Assembly: GCA_902526645.1 (NCBI GenBank)
Contig: CABZLS010000006.1
Span: forward strand, 1 to 64,000
Direction of reading: 5' to 3'
Length of the DNA: 64,000 bases
DNA from: an uncultured Pelagibacteraceae bacterium
Lineage (GTDB): Bacteria > Pseudomonadota > Alphaproteobacteria > Pelagibacterales > Pelagibacteraceae
The notes beneath the pieces are model-generated. The model had not been told where the DNA came from and ran no database searches. It saw only the letters and a program-made list of their open reading frames with translations. Shown here piece after piece: positions 1 through 64,000 of the stretch. The position numbers and the translations under genes were made by a program. Positions within the stretch are counted from its first letter, which is position 1. Each line of letters begins with the position of its first letter.

Positions 1-60
1 ATATTTATCTAATAATTTAATCTTTCTTAAATATAAATTTTCAATTTTTTTTGAAACCAT
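1..60 (-). CDS. N-terminal fragment of a CDS running off the left edge (MVSKKIENLYLRKIKLLDKY...), possibly NAD-dependent DNA ligase
   Basis: ATG on minus strand at 58-60 directly after the bamD stop; about 20 codons open; the N-terminus and position after bamD are compatible with ligA but too short to be sure. Confidence 0.3.
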   Translation of the reverse strand, partial: MVSKKIENLYLRKIKLLDKY

Positions 61-909
61 TTATTCGAAAAGAGATTTAAATTTTTTTTTAATTATATTC
101 TTATTCTTTTTTTTCTTTTTCCGCACTTTTCTTTGCTCTTTTTCATACATTTTATTAAAAACTGTATAAGATTTTTTATACCATTCAGATGATTTATAAT
201 TATAACCTAAAATATTAGCATATTTTTGAGCTTCTTCTATTAATCCAAGTGTATAATAAACTTCAACAAGTCGATGTAAGGCCTCTTCAATATATATTGT
301 TGTTTCATAATCATCCAATACTGTTCTAAATCGATTTATTGCAGGTATCCATTTTTTTTTATTAAAATAATATCTTCCTATATACATTTCTTTTGAAGCT
401 AATATATCTGATATTAAATCTAATTTAAATTTTGCATCGAGAGCGTAATCAGTATCTGGAAAATTATTTACTACATACTCAAATTTTGCTCTAGACATCA
501 TTATTGACTTCAAATCTTTTTTTTCATCAACAATTTGCTCATAATAACTAATTCCTAACAAATAATGTGCATAATTTATATCTTCATGATTTGGGTATTT
601 TCTTAAAAATAAATTTAGTTCCTCGATTGCATCAAAATAATAATCTTGTGAATAATAGGCGTAGGCAGCCATTAAAGTTGATTTTGGTGCCCATTTCGAT
701 TGTGGAAACATTATTTCTACTTCATTAAATTTTTTAGCAGCAAATAATGCATCACCTGCTTCAAGTTCTTTTAATCCCTCATTATAAGATTGTAAAATTT
801 GAGCCTCTATACTTTTTTCAATTATGACAGATTTTTTTTTTACATCTTTAGAGCACGAAATTGAAAAAAAAATAAAAAAAATTAATAGAAAAAAACTTAA
901 TTTATTCAT
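61..909 (-). CDS. bamD: Outer membrane assembly lipoprotein BamD (ComL)
   Basis: lipobox-like ..FFSISC-S, TPR-like repeats, downstream of lpxC; lysine-rich C-terminal tail. Confidence 0.85.
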   Translation of the reverse strand: MNKLSFFLLIFFIFFSISCSKDVKKKSVIIEKSIEAQILQSYNEGLKELEAGDALFAAKKFNEVEIMFPQSKWAPKSTLMAAYAYYSQDYYFDAIEELNLFLRKYPNHEDINYAHYLLGISYYEQIVDEKKDLKSIMMSRAKFEYVVNNFPDTDYALDAKFKLDLISDILASKEMYIGRYYFNKKKWIPAINRFRTVLDDYETTIYIEEALHRLVEVYYTLGLIEEAQKYANILGYNYKSSEWYKKSYTVFNKMYEKEQRKVRKKKKKNKNIIKKKFKSLFE

Positions 910-954
910 TATATAAATATTATCTTAGATAGATTTATAATAAACTCTTATATA

Positions 955-1875
955 TTATGCTATAGATTTTAGTAAACTTTTATTAATAAGAGTATGCGGT
1001 AAGTTTCTTTCTTGTATTTCAATTATTGAGAAATTTTCTTTATCGTTAAATAATTTTCTCAACAATTGATTTGTGAGATAATGCCCTCCTTGTGAACATA
1101 TTAAACTAGCAACAATTCTATATCCACAAGTATATAAATCTCCTATACAATCTAGTATTTTGTGGTTAACAAACTCTTTAGAGTTTCTCAAACCACCCTC
1201 ATTAAGAATCTTGTCTTCCTGTACAACAATCGCGTTACTTAAACTTCCACCTTTTCCTAAACCATTTTTTTTGATTATTTCAATATCCTCAAATAAACAA
1301 AATGTTCTGGAGTCAAATATATCTTTTAAATTATCTTCATAAACATTTATTTTATTTTGTTGGTTTCCAATCAATGGATTATTATATTTTAACTCAAAAT
1401 CTATATCTAAACTTAACTTGGAGGGCTCAATTGAAATAAATCTTTTGCCTTCATTAAATTCTACTTTTTTATTTATCTTTACTATTTTAATTGGAGCATC
1501 ACTAATCTTGAGACCAGTAATCATTATTTTATTGATAAATTCTTGCGCTGATCCATCAAGAATTGGAACTTCTTCATTGTCAATTTCAATTAAAGCATTA
1601 TCAATTCCTAGTCCAAATAGAGCACCCATTAAATGCTCTATTGTACAAACTTTTGCACCAAATTCATTTTCTATAGTTGTATTCAAAGAGGTGCTTGTTA
1701 CATTATTAAAATTTGGATAAATTAGATTATTTTTTGATAAATCAGTTCTTTTAAAAACAATTCCTGAGTTTGGCTCTGAAGGTCTAATATTTATATTAGA
1801 AATTTCTCCGTTATGAAGACCAATCCCACTAAAACTTACTGTTTTTTTTATTGTTTTTTGATTTAATAAAGACAC
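955..1875 (-). CDS. lpxC: UDP-3-O-acyl-N-acetylglucosamine deacetylase
   Basis: QKTIKKTVSFSGIGLHNGE, CTIEHLMGALFGLGIDNALIEIDNEEVPILDGSA, VNHKILDCIGDLYTCGY motifs. Confidence 0.97.
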   Translation of the reverse strand: MSLLNQKTIKKTVSFSGIGLHNGEISNINIRPSEPNSGIVFKRTDLSKNNLIYPNFNNVTSTSLNTTIENEFGAKVCTIEHLMGALFGLGIDNALIEIDNEEVPILDGSAQEFINKIMITGLKISDAPIKIVKINKKVEFNEGKRFISIEPSKLSLDIDFELKYNNPLIGNQQNKINVYEDNLKDIFDSRTFCLFEDIEIIKKNGLGKGGSLSNAIVVQEDKILNEGGLRNSKEFVNHKILDCIGDLYTCGYRIVASLICSQGGHYLTNQLLRKLFNDKENFSIIEIQERNLPHTLINKSLLKSIA

Positions 1876-1937
1876 GCAAGTGTTTTATAATTGTACCGGA
1901 ATAAATGAAAAACAACTAATATTACTATAATTTACAA

Positions 1938-2639
1938 TCAGTTAAAAAAATCAAAAAATTTCACGAAAAATCCCTTACTTTTTGAAACTTTTTCAATAAA
2001 TCTGACCTCATTTTTATTACAACCTTCGATAATTTTTTCTGATTTTTCAAATATATTTATGTTTTTTATCTTAAAATAATCTTTCACATACTTGGCGCTA
2101 ACAATTTTTTTAACTGAAATATGATACTTTTTAAAAATTTTCTCTAAATCAATAATCTTTTTATTAGAAAGACAAATAAATGTGACATCCAACGAAAAAA
2201 ATTTGCAATTCAAATTTTCTGGAAATGATTTAAAAGTCCTATCATCCAATTGGTAATTATTAATTATCATATGAATTATTTTTTCATCATTAAGAGTTTT
2301 TTTACACTGATCTTTTAGCTCGCTTAATGAATGATTTAAATTTTCAAAGTTTAACTTATTTCCATAATTATTTTTCTTAATTGAAATTTGGACAGAGAAC
2401 AAATTTTCTGTATCAAGAATAACATAAATGCTTTTAATAAAATTTTTAATTAATTTTTCAATCTTAAATATATGATTATCTAAAAAATTTAATATTAGTT
2501 CTGAATTTAATTTATTGAATTTATCTAAATTTAATTCTGCTTGATATAAAGGTTTTGTATAATTTTTTTGCTTAACATTTATTATTAATTTATTTGTGTT
2601 AATAAACAAAAAAGTACTAAAATTTATTTCATTATTCAT
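1938..2639 (-). CDS. ftsA: Reduced FtsA-like protein (1A/1C-like region plus C-terminal amphipathic tail; no recognisable 2A/2B domains)
   Basis: sits between ftsQ and lpxC where ftsA is expected; segment MIINNYQLDDRTFKSFPENLNCKFFSLDVTFICLSNKKIIDLEKIFKKYHISVKKIVSAKYVKDY follows the FtsA 1C pattern; C-terminus SKGFFVKFFDFFN resembles an FtsA membrane-targeting helix; only 233 aa. Confidence 0.65.
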   Translation of the reverse strand: MNNEINFSTFLFINTNKLIINVKQKNYTKPLYQAELNLDKFNKLNSELILNFLDNHIFKIEKLIKNFIKSIYVILDTENLFSVQISIKKNNYGNKLNFENLNHSLSELKDQCKKTLNDEKIIHMIINNYQLDDRTFKSFPENLNCKFFSLDVTFICLSNKKIIDLEKIFKKYHISVKKIVSAKYVKDYFKIKNINIFEKSEKIIEGCNKNEVRFIEKVSKSKGFFVKFFDFFN

Positions 2640-3303
2640 TTATAATTACCTGATTAAGTTGTCTGAGATCTATAATCTTTGTATTTTTAAATTCATCGTG
2701 TTTTATAATATCCTCTAATAATCTAAATGATTTTTCTAATTCAATTTTAGGTAATTTAATCAAAATTCCAGGATGAATCTCTAAATCCCATCTACCTGAT
2801 TTAAAATATAAGATCTTATCAATTGAACTAAATTCAAATTTAGAATTATCAATTATTTCTTTTAATCTAAAAAAATCTTCATTTTTAAAATCGCCAAAAA
2901 TATAGGGTAAGTTATCTATTTTTTTTTCAATAGGAATTATATTTCCATTAGACCCTAAATAAAAATTTTTACCATCTTTATTAATATTTGCTAAAATTTT
3001 TGTTTTAAAAATGAATATTTTTAAAGATGAGGGATATTCTTTATATATATTATACTTTTCTATAATTTTATTTGATTCAATTATATTTTTGATATCTTCT
3101 TTATTGATTGAAAATAAATTTTTTTTTTTAAGAAAAAATAATTTTTTTATTAATATATTTCTTTCCTCATCATTTAACCCCAAAACTTCGATATTTTTTA
3201 TAGTTGGAAATTTACTATCAATAAAATTTTTATTATTAAGTGAACCTAATAAAATAAATAAAAAAATGTAAATTATTAATTTACTATTTATTTGTTGAGG
3301 CAT
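2632..3303 (-). CDS. ftsQ: Cell division protein FtsQ
   Basis: single N-terminal TM, POTRA-like IKNIEVLGLNDEERNILIKKL, position between ddl and ftsA. Confidence 0.8.
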   Translation of the reverse strand: MPQQINSKLIIYIFLFILLGSLNNKNFIDSKFPTIKNIEVLGLNDEERNILIKKLFFLKKKNLFSINKEDIKNIIESNKIIEKYNIYKEYPSSLKIFIFKTKILANINKDGKNFYLGSNGNIIPIEKKIDNLPYIFGDFKNEDFFRLKEIIDNSKFEFSSIDKILYFKSGRWDLEIHPGILIKLPKIELEKSFRLLEDIIKHDEFKNTKIIDLRQLNQVIINE

Positions 3304-4198
3304 CTTTTACAATTAACTCTATAAGTTTTAAAAAACTAATATTATGAAACGCTGCAATCTCTGGGACTAATGAAAGTTTTGTCATTCCAGGTTGAGTATT
3401 AATTTCTAATAAATAAAATTTTCCTTTATAAAATTTGAAATCTGATCTAGAAACACCACGACAGCCAATTAACTTATGAACTTTAAATGTAATATCCATT
3501 AATTTTTTGTAATTTTTTTTGGATAAGTCTACAGGTATTATATGTTCTGTATTAGCTTTAGGATTATATTTAGCTTCATAGTCATAAAATTTTCGCTTTG
3601 GTTTTAATTCAATTGCGCCCAATTTTTTTTTTCCAATTATAGCTGATTGAATTTCTCTTCCTGGTATAAACTCCTCAATGATTATCTTTTTGTAATCTCT
3701 TAATAATTTTAACTTTCTATAAATATTTGATTTATTACAAATAAAAACATTCACACTTGAGCCCTCATTTATTGGTTTGATAACAACTGGAAAACTTAAT
3801 TTTTTATTAATCAATTTAATAACTTCTGATTTAGACTTGTTAAAAGAATATTCAAAAAATTTAGGAGTCAAAATATTATTTGTAATAAATATTTTTTTTG
3901 AAACTAATTTATCCATTGCTTTCGCAGATGAAATAACTCCAGAATGTGTATATGGTAAACCAATGTGCTCTAATAAAGTTTGGATATATCCATCTTCTCC
4001 AAATTGTCCATGTAGAGCATTAAAGATTATTTTTGGTTTAAAAGATTTAACTATTTGAATTAATTCAAAGTTTGGCTCAGTAATTTTAACTTTATATCCA
4101 TTTTTTTTAAGTTCTTTAGAAACTTGCTCACCTGTGTCAAGGCTTATTTCTCTCTCTTTAGATATACCGCCTGAAATAATTAATATTTTTTTTTTCAA
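3284..4198 (-). CDS. ddl: D-alanine--D-alanine ligase
   Basis: ISGGISKEREISLDTG, NALHGQFGEDGYIQTLLEHIGLPYTHSGV, LEINTQPGMTKLSLVPEIA. Confidence 0.97.
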   Translation of the reverse strand: MKKKILIISGGISKEREISLDTGEQVSKELKKNGYKVKITEPNFELIQIVKSFKPKIIFNALHGQFGEDGYIQTLLEHIGLPYTHSGVISSAKAMDKLVSKKIFITNNILTPKFFEYSFNKSKSEVIKLINKKLSFPVVIKPINEGSSVNVFICNKSNIYRKLKLLRDYKKIIIEEFIPGREIQSAIIGKKKLGAIELKPKRKFYDYEAKYNPKANTEHIIPVDLSKKNYKKLMDITFKVHKLIGCRGVSRSDFKFYKGKFYLLEINTQPGMTKLSLVPEIAAFHNISFLKLIELIVKDASTNK

Positions 4199-4199
4199 T

Positions 4200-5138
4200 T
4201 TATTCCAATATTTTAATTTCTTTTTCTAAACTTACACCAGTTTTTTCTAAAACTTTTTTTGAAACAAATTCAATTAACTTGTTCATATCATTAAAAGATG
4301 CATTTCCTTTATTTACAAAAAAATTACAATGTTTATCTGAAATACATGCATCCCCAAATTTTTTATCTAAAGGAACAGACTCCTTTATTAGCTGCCAAAC
4401 CTTTTTATTAGTTTGAGAAATGGGGTTTTTAAAAGTACTACCACTTGTTTTTATTTTAGATGGTTGAGATGCTTCTTTTTTCTTTTTAAGTTTGTTTGTT
4501 TCCTTTTTAATGCGAGATGAATTTGATATTACTCCTTTGAATGAAGCGCTTAGAAAAATTAGATCCTCTTTTAAATTGTTTTTTCTGTATCCAAAATCGA
4601 TATCTTTTTTAGGAATAGTAAAAACATTACCTAATTTATCTATCGCTTGTATGGATAACAATATATCCTTAAACTCTCTACCGTAACAACCAGCATTCAT
4701 TTTGATTCCACCTCCGATTGTCCCAGGTATACAGGATAAAAATTCAAACCCACTTAAATTATTTTTTATTGCAAAATCTGACAAAGATTTATCTAGAACT
4801 GCACTTCCAGCTATAACAACATTTTCTCCAAGAAGTGAAATATTATTAAAATTTTTACTAAATTTGATTACAATACCATCAAATAAATCATCTGTGATTA
4901 ATGTATTTGAGCCAGCACCAAGAATAAAAATTTTTTCATTATTATTTATCTTTTTTAAAAATTTAATCAATTCTTTCAAATTATTTGCTTTATAAAATAC
5001 TTTTGTTTTTCCACCAATGTTAAACCAACTTTTTTTTCTAAGGTCGTACTCAAATTTAACATTATCACTAAATTCTTCTAATAACTCTTTTAATTTTTTA
5101 ATTTTCATTTCATTAATTTTGGGAGTTCTCTCATCCAA
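4200..5138 (-). CDS. murB: UDP-N-acetylmuramate dehydrogenase (true start may be Met at 5105)
   Basis: SWFNIGGKTKVFYKA, LGAGSNTLITD, GFEFLSCIPGTIGGGIKMNAGCYG. Confidence 0.95.
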   Translation of the reverse strand: MDERTPKINEMKIKKLKELLEEFSDNVKFEYDLRKKSWFNIGGKTKVFYKANNLKELIKFLKKINNNEKIFILGAGSNTLITDDLFDGIVIKFSKNFNNISLLGENVVIAGSAVLDKSLSDFAIKNNLSGFEFLSCIPGTIGGGIKMNAGCYGREFKDILLSIQAIDKLGNVFTIPKKDIDFGYRKNNLKEDLIFLSASFKGVISNSSRIKKETNKLKKKKEASQPSKIKTSGSTFKNPISQTNKKVWQLIKESVPLDKKFGDACISDKHCNFFVNKGNASFNDMNKLIEFVSKKVLEKTGVSLEKEIKILE

Positions 5139-6502
5139 TTTGAAATTGAGCCAGCACCCATTCCAATTACAATTTTTTTTCCATACATATTTTTTTTCAA
5201 AAATTTTGCTAATTGATTTTTATTATCAATTAAAAATAATTTAACTTTAGAGTTTTTAATTATTTCTTTTGAAAAATTTAAATAATTAAAACCTAATTTT
5301 ATTTTTTCTCCTGCTGAAAATATGGGACACAAAACTACAGTGTCTGCATCTTTAAAAGCAAAGGAAAATTCCTTTTTCAAATCTTTGAGTCTTGAGATTC
5401 TATGTGGTTGAAAAATACAAACTTTATCATAACTTTTATAAACTTTGCTTACACCATCTAATACACCTTTAATTTCTGTTGGATGATGAGCATAATCATC
5501 ATAAAAATCTATATCGTTATAACTAAAAATTTTGTTAAATCTTCTTTGAACACCTCTAAAATTTAACAATCCATTTTTAATATTTGATATTGAAATACCA
5601 ATTGTTAAAGCAACTGCTGCTGCAGCTACAGAATTTCTTACATTGTGGATGCCTAATAGTGGAATCTTAATCTTTTTTAGAATTATTTTTTTTTTGCTTG
5701 GAAGATTTACTGAAATATCAAACTCAGAATATTTTTTTTTCTGAATTATATTTTTAATGTGAAAGTTTGATTTAGGGTTTATTCCATAAGTATAAAAATT
5801 TTGATCATTTAATTTTTTGATTATCTCCTTGTTTATTTTGTCATCCAAACATATAAATGATTTTCCAAAGGAAGGCACTTTGTTGGTAAACTTTATAAAA
5901 TAACTTTTTAATTCTTCCATCGAATGATAAAAGTCCATATGTTCTCTATCAATATTTGTAATAATTGAATACGTAGGAGGAATATGCACAAAACTTCCAT
6001 CAGACTCGTCAGCCTCTAAAACTGACCAATCACTTTTACCTAATTTAGCTGTGCTTTTAATAGAATTAATTACACCACCATTTATAATTGTGGGATCTAA
6101 TTTGGTCTTCTGAAGTATAGAGGCTACTAGCGAAGTGGTAGTTGTTTTGCCATGAGATCCAACTACTACAATATTTTTCATTAAGGAAACTATATGCGCT
6201 AACATTCTTCCTCTTGTAATGATTGGTAATTTTTTTCTTTTTGCTTCTTTAATCTCTGGATTATTTTTCTTAATTGCTGATGAGATAACGACAATTGTTG
6301 CACTTTTGAGATTTTGTTTTTTATGACCTATAAAAATTTTAATTCTCTCTTTTTTTAATCTCTCAATGTTTTTGTTTAAACATAAATCACTTCCCTGAAC
6401 TTTAAAACCTTTTCCTTTCATTATTAAAGAGAGACCACTCATACCAATCCCACCAATTCCAATAAAATGAATAATTTCGTTTTTTGCTATTTCAATTTTC
6501 AT
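5105..6502 (-). CDS. murC: UDP-N-acetylmuramate--L-alanine ligase
   Basis: IHFIGIGGIGMSGLSLIM, VVGSHGKTTTTSLVASIL, DDYAHHPTEI. Confidence 0.97.
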   Translation of the reverse strand: MKIEIAKNEIIHFIGIGGIGMSGLSLIMKGKGFKVQGSDLCLNKNIERLKKERIKIFIGHKKQNLKSATIVVISSAIKKNNPEIKEAKRKKLPIITRGRMLAHIVSLMKNIVVVGSHGKTTTTSLVASILQKTKLDPTIINGGVINSIKSTAKLGKSDWSVLEADESDGSFVHIPPTYSIITNIDREHMDFYHSMEELKSYFIKFTNKVPSFGKSFICLDDKINKEIIKKLNDQNFYTYGINPKSNFHIKNIIQKKKYSEFDISVNLPSKKKIILKKIKIPLLGIHNVRNSVAAAAVALTIGISISNIKNGLLNFRGVQRRFNKIFSYNDIDFYDDYAHHPTEIKGVLDGVSKVYKSYDKVCIFQPHRISRLKDLKKEFSFAFKDADTVVLCPIFSAGEKIKLGFNYLNFSKEIIKNSKVKLFLIDNKNQLAKFLKKNMYGKKIVIGMGAGSISNWMRELPKLMK

Positions 6503-7553
6503 TTATAATTTTTAATATTTTTTGATTAACATTAATCCAAGTATTTTGATAATTTAATTTTTTTAAATTCTCTTTTTTATCTAAATATTCAGTTTTATTT
6601 TGCATTATATCAACTAGTAAATCTTCTATCTTTTCCTCAAAAAATTTTTGATTAATTATCCAACAGCACTCTTTGTTTTTATAAAAATTTGCATTTTCTA
6701 ATTGATGATTATCCTTTGCAATTGGCAAAGGTACTGCTATGAAAGGTATATTCAAAACAGACAATTCAGCTAAGGTTGACGCTCCAGCTCTTGTAATACA
6801 AATATCTGAATTAATTAAAATTTTTTCAAAGTTTGAGACAAAAGAAAAGATTAAACACTCAATATTATTTTTTTGATAATACTCTTTCAAATGAGAAATA
6901 TTTCTTTTATTAGTTTGATGAATAACTCTAATTTGAAATTTCTTTGATATATTAACAATCTTTTTTTTTAAACTTTTATCAAAAACGTTAGCACCCTGAC
7001 TGCCTCCTACAACTAATATATTAAATTTATTGTCTTCTGAAAATGTGCGATTTAATTTATAAATTTTTTCTCTAACAAGAGGATTTATAATTTCTATTTT
7101 TTTTTGGTATTTTAAAGGGAAATTTTTAATTTCTTTTGAGTAACAAAAAATTTTTTGACATGAGCCTAAAAAAAATCTATTTGCTCTTCCTAAAACTTGA
7201 TTTGGTTCTATTAAATAGATTTTTAAATTTAAGAACCTTGCGGCTAATATAACTGGTAAAGACATATAGCCTCCTGTAGAAAATAATTTTTCAATTCTTT
7301 CTTTTTTTAGCAAAAAAAATGATTTAATAGTAAGTATTAAAACTGCAATTAAATTAAAAGGTATTAACAAGATATTATTCAATTTAGGGGTATCTATAAT
7401 TTTATATTTATAATTTTTTTCTAAATATTTTAAACCTCTTTTATCACTAAGAATAATTACATTAGCCTCTTTATTTAAATGTTCATGAAGTATCATTGCT
7501 GGTATTACATGTCCTCCTGATCCACCAGTAGAAATTAAATAGTTTTTATTCAT
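6492..7553 (-). CDS. murG: UDP-GlcNAc:MurNAc-pentapeptide-PP-undecaprenol GlcNAc transferase
   Basis: STGGSGGHVIPAMILHEHL, FSTGGYMSLPVILAA, VVGGSQGANVF, ITRAGASTLAEL. Confidence 0.97.
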   Translation of the reverse strand: MNKNYLISTGGSGGHVIPAMILHEHLNKEANVIILSDKRGLKYLEKNYKYKIIDTPKLNNILLIPFNLIAVLILTIKSFFLLKKERIEKLFSTGGYMSLPVILAARFLNLKIYLIEPNQVLGRANRFFLGSCQKIFCYSKEIKNFPLKYQKKIEIINPLVREKIYKLNRTFSEDNKFNILVVGGSQGANVFDKSLKKKIVNISKKFQIRVIHQTNKRNISHLKEYYQKNNIECLIFSFVSNFEKILINSDICITRAGASTLAELSVLNIPFIAVPLPIAKDNHQLENANFYKNKECCWIINQKFFEEKIEDLLVDIMQNKTEYLDKKENLKKLNYQNTWINVNQKILKIINEN

Positions 7554-7554
7554 C

Positions 7555-8679
7555 TTAATTTATTTTTCGTTTTGTCAAATTTAAAATCACTCCAGATAAT
7601 ATTGAAATACTTATTATTGAAGATCCTCCATAACTTATAAAGGGTAGTGTCATTCCTGTCGTCGGAAATAATCTAATATTGACGCCTATATGAATCATTG
7701 TTTGCATTAAAATTAAACTTATAGATCCCACTAATATCAACTTTACTTTTTCATCATTTTCTAAATAAACCTTTTTAAAAACTGAATAGATAAATATCAA
7801 AAATAAAAATAAAATTAAAATTATTGCAATCACTCCAAATTCCTCGGATATTACTGATATGATATAATCTGTATGAGCTTCAGGAACTCTGTTTTTTAAT
7901 GTTCCCTCACCGATTCCTTTACCAAAAAAACCTCCACTAGTAATTGACTCAAGAGCTTTGTCGGATTGGAAATTATAAGTTCCACTTTCAGAATCAAAAA
8001 AAGATATCAATCTGTTTTTAATATATTCAAATTTCTGCACAAAAAAAATTAGATAAAAGAATGTAATTATCAAAGAAAAAAATAGAAATATTAGAAATAC
8101 TATACTTATGCCCGAGGTAAAAATTAATACTGACCAACTAAACAAAACCAAAAGAGTTTGTCCTATGTCTGGTTGAAGAGATAATAATAAAGTTACACCT
8201 AGCGTGATAAGGAAAGAAAATGAATATTTGTAAAATCTGTTATCATACTTTTGATTACATAATATTGTACTAATAAAAATTATTAAAAAAGGTTTTACTA
8301 ATTCAATAGGTTGAAATCTTGGTAAAAAATAAAAATCTATCCATCTCCTTGATCCCTTAACTTCTATTCCAATAATAGGAACCAATAGTAAAAAGATTAA
8401 TGAAATTAAGAAAATTATAATAGAATATCTTAATAATTTATTTTGATCGATTGAAGAAAAAATAAAGATTATAATTAGCCCTAATACTATGAATATTAAA
8501 TGTTTAAAAAAAAATGAATAATCGTTTGTATTTAATTTGTCTGATGCAATTAATGAAGTTGAAACTAATGAAAAAAATAATCCAATTAAAAATAATAGAA
8601 TAATTAAAGAAAATATAAATTTATCAATGTTTTTCCACCAATCGTAATAAAAGTTATGTATAAAATTTCTACTTTGCAT
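7555..8679 (-). CDS. ftsW: Lipid II polymerase/flippase-family protein FtsW
   Basis: polytopic SEDS protein; SRRWIDFYFLPRFQPIELVKPFLI, PEAHTDYIISVISEEFG, LPFISYGGSSI. Confidence 0.95.
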   Translation of the reverse strand: MQSRNFIHNFYYDWWKNIDKFIFSLIILLFLIGLFFSLVSTSLIASDKLNTNDYSFFFKHLIFIVLGLIIIFIFSSIDQNKLLRYSIIIFLISLIFLLLVPIIGIEVKGSRRWIDFYFLPRFQPIELVKPFLIIFISTILCNQKYDNRFYKYSFSFLITLGVTLLLSLQPDIGQTLLVLFSWSVLIFTSGISIVFLIFLFFSLIITFFYLIFFVQKFEYIKNRLISFFDSESGTYNFQSDKALESITSGGFFGKGIGEGTLKNRVPEAHTDYIISVISEEFGVIAIILILFLFLIFIYSVFKKVYLENDEKVKLILVGSISLILMQTMIHIGVNIRLFPTTGMTLPFISYGGSSIISISILSGVILNLTKRKIN

Positions 8680-9964
8680 TAATATATTTCTTAACTAATT
8701 TGTTGAAATAATAACCCCTATCTTCAAAATTTTTAAAACTATCAAATGATGCTGAACAAGGGCTAAATAATATTATTTTTTTTTTTAATTTTTCTTTCTG
8801 GGCAAAATTTAATACCTCTTTTAAAGCATCTTCCATTTTATCGAAACTTTTAAATTTGATTTTATCTTTAAGTTGATCTTTAAAAAAATTTTTATTTTTT
8901 CCATAAATAAATGCTTTAGCATTATTAAAATCTTTTTTTCTTAAATTTAGTTTATCTCCTTTTTTATATTGTCCACCTAATAGCCATAAAATATTTGAAT
9001 TTGATCTCAAGATTCCTATACTTGAAGAGAAACTTGTAGACTTGGAGTCATTAATAATTGTTAAATAATTATTTTTAAAGATAATTTGTTGACGATATTT
9101 GAGTCCTTTAAATTTTTCTATTGTTTTAAATAACAAATTATTTGTTATCTTAAATCTTTTTATTATTTCAATAACAAATGATAAATTTTCTTTATTAGTG
9201 TCAGTCCAAAAATAATTATTACTTATTTTTTTAAAAAAATTTTTATTTCTATTTGCATCAACCTCAATAATTTTACTACTTAACTTTTTTGACTTAAGTT
9301 TATTTCTAATAATTCTGTCATTTTTTTTTACATAAGCAAAAGATCCTTTTTTTTGTGAGTCTAATAATCTAAATTTTGCATTTGTATAATTCTTTAAACT
9401 TTTATGTCTTTCTAAGTGATCTGCACTTATGTTGAGTATTGCTGCGTATTTTGAACTAAATATTTTGCTATATTCTAATTGATAAGAAGATGCTTCTATT
9501 ACGAAGATAGTTTTTTTTGTAATTTTTTTTTCTGATAATGCTGGATTACCAATGTTACCTATAAGTCTTACATCTTTTCTATTGTCTAATAAAACATCGA
9601 ATAAAATCTTGGCAGTTGTCGACTTTCCATTGGTGCCTGTAATAGTAATGCTTTTATTCTTATAAAATGAATAGAACACATCCAAATCTGTATAAATCTT
9701 AGATAAATTCTTCTTTAAAAATTTTGATAATTTGCAATTAAAAATATCGATACCAGGGCTGATAATAATGATATCAAAATTTAATTGTAACAATTCTCTT
9801 AAATTAGTTATTTTCTTTTTTAGTTTAAAATTATTTTTAAAATTATCATCAAATAAGTAAACTAATGACTTACTTTTTAAAAATTTATATGATGAAATTC
9901 CACTCTTACCAAGACCATAAATTAATATTTTTTTTCCTAAAAAAATATTTTCAGTTTTGTTCAT
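8669..9964 (-). CDS. murD: UDP-N-acetylmuramoylalanine--D-glutamate ligase
   Basis: ILIYGLGKSGISSYKFL, ITGTNGKSTTAKIL, NISADHLERH. Confidence 0.95.
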   Translation of the reverse strand: MNKTENIFLGKKILIYGLGKSGISSYKFLKSKSLVYLFDDNFKNNFKLKKKITNLRELLQLNFDIIIISPGIDIFNCKLSKFLKKNLSKIYTDLDVFYSFYKNKSITITGTNGKSTTAKILFDVLLDNRKDVRLIGNIGNPALSEKKITKKTIFVIEASSYQLEYSKIFSSKYAAILNISADHLERHKSLKNYTNAKFRLLDSQKKGSFAYVKKNDRIIRNKLKSKKLSSKIIEVDANRNKNFFKKISNNYFWTDTNKENLSFVIEIIKRFKITNNLLFKTIEKFKGLKYRQQIIFKNNYLTIINDSKSTSFSSSIGILRSNSNILWLLGGQYKKGDKLNLRKKDFNNAKAFIYGKNKNFFKDQLKDKIKFKSFDKMEDALKEVLNFAQKEKLKKKIILFSPCSASFDSFKNFEDRGYYFNKLVKKYINAK

Positions 9965-11049
9965 TATCTTAATTTAAGAGTGGCCAGTCCTATCATTGCT
10001 AAAATAATGGATATTATCCAAAATCTAATCACCACTGTTGACTCTGGCCATCCTTTTTTTTCAAAATGATGATGAATAGGTGCCATTTTAAAAATTCTTT
10101 TTCCAGTAAGTTTATAAGAAATTACTTGTACCATTACCGAAACTGCTTCAAGAACAAATAAACCTCCGGTAATTGCTAAAACAATCTCATGCTTAGTTAT
10201 TATACCAACAGCGCCTAATGATCCTCCTAAAGATAAAGAGCCAGTATCGCCCATAAAAATTTTAGCAGGCGGTGCATTAAACCATAAAAAACCTAAGCAT
10301 GAACCAATAATAGCACCACAAAAAATTGAAATTTCTCCTGTTCCCTCAATATAGGGAATTTGTAGATAGTTAGAAAATACAACATTTCCAGTCACATAGC
10401 TAATAAACGCAAAACATGCAGCAACTAAAATCACTGGCACTGTAGCTAAACCATCTAAACCATCTGTTAAATTAACAGCATTTGAGGAACCAATAATTAC
10501 AAATACAGCAAAAGGAATAAAAAACCATCCAAGGTTAATTATTAAATTTTTAAAAAATGGGAAATACAAATTAGATATATTATCATAATCTGTAAAATAA
10601 ATAAAAAAACTTACCCCAATAATGGCTAACAAGATCTGGGAAGTTATTTTAAATTTTGACGTAATACCAGAGGAATTACTATATTTTATTTTTTTATAAT
10701 CATCCCAAGCTCCAAGAAGTCCGAAGGAAATTGCTATGTATACACAAAATAAAATATTAATATTTGATAAATCAGCCCAAAACATAACTGATAATAATAA
10801 ACCTAATAAAATTATTACCCCACCCATCGTTGGAGTCCCAATTTTTTTTACAATATGATCCTCTGGCCCATCATCACGAATAGGATTAAAGATTTTCTGA
10901 TTTGAAAAAAATTTTATAAATGGTCCTCCAATAAGCAAAACTATAATTAAAGACGTAAAGAAAGATAAGCCTGTTCTAAAGGTTAAGTATTTAAAAACAT
11001 TTAAAAATCCAAATGTATCAACAAAGTTTAATAAAAATTGATAAAGCAT
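9964..11049 (-). CDS. mraY: Phospho-N-acetylmuramoyl-pentapeptide transferase
   Basis: IGTPTMGGVIIL, LLGAWDDYKKI, NAVNLTDGLDGLA, MAPIHHHFEKKGWPE. Confidence 0.98.
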   Translation of the reverse strand: MLYQFLLNFVDTFGFLNVFKYLTFRTGLSFFTSLIIVLLIGGPFIKFFSNQKIFNPIRDDGPEDHIVKKIGTPTMGGVIILLGLLLSVMFWADLSNINILFCVYIAISFGLLGAWDDYKKIKYSNSSGITSKFKITSQILLAIIGVSFFIYFTDYDNISNLYFPFFKNLIINLGWFFIPFAVFVIIGSSNAVNLTDGLDGLATVPVILVAACFAFISYVTGNVVFSNYLQIPYIEGTGEISIFCGAIIGSCLGFLWFNAPPAKIFMGDTGSLSLGGSLGAVGIITKHEIVLAITGGLFVLEAVSVMVQVISYKLTGKRIFKMAPIHHHFEKKGWPESTVVIRFWIISIILAMIGLATLKLR

Positions 11050-13908
11050 CTATTTTATTCCTTTTATTTCATTTACTATCTTATTGAAACCTGTCGCATT
11101 TGAGGCTTTAATCATGATATAATCATCATTATTTAAATCCTTTTTGAAGAATTCAGTAATTTGCAGTTTATTACTTAAAATTCTACCCTTTTTATGACTT
11201 AAGAGTTTATTGAATATTGTAACAACATCATTTCCTTTAACAAAAACTTTGTCAATTTTTGTTTTATTTATTAAAGGAATAATAGATTTATGGAGTTTTT
11301 TTGAATGATTACCAAGCTCCAACATATCTCCAAGTAGAAGATATTTCTTAGATTTTTTTGACTCAATTTTATCAAAATTCAGTATAGCTGACTTTAAGGA
11401 TAAAGGATTAGAGTTATAACTTTCATCAATTAAGTTAATCTTTTTATTGTTAATCTTTATTTTAGAAATATCTCCTCTACCATTTGGCAATTTAAAATTT
11501 AAAAAAATATTTTTATCAATCTCTAAAATATCTATATAAATACTCATCACAGATATAGCTGAAAGGATATTATAGATATTACTTTCAAAATTATTCGAAA
11601 TTAAAAAATATCTATTGTTATTGAATATCTTACAATTCAATTTATAAAATTTTCCTTTCTTTTTTAAATTCATAAATTTAATATTTGATTCTGTATTTTT
11701 TATTCCAAAGGAAATTACTTTAAGTTTTTTTTTAGTTGCTATCTTTTTATGGAATTTAAAGAAATTATCGTCTGCATTTAAAACAATAAAACCATTAGGT
11801 TTAGTATTATTAATGATTTCAGATTTAGCTAAAGCAATCTGTTTTATATTATTAAAATTTTTAGCATGAGCATAATTAATATTTGTTATAACACTAACAT
11901 TTGGTTGAATTATTTTAGTTAGGTAATCTATTTCACCTTTTTTATCCATCCCAACCTCTAATACTCCAAAGTCATCATTTTGATCTATATTTAAAAGGCT
12001 TAAAGGAACACCAAATTTGTTATTATAGGATTTTGGTGAAATGGTGACCCTAGAAATTTTTTTTAAAGAGTTTCCTAATAATTCTTTTAGAGTTGTTTTT
12101 CCACAACTACCGGTTATAGCAATAATCTTTGTATCAATATTTTTTCTAAAAACTTTTGATACATCTGTTAAAAATTTTAATGAGTTTTTGACTTTAATTT
12201 GTTTTCTATAATTGTAATTATTTTGAATTCTATTGACAATAGCTATAGAAGCTTTTTTTTTAAATGCCTCTCCTACAAACTTATTTCCGTCATTCTTCCT
12301 TCCTTTAATTGCAAAAAAAATGTCATTTTTTTTAATTTCTTTTGAATTAATTTTTGCATATTTTATATTTAAAAAAGGAGAGATTTTTTTATTCAAAGAT
12401 AGATCTTTAATGATATTTAATTTCAAATTATTTGATAAACTTAAATTTTTAATTTTAATTGCTTCTAAAATATTCTTTCTATCTGAAAAAAAAATTTTTT
12501 TATCACCTAGATCCTGAACTTTTTCATGACCCTTTCCAGCTACCAATAAAATTTCACCTGTATTCAATTTTTTTATTGCTTCTGAGATGGCTTTTGATCT
12601 ATCAGGAATTTCAATGACATCAATTTTTTTAATTCCTTTTTTAATATCTTTTCTAATTTTGTTTGGATTTTCATATCTTGGATTATCATCAGTAAGAAAG
12701 ATTTTATCTGATAAATCAGAAGCGATTTTACCCATCTTAGATCTTTTGTTCTGATCTCTATTTCCGCCACATCCAAATAATAAAATAATTTTTTTATGAG
12801 AAAAGTGTTCTCTTAAACTTAAAAGAGAAATTTTAAGTGCATCAGGAGTATGTGCATAATCAAGAATTACTTTAGATTCATTTTTAATTTTACCAATTTT
12901 TTCTAATCTACCCTCTACAGGTTTTATTTTAGGAATTACTTTTAAAATCTTATCATAATTTAGATTACTTTTTTTTGCTGCAATTATAGCCATCCATAAA
13001 TTTTTCAATTGAATTTTTCCAATTAAATTAAGACTTACTTCCTTTACAGACTTATTATTTCTTATTTTAAGAATTTGAGCATCGTTTCTATAAGCGTGTG
13101 ATAATAATTCAAAATTATTTCTTTTGTCTTTAAGTGTAAATAGTTTAAATTTTTTTTTTATTGCAACTTTTTTAATTTTTTTAAATTGAGATATGTTTTC
13201 ATCTGTAATTATATTTCCCCCTTTTTTTAAAAGATTTTTAAATAGATATAATTTTGCCTTAAGATAGTTTTGTAAATTCTTATGATAATCTAAATGATCT
13301 TGTGATAAATTTGTAAATATTCCTGAACTAAACTTTAAACCATCGAGTCTATTTTGTGCAAGACCGTGGCTCGAGGCTTCCATGATTACATTTTCAATTT
13401 TTTGGTTTTTAAGTTTATTTAATATTTTACTTAATTGCAGTGGATCAATTGTTGTATTAGGTAAATTAGAATAACTATTTTTTGATTTTACTCCTAATGT
13501 TCCAATTGAAGCAACTTTCTTATCACCTAGACTCATTAATTGATAATAAAAATCAGCTACAGACGATTTACCATTGGTTCCAGTTACAGCAATTAGATTT
13601 TTTGGTCTTTTATTGAAAATTTTAAAGGATACTTCTGCTAATAATCTTCTAACATTTTTTGTATAAAGAAATAAAATTCCTTTTTTAAAACCTTTAAATT
13701 TTTGATCTGAAATAATTATTTTTGAACCTTTTTTAATAGCCGATGATATAAATTTATTACCATCAATTTTGCTGCCTCTTATTGCAAAAAAAATATAATT
13801 CTTTTTAACTTTGGCGCTATTAAAGGTAATACCTGAAAAAAAAATTTTCCTAAACTTCTTGTTAAGATTTGGAATGTAATCTTTAAGTAACATTTTAATC
13901 AACTTCAC
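11050..13908 (-). CDS. murE-murF: MurE-MurF fusion (UDP-MurNAc-tripeptide synthetase plus UDP-MurNAc-tripeptide--D-Ala-D-Ala ligase)
   Basis: 952 aa in one frame with two Mur-ligase modules: VTGTNGKSSVADFYY ... DDNPR (meso-DAP-type MurE motif) then ITGSCGKTTLKELLG ... LIDESYNSNPLSL (MurF). Confidence 0.95.
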   Translation of the reverse strand: MKLIKMLLKDYIPNLNKKFRKIFFSGITFNSAKVKKNYIFFAIRGSKIDGNKFISSAIKKGSKIIISDQKFKGFKKGILFLYTKNVRRLLAEVSFKIFNKRPKNLIAVTGTNGKSSVADFYYQLMSLGDKKVASIGTLGVKSKNSYSNLPNTTIDPLQLSKILNKLKNQKIENVIMEASSHGLAQNRLDGLKFSSGIFTNLSQDHLDYHKNLQNYLKAKLYLFKNLLKKGGNIITDENISQFKKIKKVAIKKKFKLFTLKDKRNNFELLSHAYRNDAQILKIRNNKSVKEVSLNLIGKIQLKNLWMAIIAAKKSNLNYDKILKVIPKIKPVEGRLEKIGKIKNESKVILDYAHTPDALKISLLSLREHFSHKKIILLFGCGGNRDQNKRSKMGKIASDLSDKIFLTDDNPRYENPNKIRKDIKKGIKKIDVIEIPDRSKAISEAIKKLNTGEILLVAGKGHEKVQDLGDKKIFFSDRKNILEAIKIKNLSLSNNLKLNIIKDLSLNKKISPFLNIKYAKINSKEIKKNDIFFAIKGRKNDGNKFVGEAFKKKASIAIVNRIQNNYNYRKQIKVKNSLKFLTDVSKVFRKNIDTKIIAITGSCGKTTLKELLGNSLKKISRVTISPKSYNNKFGVPLSLLNIDQNDDFGVLEVGMDKKGEIDYLTKIIQPNVSVITNINYAHAKNFNNIKQIALAKSEIINNTKPNGFIVLNADDNFFKFHKKIATKKKLKVISFGIKNTESNIKFMNLKKKGKFYKLNCKIFNNNRYFLISNNFESNIYNILSAISVMSIYIDILEIDKNIFLNFKLPNGRGDISKIKINNKKINLIDESYNSNPLSLKSAILNFDKIESKKSKKYLLLGDMLELGNHSKKLHKSIIPLINKTKIDKVFVKGNDVVTIFNKLLSHKKGRILSNKLQITEFFKKDLNNDDYIMIKASNATGFNKIVNEIKGIK

Positions 13909-15583
13909 TATACTTTGTGGCTAAAATAGGCCCAATTTTCTCTACAATTTGACCAGTAACTTCAACTGCTGTCCACCCAGCAGTATTAAAAGGTGTGCCC
14001 TTATATTTGATATTAGATCCATCTCTATAACTATAAACATAATCTTTACTGCTTTTTGGTTCATCAAGCATTACTGCTAAAATAAATTTTGGTTTTGATG
14101 TTGGAAAAATTGATACGAAAGTATTTATTTTTTTTTTTGAATAAACTCCATTACTAATCTTTTCTGCAGTCCCTGTTTTTCCTGCAATTTCATAACCTGA
14201 AACATTGGCTAAAGACGCAGTTCCCTCTTTTGATGAAACAACTTTTCTTAATATAGGTAGAATTTTTTTGGTTACTTCGTCAGTTAAAATTTTTTTTTTT
14301 TGTTTTTTTTTATTATTTATAATTAAACTCGGTTCAATATTATAACCACCATTAACAATAATTGAGTATGCTTTTACTACCTGAAGTAAAGTTGTAGTAA
14401 TACCATGGCCAAATGATGCTGTAGCGAGGGGACATTTTCCCCAATTAAATCTAATTGGATTTCCTACTTCTTCAATGTCAAAATTTATTTTTCCAATTAT
14501 ACCTAATTTAAGTAAAAATGATTTAAAATCCTCTACTCCTAACTTTTGTGCAATTCTCACAGAACCAATATTTCCAGATCTGACTAGTATTTGTTCAGCT
14601 GTTAAACTGGATGGAATTTTGTCGTCGTATTCTCTGATTGGAAATCCTGCACAAGTAATTGATTTTGGTAAATTTAAAAATTTAGTTTGAGGCTCAACTT
14701 TTTTTTCATTAAAAGCAGCTGCTAAAGTAAAAGTTTTGAAAATAGAACCAAACTCGTAAACACCTTTTGAAACTCTATTAATATAATTTGTATTATCAAT
14801 TTTTTCCCTTTTGTTTAAATCAAAATCAGGTAACGAAACTAGAGAGAGTATTTCTCCATTATTAACATCCATCAAAATTGCAGCACTACCGATGGTTTTG
14901 AAAATTTCATTAAACCTTAAAAGCTCATCTCGTATTAAAAACTGGATATCTTTATCAATTGTTAACTCAATAGGTTTTTCTACTCTCTTTAATTCTTTAT
15001 CTAATGTCTTCTCTAAACCAGAAATACCATTATTATCTTCATCTATCTGACCAAGGATATGGCTAAATAAATTTTTTTCCGGGTATATTCGAATCAACTT
15101 TTCCTCCGGTTGAATTGATTTATCTCCTAAATTCATAATTTTTTCATAGTTTTCTTCTGATATTTTTTTTTCAAAATAAAAGAATTTTTTATTTTCTAAA
15201 TAAGAATTGATTTTTTTATAGTCTTTATCAGGAAATATATATTTTAGGTTTATTAGTAGTTTCTTTTTATCAATGACTTTTTTAGTGCTAATGCCAATAT
15301 CAATTGATCTCACTGTTTTACTTATGAACCTTCCTTTTCTATCTACAAAATCAGCTCTGTAAAGTTTGTTGTTTATTTCTTTAAATCCATTATCTAAATT
15401 ATTATTTATCTTTCTTGATCCAAGATGTATTAAATGAATTGAATAGATCAGTGTTATAATAAAAAAAATAAAAAAAATAAATGCAACTCTGTTAAATGAA
15501 ATATTTAAATTTGATTTATTTTTCTTGTAAAAAAATTCATTTTTTGTGTCTTCAATTATGATTTTTGAATTATTATTTTCCAT
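13895..15583 (-). CDS. ftsI: Peptidoglycan transpeptidase FtsI/PBP3
   Basis: YEFGSIFKTFTLAAA (SxxK), SGN, KTGTAEK motifs. Confidence 0.95.
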   Translation of the reverse strand: MENNNSKIIIEDTKNEFFYKKNKSNLNISFNRVAFIFFIFFIITLIYSIHLIHLGSRKINNNLDNGFKEINNKLYRADFVDRKGRFISKTVRSIDIGISTKKVIDKKKLLINLKYIFPDKDYKKINSYLENKKFFYFEKKISEENYEKIMNLGDKSIQPEEKLIRIYPEKNLFSHILGQIDEDNNGISGLEKTLDKELKRVEKPIELTIDKDIQFLIRDELLRFNEIFKTIGSAAILMDVNNGEILSLVSLPDFDLNKREKIDNTNYINRVSKGVYEFGSIFKTFTLAAAFNEKKVEPQTKFLNLPKSITCAGFPIREYDDKIPSSLTAEQILVRSGNIGSVRIAQKLGVEDFKSFLLKLGIIGKINFDIEEVGNPIRFNWGKCPLATASFGHGITTTLLQVVKAYSIIVNGGYNIEPSLIINNKKKQKKKILTDEVTKKILPILRKVVSSKEGTASLANVSGYEIAGKTGTAEKISNGVYSKKKINTFVSIFPTSKPKFILAVMLDEPKSSKDYVYSYRDGSNIKYKGTPFNTAGWTAVEVTGQIVEKIGPILATKYSEVD

Positions 15584-15881
15584 TTAATATCTTAAGTTTT
15601 TTTATATCTAATTTATTTGATTTTTTGCTAATGACTTTTATTTCCTGAATATCTTTTTTTTTGAGTTTTTCATCAAAATATAAACTATGGAATTCAATTA
15701 ATTTTTCAGAGGAACTTAAATATTCGTATTCTAGTTTGATATTACCAAGTTTTTTATCTAAATTTCTTATATTTTCTTTAACAATAAATATCTCATCTTC
15801 AATATTTTTTGATGAGTTTTTAACAATCGTAGTTGAGAGAATTAAAAAAAAAATTAAGAAAATTATAAAAAATTTTCTCAT
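15573..15881 (-). CDS. ftsL: Cell division protein FtsL-like
   Basis: small single-TM protein with coiled-coil between rsmH and ftsI; weak primary sequence support, strong synteny. Confidence 0.65.
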
Positions 15882-16888
15882 AATTTTTTACCCAAATTTT
15901 CAATTTCAATAAGATGATTAAATCTTTGCAATATATCTGTTTCGAAATGATAAAATTCTTTTTTTTTTATAACATATCTTAATTTTGCAGATCTAGATGG
16001 AATATTTTCACTTATTTCTTTTGATGAGGGTATAATCGGTTTTTTATTTTTGTTTTCAAACAAAATATCAAATTGATCAATCTCAGGTAAATATCTCGAT
16101 ATACTTCTTTTTTCAGATAAATGTTTAAAAAAATATTTAACTATTTTGTCCTCAATTGAATGAAAAGTTACGACAGCTAAAACTCCATTTTTCTTTAAGA
16201 TTTTTGTAGCTGATATTAATCCAAATATTAATTCACTTATTTCTTTATTCACAAACATCCTTAGTGATTGAAAAACTTTTGTTGCAGAATGAGTTTTATA
16301 GTTTTTTTTTATTTTTACCTTTTCTATTAATTTAACTAATTTTTCAGTATTGATTTCTTTTTTCTCTCTTTCTTTAACGATATTTAAAGCTATCTTTTTT
16401 GCCTCTTTTTCTTCCCCAAAAGTTTTAAAAATTTTTTCTAAGTCTTTCTCATTTAATTTGTTGATTACTTCTTTGGCAGAAAATTCATTGATTCCTAGTT
16501 GCATATTCAAATCACCTTTAGAATCAAATGATAATCCTTTAGATAAATCTTTTATTTGAGTATATGAATAACCTAAATCAAAAATAATTCCTCTAACATT
16601 ATCATTTTTTAATTTTAGATTTTCTAATTGACTAAATTTTTTATTCTTGAATAAGAATCTATCAGGATATTGTTTTGATATTTCCTCTGATTTTTTTTTT
16701 GACTTAATATCTCTATCTATTCCTATTACTTTTGTATTTTTAAAACTAAGAATTTTTTTTGTGTAACCGCCTTGACCAAATGTACAATCGATAAATGTGC
16801 CACCATGTTGAGGGGAAATAATGCTAATAATTTCTTTTAGCAGTACCGGATAGTGCTTTATCAAATCCGATACCATGGTGGCTCCCAT
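15878..16888 (-). CDS. rsmH: 16S rRNA (cytosine1402-N4)-methyltransferase
   Basis: [49 protein letters not shown]. Confidence 0.97.
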
Positions 16889-16906
16889 TTATTTTTTCGA
16901 AGACCA

Positions 16907-18364
16907 TTAATTTTTTTGTCTTCTTAAAAATGCTGGTATCTCAAGATCATCATCCTCACTCTCCTCACTGGATATTCCTAGTAAATTATCTGAGTTGGAA
17001 TTTTGATTTTCTGAATTAAATAAATCTGGTGAGTCTGTATCTACACCAAACTCCTTTAAATCATTATCTGAGTGTTGAACAGCCTCTTCAGAGAAAGATT
17101 TCTCCGTATCGTTACTTGTTTCTTCAAGAATGCTTTTTATTTCTTGATTTTTTAATAATTCCTCATGATATTGATTATTAACTTCATCTACAGACTCATT
17201 CATGTTTTCTTGTTGGTTATTATTAATAATAACCTCATTTTCTAGCTTAAGTGCGTTCGCACCCTCTGAAACTAAATTTTGATTACCAGCAGAAAACCCA
17301 AAAGATTTTGAGGCGCTATTGGTCGCAAAATCAGAATAACCTGGATTTCTATTTTGTATTCTATGAACCATATTAATTACAGATTTAGACTCTGGTTGTT
17401 GACCATCTAGAGAGGTTGCAACAATTGAAACACGAATTTTACCATCCAGGGATGGATCAATAATTGATCCATTGATTATTTCTGCTTCAGTATCTACTTC
17501 AGATCTAATTTTATTTACAATTTCATCTACTTCGAAAAGTTTTAAATCCTCTCCACCAGTAATATTAATTAATAAACCCTTTGCACCTCTGAGAGAATAA
17601 TCGTCAATAAGTGGATTGTTTAATGCCAATTCAGTTGCTTTAATAGCCCTACCTTCCCCCTCGGCTTCTCCAGTTCCCATCATTGCTTTTCCCATTGAGC
17701 TCATGACAGTTTCAACATCAGCAAAATCTAAATTAACTAACCCATCTTTAACCATTAAATCTGTTACACTCTGAACCCCATGTCTTAAGATACTATTAGA
17801 TAATTGAAAAGACTCTTTATAGGTTGTTTGTTCATTGGCAATCTTAAACAAATTTTGATTTGGTATAACTATAATTGTATCAACATGTTTTCTTAATTCA
17901 TCAAGTCCTTGTTGAGCTCTTCGCATTCGTGAAGGAGCCTCATATAAAAATGGCAATGTTACAACACCAACAGTTAAAATATTTAATTCTTTTGCTGCTC
18001 TTGCAATTACATGTGCTGCACCAGTTCCCGTGCCTCCTCCCATTCCAGCAGTTATAAAAACCATATTTGCACCCTTTAGAATATCTATAATATCGTTTAG
18101 AGACTCATCTGCTGCTGCCTGACCAATTTCATGTTTTGCGCCCGCACCTAAACCTTTAGTTAAATTAAGACCTATCTGAATTCTTGTTTTAGATTTACTT
18201 GTTTTAAGATCTTGAGCGTCAGTATTAACTGCAACAAATTCTACACCATCTACTCCTGCATCAATCATCTCATTAATTGCATTGCCGCCAGCTCCTCCTA
18301 CACCTAAAACTAATATTCTTGGTTTCAATTCTTTAATTTCTGGTACTTTAAAATTAATTGTCAT
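16907..18364 (-). CDS. ftsZ: Cell division GTPase FtsZ
   Basis: [28 protein letters not shown] tubulin signature; C-terminal [15 protein letters not shown]; purine-rich RBS AACGGGGGAT upstream. Confidence 0.99.
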
Positions 18365-18376
18365 TTTTATCCCCCG

Positions 18377-18832
18377 TTATTTGTTAAGTTGATGCTCCCA
18401 TTTAAGGCTAGCTCGATTTAAATTAGCTTTTTTTCTTGCATTTACCTTAAATTTTTCAAATATTTTTGGCTCCCATATTTGGAATGTTTTTCCCTGACCA
18501 ACAAAAATCATACTATTCTTAATTTTTGAATGTTTTAATAATTTAGAAGTAAGATAAATTCTTCCCTCACTATCAAATTGTAAATTTGTGCTTTCAGATA
18601 AAATTGATGTTGCAAAGAAATCTCTTTTTTCCTCAAAAGGATTTAGAGAGTCTATAGAATTTGAAATTTTCTCCATTCTATCTTGAGGCCACGCCTCTAT
18701 AGATTGATTATTAAATGATGGATAACAAATCACACCGTTATATCCCAAATTAGACAAATATGATCTATAACTTGCAGGCACTGACACCCTTCCTTTTTTG
18801 TCCAATTTGTTTTCGTAGGTCGATAAAAACAT
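18377..18832 (-). CDS. mraZ: Transcriptional regulator MraZ
   Basis: MFLSTYENKLDKKGRVSVPASYR AbrB-like duplicated fold, head of dcw cluster. Confidence 0.95.
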   Translation of the reverse strand: MFLSTYENKLDKKGRVSVPASYRSYLSNLGYNGVICYPSFNNQSIEAWPQDRMEKISNSIDSLNPFEEKRDFFATSILSESTNLQFDSEGRIYLTSKLLKHSKIKNSMIFVGQGKTFQIWEPKIFEKFKVNARKKANLNRASLKWEHQLNK

Positions 18833-18841
18833 AAACCATAA

Positions 18842-18904
18842 AGCCCTTAAATTCCCTTATTTGGGAATATATGGGAATATATGGGTTTTTATAAATAGTG
18901 TCAA
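18842..18904 (-). promoter_or_regulatory. mraZ/dcw promoter with putative MraZ box array
   Basis: minus strand TTGACA (18899-18904), 17 nt, TATATT (18876-18881); + strand TGGGA-ATATA-TGGGA-ATATA-TGGGT (GGG at 18863, 18873, 18883) and minus-strand GGG triplets at 18844-18846 and 18854-18856, 10-bp phasing within each set. Confidence 0.75.
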
Positions 18905-18992
18905 CAGATACTATTCACAATTGAAAGCCAAATATTGATGGATAAAATTAGTAATAGTGAACATATATAAAAATTTAAAGATTTAATGATAG

Positions 18993-19349
18993 GCCAGATA
19001 AACTATAAGCCGGGTTCTGTCATTTAAACTTATCATTTGTCTAGGCTTAAAATCACTTTTAAGCTCAAGCAACTAACCCTGATGACAAGCCAAGGATGGC
19101 TTTTTGTGTTTAAACAGTGTCATCTCTACTTAGTCTTGCTCTCAGTGGGGTTTTCCAGCGTTCATTGTTACCAATAGAACCGGTGCGCTCTTACCACACC
19201 TTTTCACCCTTGCCATGTTATGGCGGTTTATTTTCTGTGGCACTATCCCTAGGGTTGCCCCCGCCAGGTGTTACCTGGCACTGTATCCTTGTAGAGCCCG
19301 GACTTTCCTCTTAAAATTTTAACTTTAAGCGATAAGTCATTTATCTGGC
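18993..19349 (-). ncRNA. rnpB: RNase P RNA (bacterial type A)
   Basis: minus strand contains GAGGAAAGTCCGGGCTC near the 5' end and ACAGAACCCGGCTTATAGTTTATCTGGC at the 3' end; GCCAGATAAA/TTTATCTGGC close P1. Confidence 0.95.
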
Positions 19350-19392
19350 AAAAATAACTTATAATTTAATTTATTAATTTCAAGTAATAATT

Positions 19393-20136
19393 TTAAGATT
19401 TTGCAAGTTTTTTACTTATTAATAAACATTCTTTATCAATTTTTCCATTAATTAAATCTTGTCTAAATCGTCTTTGAAAAGCCAAAACAAGATATTTGTT
19501 TTTTTTTTTAAAATTCATCTTTTCAGGTACGGAATAGCCTATTATGGATAAATTTTTTAAAAACAATTTCTCATCTTTTTCAGAAATACAAATTTTTCTT
19601 AAGTTTTTTATTTTATTCATATTTAAGTTATGCCATTTACATAATTTTTTTTTTGCCAAGTAATGCCATGGAAATTTTTCTCCTGGATCTTTTTTTCTAT
19701 TTGGTGCAATATCTGAATGACCTAATATATTTGTTAATTGAATCTTATATTTTTTAATTAAAAATCTTAATAATTTTTTTAGTGCAAAAATTTGTTTTGT
19801 AGAGAAAAATTTGTAACCATGTTCATGACCTGGATTTGAAATTTCTATACCTAAAGAGTACTTATTCAAAGATTTAATTTTTTTCCACTTTGATTTTCCT
19901 GCATGCCACGCTTCGTATAAATCTGGAACTAAATTTAATACATTACCATTATTTTTTATGAAATAGTGTGAACTTACTTTTGATTTATTATCACAAAGTT
20001 TTTGAATTGCCTTTAGCTCACTTTTCATACCAGTATAATGAATTATTATAAATTTAATGTTTTTTTTTGATCTTTTATTAAGATTAAAGTTTTGAGAGTA
20101 ATTTCTTGTCAAATTTAGGCCTATTTTTAATCGCAT
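19393..20136 (-). CDS. N-acetylmuramoyl-L-alanine amidase, AmpD-like
   Basis: FIIIHYTGMKS, SSHYFIKNNGNVLNLVPDLYEAWHAGKSKW, LGHSDIAPNRKKDPGEKFPW zinc amidase motifs. Confidence 0.9.
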   Translation of the reverse strand: MRLKIGLNLTRNYSQNFNLNKRSKKNIKFIIIHYTGMKSELKAIQKLCDNKSKVSSHYFIKNNGNVLNLVPDLYEAWHAGKSKWKKIKSLNKYSLGIEISNPGHEHGYKFFSTKQIFALKKLLRFLIKKYKIQLTNILGHSDIAPNRKKDPGEKFPWHYLAKKKLCKWHNLNMNKIKNLRKICISEKDEKLFLKNLSIIGYSVPEKMNFKKKNKYLVLAFQRRFRQDLINGKIDKECLLISKKLAKS

Positions 20137-20182
20137 TTATATTAAATAGTGAATTTACATTAAATTTTAATATACTATAAGA

Positions 20183-20977
20183 ATGACTATGTTGAGAAAA
20201 ACTATAATAACACTATTTACAACTTTGGCGCTAACTTTAAATGTTAACGCTGCATCTGATGGTGAATTAATTCTTAAAAAGAATAACCCAGCTGAAGTAA
20301 AAGATTGTTTTGAAAAGATAAACAGGGCGACCTTCGCTTTTAACCAAGCTTTAGATGGTTTAATTTTCAAACCTGTAGCAAGTGCTTATAAAATTATGCC
20401 ATCGCCTATGAGAAGTGGTGTAAGTAATTCACTTGATAACTTATCAAATTTAATAACCATTCCAAATAACATTCTTCAGGGTGAATTTTATAAAGCAGGC
20501 ATTAATACAGTTAGATTTGTAATAAACTCAACTATTGGTATACTTGGAATAATAGACGTTGCTCAACATTTTGGCTTACAAGATTATGAAAAAGAAGACT
20601 ATGGTCAATCGTTGGCCAAATTAGGTGTGGGGCCCGGTTGTTATATTGTATTACCTATTTTAGGTCCAAGCACAGCAAGGGACACTGTTGGATCTGCCTT
20701 CAATTTTTTAGGTGGTGATGCATGGTATAATGTTACTGTAAGAAACGACACTCATCATTTTTCAGATATTGATTATTACTCATCAAAAATAACAAGCGGG
20801 GTTGACTTCAGAGCAAAAAATTATGACTCTATCGAAAATCTTGAACAAAACTCTTTAGACTTTTATGCTTCTGTAAAAAGTCTTTATCTACAAGACAGAC
20901 AACAAAAAATTCTCAACACAAAAAAAATTATTGAAACTCAAAATGATAGTGATTGGGAAGAAATTGACAACAATTAA
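20183..20977 (+). CDS. mlaA: MlaA/VacJ-family phospholipid transport protein
   Basis: DCFEKINRATFAFNQALD, VRFVINSTIGILGIIDVA, GPGCYIVLPILGPSTARDTVG. Confidence 0.92.
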   Translation: MTMLRKTIITLFTTLALTLNVNAASDGELILKKNNPAEVKDCFEKINRATFAFNQALDGLIFKPVASAYKIMPSPMRSGVSNSLDNLSNLITIPNNILQGEFYKAGINTVRFVINSTIGILGIIDVAQHFGLQDYEKEDYGQSLAKLGVGPGCYIVLPILGPSTARDTVGSAFNFLGGDAWYNVTVRNDTHHFSDIDYYSSKITSGVDFRAKNYDSIENLEQNSLDFYASVKSLYLQDRQQKILNTKKIIETQNDSDWEEIDNN

Positions 20978-20994
20978 TCAAATCACTTAAAATA

Positions 20995-21585
20995 ATGAAA
21001 GATAAGAGAATTATATTAACTTTTTTAATCTATTTATTTTTTTCAAGCAATCTTCAATCTATGGAGCCTGATGTTTTTGTTCAATCAACTGTTAATAGAG
21101 CATCAGAGATATTAACTAAAAATGTTTCTAAAGACACTAAAATGAAAGATTTACAAAATATTGCTAATGAGACTGTCGATATAGAAGGTATTGGCTTCTA
21201 TACTCTAGGGGCGGTAAGAAAAACTTTAAATGAAGAGCAAAAGAAAAAGTATTCCAAATTATTTCACAGTTATTTCTTAATAAGCTTTTCAAGTAGATTG
21301 TCTGAATATACAAATCCAGAAATTGATGTATATGATAAAGAAGTTCTCAATCAAAATTATACAATTGTAAAAAGTTTACTCAAAGGAACTAAAGATAGAC
21401 CTGAGGTAAAGATTGATTGGAGAATTTATACTAAGAACCCAAATAATCCTCTAATAAGAGATTTAATTATAGAGGGGTTAAGTTTAGCAAGAACTCAAAA
21501 AGAAGAGTTCTCGTCAATATTAAATTCAAATGGTGGAAACATAAACGCTCTTTTCAAAACGTTAGAAGAATTTTCAAAAAAATAA
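20995..21585 (+). CDS. mlaC: MlaC/Ttg2D-family phospholipid-binding protein
   Basis: adjacent to mlaA; signal peptide; VDIEGIGFYTLGAVRKTLNEEQKKKYSKLFHSYF, VKIDWRIYTKN. Confidence 0.88.
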   Translation: MKDKRIILTFLIYLFFSSNLQSMEPDVFVQSTVNRASEILTKNVSKDTKMKDLQNIANETVDIEGIGFYTLGAVRKTLNEEQKKKYSKLFHSYFLISFSSRLSEYTNPEIDVYDKEVLNQNYTIVKSLLKGTKDRPEVKIDWRIYTKNPNNPLIRDLIIEGLSLARTQKEEFSSILNSNGGNINALFKTLEEFSKK

Positions 21586-21597
21586 GTTTTAATTCAT

Positions 21598-21674
21598 TGG
21601 TGGGCCCGCCAGGACTCGAACCTGGGACCAATACATTATGAGTGTACTGCTCTAACCAACTGAGCTACAGGCCC
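21598..21674 (-). tRNA. tRNA with CAT anticodon (likely tRNA-Ile2 with lysidine, alternatively elongator tRNA-Met); CCA encoded
   Basis: GGGCCTGTAGCTCAGTTGGTTAGAGCAGTACACTCATAATGTATTGGTCCCAGGTTCGAGTCCTGGCGGGCCCACCA folds as a cloverleaf. Confidence 0.95.
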
Positions 21675-21723
21675 TATGGATAAGATGAAGTTATAACAAC
21701 AATTTTTTAAAAAAAAAACTAAT

Positions 21724-22539
21724 TTATTTTTTTTTTATAAAGTTTCTTAATATTGGTAAATTATATAGAAAAAAACTGACAATCAAAAAAACTTTTTTAA
21801 TTAAAGATATTTCAAGCTTTATCAAAATTATTATGCATTCTTTAAACCATAGATGCTTATTTAATTTCTTATATGGATTATAATGTTTAGAAAGATTCTT
21901 AAAATTTCTTTTATCTTGATTTTCATTTTTAAAAAAAGAAATATCTTTGCAACCATAAATTTTTCCCTTATCTAAAAGATTAAAAATAAATGGTATTTCG
22001 GATGAAATATGATCTCCAAGATTTTTTAATTTTGATTTCCTGTGTAAGTGATTCAAAAATGTGTCGGGGTAATTTCCTTTTATAAAGTTTTTAATTCTCT
22101 CAAATTTATTACAATAAAGTTTTTTTGGTTCTGCATATTTCCTTATAACTTTATTATTGTCAATTTTATCTAAAACGATGATATTGCCAATTACAGAGAC
22201 TATATCTTTATCTGCGTTTAAAATCTCAACAGATTTTTCAATAAAATTGTTACTTATTTTGTCATCTGGATGTAACCATAAAAAATAATCACCTTTTGCA
22301 TAAGCTAATAAATTATTATGATTATAAATAGCACCATAATTTTTATCATTTCTAAAATATTCTAGCTTTTTTTCTTTACAATAAATTTGAACTTTTTCAC
22401 TAAGTTCGTTTTCCGAAAAATTATCTGAAATAATTATTTGTAGATTTGTATAAGTTTGTAATAGTAAATTATCTAAACAAGAAAATATTCTTTTATCATT
22501 GTAGAATGGAACTCCTACTGTTACTAATTCCTGATGCAT
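21724..22539 (-). CDS. Glycosyltransferase family 2
   Basis: VTVGVPFYNDKRIFSCLDNLLLQTYTNLQIIISDNFS, DYFLWLHPDDKIS. Confidence 0.92.
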   Translation of the reverse strand: MHQELVTVGVPFYNDKRIFSCLDNLLLQTYTNLQIIISDNFSENELSEKVQIYCKEKKLEYFRNDKNYGAIYNHNNLLAYAKGDYFLWLHPDDKISNNFIEKSVEILNADKDIVSVIGNIIVLDKIDNNKVIRKYAEPKKLYCNKFERIKNFIKGNYPDTFLNHLHRKSKLKNLGDHISSEIPFIFNLLDKGKIYGCKDISFFKNENQDKRNFKNLSKHYNPYKKLNKHLWFKECIIILIKLEISLIKKVFLIVSFFLYNLPILRNFIKKK

Positions 22540-22601
22540 ATTATTAATATTCTAAAAGACAGATCTTTGTAAACTATAAAATTTATGCTACTAGATAAAT
22601 A

Positions 22602-23321
22602 ATGAAAGTTGTGATTTTAGCGGGCGGATATGGACTTAGATTTGGTGAGGAAACAACTAAATTACCAAAACCATTAATCAAAATTAACAAAATAGCACTA
22701 ATAGAGTATGTTATGCAAACCTATTTAAATTCTGGTTATAACGATTTTATTATTTGTACTGGGTATAAATCTGAAAAAATATCAAAACACTTCAAAAATA
22801 ATAAAAAGTTTAAAAAAATTAAATGTAAAATTCAAATAATAAAAACTGGTCTCAAAACCAATACTGGTGGAAGAATAAAAAAAATTTCAAGCTACCTCAG
22901 AAAAGATAATAGTGAAAATTTTTTTGTATCTTATGGAGATTGTATTTCAAATGTCAATTTAAGAAATGAACTTAAATTTCATAAAAAACATAAAAAATTG
23001 GCTACACTAGTAGCTGTTACAATGCCAAGTAGATTTGGATCCATTAAAATAAAAAATAATAAAATTTTCAAATTTATGGAAAAACCTATTCAAAAAGATA
23101 ATTGGATTAATGGAGGTTTTTTTATCTTCTCTAAAAAATGTTTAAAACTTTTTAAATCTGATCAAACTATATTGGAGCATGATCCAATGCAAAAACTTTG
23201 TAAACTAAAGCAATTAATGGCTTTTAAACACAAAGGTTTCTGGCAACCAATTGATAACATTAAAGATAAAAATTATGTTGAAAAGATACTTAAAAATAAA
23301 AAAAAGGTTAAAATAATTTGA
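22602..23321 (+). CDS. rfbF: Glucose-1-phosphate cytidylyltransferase
   Basis: VVILAGGYGLRFGEETTKLPKPLIKI, FVSYGDCISNVNLRNELKFHKKHKKLATLVAV, INGGFFIF. Confidence 0.93.
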   Translation: MKVVILAGGYGLRFGEETTKLPKPLIKINKIALIEYVMQTYLNSGYNDFIICTGYKSEKISKHFKNNKKFKKIKCKIQIIKTGLKTNTGGRIKKISSYLRKDNSENFFVSYGDCISNVNLRNELKFHKKHKKLATLVAVTMPSRFGSIKIKNNKIFKFMEKPIQKDNWINGGFFIFSKKCLKLFKSDQTILEHDPMQKLCKLKQLMAFKHKGFWQPIDNIKDKNYVEKILKNKKKVKII

Positions 23322-24361
23322 TAATGAAAAAAAATTTTTGGCTTAATAAAAGAGTTATAATTACAGGTCATACTGGTTTCGTTGGAGCTTGGTTAACAAA
23401 TCTATTAATCACTGAAAAATGTAAAATTTTTGGAATTTCACTGCCAATTAAAAAAGACGAAAATCGTTTATTCCTTAAAAGTAATATCAAAACAAAAATC
23501 AAAAATTTTTTTTTTGATTTAAGAGATGAGCGAAGATTAAATAAAACAATTAATCATATCAAACCTGACATAATGATTCATTTAGCGGCCCAAAGCATTG
23601 TATCTTTAGGATATGCTATTCCAAATGAAACTTTTGAAACAAATGCTCAAGTGACTTCTAGTATTTTAAATTGTTTAAAAGAAAATAAAAAGATTAAAAG
23701 CATATTAATTTTTACAACTGATAAGGTTTATAAAAACATTAATAATAAAAAAAAATTTGTTGAAAATGATGTTCTTGGAGGTGACGATCCTTATTCAGCA
23801 AGCAAAGCTGCATGTGAAATTATTTGTCAATCATATTATGAAAGTTTTTTTAAAACGAAAGAGGTGCCACTTATTACATTAAGAGCTGGAAATATAATTG
23901 GTGGAGGAGATTGGAAAAAAGATAGAATTATTCCAGATTTAATTAGACATAACTTTGAGAAAAAAAATATGAAAATTAGATCTCCAAAATCGATAAGGCC
24001 ATGGCAACATATTTTAGATGTAATAAGAATCATAAAAAATGTTATAGAACTCTCATCAAATAAAAAAAACTTATCTGGTGCTTACAATGTTTCACCTAAT
24101 AATAGAAATAATGAAATTAGTGTAGATAATTTGATTAATTTAAGTGGTTTAAAAAAACCTAAAATACATGAATCTAGTCTTAAAGAAAAAAAATATTTAT
24201 TTTTAAATTCAAATAAACTTTTTCAAAAATTTAAATTAAAAAATAATTTCAATATCGATAAATCAATAAAAATGACAATAAACTGGTATAAAAATTTTTA
24301 TAAAAAAAAAAATGTAACAAAATTAATCAAAGATGATTTAAAGCTAATAGAAAAAAAATGA
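23318..24361 (+). CDS. rfbG: CDP-glucose 4,6-dehydratase (start probably ATG 23324)
   Basis: VIITGHTGFVGAWLTNLL, HLAAQSIVSLGYAIPNETFETN, DPYSASKAACEII, LRAGNIIGGGDW. Confidence 0.93.
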   Translation: MIMKKNFWLNKRVIITGHTGFVGAWLTNLLITEKCKIFGISLPIKKDENRLFLKSNIKTKIKNFFFDLRDERRLNKTINHIKPDIMIHLAAQSIVSLGYAIPNETFETNAQVTSSILNCLKENKKIKSILIFTTDKVYKNINNKKKFVENDVLGGDDPYSASKAACEIICQSYYESFFKTKEVPLITLRAGNIIGGGDWKKDRIIPDLIRHNFEKKNMKIRSPKSIRPWQHILDVIRIIKNVIELSSNKKNLSGAYNVSPNNRNNEISVDNLINLSGLKKPKIHESSLKEKKYLFLNSNKLFQKFKLKNNFNIDKSIKMTINWYKNFYKKKNVTKLIKDDLKLIEKK

Positions 24362-24894
24362 TAAAGAAAAATTTAAAAATTAAAGGTGCATACTTATTAA
24401 GCTTGACTAAAAAAGTTGACAATAGAGGTTTCTTTGCAAGAATTTATTGTAAAGAAAGTTTAAAAAAAAAAAAAATTGGAGAAAAAATTAAACAGATAAA
24501 TGTATCTCAAACATTTAAAAAAGGATGTATAAGAGGGTTGCACTATCAAAAAGGTAAATTTGCGGAGTCAAAAAGAATAATTGTTTTAGAAGGTTCAATA
24601 TTTGATGTTCTTATAGATTTAAGAAAAAAATCTCAAACATATCTGAAGAAAATATCAATCAAACTATCGAGTAAAAAATTACAAATGTTAGTAGTGCCTA
24701 GAGGAGTTGCTCATGGATATCAATCTCTTACAAAATTTTCATCAATTTTGTATATTAATGATAATAATTACTCAAAAAAGCATGAAGGTGGAATTAGATA
24801 CAACGATAAAAATTTCAAAATTAATTGGCCAATAAAAAAGATTGTGGCTTCTAAAAAAGATCTTCAATATAAACATTTTAACAATTTAACATGA
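24358..24894 (+). CDS. dTDP-4-dehydrorhamnose 3,5-epimerase-family protein
   Basis: KKVDNRGFFARIY, GCIRGLHYQKG, VVPRGVAHGYQSL; contains a 14-A homopolymer. Confidence 0.88.
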   Translation: MIKKNLKIKGAYLLSLTKKVDNRGFFARIYCKESLKKKKIGEKIKQINVSQTFKKGCIRGLHYQKGKFAESKRIIVLEGSIFDVLIDLRKKSQTYLKKISIKLSSKKLQMLVVPRGVAHGYQSLTKFSSILYINDNNYSKKHEGGIRYNDKNFKINWPIKKIVASKKDLQYKHFNNLT

Positions 24895-25520
24895 GAAAGA
24901 AAAAAAAAATAATTATTTGGGGATCTGCAGGGCATGGCTCTGCAGTTTTAGATTTAATCAATAATATTGGATTAAGTCTATTTACATTTTTAGATGAAAA
25001 TCCTAAAGCAAAATCAATTAATAAATCTAGATTAATTAAAGGGAAAAAAAATATTTCATCCTTTTTAGAAAAAAAGAATGTTTCAAAAAAATTTTTATAT
25101 ACAGTTGCGATAGGCTCAAATCAAAAAATAAGATTAAATATATATAATAATCTGAAAAAAATGGGTTTTAAAATTCCTACATTAGCTCATAGGACTGCCT
25201 ATATCTCAAGAACCGCAAAAATTAATAATGGTACTCAAATCTTTGCAAATACGAACATTGGTCCAAATACAATAATCGGAGAGAGTTGTATAATTAATAA
25301 TAACTCAAATGTTGATCACGATTGTAATTTAGGAGATGGTGTACACATAGCACCAGGTGCTATTTTGTGTGGTGGAATTAAAATTGGAAACAATACATTA
25401 ATTGGTGCAAATAGCACTATACTGCCGTATTTAAAAATTGGTTCAAATTGTATTATTGGTGCAGGCACAGTTGTTACAAAAAATGTTAAGTCGGGAACTA
25501 TTTATTATAAGAAAAAATAA
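24891..25520 (+). CDS. NeuD/PglD-like sugar O-/N-acetyltransferase (left-handed beta helix)
   Basis: IIIWGSAGHGSAVLDLI, hexapeptide repeats, NVDHDCNLGDGVHIAPGAILCGGIKIG. Confidence 0.9.
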   Translation: MRKKKKIIIWGSAGHGSAVLDLINNIGLSLFTFLDENPKAKSINKSRLIKGKKNISSFLEKKNVSKKFLYTVAIGSNQKIRLNIYNNLKKMGFKIPTLAHRTAYISRTAKINNGTQIFANTNIGPNTIIGESCIINNNSNVDHDCNLGDGVHIAPGAILCGGIKIGNNTLIGANSTILPYLKIGSNCIIGAGTVVTKNVKSGTIYYKKK

Positions 25521-25554
25521 TTAATTATAATTGATTAAACTTAATTGATCAAAA

Positions 25555-25629
25555 TGGTGGGCCGTGTTGGTTACGCTCCAACTACCCCTGCAATGTCAAT
25601 GCAGTACTCTACTATTGAGCTAACGGCCC
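25555..25629 (-). tRNA. tRNA-Val(GAC), CCA encoded, atypical D-loop and T-loop
   Basis: GGGCCGT TA GCTC AATAGTA GAGT A CTGCA TTGACAT TGCAG GGGTA GTTGG AGCGTAA CCAAC ACGGCCC A CCA; all four stems paired, T-loop not TTCRANY. Confidence 0.85.
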
Positions 25630-25644
25630 TATCAGAGCTATTTC

Positions 25645-27471
25645 TTAACTTTCTAAAAAACTTTTTAATTGTTTAGATCTACTAGGATGTTTTAACTTTC
25701 TCAAAGCCTTTGCCTCAATTTGTCTTATTCTTTCTCTAGTTACAGAAAATTGTAGGCCTACCTCTTCTAAAGTATGATCAGTATTCATTCCTACTCCAAA
25801 CCTCATTCTTAAAACTCTTTCCTCTCTTGGGGTTAAAGTAGATAAAATTTTTGTAGTAGCTTCTCCTAAATTAGATTTAATTGCTTGTTCTAATGGTGCT
25901 AGTGCTTTTGTGTCTTCTATAAAATCTCCTAAACTGCTATCGTCTTCATCTCCAACAGGTTTTTCTAAAGATACTGGTTCTTTTGAAATTTTTAAAACCT
26001 TTCTAACTTTATCTAAAGGCATTCTTAATTTTTTTGCTAACTCTTCTGGCGTAGCTTCCCTTCCAAATTCACTCAATATTAACCTTTGAGTTCTCACAAT
26101 TTTATTAATTGTTTCAATCATATGGACCGGTATTCTGATAGTTCTGGCTTGATCAGCAATAGATCTAGTTATAGCTTGTCTAATCCACCAAGTAGCGTAT
26201 GTAGAAAATTTATAGCCTCTTCTATACTCGAATTTGTCAACTGCTTTCATAAGACCTATATTTCCTTCTTGAATTAAATCTAAGAACTGGAGACCTCTAT
26301 TTGTATATTTTTTTGCAATAGAAATAACTAATCTTAAATTTGCTTCAACCATCTCTTTTTTTGCAATTCTAGATTCTTTTTCTCCTTTTTGTACTCTACT
26401 TACCAATTTCTTAAAATCAGTTACTGACATGCCAAGTTTGTGACTAATTTCTATTAATCTTTCTCTAATATTCTTAAATTCATCTTTATTTTTTGCGAAA
26501 AATTGTTTCCAAGTAGCGTTGGTGTCTAAGAATTTTTTGAAATTTGGATTAATTTCATTTCCAATATAAAATTTTATAAATTCATTTCTTGATATGTTAT
26601 GATTTAATGCTAATCGCAAAAGATTTCCCTCTAGAGATATAATTTTTTTGTTTTCAATATAATGTTTTTGAACTAATTCTTCTAATACAGATGGTGACAA
26701 TTGCAAAGATTTTATATTTTCTAAGATCTCACCAACAATTTTATTATAACTTTTTTCTTTAGCGGGAGAAAAATTTTCTGAATTTAATGTACAATTTATT
26801 TTTTCTCTTTGGTATTTAATTAGTTTATTATATTCTTTCGTTAAAGTGTTCACTGTTTTCAAAACTTTTGGTTTTATTTCCGTTTCCATAGCAGCAAGAG
26901 TAGGATTAAATTCTTCATCTGAGTCATCATTTGAATTTTCATCTCCTTCTGCTTCACCTGAGTTTTTTTGTTTTGCACTAGGACCTGTTGTTTCATCTTC
27001 CATATAATTTGTATCAATATCTATAATTTCTCTAACTAAAATTTCATCTTTTTGTAATTTTTCGTTCCACTCAAAAAATTGTTGAGCTGTTATTGGACTT
27101 TGAGTTAATGCGTTTAACATTACATCTTTTCCGGCTTCTATTCTTTTTGCAATTGCTATCTCTCCTTCTCTAGAAAGTAACTCGACCCCACCCATCTCTC
27201 TTAAATACATTCTTATTGGATCATCACTTTTTTCAATTGTTTTACCTTCTTCTTTGGATGAGTTTTCTTTTTTTCTTAAAACTTTGAAATCTGATTTTTT
27301 TTCTACAAGGACTATTTTTTCATCTAAAATATGTATAAAAGCTTGACCTAAATTTTCACTTGATAAATTTCTTTTACCTAAAGATTTACTCAACTCCTCA
27401 TAGGTAATAAAACCTCTATGAGTTCCTCTACCCATTAATCTAGCAAATGATTTAGTAATAATTCTTTCCAC
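25645..27471 (-). CDS. rpoD: RNA polymerase sigma factor RpoD (sigma-70)
   Basis: [60 protein letters not shown] (as [17 protein letters not shown]), [11 protein letters not shown]. Confidence 0.98.
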
Positions 27472-27537
27472 AGCAAATTTATTTGAAAGTCTTATATAAT
27501 GTCAAATATACAAAAATCCATTATTAATTTTTATAAA

Positions 27538-29313
27538 TTAATTGATATTTTGCTTTTTTTTTAGCTCTTTTAACTCATTAAATGTTGCTTCACTCAAATC
27601 CTTAGAAAATTTTGATTCTAATTCTTGGATTCTAAACTCTAAGTCATAATTATTTAAATCTCTCATAATATCATCTAGTAACTCAATTATTTCAGAATCT
27701 TTGCCTGATTTATTTTTTAGAATATGTTTGATCGGTGCAAACTTGTTTATTTTATCAATTAATTGAATATCTATATCAAAATCATCTATCTTAATTTGAC
27801 CATCATTTTTCATTCTAGAAATTATTTTATCAAAAATTTGTTTATTAATTTCTGTAAACAGTTTAGCATTTTCTAATAGGTGTAAATTTTTTTGTAATAA
27901 TTCTAAATTATTCATTACTAAGTATAATAAAGAAAATTCTTTTAACTCTACACTTGATATAGATTGACTTTCTTTAAAATATTTTTTTGTTTTATCAAGA
28001 GATTTGGTTTTATAAGTTTTATAATTTTTCTTAATTTGGCTTGTGTGAGGAGATAAATCTGAAATTTTTTCTAAAAAATATTCTAAAACATATTTTTTTA
28101 TATAGTCATCTTTTATAGTACTTGCAATTGATCTTAATTTTTTATCAAAAATCGCCAAGGATGATGGATTATTTTCAGTTTGTTTTTTAAAATGATTAAA
28201 AATAAATTGATGAATTGGAATTTTATTTTGCTTAGAAAAATCTGTAAAAAATTCTTTTCCTTTTTTATTAATAAAACTATCTGGATCTTCATTATTAGGT
28301 AAAAATAAAAAAAAGATTTTTTTTTCAGGTTTTAATTCAATAATTGAATTTTCAGCAGCTCTTAATGCAGCTTTATAACCACTTTCATCGCCATCAAAAC
28401 AAATTATTATATTTTCAAAAAATTGGTTTAAAGTTAATATTTGTTTTGTTGTGAGAGCTGTTCCTAGATTGGCCACTGCATTTTCAATTCCATTTTTACT
28501 TAAACCAACTACATCCATATATCCCTCAACCAAATAGACATGATCCAATTTATTAGATAATTTTCTTGCAAAATCAAGATTATATAAATGTGAGCCTTTT
28601 CTAAAAAAATTAGTTTCAGGAGAATTTATATACTTTGCAAGAAAATCACTTTTTTTAATTATTCTTCCACCCAAAGCGATAGGTTGAGAAGAAATATTGT
28701 TAATTGGAAAAATCAATCTTCCCTTAAATCTTTCAATATAGATATTTTTTTTTTCATCAAAATAAAATAATCCTGTTTCAATCAAATCATCTAAATTAAA
28801 ATCTTTGATAAGCATTTCAAATATATTAGGTTTTTCATCAACAAAACCTATTTTAAATTTTTTGACTTGATCTTTATTAATCGATCTATCTTTTAAATAA
28901 TTTCGAACATTAAAATGTTTCTCATTTTTTAAAAGCGCAAGATGATAAAAATTTACATATTCTTTAAAAATTTCAGAATATTTTTTCCATTTTTTTTCTC
29001 TTTCTTCATCTTGTTTTGAAAACAAATATGGTTGCATACCTGCTATATTTGCCAAATATTTAACTGCCTCACCAAACCTCAAATTTTGAGTTTTCATAAT
29101 AAAATCAAAAATATTTCCATGTTCTGAAGTTGCAAAACAATGATAAAATTCTTTTTCATCGTTTACTGTAAAAGAAGGTGTCTTTTCATTTTTAAAAGGA
29201 GATAGTCCAATATACTCTTTCCCCCTCTTTTTTAAACTTACGACTTTTGAAACAACTGCTGAAACTTTTAATCTTGTTTTAATCTCATTAAGATATTCTT
29301 TTGGATACTTCAT
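27538..29313 (-). CDS. dnaG: DNA primase, with degenerate CHC2 zinc ribbon
   Basis: RLIFPINN, VEGYMDVVGLSKNGIENAVANLGTALT TOPRIM, ICFDGDESGYKAALRA; N-terminus GLSPFKNEKTPSFTVNDEKEFYHCFATSEHGN. Confidence 0.97.
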   Translation of the reverse strand: MKYPKEYLNEIKTRLKVSAVVSKVVSLKKRGKEYIGLSPFKNEKTPSFTVNDEKEFYHCFATSEHGNIFDFIMKTQNLRFGEAVKYLANIAGMQPYLFSKQDEEREKKWKKYSEIFKEYVNFYHLALLKNEKHFNVRNYLKDRSINKDQVKKFKIGFVDEKPNIFEMLIKDFNLDDLIETGLFYFDEKKNIYIERFKGRLIFPINNISSQPIALGGRIIKKSDFLAKYINSPETNFFRKGSHLYNLDFARKLSNKLDHVYLVEGYMDVVGLSKNGIENAVANLGTALTTKQILTLNQFFENIIICFDGDESGYKAALRAAENSIIELKPEKKIFFLFLPNNEDPDSFINKKGKEFFTDFSKQNKIPIHQFIFNHFKKQTENNPSSLAIFDKKLRSIASTIKDDYIKKYVLEYFLEKISDLSPHTSQIKKNYKTYKTKSLDKTKKYFKESQSISSVELKEFSLLYLVMNNLELLQKNLHLLENAKLFTEINKQIFDKIISRMKNDGQIKIDDFDIDIQLIDKINKFAPIKHILKNKSGKDSEIIELLDDIMRDLNNYDLEFRIQELESKFSKDLSEATFNELKELKKKQNIN

Positions 29314-29315
29314 AA

Positions 29316-29777
29316 TTATTTATTTAGTATTTGTCTAATCAAAACTCCCGCCTTAGAAAAATTTATTTCATCGGCATTTTGTTTTTTTAGCTCCCCCATG
29401 ACTTTTCCCATATCCTTAATTGAATTTGCACCTAATTTAGAAATAATTTCTTCACAAATTTTTTTTGTAGCTTCATCGTCAAGCTGCTTAGGTAGAAAAC
29501 TAGACAAAATATCGTATTCATTTTGCTCTACTTGTAAAAGATCTGTACGATTATTTTTTTTGTATATTTCAATTGATTCGGATCTTTGCTTTACCATTTT
29601 CTTAAACAGTTTTTTAATATCATTATCATCTGTATCTTTTTTATTTGGTCCTGACCGATTTAAGATATCAAGATCCTTGATTGATGATAAAATTAACCTA
29701 TAAGTTGAGATTTTAGATTTATCTTTTGATTTTAAAGCATTTTTATATTCAGTTTCGATTGTTTTTCTTAATGACAT
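29316..29777 (-). CDS. GatB/YqeY-family protein
   Basis: MSLRKTIETEYKNALKSKDK...LSSIKDLDI, GKVMGELKKQNADEINFSKAGVLIRQIL. Confidence 0.92.
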   Translation of the reverse strand: MSLRKTIETEYKNALKSKDKSKISTYRLILSSIKDLDILNRSGPNKKDTDDNDIKKLFKKMVKQRSESIEIYKKNNRTDLLQVEQNEYDILSSFLPKQLDDEATKKICEEIISKLGANSIKDMGKVMGELKKQNADEINFSKAGVLIRQILNK

Positions 29778-29853
29778 ATTTTTTTAATTTACTTTAAAGA
29801 AAAAATTCTTCAAAAGAAAAATTGTTTTTTTACAATTTTATAATACATCTCTG

Positions 29854-29882
29854 TTGCGATAATAAACCATTTATTGTATTAA
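29854..29882 (+). promoter_or_regulatory. Probable sigma-70 promoter of carAB
   Basis: TTGCGA (29854-29859), 17-nt spacer, TATTAA (29877-29882), upstream of carA. Confidence 0.55.
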
Positions 29883-29903
29883 CCTTTAACTTATGAGTTG
29901 TAA

Positions 29904-31097
29904 TTGATCAAAAAAGTAAAAAAAACTCACTTAAAAAATTTACAAAATTATACAGGAATTTTAGTTCTCGAAAATAAAAAAATTTTTAAAGGAATTGGAA
30001 TTGGGTATCAAGGAGAAGCGACTGGTGAAGTTTGTTTTAACACGTCATTAACAGGATACCAAGAAATAATATCAGATCCTTCTTATGCAGGACAAATCAT
30101 AAACTTTACTTTTCCTCACATTGGAAATGTAGGAACCAATAAGGAAGATTTTGAGTCTGATAAAATATGGACCAAAGGTGTTATCTTTAATTCAGAGATA
30201 ACTTCACCATCAAACTATAGATCTTTTCAGCATTTAAATGCTTGGTTAAGAAAAAATAAAATAGTTGGAATTACTGGATTAGATACAAGAAGTTTAACAA
30301 ATTTTATAAGAGACAGAGGTGCTCCAAAAGGAACAATTTCTTACTCAAACAAAGGTAGATTTAATATTAATAAGCTTACAAATTCTACAATAAAATGGAG
30401 TGGGTTAAAAAATTTAGATCTTGCAGAAAAAGTTACTACTCAAAAAAATTATATTTGGAAAGGATTTAAAACTTGGAAAAAAGAGTATGGCTATAGAAAA
30501 AATAATCGAAATTCACTTCATGTAGTTGCTATAGATTATGGAATTAAGAAAAATATTTTAAGATATTTTTCTGATTTTAGATGTAAAGTAACTGTAGTTT
30601 CATGCAAAACAACTTCAAAAAAAATTTTAGCACTTAAACCTGATGGTGTATTTTTATCTAATGGACCAGGAGATCCAGCAGCAACTGGGAAATATGCAAT
30701 TCAAATAATTAAGGATCTCGTTCAAAAAAAAATACCATTATTTGGTATTTGCCTTGGTCATCAAATACTTGCACTTTCATTAGGTGGTAAAACAAAAAAA
30801 ATGAAATTGGGACATAGAGGAGCAAATCATCCCGTAAAAAATTTAATCAATGACAATGTAGAAATTACCAGCCAGAATCATGGCTTTGAAGTTGTAAAAG
30901 AAAATTTACCAAAAAATATTGAGATTACACATAAATCTTTATTTGATAATAGTATAGAAGGAATTAGACTAAAAAATAACCCTGTGTTCTCAGTTCAATA
31001 TCACCCAGAGTCAAACCCTGGGCCACAAGATAGTGTTTATTTATTTAAAAAATTTGTCAACAACATGAAAAAAAATGCCAAAAAGAAAAGATCTTAA
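29904..31097 (+). CDS. carA: Carbamoyl-phosphate synthase small chain (TTG start)
   Basis: [49 protein letters not shown]. Confidence 0.97.
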
Positions 31098-34000
31098 AAA
31101 GATATTAGTTGTGGGTGCTGGACCAATAATCATTGGTCAAGCTTGTGAATTTGATTACTCAGGAACTCAAGCTTGTAAGGCATTAAAAGATGAGGGTTAT
31201 AAAGTTATTTTAATTAATTCAAATCCAGCAACAATTATGACAGATCCAGACGTTGCCGATAAAACTTACATCGAGCCTATTACTTTAGAAGTTTTAGAAA
31301 AAATTTTAAAAAAAGAAAAACCAAACGCAATTCTTCCAACTATGGGTGGCCAAACTGCTCTTAACCTTGCAATGGAAGCTGAAAAAAGAGGAATTTTAAG
31401 AAAATATAAAATTGAATTAATTGGAGCAAATTCAAAAGCTATTTCTAACGCGGAAGACAGAAAGAAATTTAGAAAGAATATGATTGATATTGGTTTAGAT
31501 CTTCCAAAATCTGAAATAGTTAACAATGTAAATCAAGCCTCAAAAGTTTTGAAAAAAATAGGTTTACCAGCAATTATTAGACCAGCTTTTACACTTGGGG
31601 GTCTAGGAGGAGGAATAGCAAAAAATAAAAAGGAATACCTTAAAATTATTAAAAACGGCTTGCACGAGTCACCTGTGAACCAAGTACTTGTTGAAGAGTG
31701 TTTGGAGGGTTGGAAAGAATTTGAAATGGAAGTTATAAGGGATAAAAAAGATAATTGTATAATCATCTGTTCAATAGAAAATGTTGATCCTATGGGAATA
31801 CATACAGGTGACTCTGTGACAGTTGCTCCTGCACTTACCTTAACTGACAAAGAATACCAAGTCATGCGAAATGCCTCTATTGCATGTCTCAGAAAAATTG
31901 GAGTAGAGACTGGAGGTTCAAATGTTCAATTCGCAATAAATCCTAAAAATGGTCGAATGGTTATAATTGAGATGAACCCAAGAGTATCAAGATCATCAGC
32001 ACTTGCATCAAAAGCAACGGGTTTTCCGATTGCGAAAGTTGCTGCTAAACTAGCAGTTGGCTATACATTAGATGAATTAAAAAATGAAATTACCAAAGTT
32101 ACTCCAGCATCATTTGAGCCAAGTATAGATTACGTAGTGACTAAAATTCCAAGATTTACATTTGAAAAATTTTCAACTTCTCCATCTATTCTAGGTACAT
32201 CAATGAAATCAGTGGGGGAGGCAATGGCAATTGGAAGAAACTTTAAAGAGTCTCTTCAAAAAGCATTAGTTTCTCTAGAAACTGGTTTCTCAGGATTAGA
32301 CAGAATATTTAATCTGAATAAAAGACAAATTGAGAAAAAACTTAGAGAAAATATACCAAATAAAATCTTACTTGTTGCTGAGGCGATGAGAAAAAAAATA
32401 AACCTAAAAAAAATTTATAATTTGTCAAAAATTGATCCGTGGTTCTTAAATCAAATTAAAGAAATAATAGATAAAGAAATTAAGATCAAAAATAACGGAT
32501 TACCTAAAAATTATAATGATTTTAACCAAATAAAATCAATAGGTTTTTCAGATAAAAAACTTTCTGAACTATCAAATTTACCTGAAGATATTGTTAGAAA
32601 AAAAAGAACTGCACTTAAGATTTTACCTGTATTTAAAAAAGTTGATACTTGTGCAGCAGAGTTTAAATCCTTTACACCATATATGTACTCTACATATCAA
32701 AGAAATTTTTCAATAAATTCAGAGTGTGAAGCTGACCCTTCGGTTAAGAAAAAAATTATAATATTAGGAGGTGGGCCTAATAGAATAGGACAAGGAATAG
32801 AATTCGATTATTGCTGTTGTCAGGCAAGTTTTGCCTTAAAGTCAGCTGGGTTTGAGACTATAATGGTGAATTGTAATCCTGAAACTGTATCAACAGATTA
32901 TGACACAAGTGATAGGTTGTATTTTGAACCTTTAAAAGAAGAGTATGTTTTTAACATCATAAAAAGAGAGAAAGATAAAGGAAATTTAGTCGGCATCATC
33001 ACACAATTTGGTGGTCAAACGCCAATTAAATTAGCCAAATTTTTATATGATAACCATCTTCCAATTTTAGGAACTCAATACTCATCTATTGATCTGGCGG
33101 AGGACAGAGATAGATTTAGGAGACTATTAGAAAAATTAGATTTAAATCAAGCTGAAAGTGGAATAGCTAAAACTTTCAAGCAGGCAATTGAAATATCTGA
33201 GAAAATAGGTTTGCCTTTAATGGTTAGACCTTCTTATGTTCTTGGAGGAAGAGCAATGGAAATTGTTTATGAAAAAAGTCAGCTTAAAAATTTTGTAGAG
33301 GAAGCATTTAAGGCAGCGGAAAAAAATCCAATTCTTATCGATAAATTTATTGATCATGCAATGGAAGTAGATGTTGATGCTATATCAGATGGTAAAATAG
33401 TACATGTGGCCGGAATAATGCAACATATTGAGGAAGCAGGAATTCATTCTGGAGACTCAGCTTGTAGCTTACCTCCTGTTTCAATAAAACCTTTTTTACT
33501 AAAAGAAATTGAGAAACAGACAAAAAGTTTAGCGTTAGCTCTAAAAGTAAAAGGTTTTATGAATGTTCAATTTGCAATTAAAAAAGATGAAATTTTTGTA
33601 ATTGAGGTAAATCCAAGAGCAAGTAGGACAGTTCCTTTTGTCTCAAAAGCAAAAGGATTACCTTTAGCAAAAATAGCCTCGAGAGTTATGGCTGGTGAAA
33701 GATTATCAAAATTCGATTTAAGAGACAAATCAAAAGGTATGTTTGCTGTAAAAGAAGCAGTTTTCCCCTTTAATAAATTTCCTAATAGTGATTTATTATT
33801 AGGTCCAGAAATGAAATCAACCGGGGAAGTTATGGGATTTGACAAAAATTTTGGAATGGCATACGCAAAAAGCCAAATAGCGTCATCTAATTCATTGCCT
33901 ACTAAAGGACTAGCTTTTTTATCATTAAAAAACTCTCATAAAGATGAAGGAATAGAACTTGCAAAAAAACTTATTAAATTAAAATTTAATTTGTGTGGCA

Positions 34001-34299
34001 CAAAAGGAACTGCAGAATATATTCAAAAACATGGCATGAAATGTAAAATCATTAATAAAGTAAGTAGTGGGTCACCTCATATCGTTGATGTCCTAGACTC
34101 AAAAAAAATAGCTCTAGTAATTAATACTGGTGGAGGTAACACAGAGCATAGATTAAACGATGCTATAGCATTAAGAAGAGCAACACTTAAAAATAAAGTG
34201 CCATACTGCACAAATATGTCAACTGCTCTTGCGTGTATAGAGGGTATTAAATCACTTAAAACAAAAAAATTAGAAATTACGCCACTTCAAAATATTTAG
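31075..34299 (+). CDS. carB: Carbamoyl-phosphate synthase large chain
   Basis: duplicated ATP-grasp modules, [39 protein letters not shown]. Confidence 0.99.
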
Positions 34300-34958
34300 T
34301 CAACTTTCCAATCAGTCTTAAATGTAACATAATTGACTTGAATACATCTTCTTTCTTTAACAATTTTTTTTTTTTCCATACCGTGCCATGTATTTGGACC
34401 ACTTGTGAATAAGTAACCATAATTATGTTTGTAGGGAACTGTTTTAACTTTTTGCAGTTTTTCATTATAAAAATCAGTACCTAAATCTTCTGACTCATTT
34501 GCATTGTTAACAAAAATAAGTCCTGACATTAATTTTTCTTTAATATCACAATGCGGCTTTAACCAAAAACCTTCACGATCACATATGACTTCGAGTCTTA
34601 CATATGAACCAGATAAATCTTTGTTAATCATTTTTGAAATCGTTTCACATGTTTCTTTAGATTGAAGTTCATTGATAAATTTTACTAAATTTGGAAATTG
34701 AGAAGCATTTTCTTTAGTAACAAAACATCTAAATTTTATTGCCTTACCACCTGAGGCTATACCTTCCCTAAATTCTGCAGCCCCACCATCAATCGCTCTA
34801 GTGCCATCATAATTTAGATTGTGTTTACTTACATCGGGAATATCTGCACTCTCTATTTCTTTGATTGCTTCTTCACTTAAAGCATTATTATATTCCCAGT
34901 GATTAAACGGATATTCATACTTCTTTGATTTTTTCAATATAGAATTAAGAAAAGTCAT
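34296..34958 (-). CDS. 2OG-Fe(II) oxygenase-superfamily-like protein
   Basis: [20 protein letters not shown] ... [30 protein letters not shown] (HxD...H...R pattern). Confidence 0.7.
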
Positions 34959-35895
34959 AATCTTTAAATTGTTTCTCTATATATCCCGATATTCGATCAG
35001 TTTCATTAAGTTTTTTATAAGTCCACTCTTCTACGTTATCTTCTAGATTTTTAATTATATTTAAGGATTTAAAAAGTTCAAAAAATTTTTGGAAACGAAT
35101 ATTTTTTTTTATAGCTGGCATTTGAGCCACATATATAGGTTTACCTGTCATAGCTGCTTCAGATATCATAGAAGTAGAGTCACAAGTTACAATAATATGA
35201 TTAGCTATCTTGAGTGACGACAAATAGGCTTTCTTATCAATATCTGTAATTATAATTTGATTATCATCAAAAAAACTTTGTGCTTTTTCAATTATTCTTT
35301 GTGGTGTTCTCATTGAGGGTATAAAAATCAGCTGGTGACCTTGATCAACAAAATTTTTTTTAGTTTTAACAAAAATTTTTTCAATTATTTCATCATTAAA
35401 ATTGTAATACCTATTTGGCCCTCCAACAATAAACGCTATTACTTTTTCTTTTTTTATTTGAGGTTTTAAATAATCAATGTTTTCATCCAACTCTTTTTCG
35501 GTAAGATAATGAATCGCACCTTTGCTTTTTAAAACATTTGTACCCTCAAGACTATCATGTTCTGGCGCAACAATGAAATCAAAATTATTTAATGATACTT
35601 TTGGATCCTGAATATGAATATTCATTATTTTGTTTCCAAATCTTTTTTTTAAAAAAATTGATGGAATTACACTTTTTCTTCCACATGAAATTACTACATT
35701 GAATTTTTTTTTAATATCATTTTTGAAAACAAAATCTTTAACAGGTGTTAATTTTGGAGGAATCATTTTCCAAAAATTATTTAGTTCAATTTTCTCGTGT
35801 ATAAATTCAAGTTTAAGAGCTTTAGCAAGCCCTTCGACTTGGCTAATCATACCATGCATGCCCTCGGTCAATAATAAACCTTTTAATTTAGTCAT
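34945..35895 (-). CDS. ELM1/DUF1022-family protein (GT-B-like)
   Basis: GLLLTEGMHGMISQVEGLAKAL, SCGRKSVIPSI, IHIQDPKVSLNNFDFIVAPEHD, VTCDSTSMISEAAMTGKPIYVAQM. Confidence 0.85.
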   Translation of the reverse strand: MTKLKGLLLTEGMHGMISQVEGLAKALKLEFIHEKIELNNFWKMIPPKLTPVKDFVFKNDIKKKFNVVISCGRKSVIPSIFLKKRFGNKIMNIHIQDPKVSLNNFDFIVAPEHDSLEGTNVLKSKGAIHYLTEKELDENIDYLKPQIKKEKVIAFIVGGPNRYYNFNDEIIEKIFVKTKKNFVDQGHQLIFIPSMRTPQRIIEKAQSFFDDNQIIITDIDKKAYLSSLKIANHIIVTCDSTSMISEAAMTGKPIYVAQMPAIKKNIRFQKFFELFKSLNIIKNLEDNVEEWTYKKLNETDRISGYIEKQFKDYDFS

Positions 35896-35916
35896 TTATC
35901 ACTATATAGCTTTCAT

Positions 35917-40237
<4,321 letters not shown>

Positions 40238-40256
<19 letters not shown>

Positions 40257-40993
40257 TTATTACTGGTGGGGCAACAAGAATTGGTGCTGCTATAGCTGAA
40301 AAATTATCAGGTCCAAATAAGCAAATTGTAATTCAATACCATAAATCTAAAACAAAAGCTGAAAATCTTAAGAAAAAACTTCAAAATTATGGAACAAAAA
40401 TTTATTTAGTTAAAGGAGATCTTAATAAGGAAAAAGATATCATTAAAATTATTAAATTCTCAAAATTAAAAATGAAATTTTTTGACTGCTTGATAAATAA
40501 TGCCTCATTATTTGAAAATGATAAATTAGAAAATTTTACATCTAAAAGCTGGGAAAAACATATTTCTACAAATCTTAAAGCTCCTGCTCTTTTATCAAAA
40601 GAGTTTTCAAAAAATGTCAGAGGCAAAAATAACAATATTATCAATATAATTGATCAAAGAGTATTTAAGCTTACTCCATACTTTTTTTCATACACATTAA
40701 GTAAAACTGGCCTTTATACTTTAACTAAAACTAGTGCGATGAGCCTTTCACCTAACATAAGAGTTAATGGGATAGCACCTGGACCGACAATCAAAAATAA
40801 AAGGCAAACTGAAAAACATTTCAAAAATCAATATTTAGCTACACCACTCAAACAACAAGTTGATGTTGATGAGATTTGTAATGCAGTTGACTTTTTTATT
40901 AAAAACAGCTCTATTACAGGTCAAATTTTGGCAATAGATAGTGGGCAAAGCTTAAATTGGCAGACACCAGATATAATTAAAGGCAAAGAATGA
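40238..40993 (+). CDS. SDR-family oxidoreductase, pteridine reductase-like
   Basis: [46 protein letters not shown]; followed by folB-like gene. Confidence 0.85.
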
Positions 40994-41409
40994 AAAAAAA
41001 TAATCTCAAAGTTGTAAAAATAGACAAAAACAAAAGTTTATTTAATTACGAGAAAAAAATTCTCATAAATGAATTAATTCTTGATTTAAAACTTGGATAT
41101 TATGATTTTGAGAAAGAGAAAGCACAAAGGGTAAAATTTAGCTTAGAAATTGATTATCAAGATAAAAAACCTTCAAATGATAAAGATCTTAGATCAATCG
41201 TAAATTATGCAACTATTGTAAAATTAATAAAAAAACTTATTAAAAAGAAACACTATAATTTCTTGGAAACATTAGCCGAAGCAGTCTTCGATGAACTTTT
41301 TAAAGATAAGAGAATAGGTAAAATAATGCTTAAAATTGAAAAATTAGAAATTTTAAAACAATGTTCATCTGTTGGTATACAAATTACAAAAAAAAGAAGT
41401 CATGATTAG
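40990..41409 (+). CDS. folB: Dihydroneopterin aldolase-like (FolB domain)
   Basis: [47 protein letters not shown]. Confidence 0.8.
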
Positions 41410-43237
41410 TTCTGAAATTGGTAAAGAAGTAATAAAAAAAGAACTACCTCTAATTCCTAAACTTCCTGGTGTTTATCAGATGTTAAACGACAAAGGGGAT
41501 ATTCTCTATGTGGGTAAAGCAAAAAATTTACCTAATAGACTTAAAAGTTATGTAGCAGAAAAAAATCATATTATAAGAACTGAAAGAATGTTATCTCAAA
41601 CAAGAAGGCTTGAAATAACAACTACATCAAATGAAAGCGAGGCCTTACTTCTTGAGGCGAATTTAATCAAAAAGTACAAACCAAAATTTAATATTTTATT
41701 GAGAGATGATAAGTCTTTTCCATTTATTTTTATTGGAAACAAAGATAAATGGCCGCAAATAAAAAGACATAGAGGAAAAAAAACGAAAGAAGGTTTTTAT
41801 TTTGGACCTTTTGCATCTGCTGGATCTGCAAATTGGACTATAAAAATGATACAAAAAATTTTTCATTTGAGAGTTTGTGATGACACAGTTTTTAAAAATA
41901 GAGAGCGACCTTGTATTTTATATCAAATAAAAAGATGTTCTGGTCCATGTGTTGGATACATAGAAAAAAATGAATATAAAAAAACAGTCGATGATGCGAT
42001 TGAATTTGTATCTGGAAAATCAAGAAAAATACAAAAAAGTCTTTCAGACCAAATGGAAAAAGCTAGTAATGATTTAGATTTTGAAAAAGCAGTAATTTTA
42101 AGAGATAGAATAAAATCTTTAAATATCATTCAATCGTCCCAAAGAATAAACGAAGCAAATTTAATTGAGGCCGATGTAATTGCTGGCTATAAAGAGTCTG
42201 GTAAAACTTGCATTCAAGTCTTTTTTTATCGCTCAAAACAGAATTGGGGTAATCAAGCTTTCTTTCCAAAACATGATCCCGACGAAAAATTAACTGATAT
42301 ATTAAATTCTTTTGTTTCTCAATTTTATGAGAATAAAAGCGTCCCTTCATCAATAATATTATCTGAAGAAATAAAAGAAAAAATTTTGATTGAAAAAACC
42401 CTTTCTCAAAAAGAAGAAAAGCAAATAAATATTTCTATAGCAAAAAAAGGATCAAAATTAAGAGTTGTAAATCAAGCAATTAAAAATGCAAAAGAAAGCT
42501 TGAATAGAAAGCTTTATGAAAGTCAGAATAATAAAGAATTATTTGATGCTGTTGTGAGTAAATTTAATCTAGAAACAAATATAAATTTGATTGAAGTTTA
42601 TGATAATAGTCATATTCAAGGAACAAATAGTGTTGGCGCTTTAATTGCTTATGGAGATGAGGGGTTTATTAAAAAAAGATATAGAAAATTTAATATCAAA
42701 ATACAAAAAAATGAACAAGATGACTATGGTATGATGCGAGAAGTACTTAATCGAAGGTTCAAAAGAGCAATCCAAGAAAAAGACAATTATCTAACTTTTC
42801 CTGATCTAGTTCTGATTGATGGTGGAAAAGGTCAATACTCTGCTGCAAGAGAAACACTTAATGAACTAGGCCTTCATGATTTGCCTATAGTAGCTATAGC
42901 TAAAGGAAAACAGAGAAATAGCGGCAATGAAACTTTTTTCCATAATGGTAAAGATTTTAAATTCACAAAAAATGATCCTACTCTCTTCTTTCTTCAAAGA
43001 ATAAGAGATGAGTCGCATAGATTTGCAATTAGTGCTCATAGAGCTAAAAGAAAAAAAGGGATTAGTAAATCTTTACTTGATCAAATTGAGGGCATAGGGT
43101 CCATCAGAAAAAGAGCTCTATTAAACCATTTTGGCTCAGCAAGAGCTGTAGAGTCCGCTAGCTTGGATGAAATTAAATCGGTAGAAGGTGTTGAGGAAAA
43201 AGTTGCAAATAAGATATATAATTTCTTTCATGAATAA
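41402..43237 (+). CDS. uvrC: Excinuclease ABC subunit C (ORF extends upstream to 41372)
   Basis: [36 protein letters not shown] domain, UVR and HhH regions. Confidence 0.98.
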
Positions 43238-43242
43238 AAAAA

Positions 43243-43827
43243 ATGCTTAGAAAAATACCAAATATATTAACAGTCGGTAGGATCTTAATAGTACCTTTTT
43301 TTGTATTAGCTTTTTACTTACCTGGTTTTTATGGAGATTTAACTGCTTTAATTCTATTCATTGTTGCATCATTCACAGATTTTCTTGATGGAATGTTGGC
43401 TAGATTTTTAGGAGAAGAGTCAAAGCTAGGTGAATTATTGGACCCAATTGCAGATAAGATTATAGTTGCAACTGCTCTGATACTTTTAGTTATGGATGGA
43501 ACAATAAGAAATTATGAAGTTATAGCGGCAATAATAATTTTAACTAGAGAAATTTTAATTTCTGGGCTTCGAGAATTTCTTGCGAAAGGTAAAATTAAAC
43601 TTCCAGTTTCTAATCTTGCAAAATTGAAAACTGTTTTACAAATGATTTCTATCGCACTCTTACTTTCTGGTGATACTGGAAATAAAATAATAAATTTTCA
43701 AGACTATAACGCTCAGACAATAGGCATTATTCTTTTGTGGCTCTCTGCTGCACTAACACTCTTTACAGGATATGAGTATATGAGAAAAGGAATTGATCAT
43801 GCAATTTCTGAAGATAGTAAAGACTAA
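43243..43827 (+). CDS. pgsA: CDP-diacylglycerol--glycerol-3-phosphate 3-phosphatidyltransferase
   Basis: LRKIPNILTVGRILIVPFF, SFTDFLDGMLARFLGEESKLGELLDPIADK. Confidence 0.96.
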   Translation: MLRKIPNILTVGRILIVPFFVLAFYLPGFYGDLTALILFIVASFTDFLDGMLARFLGEESKLGELLDPIADKIIVATALILLVMDGTIRNYEVIAAIIILTREILISGLREFLAKGKIKLPVSNLAKLKTVLQMISIALLLSGDTGNKIINFQDYNAQTIGIILLWLSAALTLFTGYEYMRKGIDHAISEDSKD

Positions 43828-44705
43828 GCTGCTTTTTTTTTCTTAACTAAAGCTTGATAACTTTCATTTAAATCAATTATCATTTTACACACGTGAAATT
43901 GATTTTCAGCTATGCAAGAAACAGGGGTTACTTCAGCTGCGGTACCTGTTAAAAAACATCCTCCAAAGTTTTTAAGCTCTTCAGGACTAATTTTTCTTTC
44001 ATGAACTTTTATATTTTTCGATTTAGCTATTTCAATTACTGTTCTTCTTGTAATACCATCTAAAAATGAGTCAGGTATAGGAGTGTGCAATTCTCCATTT
44101 TTATCTTTAAAAAAAATATTTGCACCTGTTGCCTCTGCAATATTTCCCTCATGATCAAGCATAAGTGAATCTGTATATCCTTGCTTTTCAGCCTCATGTT
44201 TGGAAAGAGTACATATCATATATAATCCAGATGCTTTAGTATCCCAAGGTATTGTATTAGGAGCTGGTCTTCTCCAACTAGAAATATTTAATCTAATACC
44301 TTCAATCTTTAATTTAGGATCAAAATAAGATCCCCACTCCCATGTAGCTATTGCAACATGTATTTTGGTTTGTTGTGCAGAAATTGCCATCATCTCACTT
44401 CCTCTCCATGCCACAGGCCTTACATAACCATTTTCAACTTTTTGTGTTAAAATTATTTTTTTACTTGCTTTATTGATTTCATCTTCACTATAAGGAATTT
44501 CAAAACCCATTCTTCTAGCAGAATGAAATAACCTTGATGTATGTTCTTCAAGTTTAAATATTGAGCCATCGTACACTCTTTCACCTTCAAATACACAGCT
44601 AGCATAATGTAATCCATGACTTAGTACATGCACTTTTACATCCGACCAATCAACTAAATCGCCATTGTACCATATTTTGCCTGATCTTTTATCGTAAGGT
44701 ATCAT
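43824..44705 (-). CDS. ilvE: Branched-chain amino acid aminotransferase
   Basis: KIWYNGDLVDWSDVKVHVLSHGLHYASCVFEGERVY, EATGANIFF, FLTGTAAEVTPV. Confidence 0.95.
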   Translation of the reverse strand: MIPYDKRSGKIWYNGDLVDWSDVKVHVLSHGLHYASCVFEGERVYDGSIFKLEEHTSRLFHSARRMGFEIPYSEDEINKASKKIILTQKVENGYVRPVAWRGSEMMAISAQQTKIHVAIATWEWGSYFDPKLKIEGIRLNISSWRRPAPNTIPWDTKASGLYMICTLSKHEAEKQGYTDSLMLDHEGNIAEATGANIFFKDKNGELHTPIPDSFLDGITRRTVIEIAKSKNIKVHERKISPEELKNFGGCFLTGTAAEVTPVSCIAENQFHVCKMIIDLNESYQALVKKKKAA

Positions 44706-44780
44706 TTTTTGAAATATTAAAAAAAATTATTAACAAAAAATATCTTTGTATCTATAATATGTCAATATAACTTACCTATA

Positions 44781-45218
44781 ATGAAAGAACTTTTATATCT
44801 AAAAGATGATCAATTGAAAGATTTAATTGAAAAATTATTCATTAGTTATAGGGAAACTTTTTCAGATTCTAAAAAAATTCTTGATAAATATTCAATTGGC
44901 TTAGCTCATCAAAAAGTAATTCATCTGCTTTCTATGTACGAAGGAATTTCAATATCTGAATTACTTAAAAAATTGAAAATCACTAAACAAAGCCTCAATA
45001 GAGTTTTAAAAGATTTAATTAAGTTAGAAATAATCATATTTAAAAAGAATGACAAAGATACAAGAGTTAAGCATATGTTTTTAAATCAAAAAGGCAAAAA
45101 AATATTTGATGAAATTTTTGTACTACAAAAGAAAAGAATTTATAACGCTCTTCTAAATTCTTCCTCAGAAGAGGTCATTAATTTTGATAATGTATTAAGA
45201 AAGATAATTAATGGATAA
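44781..45218 (+). CDS. MarR-family transcriptional regulator (PetP-like by context)
   Basis: winged-helix GISISELLKKLKITKQSLNRVLKDLIKLEII; overlaps following response regulator. Confidence 0.82.
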   Translation: MKELLYLKDDQLKDLIEKLFISYRETFSDSKKILDKYSIGLAHQKVIHLLSMYEGISISELLKKLKITKQSLNRVLKDLIKLEIIIFKKNDKDTRVKHMFLNQKGKKIFDEIFVLQKKRIYNALLNSSSEEVINFDNVLRKIING

Positions 45219-45888
45219 ATTTATAGCTCACATATTAGTTGTAGATGATGATGATGGAATTAGAACACTAGTAAAAAAATATCTAATTGAAAATAATTTT
45301 CTAGTTACTACTGCTAAGAATGCTGAGGATGCATCAAAAAAAATTAAGATTATTAAGTTTGACTTGATAATACTAGATATAATGATGCCAGGAAAAAGTG
45401 GTTTGGATTTTATTGATGAACACAGAAAATATTTAGAGACTCCAATAATTCTTTTGACTGCAAAAGGTGAACCAGATGAAAGAATTAAGGGACTTGAGGT
45501 TGGAGCTGACGATTATCTTCCAAAGCCTTTTGAACCAAAAGAATTAATCTTAAGAATACAGAATATATTAAATAAAACAAAAAAGATTAGTCAAAAAAGA
45601 GTAATTCAGTTTAATGATATTAAGATTGATTTAAATAAACTGATAATTTCAAAAAATAATAAAGAGTTTAAAATTAACAACACAGAAAAAATTATTTTAG
45701 AAAAAATGATAAACAATCCCGGAAAAACTTTTGCAAGGGAGGATATTGGTTTATTAATTAATCTTGATAAAGAAAGATCTATAGATGTGATAATAACAAG
45801 ATTAAGAAAAAAAATTGAAGTAAATCCAAAGAGTCCAAAATTCCTTCAAACAATTAGAGGAGCTGGTTATGTTCTCTGGATTGAATAA
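45211..45888 (+). CDS. OmpR-family response regulator
   Basis: HILVVDDDDGIRTLVKKYL, DLIILDIMMPGKSGLDF, LLTAKGEPDERIKGLEVGADDYLPKPF, winged helix C-terminus. Confidence 0.96.
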   Translation: MDKFIAHILVVDDDDGIRTLVKKYLIENNFLVTTAKNAEDASKKIKIIKFDLIILDIMMPGKSGLDFIDEHRKYLETPIILLTAKGEPDERIKGLEVGADDYLPKPFEPKELILRIQNILNKTKKISQKRVIQFNDIKIDLNKLIISKNNKEFKINNTEKIILEKMINNPGKTFAREDIGLLINLDKERSIDVIITRLRKKIEVNPKSPKFLQTIRGAGYVLWIE

Positions 45889-47188
45889 ATTTTTGAAAAA
45901 TATTCTTCCAAAAAGTTTATTCTATCGAGCATTATTAATAGTTGCAGTTCCAGTATTAGTATTACAGCTTGTTATAACTATTGTTTTTTTTGATAGTCTT
46001 TGGATAAAAACAACTAAAGGTATGACAAGAGCGCTTGTCAATGAAATAAGTACATTCTTAGAATTTTATAATAATGATAAATATGATAAAGCAGAAATAA
46101 AAAATCTCTTTTCTGTTTATCAAGACCTAAGTTTTGAGTTTATTTCTGATCAAGATTTTGAATTTAAATATAATGAAAGGTGGTTTAGTCCTATTGATAG
46201 AACTTTACGAAGAGAATTAAAATCAAGATTCAAATTAGATAATTTTTGGTTCGATACTACTAATTATAAAGAATTAATTGATATTCGAATTAAATACAAG
46301 ACTGGTTATTTTAAATTTTTAATACATAAAGACAGAATAACAAGTTCATCAGCAAGGATTTTTGCATTATGGATAACTGTCCCAGCATTAATAATGGTTT
46401 TTATCTCATTAATATTTTTAAAAAATCAGACTAGACCAATTACCAATCTTGCAAGAGCTGCAGAAAAATTTGGTAAAGGTGAGGAAATTGAAGAGTTTAA
46501 GCCTTCAGGAGCATCAGAGATTAGAAAAGCAGGTTATGAATTCGATAAAATGCGTAAAAGAATAATTAGACATTTAAATCAAAGGTCTGAAATGCTATCC
46601 GGAATTAGTCATGACTTGAGAACTCCATTAACTAGAATGAAATTACAAATTGCTTTTATAAAAGATAAAGAATTAGCTGATAAGTTAACTGAGGATATTA
46701 ATGAAATGGAGAAAATGCTTAATGAATATCTTCAGTTTACTAAATCTTCGTTCCAAGAAAAAGATGAAATGTTTAGCTTAACTGATTTATTAAATGATGT
46801 GAGTAAAAAATATAATAAAGAAAATATATCTTCAAATATATTACCCAAAGTTTATTTTAATGGAAGAAAAAACTTAATTAAAAGATGTATTAACAATTTG
46901 ATTGATAATGGAATCAAATATGGAAATAAAGTAAACATAGAACTTAACAAAAAAAATAATAGTCTTTTTATAAAAGTTGAAGATGACGGCCCTGGTATAC
47001 CCGAAAGTGAATATCAAAATGTTTTTAAACCGTTTTATAAAATTAATAAAGGTCGAGCCGATTCAAAATCTAGTGTTGGTTTAGGCCTATCTATAGCATC
47101 TGATATAATCAGATCACATGGTGGAAATATAATGTTAGAAAAATCTAAAATGAACGGACTTGCTGTTAAGATTTTTTTGCCTTTCTAG
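45869..47188 (+). CDS. EnvZ-like sensor histidine kinase
   Basis: two TM, HAMP, MLSGISHDLRTPLTRMKLQ H-box, NLIDNGIKYG N-box, DDGPGIPE, GLGLSIASDIIRSHGG. Confidence 0.95.
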   Translation: MFSGLNKFLKNILPKSLFYRALLIVAVPVLVLQLVITIVFFDSLWIKTTKGMTRALVNEISTFLEFYNNDKYDKAEIKNLFSVYQDLSFEFISDQDFEFKYNERWFSPIDRTLRRELKSRFKLDNFWFDTTNYKELIDIRIKYKTGYFKFLIHKDRITSSSARIFALWITVPALIMVFISLIFLKNQTRPITNLARAAEKFGKGEEIEEFKPSGASEIRKAGYEFDKMRKRIIRHLNQRSEMLSGISHDLRTPLTRMKLQIAFIKDKELADKLTEDINEMEKMLNEYLQFTKSSFQEKDEMFSLTDLLNDVSKKYNKENISSNILPKVYFNGRKNLIKRCINNLIDNGIKYGNKVNIELNKKNNSLFIKVEDDGPGIPESEYQNVFKPFYKINKGRADSKSSVGLGLSIASDIIRSHGGNIMLEKSKMNGLAVKIFLPF

Positions 47189-47417
47189 ATTTCACTTTTT
47201 TTTTCGGATTTAATTTATTAATTTTTTTTTCTAAATTTTCAACTCTTTTAGATAATACCTCAAATTCATCCTTACTTGTTAATTTAAGTCTAAAGACAAA
47301 CTCGTCCCTTTTAGATTTCAATATACTTAACAATTCATTGGAAAGATCTCTAGAAGAAAGCATTCCTTGCTCAAATAGTTTTGTAAGCTTATCAAAAACA
47401 AACTTTGAATTTTTCAT
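47166..47417 (-). CDS. UbiK/BMFP (YqiC)-family accessory protein
   Basis: 83 aa, KDEFEVLSKRVENLEKKINKL coiled-coil typical of BMFP-domain proteins. Confidence 0.65.
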   Translation of the reverse strand: MKNSKFVFDKLTKLFEQGMLSSRDLSNELLSILKSKRDEFVFRLKLTSKDEFEVLSKRVENLEKKINKLNPKKKVKSRKAKKS

Positions 47418-47465
47418 ACATTTATAATTACTTTTTAAAAATTAAGTTTATAATTATTATTAGAA

Positions 47466-48248
47466 ATGTTAATTAATAATTTTGACCCAGTTGCAATTCA
47501 AATTTTTACTTTAGAAATTAGATGGTATTCATTATCCTATGTACTGGGCATTTTACTTGGATGGTTTTTGAGTAAAAAATTTTTTATCTTAAAACTAGAG
47601 ATAAAAGAAAAATTTGATGATTATTTGACACATGTAATTTTAGCAATAATTATTGGTGGAAGAATTGGTTATGTAATTTTTTACAATTTTGAATACTATT
47701 TAAGTAATCCTTTAGATATACTGAAAATTTGGCAAGGCGGAATGTCTTTCCATGGTGGTTTACTAGGAATTATTTTAGTAACAATCTGGTTTGCAAAAAA
47801 AAATAATCATAATCCATTAGAATACCTAGATATAGTTTCAATTGTATCTCCTGTTGGTATATTTTTTGGAAGAATATCTAATTTTATAAACTCTGAGTTA
47901 TACGGAATACCCACCAACCTACCATGGGGAGTAAAATTTATTCAAATTGATAATTTATCGAGACACCCATCACAATTATATGAAGCTACATTTGAGGGTT
48001 TAATTTTATTTTTAGTCTTAATTTATTTTAGAAATAAAGGTTTTTTAAATTATGCGGGTGTTATTTCCGGTATTTTCATAACTTTTTACTCGTTATTTAG
48101 ATTTATAATCGAATTTTATAGAGTTCCGGACGAACAATTAGGCTACATAGTTTACAATCTTACCATGGGTCAAACTTTTTGCTTAATTTTTTTTATTGTT
48201 GGTATTTATTTAGTAATCAAGAATTATGAAATTAAAAAGAAAAACTAA
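47466..48248 (+). CDS. lgt: Prolipoprotein diacylglyceryl transferase
   Basis: IRWYSLSYVLGILLGW, GGRIGYVIFYN, GGMSFHGGLLG, GRISNFINSELYG, RHPSQLYEA. Confidence 0.98.
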   Translation: MLINNFDPVAIQIFTLEIRWYSLSYVLGILLGWFLSKKFFILKLEIKEKFDDYLTHVILAIIIGGRIGYVIFYNFEYYLSNPLDILKIWQGGMSFHGGLLGIILVTIWFAKKNNHNPLEYLDIVSIVSPVGIFFGRISNFINSELYGIPTNLPWGVKFIQIDNLSRHPSQLYEATFEGLILFLVLIYFRNKGFLNYAGVISGIFITFYSLFRFIIEFYRVPDEQLGYIVYNLTMGQTFCLIFFIVGIYLVIKNYEIKKKN

Positions 48249-49272
48249 GATTCCATTAGACCAGTATATTAATAAAGCACTTTATAATAAAAAAACTGGA
48301 TATTATATGAATAAAGATCCTTTTGGAAAAAAGGGTGATTATATAACAGCGCCAAACATTTCAATATTATTTTCAGAGATGATTGCAATATGGATCTTAA
48401 GTTTTTGGCAAAACATAGGATCTCCTAAAAATTTTAATTTAGTTGAACTGGGTGCTGGTAATGGTGAAATGATGAAAATTCTCATACAAAGTTTCAAAAA
48501 TTTTCCAGAATTCTTTAACACCTGCAACATATATATTCATGAAAAAAGTATTAAACTTATAAAAATTCAAAAAATGAAGTTAAAAAAAAATAATGTAAGT
48601 TGGATTTCAAAAATTAATAAAATCAAAAAATATCCTACAATTTTCATTGCAAATGAATTTTTTGACTCAATTCCAATTAAACAATTTCTTAAGTTAGATG
48701 GCTCCTGGTTTGAAAGATATGTTAATATGGAAAATAAAAAAAATTTTTTTTTTTTTAATAAAAAAATTGATATAAAAAAATTTGAAAAAAAGATTAAATA
48801 CAATATAAGTCATAAACAAAATTTTATTGAATACTCCCAAAATAGCGTAAATTATCTCAAAAATGTTTGCAAAATAATTAAAAAATATAAAGGTGGAGCA
48901 TTAATAATTGATTACGGGTATTTTGAGGAAAGAATGAAAAATACACTTCAGGCTATTTCAGGGCAAAAATATTCAAACGTTTTAAAAAATTTTGGAAATT
49001 CTGATATTACTCACAATATAAGTTTTTATTTATTTAAAAATATTATTCAAAAAATTAACCACTTAGAGGCAATTACTACAAATCAAGGTGAATTTTTAAC
49101 TAAAATTGGCATTAATAGAAGAGCAGAAATAATATCAAAAAACCTCTCATTTCTCAAAAAAGCAGATGTTTACTATAGATTATCAAGGTTAATTGATAAA
49201 AAACAAATGGGTGGTCTTTTCAAAGTGTTATTTATTAAGAATAAAAAAAATAAATTTAAATTAGGATTTTAA
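48226..49272 (+). CDS. SAM-dependent methyltransferase, MidA/NDUFAF7 family
   Basis: PLDQYINKALYNKKTGYYMNKDPFGKKGDYITAPNIS, LVELGAGNGEMM, NEFFDSIPIKQF. Confidence 0.9.
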   Translation: MKLKRKTKIPLDQYINKALYNKKTGYYMNKDPFGKKGDYITAPNISILFSEMIAIWILSFWQNIGSPKNFNLVELGAGNGEMMKILIQSFKNFPEFFNTCNIYIHEKSIKLIKIQKMKLKKNNVSWISKINKIKKYPTIFIANEFFDSIPIKQFLKLDGSWFERYVNMENKKNFFFFNKKIDIKKFEKKIKYNISHKQNFIEYSQNSVNYLKNVCKIIKKYKGGALIIDYGYFEERMKNTLQAISGQKYSNVLKNFGNSDITHNISFYLFKNIIQKINHLEAITTNQGEFLTKIGINRRAEIISKNLSFLKKADVYYRLSRLIDKKQMGGLFKVLFIKNKKNKFKLGF

Positions 49273-49274
49273 GA

Positions 49275-50036
49275 GTGATTAAATCAAAAATACTTAAAAA
49301 ATTTAAAGATATTAGTCATGGGTTTTTTAACAAAAAAGGTGGAAAATCTTTAGGGATCTATCATAGTCTGAATTGTGGTCCTGGATCAAAAGATAAAATA
49401 TCAAATGTGAGAAAAAATTTAAAGATTGTTAAAAATAAAATTAGTAAAAAAAGTAAAAGTGTTCTTTTGCTTAATCAAATACATAGCAATAAATATATCT
49501 TCATTGACAAGAGTGAAAAGATAAAGAAAAAAAAATTTAAAGCTGATGCATTAATAACAAACCAAAAGAAATTGCCTATAGGAGTTTTGACTGCAGATTG
49601 TGCACCAATTTTAGTTTATGATAATATCTCTAAAATTATAGCAGCAATACATGTTGGTTGGAAAGGTGCTTATAAAAATATTATAAGCAAAGTAATATCT
49701 TTCATGATAAAAAAAGGCAGTAAACAAAAAAATATTTTTGCAGTAATTGGTCCTTCAATTAGTCAAAAAAGCTACGAAGTTAAAATTGATTTTTTCAAAA
49801 AATTTATGAAAAAGACTAAAAAAAATAAGAAATTCTTTGAAAAAAGGAAAAATAAATTTTATTTTGATTTGCCAAGATACGTAAAATCGCAACTCAAATT
49901 CAACAAAATAACAAAAATTGACCACATTAATATTAATACTTTTGATAATAAAAATAATTTTTTTAGTGCCAGACGTGCTTTAAAATTAAAACATGATGAT
50001 TATGGTAGAAATATTTCAATAATTATGATTAATTAA
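49275..50036 (+). CDS. pgeF: Peptidoglycan editing factor/laccase-domain protein (YfiH/PgeF family)
   Basis: HGFFNKKGGKSLGIYHSLNCG, ADALITNQKKLPIGVLTADCAPILVYD, AAIHVGWKGAYKNII. Confidence 0.92.
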   Translation: MIKSKILKKFKDISHGFFNKKGGKSLGIYHSLNCGPGSKDKISNVRKNLKIVKNKISKKSKSVLLLNQIHSNKYIFIDKSEKIKKKKFKADALITNQKKLPIGVLTADCAPILVYDNISKIIAAIHVGWKGAYKNIISKVISFMIKKGSKQKNIFAVIGPSISQKSYEVKIDFFKKFMKKTKKNKKFFEKRKNKFYFDLPRYVKSQLKFNKITKIDHININTFDNKNNFFSARRALKLKHDDYGRNISIIMIN

Positions 50037-50044
50037 ACTTTTCA

Positions 50045-50977
50045 ATGAAATTATTAACAGGAAATAGTAATAAATCTTTAAGTAAGAAAATTTCAAAATA
50101 TCTTAAAACTAAACTAGTAAATTCAAGTATCAAAAAATTTGCTGATGGTGAAATTTATATAGAAATAAATGAAAATATTAGAGGAAATAGTATCTTTATA
50201 ATTCAATCAATTTCATCTCCAGCCAATGATAACTTAATGGAGTTATTGCTTTGTATTGATGCTTTAAAAAGATCATCTGCAAAAAATATAACTGCTGTTA
50301 TCCCTTATTTTGGATATGCAAGACAAGATCGGAAAGTTGTTCCAAGAACTTCTATCTCCGCTAAACTTGTATCAAATTTAATTACTCAAGCAGGTGCAGA
50401 TAGAGTTGTAACTGTTGACTTGCACGCAGGTCAAATTCAAGGATTTTTTGATATTCCAGTTGATAACCTATTTTCAACACCTATTTTTGCAAGACATGTA
50501 AAGAAAAAAATAAAAAGTAAGAATATAATTTGTGTTGCACCTGATGTGGGAGGGACAGAAAGAGCCAGAGCACTTGGAAAAATTTTAAATGTTGGACTTG
50601 CGATCGTTGATAAAAGAAGACCGAAGCCAGGTCAGTCAGAAGTCATGAATATAATTGGAAATGTAAAAGGAAAAACTTGTATTATTGTTGATGATATAAT
50701 TGATTCTGGAGGCACAATAATTAATGCGGCAAAAGCTTTAAAAGAGAGAGGAGCAAAAGAAGTTTACGTTTATATTACTCACGGTGTATTAAGTGGTGAT
50801 GCTGTAAGAAAAATTAAAAAATCTGTGATAAAAAATTTGGTTATTACAGACACAATAGATAATGAACATAAAACTAAAAATGTTAAAAATATAGAAGTTT
50901 TAACAATTTCAGGCCTTATGGGTGAAGCTATAAGAAGGATTTCTAACTCAACGTCTGTGTCAGATTTATTTAAATAA
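50045..50977 (+). CDS. prs: Ribose-phosphate pyrophosphokinase
   Basis: FADGEIYIEINENIRG, YFGYARQDRK, IIVDDIIDSGGTIINAA. Confidence 0.98.
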   Translation: MKLLTGNSNKSLSKKISKYLKTKLVNSSIKKFADGEIYIEINENIRGNSIFIIQSISSPANDNLMELLLCIDALKRSSAKNITAVIPYFGYARQDRKVVPRTSISAKLVSNLITQAGADRVVTVDLHAGQIQGFFDIPVDNLFSTPIFARHVKKKIKSKNIICVAPDVGGTERARALGKILNVGLAIVDKRRPKPGQSEVMNIIGNVKGKTCIIVDDIIDSGGTIINAAKALKERGAKEVYVYITHGVLSGDAVRKIKKSVIKNLVITDTIDNEHKTKNVKNIEVLTISGLMGEAIRRISNSTSVSDLFK

Positions 50978-51020
50978 TTACCTTGATTATTTACCAACAT
51001 CGGTTACAAAACTATTTTTT

Positions 51021-51770
51021 ATGAATACATTAGACGCCAACATTAGAGAAAACACTTCAAAGGGACAACTGAATTTGATCAGAAAAAACGGGAACGTGCC
51101 TGCAATTATATATGGCGGGAAAGAGGAAAACCAAAAAATTTCAATTTCTAAAAAATTTCTTAAAAATTTAATCGAAAAAGAAAATTTTCTCTCAAGTATA
51201 ATCACTTTAAACGTAAATGGAAAATCTCAAAAAGTTTTACCTAGGGAGGTAAAATACCATATAATAAGTGATGAGCCTACTCATGTTGATTTTTTGAGAG
51301 TATTACCCGGAGTGAAGATTAAAATTGATGTTCCAGTAAACTTTATAAACCATGAAAAATCTCCTGGTCTTAAAAGAGGTGGGGTGCTTAATATAGTTAG
51401 GAGAAAAGTTGAATTAAAATGTCCAAGCGAGAAAATACCTGAGAGTATTACTTTGGATCTAGATGGAATAGACATAGGTGAAAGTTTTAAAATCTCCTCT
51501 GTAAAATTAGATGCAGAGGTAACACCAACTATTCAAGGCAGAGACTTTGTTATTGCAACATTAGCTGCACCAACAGTTATGAAAGAACCTGAAAAACCTA
51601 CCGCAGAAGAGGGTGCGGAAGGAGCTGAAGGAGCAGAAGGTGCTGAAGGTACAGAAGCAGCAGCGGCTGGGGATGGTGAAAAATCAACTACAGAAGGTGC
51701 TAAAGGTGATAAAAAAGAAGGTGAAGATAAAAAATCTTCTGAAAAAAAACCTTCCGAAGAAAAAAAATAA
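51021..51770 (+). CDS. rplY: 50S ribosomal protein L25/CTC with low-complexity acidic C-terminal extension
   Basis: RENTSKGQLNLIRKNGNVPAIIYGG, HVDFLRV; C-term EEGAEGAEGAEGAEGTEAAAAG... Confidence 0.93.
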   Translation: MNTLDANIRENTSKGQLNLIRKNGNVPAIIYGGKEENQKISISKKFLKNLIEKENFLSSIITLNVNGKSQKVLPREVKYHIISDEPTHVDFLRVLPGVKIKIDVPVNFINHEKSPGLKRGGVLNIVRRKVELKCPSEKIPESITLDLDGIDIGESFKISSVKLDAEVTPTIQGRDFVIATLAAPTVMKEPEKPTAEEGAEGAEGAEGAEGTEAAAAGDGEKSTTEGAKGDKKEGEDKKSSEKKPSEEKK

Positions 51771-51802
51771 TCTATTCAATTTGAAAAATTAATATATTAA
51801 TT

Positions 51803-52363
51803 ATGCTTTTATTCGTTGGATTAGGTAATCCCACTCCAAATAGTGAAAATAACAGACACAATGTTGGATTTAAGATTATAGATTCAATAAATAAAAAATT
51901 TAGCTTATCTAAACAAAAACCAAAATTTAAAGGTTTACTTACAACTGGCACAATAACTGAAAAAAAAGTTTATGCAATTAAACCACTTACTTTTATGAAT
52001 AATTCAGGGGTATGTATAAGAGAATTATTGGAGTATTTTAAAATAGATGCAGAAAATGTTGTAGTATTTCATGATGATCTTGATATTGAATTTGGAAAAA
52101 TTAAAGCTAAATTTGGTGGATCAGATGCAGGTCATAATGGTATAGCATCCATTGATAAATTTATCGGAAAAGATTACTCTAGAGTGAGAATAGGAATAGG
52201 CAAGCCTAAATCTAATATTGAAATTTCCGATTATGTTCTTCAAAACTTTGAGGACGAAGAGATTGACAAATTAGAACAGATAACAAATAACATAATTGAT
52301 TCAATGTCAATTTTGATTGAAAAAAAATTAGATTTATTTTCAAGTACAGTTAACAACAAATAA
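51803..52363 (+). CDS. pth: Peptidyl-tRNA hydrolase
   Basis: LFVGLGNPTPNSENNRHNVGF, KPLTFMNNSG, VVFHDDLDIEFGKIKAKFGGSDAGHNGI. Confidence 0.97.
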   Translation: MLLFVGLGNPTPNSENNRHNVGFKIIDSINKKFSLSKQKPKFKGLLTTGTITEKKVYAIKPLTFMNNSGVCIRELLEYFKIDAENVVVFHDDLDIEFGKIKAKFGGSDAGHNGIASIDKFIGKDYSRVRIGIGKPKSNIEISDYVLQNFEDEEIDKLEQITNNIIDSMSILIEKKLDLFSSTVNNK

Positions 52364-53436
52364 TGAGTTTAAAATGTGGGATAGTTGGATTACCTAATGT
52401 TGGTAAATCAACTCTATTTAATGCGCTAACAAATTCTAATAAAGCTCAAGCAGCAAATTTTCCTTTTTGTACAATTGATCCAAATATTGGAGTTGTAATA
52501 GTTCCCGATGAAAGATTAAATAATTTAGCAAAAATTTCAAAATCAAAAAAGATTATCAATACCACTATCTCATTTGTTGATATTGCTGGGCTAGTTAAAG
52601 GTGCATCTAAAGGTGAAGGTTTGGGTAACAAATTCTTATCTCATATTAGAGAGGTCGATGCGATTATTCATATGATTAGGTGCTTTGATTCTAATGATAT
52701 TCAGAATGTTAACCCCTCGGTTGATCCAGTGCGGGACATAGAAATTATAGAAACAGAAATGATGCTTGCAGACCTTGAATCTATTCAAAAAAGATTGGAA
52801 AAAAATAACAAAAAAAACATAGATGAAGATCAAATCAAAATTCTTGATATAGCTATGGATTGTATAAATAATAATAAAAATTTTAATGATTTACAAAATC
52901 AATATAGTAAAAAGCAACTTAATCAATCTGGATTATTATCACTTAAACCAAAAATTTTTGTATGCAACGTTGATGAACAAAGTGTTCAAAATGGAAATAA
53001 TTATACGCTATCGTTTATTAAAAAGTACGGAAAGGAAAATACTTTAATAGTTTCTGCAGATATAGAAAATCAAATAAATCAATTGAACAATAATGAGAAA
53101 AAAAATTATATGGAAATGATTGGCTTAAAAGAAACTGGGTTAAATAGATTAATTAAGAAAGGATACGAAATTCTTGACCTTGATACATACTTTACTTCTG
53201 GACCAGAAGAAACTAGAGCTTGGACAATTGAAAAAAATTGCACTGCCCCTAAAGCTGCAGGAGAAATTCATACAGATTTTGAAAAAGGTTTTATTAGAGC
53301 AGAAACAATTTCCTATGATGATTTCATTTCTAACGATGGTTGGGTAAATTCTAAAAATAATGGAAAAATGAGGTTAGAAGGAAAGGATTATATAGTAAAA
53401 GATGGAGACGTTCTAAACTTCCGTTTCAATACGTGA
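52363..53436 (+). CDS. ychF: Redox-regulated ATPase YchF (OLA1)
   Basis: CGIVGLPNVGKSTLFNALT, FPFCTIDPNIGVV, TSGPEETRAWTI. Confidence 0.97.
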   Translation: MSLKCGIVGLPNVGKSTLFNALTNSNKAQAANFPFCTIDPNIGVVIVPDERLNNLAKISKSKKIINTTISFVDIAGLVKGASKGEGLGNKFLSHIREVDAIIHMIRCFDSNDIQNVNPSVDPVRDIEIIETEMMLADLESIQKRLEKNNKKNIDEDQIKILDIAMDCINNNKNFNDLQNQYSKKQLNQSGLLSLKPKIFVCNVDEQSVQNGNNYTLSFIKKYGKENTLIVSADIENQINQLNNNEKKNYMEMIGLKETGLNRLIKKGYEILDLDTYFTSGPEETRAWTIEKNCTAPKAAGEIHTDFEKGFIRAETISYDDFISNDGWVNSKNNGKMRLEGKDYIVKDGDVLNFRFNT

Positions 53437-54192
53437 CCATATTCTTTTCATACTAAAATAAACCAGTATAGTTAAAATTATCAAATACAATATAGCTTTA
53501 AAGCCCATTCGGTGTCTTGACTCTAAATGAGGTTCAGCCGACCACATCAAGAATGTTGTTACATCTTTTGACATCTGCTCCACAGTGGCTTTTGTGCCGT
53601 CTGAGTATTCTACTAATCCGTCTGATAGTTGATTGGCCATTTTAATTTTATTCCCATACATATATTTATTATAATAAACCCCATCATCTAAAGTAATTCC
53701 GACTGGTGGATCTTCATATCCTTGAAGTAAAGAATAAATATAATCTACCCCACCACCTCTCGCTTTAACTAAAACTGACATATCTGGTGGATAAGCACCT
53801 CCATTTGCTGCTTGTGCGGCTTGAATATTGTCGTATGGCATTACAAATTTGTCTGATAATCGTCCAGGACGAGTAAACATATCACCATCTGAGTTAGGTC
53901 CATCTTTAACTTCAAAAGAGGCAGCAATTGCCTTTGCTTGTTCTATATTAAATTCTGGTCCTCCTTTTTCAGCTAAATTTCTATAACTTAAATACTTCAT
54001 TGAGTGGCAAGAAGAACATACCTCGGTGTAGACTTGATATCCTCTCTGGAGTGCAGCACGATCAAATTTTCCAAACAGACCTTTAAAACTCCAATCAGTT
54101 TTTAAATACTCTATCTTTTCTGCAGTTTGAGCACTTAATGAAAGACCAAAAAATAAAATAATTAATGAAAATATTTTTAAAAAATTTTTCAC
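53413..54192 (-). CDS. petC: Cytochrome c1
   Basis: VCSSCHSMKYLSYRNLAEKGG, C-terminal TM anchor. Confidence 0.95.
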   Translation of the reverse strand: MKNFLKIFSLIILFFGLSLSAQTAEKIEYLKTDWSFKGLFGKFDRAALQRGYQVYTEVCSSCHSMKYLSYRNLAEKGGPEFNIEQAKAIAASFEVKDGPNSDGDMFTRPGRLSDKFVMPYDNIQAAQAANGGAYPPDMSVLVKARGGGVDYIYSLLQGYEDPPVGITLDDGVYYNKYMYGNKIKMANQLSDGLVEYSDGTKATVEQMSKDVTTFLMWSAEPHLESRHRMGFKAILYLIILTILVYFSMKRIWSRIETEV

Positions 54193-55455
54193 TTAATTAT
54201 TCAAACTTTCCTTGTTCTTTATTGTAGCTAAATTAGGTGAACCTCCTAATATTGGCTCGGTAATACTTAATGGGATCGGAAGAGTTTTTTCTTTCCAACC
54301 TAACACTGGCAATATTACCAAAAAGTGTATAAAATAGTATGCTGTTGCTACTCTAGCAACTAACAGATACAATCCTTCTGCAGGCATTGCACCAACATAA
54401 CCAAGAATCAAAACATCAGCGACTAGAATCCAATAAAATTGTCTATATAAAGGTCTAAATACTGCTGATCTAATTTTCGACGTATCTAACCACGGAAGAG
54501 CTGCTAAGATCAAAATAGCTGATAGCATTGCAATTACTCCTAAAAGTTTATCCGGGACTGATCTTAAAATTGCATAAAATGGCAACAAATACCACTCAGG
54601 AACAATGTGTGCCGGAGTAACTAATGGATTTGCCTCAATATAATTATCTGCATGACCTAAAATATTTGGTGTGTAAAAAACAAAAAATGCAAAAACAATC
54701 ATAAACATTAGTAAAGCAAAACCATCTTTTATTACAATATATGGATGAAACGGCACAGTATCTTTTGATGGTTTTTTAATATCAATTCCAACTGGATTGT
54801 TGTTTCCAGGAACATGAAGCGCCCATATGTGAAGTACAACCAGACCTAAAATCAAAAAAGGAATTAAGTAATGGAGTGTAAAAAATCTAGTTAAAGTAGG
54901 ATTGTCAACTGAGTAACCGCCCCATAACCAAGTAACTATGCCCTCACCTATTAAAGGAATTGCACTAAATAAATTTGTTATTACAGTTGCACCCCAGAAA
55001 CTCATTTGACCCCAAGGGAGTACGTAACCTAAAAATGCTGCTGCCATCATCAATAAATAAATTATGATACCTATTATCCAAATTATTTCTCTAGGAGCTT
55101 TATAAGAGCCATAAAATAAAGATCTAAAAATATGAATGTAAACAGCTAAAAAAAACATTGATGCACCATTTGCATGAATATATCTAATTAACCAGCCATA
55201 GTTAACATCTCTCATAATATGCTCTACACTATCAAAAGCCATATCAGCATGAGCTATATAATGCATTGCAAGAACTAAACCTGTTACAATTTGAGTTATC
55301 AAACAAAAAGTTAATATTCCACCAAACGTCCACCAATAATTTAAATTTTTGGGTGTCGGGTATTCTGTTAAGTGATTAGCAAGAGTTAATAATGGCAAAC
55401 GATCATTAAACCATTTTCCAAATTTTGATTTCGGTGTATATTCGTGATCACTCAT
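54193..55455 (-). CDS. petB: Cytochrome b of the bc1 complex
   Basis: [70 protein letters not shown]. Confidence 0.98.
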
Positions 55456-55461
55456 AAATAA

Positions 55462-55971
55462 TTACCCAATTTTAATTGTATTGTCGTTAACAAATTCATA
55501 TTTAGGAATTTCCATATTAGTTGGGGCTGGTCCCTTTCTAATTCTTCCTGAAATATCATAGTGAGAACCATGACAAGGACAAAACCATCCATTATATTCT
55601 CCTTTTTGATCTAAGGGGACACAACCTAAGTGAGTACACACTCCAAGCATTACCAGCCACTCCGGATTAACTGCACGATCTTCATCTTTTTCAGGATGTT
55701 TTAAATCCTCTAACTTTACCGATCTTGCTTCAGTTATCTCATCCTGTGTTCTTCTACGAATAAAAACTGGTTTACCTCTCCACAAAACAGTTATTGTTTT
55801 CCCTGGATTGACTGAGCTTACATCAACCTCAGTGCTTGCTAACGCTTTTACTGAAGCGTCTGGATTCATCTGATCAATCATAGGCCATATCGTAGCGCCA
55901 ACACCAACTGCACCAACTGCATAGGTTGCTGTAAACAAAAAATCTCTCCTGTTAGTTTTTTTTTCTGACAT
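55462..55971 (-). CDS. petA: Ubiquinol-cytochrome c reductase Rieske iron-sulfur subunit (TAT signal)
   Basis: [37 protein letters not shown]. Confidence 0.98.
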
Positions 55972-56064
55972 TAGTTAATTTCTTTAAATATACTCAATAT
56001 AGATTTTTTCCACTTATATTTATAATTTCATATAATATATAATTGCTAATTTACTACTGAAAGA

Positions 56065-56538
56065 ATGACACAGAATTTGACATATCGTGGGCCAAAAATT
56101 GCATTATTTGAACCTGATATACCTCAAAATACCGCTGCAATAATAAGAACTTGCGCTTGTCTTGGGACAAAATTGGAGATTATTGAGCCGTGTGGCTTTT
56201 TGTTAAGTGATAAAAGGTTTAAAAGAGTAGTTATGGACTACATGAATAAAAGTCAGATAAAATTCTATAAAAGCACAGATCATTTTTTTAGCCTAAAAAA
56301 GAATCAAAGAATTATATTGATGACAACTAAAGCATCTATATCTTACACAAAATTCAAATTTAAAGATAATGATACAATTCTATTTGGGAGAGAGAGTGCA
56401 GGAGTTCCAGAAAAAATACACAAAGTTGTGAATTATAGATTAAAAATTCCTATGAAAAATAAAATGCGTTCTCTAAATATTGCTTCTTCAGTTGCAATTA
56501 CTTTAGCTGAAAGCTTAAGACAAATAAACATAATATGA
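56065..56538 (+). CDS. trmL: tRNA (cytidine/uridine-34-2'-O)-methyltransferase (SPOUT)
   Basis: IALFEPDIPQNTAAIIRTCACLGTKLEIIEPCGF, LFGRESAGVPE, LNIASSVAITLAE. Confidence 0.95.
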   Translation: MTQNLTYRGPKIALFEPDIPQNTAAIIRTCACLGTKLEIIEPCGFLLSDKRFKRVVMDYMNKSQIKFYKSTDHFFSLKKNQRIILMTTKASISYTKFKFKDNDTILFGRESAGVPEKIHKVVNYRLKIPMKNKMRSLNIASSVAITLAESLRQINII

Positions 56539-57362
56539 ATCTAGAAATAAAAAAAGATTTAGTCAGTAATTGGTTCAAAACTTTGCAAAATTCAATTTGT
56601 CACAAAATTATTGATATTGAAAAAGGTAAAAAAAAATTTAAGTCAAATATTTGGAATAAAAATCCCACAAAAGACGAAGGTGGGGGTGAATTTAAAATAC
56701 TTAAAGATGGAAAGATTTTTGAAAAAGTTGGTGTTAATTTTTCAAAAGTTTATGGAAGATTCCCTAAAAAATTTCAAAAAAAAATTCCAGGAGCAAAAAA
56801 TGATCCAAGATTTTGGGCCTCGGGAATATCTGTTGTAATGCATATGAGAAATCCTTTGATACCTGCGATGCATTTTAATACTAGATATATCTGCACCTCC
56901 TTCGATTGGTTTGGTGGAGGAATCGATATTACTCCATCAAAAAAAGATATTAATGAAAAAAAAGAATTTCACAAAATTTTAAAAACTATGTGTAATCGAC
57001 ATAATAAAAAATATTATCCTAAATATAAAAAATGGTGTGATGAGTATTTTTATTTACCCCATAGAAAAGAGCCGAGAGGAATTGGAGGAATTTTTTTTGA
57101 TTACAAAAAAGATAATTTTGAAAAAGATTTCAAATTTACAAAAGATGTTGGAGTGACATTTGAATTAATTTTTCAAACAATTATAAAAAAGAAATTAAAA
57201 AAGAAATGGACTCCAAAAGATAAAGAAATGCAATACTTAAAAAGAGGAAGATATACAGAATTTAATTTATTATTTGATAGAGGAACAAAATTTGGATTGC
57301 AAACAGGTGGGAATGTTGAAGGTATATTAATGTCACTACCTCCAATTGCTAAATGGGAATAA
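56535..57362 (+). CDS. hemF: Oxygen-dependent coproporphyrinogen III oxidase
   Basis: GGGEFKILKDGKIFEKVGVNFS, HFNTRYI, WFGGGIDITP, RGIGGIFFDY, GRYTEFNLLFDRGTKFGLQTGGNVE. Confidence 0.98.
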   Translation: MNLEIKKDLVSNWFKTLQNSICHKIIDIEKGKKKFKSNIWNKNPTKDEGGGEFKILKDGKIFEKVGVNFSKVYGRFPKKFQKKIPGAKNDPRFWASGISVVMHMRNPLIPAMHFNTRYICTSFDWFGGGIDITPSKKDINEKKEFHKILKTMCNRHNKKYYPKYKKWCDEYFYLPHRKEPRGIGGIFFDYKKDNFEKDFKFTKDVGVTFELIFQTIIKKKLKKKWTPKDKEMQYLKRGRYTEFNLLFDRGTKFGLQTGGNVEGILMSLPPIAKWE

Positions 57363-57368
57363 GATTAA

Positions 57369-57845
57369 ATGGATAAAGAACCAATTACTTTAGATGGATT
57401 AAATAAACTAAAAGAGGAATTAGTTTTTTTAAAAGAAAAGAAGAGACCAGAAATTGTTGCTGCAATTGCAGATGCTAGATCTCACGGAGATCTTAAAGAA
57501 AATGCTGAGTACCACGCAGCGAAAGAAGAACAATCTCATAACGAAGGTAGAATTTCTGAAATTAATGATATTATTGCAAGAGCTAATGTTATTGATGTTA
57601 CTAAATTGAGTAATGAAGGAAAAGTAATCTTTGGCTCAACTGTATTTCTAGAAAATTTAGATACAGGTGATAAAATTAGTTATAAGATTGTTGGTAAAGA
57701 TGAAGCAAACCTTAAAAATAAATTAATTTATTTTCAATCACCTATAGGAAAAGGTCTTATTGGAAAAAATAAAAATGATTTAGTTGAGATAAATACTCCT
57801 GCAGGTAAAAAAAATTTTGAAATTAAAGATGTGAAATATGTTTAA
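57369..57845 (+). CDS. greA: Transcription elongation factor GreA
   Basis: EPITLDGLNKLKEELVFLKEKKRPEIVAAIADARSHGDLKENAEYHAAKEEQ. Confidence 0.98.
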   Translation: MDKEPITLDGLNKLKEELVFLKEKKRPEIVAAIADARSHGDLKENAEYHAAKEEQSHNEGRISEINDIIARANVIDVTKLSNEGKVIFGSTVFLENLDTGDKISYKIVGKDEANLKNKLIYFQSPIGKGLIGKNKNDLVEINTPAGKKNFEIKDVKYV

Positions 57846-59116
57846 TTTTTCAATAAATTTTCTACTTGATAATTAGAAATATGAAAATTATTTTTTACCC
57901 ACTCTTCCTCAATCATTTTGAGTTTATCGCCTAAAATCTTACCTTCAGAAATTTCATATTTTTGCATTAAGGTTTCTGCTTTAATAGGCATTATAGGCAT
58001 TTTCTTTTCTTTATAAATTTTTAATAATTCAGTTAAATTATTATCTAATTTTTTTGATGTTATAATTTTAAAATTTAATATATCGATTATAGCATCTTTA
58101 CCTTTGTAGTAAAAAAACCTATTCAAATTCTTTTCTGTGAATGTTTTAACATTTAATCTTTCCTTATAAAAATTATGAATAATCTTAATCCTTTTTTGAT
58201 CTTTTTTTGAAATATTAAACTTATACAGAAAATAATCTGCATTATCCGTCTCATCAATAATCAATAATGAAATAAGAAAAATAAAATCTACTTCTTTTAA
58301 AATTTGTGCAGAGATTGAGTTTAGTTGAGAAAAAATTTTAAAATTTTTCAGTTGCGGGAAAATAAGTTTAAAAATTTCTAAACATAACTTATCTTTTGAT
58401 AACCTAATTAAAATTTTTATATCAAAAATTTTTTTTAATTCATCAAGCAATCGATCTTTTGATAATTTCGAAATACCATCTATGTTCATTTTTAAAAACT
58501 TTATAATTTCAGGATTATGTTTTTGTTTTGAATAGGAAAGGAAAAATCTAATATATCTTAATATTCTTAAATAATCTTCTTGAATTCTTAACTCTGGTTT
58601 ACCAATAAAATTTACTTCACCTTTGTCTAAATCCTCTTTCCCATTAAAAGGGTCAAATAGATTGCCTTCACTATCAGAATAAATTGAGTTAATTGTAAAA
58701 TCTCTTCTTGAAGCATCTTTTTTCCAATCTTTTGAGAACTTAACTTTAGCATGACGTCCATCTGTAGAAATATCTTCTCTCAGACTTGTGATTTCAAATT
58801 TGTAATCATCAATTAATGCTGTAATTGTTCCATGTTTAATTCCTGTCTCATAATAGTTTATATTTACTTTTTTTAACGCACCACAAATTTCTTTTGGGTC
58901 TAAATTTGTTGCCAAATCAATATCGTCAATTTTTTGGTTTTTAATAGCTTTTCTTACACAACCTCCAACATATCTAATCTCACTTGTAGACGAATAAGAG
59001 TTTATCGCTTGAAAAATTTTATTTGCTGGAGTTTTTTTGGATAAATATTTTAGATTATTACTTATAGTCTCAAGATTGTTACTTCTTAAAAATAATTTAT
59101 CTAAAAAATTTTTCAT
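57842..59116 (-). CDS. CCA tRNA nucleotidyltransferase/poly(A) polymerase family (class II)
   Basis: IRYVGGCVRKAIKNQKIDDIDLATNLDP, RRDFTINSIYSDSEGNLFDPFNGKEDL, RIQEDYLRILRYIRF. Confidence 0.92.
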   Translation of the reverse strand: MKNFLDKLFLRSNNLETISNNLKYLSKKTPANKIFQAINSYSSTSEIRYVGGCVRKAIKNQKIDDIDLATNLDPKEICGALKKVNINYYETGIKHGTITALIDDYKFEITSLREDISTDGRHAKVKFSKDWKKDASRRDFTINSIYSDSEGNLFDPFNGKEDLDKGEVNFIGKPELRIQEDYLRILRYIRFFLSYSKQKHNPEIIKFLKMNIDGISKLSKDRLLDELKKIFDIKILIRLSKDKLCLEIFKLIFPQLKNFKIFSQLNSISAQILKEVDFIFLISLLIIDETDNADYFLYKFNISKKDQKRIKIIHNFYKERLNVKTFTEKNLNRFFYYKGKDAIIDILNFKIITSKKLDNNLTELLKIYKEKKMPIMPIKAETLMQKYEISEGKILGDKLKMIEEEWVKNNFHISNYQVENLLKN

Positions 59117-59119
59117 ATT

Positions 59120-59193
59120 TGGCTGGGGCGCTAGGATTCGAACCTAGGATGCAGGTACCAAAAACCCGTGCCTTACCGCTTGGCTACGCCCCA
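59120..59193 (-). tRNA. tRNA-Gln(TTG), CCA encoded
   Basis: TGGGGCGTAGCCAAGCGGTAAGGCACGGGTTTTTGGTACCTGCATCCTAGGTTCGAATCCTAGCGCCCCAGCCA. Confidence 0.96.
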
Positions 59194-59225
59194 ATAATAA
59201 ATTCGTATAGCATAAAAAAAGAAAT

Positions 59226-60068
59226 TTATATAGTTTTTGAACTGATGCACCAGTATTTTTTATAGTCTTTGTTAAATTGTTTAAAAGCATTATCGCATTG
59301 TTTTTTTGAACTATAGTAAGAAACTAAAGCTGAACCTGAGCCAGTCATCCTTACAAAAATTGGATTTTCTAAATGAGACAAATAAGACTTAACTTTTTTT
59401 AGAGATGAATGTCTATTTAATACAATTTTTTCAAGTGAATTGTCCATTTTTTTTAAAAATTTTAAATAAAACATTTTTCTTGATGGTTGACTTAATTTTA
59501 TTTTATCAAACTTCTTCACCTGAGAATATATTTTTTTTGTAGAACAGCCAAAATTTGGTTTTACAATTAAAGTATATATTTTCTTACAATTTTTAAATCT
59601 TTGAACAATATTTTTTGAAGTTAAAATTGTATTTGAAGATTGAAGACCCAACATTACATCAGATCCAATTGATTGAGCTATTTCAATAGTTTTTTTTTTA
59701 CTAATTCTTATTAGTTTTTTTTTTATTAAATATTTTAAAATATTTGCCGCATTCATTGATCCTCCGCCCAAACCTGCTTTTTGGGGTATATTTTTTAATA
59801 TTTTGATACTAAATTTGTCTTTAAGTAATTTCTTTTGTTCTAGAATTTCAAATAGTTTTGAAACTGTATTTTCTGATTTAATATTTTTTGAAAATTTTCC
59901 ATTAAATAGTATGTGGTGTTTTTTTGACTTAATTTTTTTTATAAAAATTTGATCATATAAATCTATAAAAGCGACTAATGTTTCAATTCTATGTAATTTT
60001 TTCGTTTTACCTGTTATATTCAAGGCTAGATTTATTTTAGCATTTGATTTAATTTTATCTATTTCCAT
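59226..60068 (-). CDS. ispE: 4-diphosphocytidyl-2-C-methyl-D-erythritol kinase
   Basis: SNAKINLALNITGK, PQKAGLGGGSMNAANIL, VRMTGSGSALVSYY. Confidence 0.93.
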   Translation of the reverse strand: MEIDKIKSNAKINLALNITGKTKKLHRIETLVAFIDLYDQIFIKKIKSKKHHILFNGKFSKNIKSENTVSKLFEILEQKKLLKDKFSIKILKNIPQKAGLGGGSMNAANILKYLIKKKLIRISKKKTIEIAQSIGSDVMLGLQSSNTILTSKNIVQRFKNCKKIYTLIVKPNFGCSTKKIYSQVKKFDKIKLSQPSRKMFYLKFLKKMDNSLEKIVLNRHSSLKKVKSYLSHLENPIFVRMTGSGSALVSYYSSKKQCDNAFKQFNKDYKKYWCISSKTI

Positions 60069-60071
60069 GAT

Positions 60072-61754
60072 TTAAGAGTTTTTAAGGCCCATAATTAATT
60101 TGTTATTTATTTTTTTGATCATTTCATTTTCTACCTCATCCATCTCAATTACATTTTTCCAAAAATATCTTGCTTGAATTTTTTTATCTAACTTCCATAA
60201 AATATCTCCATAATGATCATTTACTATTGGATCATCAGGCATTAATTGGACTGCTCTAATCATAAATTCTTCAGCTTTTTTATAATCATTGATTAGATAG
60301 TAAGCCCAACCAATAGAATCTATGATATAAGGATCGTCACTCTCGCTTTCGTAAGCCATTTCCAACATTTCAAAAGCTTCCTTTATTTTATAATCTCTTT
60401 CCAACCAGGAATATGCTAAATAATTAAGCACATAAGCATCATCAGGATTAATATTTAATGAATTCAATAAATCTTTATCTGCGTTTTGATAATCCCCTTT
60501 TCTCTCATAACTACCCCCTCTTCTATAAAGAAGATCAGATTTGATTTCTGGATCATCTTTAAAATAATCTATTAAATTAGTGTAGTACCCTATTGCTGTT
60601 TCATACTCTTTTGAATTTTTATAAAAATTTGCTAAATCAAAAATCATTTTATTGTTAGGGTTGGGAATTTTGCTAAATTCAAAAGATAAATACTTCAACG
60701 ACTCTTTTTTATTTTTTTGTTTAGCGATAATTTGAGCCTCTTTTTTTTTTCTAAACCAAAAAAAGAATTCATCCTCCTTTTTAAAATTTTTAAGAATTTT
60801 CTGTGATTTTTTTAAATCATTATTAAGATAATAATTTTCAGCAAGTAAAGAAAAATTATATATAAATTTCGGATTAGAATAATTTGATAAAAACAAATAA
60901 TAATTTGATCTCTCAAAATCATCTTGAGCTGAATAAAGATTTGAAATCAAAAATAAAAATTCACTTATAATATGATTGTGATTTTGACATGAAAAAACTT
61001 TTTTAAAGTTTTCGAAATTTTGGCTTTCTATCCAACTTTTTCCCTGAGAAAGTAATAGAGTAGAATTAATATATTCAATATCAGATGTTATTTTTTTTGC
61101 TTCATTTAAAATACCCTTTTGAACCAAATAATTTAAGTAAAAATAAATATATCTTGTATAATCTGTCTCATTAAAGTTGATTAAATTAGAAAAATAATTG
61201 CCTGTTTTTAAATCATCTATATAACATCTTTGAAATGTCTCAGCTATAAGAGATAAGTTTCCAAATTCTTTTTTATCTTTGAGTATTTTTTTTTCTTTAA
61301 ATACATAAAGATATTCTTTAAATGTTTCCAAAATAATTAAATCAAAACCCTCTTGTTCATTCAGATTAAAGGCGTCATTTAGATATCTATAAGCTTCGGT
61401 AATATTATCTCTCTTTAAACTATCCAAAATTAATAATAAATAAGCATCAAAAAAATTTATATTTTCTTTACCTTTATTATTTTTGACAACGTTAATAGCT
61501 TGAGCTACTTTTTTTTCTAGTACTAATGCAGTTATATATCTCTTAAGAAAAAGATCATGCTGATTTAACAGAATTTTCGATGAATTGAAAAATTTTAGCG
61601 CCTCAGAATTATTTCTATTTTCAAAAGCTACTATCCCTGAAAAATAATTTGACAAATCTCTAGAGTTAAAATCGTTTAAACTTATGCTTTTAGAATATGA
61701 GTGTGTTTGATAGAATAGCAACAATATTAATAAAAATTTCAAAATATTTAACAT
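60072..61754 (-). CDS. TPR-repeat protein with N-terminal signal sequence
   Basis: multiple TPR-like repeats (AIGYYTNLIDYFKDDPEIKSDLLYRRGGSYERKGDYQNADKDLLNSLNINPDDAYVLNYLAY). Confidence 0.85.
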   Translation of the reverse strand: MLNILKFLLILLLFYQTHSYSKSISLNDFNSRDLSNYFSGIVAFENRNNSEALKFFNSSKILLNQHDLFLKRYITALVLEKKVAQAINVVKNNKGKENINFFDAYLLLILDSLKRDNITEAYRYLNDAFNLNEQEGFDLIILETFKEYLYVFKEKKILKDKKEFGNLSLIAETFQRCYIDDLKTGNYFSNLINFNETDYTRYIYFYLNYLVQKGILNEAKKITSDIEYINSTLLLSQGKSWIESQNFENFKKVFSCQNHNHIISEFLFLISNLYSAQDDFERSNYYLFLSNYSNPKFIYNFSLLAENYYLNNDLKKSQKILKNFKKEDEFFFWFRKKKEAQIIAKQKNKKESLKYLSFEFSKIPNPNNKMIFDLANFYKNSKEYETAIGYYTNLIDYFKDDPEIKSDLLYRRGGSYERKGDYQNADKDLLNSLNINPDDAYVLNYLAYSWLERDYKIKEAFEMLEMAYESESDDPYIIDSIGWAYYLINDYKKAEEFMIRAVQLMPDDPIVNDHYGDILWKLDKKIQARYFWKNVIEMDEVENEMIKKINNKLIMGLKNS

Positions 61755-61764
61755 AATTTATTTT

Positions 61765-62484
61765 ATGTCTAAAAAGCACTTAAATCAAAATTCAAAATTT
61801 ACTCAGGAGTTAATTGATACTTTTGAGCCTAATTTTTCTTTTAGTGAGAAGTCAATAAATAGATTGAATATCTCAATTAAAGATAATGCTCAAAACGCTT
61901 TGAATAAGGCAGAAAAATTAATCGATTTAAAAAATAAGATTAATTCAATTGAAAATTGTAGTCTAAAAAATAATTCTAAAAATTTAATTTTAGGTAATGG
62001 AAATGTGAATAGTCAAATCATGTTTATCGGAGAAGCTCCTGGCCCAGAGGAAGATTTGTCAGGCTTAACTTACCAAGGGGAAGTGGGTAAACTTTTAAAG
62101 AGAATGTTAATCGCGATTAATATCAAAATTGAAAATGTATATCTTTCTTATTCAATAAATCACCGACCACCAGAGGATAGAAAGCCGAGCTCACAAGAAA
62201 TAAAACGTTACTCTGAATTTTTAAAAGAGCATATCTCAATAATAAATCCAAAAATTATTGTATTAATGGGAAGTACGGCGATGGAGTCTATTACTGGATT
62301 AAGTAATAATATTTCAAAAGAAAGAGGAAATTGGAAAGAGATCATTTTAAAAGGTATAACTTATCCCATTATGATAACTTTTAGTCCATCTTATTTAATA
62401 AGATTTCCTGAAAACAAAAAATATTCTTGGGAAGATTTAAAAAAAATCAAACGAAAAATACAAGAATTCAAGATAAAAATTTAA
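61765..62484 (+). CDS. Uracil-DNA glycosylase family 4/5-like
   Basis: IMFIGEAPGPEEDLSGLTYQGEVGKLLKRML, IIVLMGSTAMESITG, ITFSPSYLIRFPE. Confidence 0.9.
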   Translation: MSKKHLNQNSKFTQELIDTFEPNFSFSEKSINRLNISIKDNAQNALNKAEKLIDLKNKINSIENCSLKNNSKNLILGNGNVNSQIMFIGEAPGPEEDLSGLTYQGEVGKLLKRMLIAINIKIENVYLSYSINHRPPEDRKPSSQEIKRYSEFLKEHISIINPKIIVLMGSTAMESITGLSNNISKERGNWKEIILKGITYPIMITFSPSYLIRFPENKKYSWEDLKKIKRKIQEFKIKI

Positions 62485-63044
62485 TGAAGATAGTTGCAGG
62501 AGTTGATGAAGTTGGAAGGGGTAGTTTAGTTGGACCTGTATTTGCTGCTGCAGTAATATTAAATAAATCAATTGATAAGAAACAATTAAAAGACTCTAAA
62601 AAAATCACAAAACGCAAAAGAGAAATCTTAGCAATAAATATTAAAAAAAATTCTATTTGGGCAATCGGTAAAGCGTCTGTAAAGGAAATCGAAAAAATAA
62701 ATATCTTACATGCAAGTTTACTAGCAATGAAAAGAGCAATTATTAAATTAAGGAAAAAACCTTCTCTTGTCTTAATTGATGGAAATAAATTACCAAATAT
62801 TAAAAATTATAAACTAAAATCAGTTATAAAAGGAGACCAAAAAATACCCTCTATTTCAGCCGCATCAATTTTAGCTAAAGTTACACGTGATAACAAAATT
62901 GCAAATTTAGGAGAAAAGTATAAAGGTTACTTTTGGAATAAAAATTTTGGTTATGGCACTAAACAACACCTAAAAGCCATCAAAAAACTAGGGATTACAA
63001 TCCATCATAGAAAATCATTTTCGCCCATTAAGATTAAAAAATAA
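62484..63044 (+). CDS. rnhB: Ribonuclease HII (ORF open from 62427)
   Basis: MKIVAGVDEVGRGSLVGPVFAAAVIL, DSKKITKRKRE, AASILAKVTRD. Confidence 0.96.
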   Translation: MKIVAGVDEVGRGSLVGPVFAAAVILNKSIDKKQLKDSKKITKRKREILAINIKKNSIWAIGKASVKEIEKINILHASLLAMKRAIIKLRKKPSLVLIDGNKLPNIKNYKLKSVIKGDQKIPSISAASILAKVTRDNKIANLGEKYKGYFWNKNFGYGTKQHLKAIKKLGITIHHRKSFSPIKIKK

Positions 63045-63073
63045 GTTTCACGTAGAAACACTAGATATTGTGA

Positions 63074-64000
<927 letters not shown>

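Follow-up and report, generated by a model that had tools for sequence, protein, structure and literature searches.

What stands at the ftsA position of a bacterium in which the only open reading frame (ORF) between ftsQ and lpxC is half the expected size? The question is raised by a 64,000-nucleotide stretch of DNA from an uncultured member of the Pelagibacteraceae, referred to here as the window. Pelagibacter is the dominant SAR11 genus of surface ocean bacteria, and no paper on SAR11 FtsA or on a half-FtsA was found in the literature searched, most subscription journals lying outside its scope.

A half-size reading frame between ftsQ and lpxC

The locus is occupied by the following genes:

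2632..3303 (-): ftsQ, with POTRA_1 and FtsQ_DivIB_C matches
1938..2639 (-): half-FtsA ORF of 233 aa, in the place of ftsA
955..1875 (-): lpxC, the downstream flank, which serves as species marker

The half-FtsA ORF is intact, with an ATG start and no internal stops. Its first 8 nt (2632-2639) are shared with ftsQ, and 62 nt separate its stop codon from lpxC (955-1875), so that there is no space for a hidden longer frame. The surrounding cluster, all on one strand, comprises mraZ, ftsZ, rsmH, a small ftsL-like ORF, ftsI, a murE-murF fusion, mraY, murD, ftsW, murG, murC, murB, ddlB, ftsQ, the half-FtsA ORF and lpxC, where all gene names except ftsQ and ftsZ were read from the sequences. The fusion is a 952-aa ORF (window 11050-13908) that, from its sequence alone, resembles MurE joined to MurF. 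The ftsZ gene does not adjoin ftsA but has mraZ and rsmH as neighbours where the cluster begins (window 16907-18832); in a genome of the sister family (G030), too, ftsZ and ftsA are spaced by about 14 kb on one contig.

The NCBIfam ftsA model TIGR01174 matched the 233-aa ORF with E=7.4e-6, over residues 67-184 only, corresponding to positions 67-182 of the 371 in the model. The score of 25.3 bits lies under the curated cut-off of 175.85 bits, a value also missed by the long forms of the genus and by the sister family (71-170 bits). The Pfam model SHS2_FTSA (PF02491) matched weakly. For the family as a whole the match is clear: TIGR01174 was matched by 47 of the 58 close relatives, and the relatives' profile found FtsA as its best matches in the PDB.

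Predicted fold and selection

Using AlphaFold with 58 relatives, we obtained a model predicted at high confidence (pLDDT 86.2, pTM 0.80), with its elements in 1A-1C order and helices at residues 196-204 and 224-231. The structural check against FtsA that an earlier note on this DNA had proposed revealed a clear similarity: FtsA chains took the top 19 places of the Foldseek search against the PDB, the best being 7q6i_B (E 7.1e-12, TM 0.63 by query length), followed by PilM and GspL. Global TM-scores to FtsA were moderate, at about 0.6, for a superposition over all domains together. Compared profile to profile, half-FtsA matched full-length FtsA of the sister groups with a probability of 98.8 and an E-value of 8.7e-17 over residues 42-192. 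In close pairs of half-FtsA, dN/dS was about 0.13-0.33, and the protein is therefore maintained.

Parts of the half-protein and the missing lobe

Based on the predicted fold and on alignment with long relatives, the ORF was divided as follows:

2412..2621 (-): subdomain 1A, first part, residues 7-76 (AlphaFold secondary structure and alignment with long relatives)
2130..2399 (-): subdomain 1C, SHS2-type, residues 81-170 (TIGR01174, weak PF02491 match, fold, and profile match to sister-group FtsA)
2073..2117 (-): subdomain 1A, second part, with strand 175-181 and helix 182-189, the final element ahead of the excised lobe
2055..2072 (-): scar, residues ~190-195, where full-length relatives have ~150 residues of 2A and 2B
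2004..2054 (-): last 1A helix and conserved G-x-N-x-x-E-V motif, retained, residues 196-212
1941..1973 (-): putative C-terminal amphipathic membrane-targeting helix, GFFVKFFDFFN (conservation and hydrophobic moment)

The first part of 1A is predicted to consist of three strands, a helix at residues 46-64 and a strand at 70-76. The earlier note had found the usual phosphate motif absent from this N-terminal part, rightly so: the window has FLFINTNKLIINV where the long relatives have DFGSKNLRL. In the long relatives, the FtsA motifs are preserved in either lobe: IDFGSKNLRL (phosphate 1), LDIGFERSS (phosphate 2), IPIGGNNITKDIS and IGGGSK. For the short forms, phosphate 2 and the adenosine loops fall inside the missing lobe and phosphate 1 is degenerate, having decayed after lobe II was excised.

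Short forms align to long ones across 1A, 1C and the 1A strand and helix that follow 1C, and then again across the last 1A helix and the tail, with a gap of about 150 residues in place of 2A and 2B. The clearest pair is formed by the short L047 (...IICSNYAKSFTKNKSFANICESGLKLMQGINKQEVVIVPRKLEKKGFFERLFHFFK) and the long L170, in which ...CSSYAKSTNYKDNF... and ...EGICESALKLGEGLNKQEVVVVPKKQIKEGFFEKLFHLFK flank lobe II. L047 is an intermediate short form, nearly colinear with the long-B sequences L170 and L008 on either side of one internal gap; at the scar, the alignment with these two reads ...CSNYAKSF[..]ICESGLKLMQGINKQEVVIVP.... This colinearity indicates that the excision followed the boundaries of 2A and 2B and spared the membrane helix. 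A first MAFFT alignment had placed the residual C-terminal stretch at the start of 2A, an assignment that was overturned by comparing L047 with the long-B C-termini, which identified it as the last 1A helix.

The tail of the window's ORF, SKGFFVKFFDFFN, which the earlier note had described as hydrophobic and aromatic, is indeed conserved and amphipathic, with a hydrophobic moment of 0.45-0.56 for the helix. The short forms share the pattern G(F/L)FEKFFxxFS, and the helix is the most conserved segment of half-FtsA (mean conservation 0.85 vs about 0.5 elsewhere). The same note had proposed a 1C segment, which the TIGR01174 match, the sister-group profile and the predicted fold all bear out, and had pictured the protein as a residual 1C module on a membrane anchor. 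The 1C domain and the helix stand, but 1C is not alone, as the whole 1A fold is kept, including its last helix. In the predicted model, the 1A-1C lobe is folded, its own last helix closes it, and a putative membrane-targeting helix comes after it.

Relation to known systems

Half-FtsA resembles FtsA (TIGR01174; PDB 7q6d, 7q6f/7q6i, 4a2a, 1e4f) in its place after ftsQ, in subdomains 1A and 1C and in the C-terminal amphipathic helix, but it measures about 233 aa against about 370-420 aa and has a degenerate phosphate-1 motif. The loss of 2A and 2B has also taken the ATP cleft, the filament-forming IIA-IIB contact and the site known to bind the FtsZ peptide, as the earlier note had supposed and as the alignment of long and short forms supports. 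By these comparisons the protein is homologous to FtsA, yet without several FtsA-defining features. The long FtsA of sister species (e.g. G419) has the same locus, the same type of tail (GFFEKLFHFFK) and alignable 1A, 1C and last helix; it retains a somewhat shortened lobe II, with phosphate 2 (DIA/DIG..T), GGNHIT and GxGS, whereas half-FtsA is without this lobe.

PilM and the cytoplasmic domain of GspL/EpsL (5eou, 2ych, 4pht, 1w97) likewise have an actin-related fold and act as cytoplasmic adaptors for a membrane machine. However, they belong to different systems and gave weaker Foldseek matches (E 1e-7 to 1e-4), and PilM has both lobes. E. coli FtsA mutants such as R286W, for which a monomeric, active state is proposed, would likewise act without long FtsA polymers (PMC9098913); they are point mutants with both lobes, while half-FtsA lacks half of the protein in nature.

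Distribution and origin of the short form

Related genomes were searched, and within the genus Pelagibacter the locus holds a gene of either of two lengths, about 231-237 or about 369-394 aa, with identical flanking genes in long- and short-form species. FtsA was matched in 277 of 399 genus genomes. Among the 134 listed genus genomes that are at least 85% complete, 92 have an ftsA of 200-250 aa (~230-245 aa in most of them), 41 one of 370-395 aa, and one a broken copy. Relatives were also gathered through LpxC, and the named ones among them are single-cell genomes and MAGs of Pelagibacteraceae and Candidatus Pelagibacter; here, every one of the 57 complete ORFs read upstream of LpxC was short (220-240 aa). 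Rather than being peculiar to the window's genome, the short form is a typical trait of the genus and recurs far beyond chance, and, on the alignments, most of the sampled Pelagibacter species carry an FtsA minus one whole half, with the tail kept. Genomes on a single contig contain it as well (G400, 1,456,888 bp; G313; G097; G416), and the single-contig, 1,308,759-bp genome G419 is an example of long-B. FtsA of the sister family is full length (393-396 aa), and six sister genera have open frames of 397-420 aa, except for two copies truncated where a contig ends.

No FtsA match was obtained in at least 20 of the genus genomes that are at least 85% complete (e.g. G422, G133, G464), a lack that may reflect contig gaps, more divergent forms or complete loss. 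In the complete genome G012 (1,343,202 bp), the half-ftsA frame is broken at a T7A8 homopolymer run (L013, ~1550-1580), while near relatives are intact; the break may be a sequencing error, a recent pseudogene or a frameshifting site.

These data bear on two readings that would deny the short ORF any role. It could be a decaying, functionless remnant of ftsA, as the loss of a lobe, the decay of motifs and the frame break in G012 might suggest; against this stand the purifying selection, the recurring length in most of the 92 genomes, the very conserved tail helix and the fold predicted at high confidence. Given the dN/dS values and the few disrupted copies, we rejected the pseudogene reading as highly improbable. 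The window's genome is a draft of 35 contigs and 90% completeness, which leaves room for a frameshift hiding a longer ORF, or for a full-length ftsA missed in the draft. But the same length repeats in many independent genomes, including single-contig ones, and the short distance to lpxC also speaks against it. The comparison of the same locus across relatives, proposed in the earlier note, thus excludes a frameshift, and we give an artefact of sequencing or assembly practically no weight.

The long forms fall into two separate groups within the genus. Long-B branches among the short forms and has the C-terminal NxxEV motif in common with them. With LpxC+DdlB trees, monophyly of the short forms was rejected (AU p=0.0013); with the FtsA 1A/1C tree it was not (p=0.325). 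Given this disagreement, the sequence data are compatible with repeated loss of the same lobe as well as with one loss and subsequent gene exchange. The alignments show the half-FtsA gene as a descendant of an ordinary ftsA from which the segment encoding lobe II (2A+2B) was removed inside the genus Pelagibacter.

Other division proteins in these genomes

The FtsZ C-terminal peptide binds subdomain 2B of FtsA; PDB 4a2a is the FtsA complex with this peptide. The earlier note had remarked that FtsZ in the window keeps a canonical C-terminal peptide, and 15 residues are found intact:

16907-18364 (-): ftsZ in the window
16910..16954 (-): FtsZ C-terminal peptide, 15 residues, intact despite the loss of the known FtsA 2B site

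FtsZ was found, as a single copy, in 18 of 19 genus genomes. Its 10-residue C-terminal peptide is invariant in the short-form species read and likewise conserved in the long-form species read. In both, a second conserved linear motif precedes the peptide in the linker (window 16910-17050), and its PDLF recurs in the sister family; this motif is a possible second adaptor site.

A full-length ftsA elsewhere in the genome, which the earlier note had named as a finding that would overturn its reading, did not turn up in the complete short-form genomes G313, G400, G097 and G012 using PF14450 and TIGR01174, the further actin-fold matches being MreB and DnaK only. Of the proteins that the note had put forward for a search, the tethers ZipA (PF04354; none in 18 genomes) and SepF (PF04472; three fragments only, E about 0.08) were not found, and 17 of 18 genomes have ZapA. 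FtsX had no match at the family cut-off, which, among the controls, the model reaches in E. coli alone. The SPOR-domain proteins of the short-form genomes are only ~250-aa lipoproteins that resemble RlpA (L233 1459-2211 (-) and equivalents), so that a canonical FtsN, bitopic and with a SPOR domain, was seen neither in the short- nor in the long-form class; a divergent FtsN could escape detection. The FtsN-type partner that the note had suggested was therefore not found.

A proposed adaptor and the anchoring of FtsZ

FtsA has been described to contact FtsN at the IA-IC cleft, and itself laterally through IC-IC and longitudinally through IIA-IIB (PMC7613929), and a model for E. coli takes monomeric FtsA as the active state (PMC9098913). 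We consider it likely that half-FtsA, with lobe II excised, works as an ATP-independent, non-polymerising, membrane-bound divisome adaptor that keeps the 1A-1C cleft. Loss of lobe II would leave it without the usual IIA-IIB filament and independent of ATP. It would sit at the membrane by means of the putative tail helix, and the 1A-1C cleft would hold late-division membrane proteins. Such a protein would stay permanently in the monomeric state that work on E. coli describes as active, and the FtsZ tail would be held either by a new surface of half-FtsA or by another, unrecognised anchor, to which we give about equal weight.

The invariant FtsZ peptide implies that something still binds the FtsZ tail, which a pure late-division adaptor leaves unexplained. 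Half-FtsA may itself still be the FtsZ anchor, keeping its proto-ring job through the membrane helix and receiving the peptide on a remodelled 1A-1C surface, for instance the face once under lobe II. This is a plausible reading, if somewhat short of probable, and it fits the invariance of the peptide in short-form species, the failure to find ZipA and SepF, the lack of an FtsX match at a cut-off reached among controls in E. coli alone, and the tail helix being the best conserved part. However, the known 2B site is gone and the new one is putative, and long-form species conserve the peptide to the same degree, so that it may serve other partners. The absence of matches to ZipA, to SepF and, at its family cut-off, to FtsX fits just as well with FtsZ being tethered by another anchor, such as a divergent FtsEX, an FzlC-like or a new protein, with half-FtsA serving late steps only. 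Caulobacter is known to have alternative anchors for FtsZ (FzlC literature), yet no candidate was found here, and we regard this arrangement too as plausible, if somewhat short of probable. Taken together, we lean towards the view that division in Pelagibacter uses an FtsA of one lobe that neither needs ATP nor polymerises, the FtsZ tail being bound at a new interface of the half-protein or by a wholly new anchor.

Implications for division in Pelagibacter

Models based on E. coli differ between monomeric and double-filament FtsA, and whether division needs ATP binding and polymerisation is debated. In the short forms of Pelagibacter, the lobe with the ATP cleft and the filament contact has been removed in nature. 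Other species of this genus have retained FtsA in full, so that long- and short-form species provide a natural comparison. Short-form Pelagibacter apparently divide without the FtsA filaments on which the E. coli-based models rely, and half-FtsA raises the question of what anchors FtsZ in these cells. If the short forms do divide in this way, neither FtsA filaments nor FtsA ATPase activity would be needed for division in abundant ocean bacteria.
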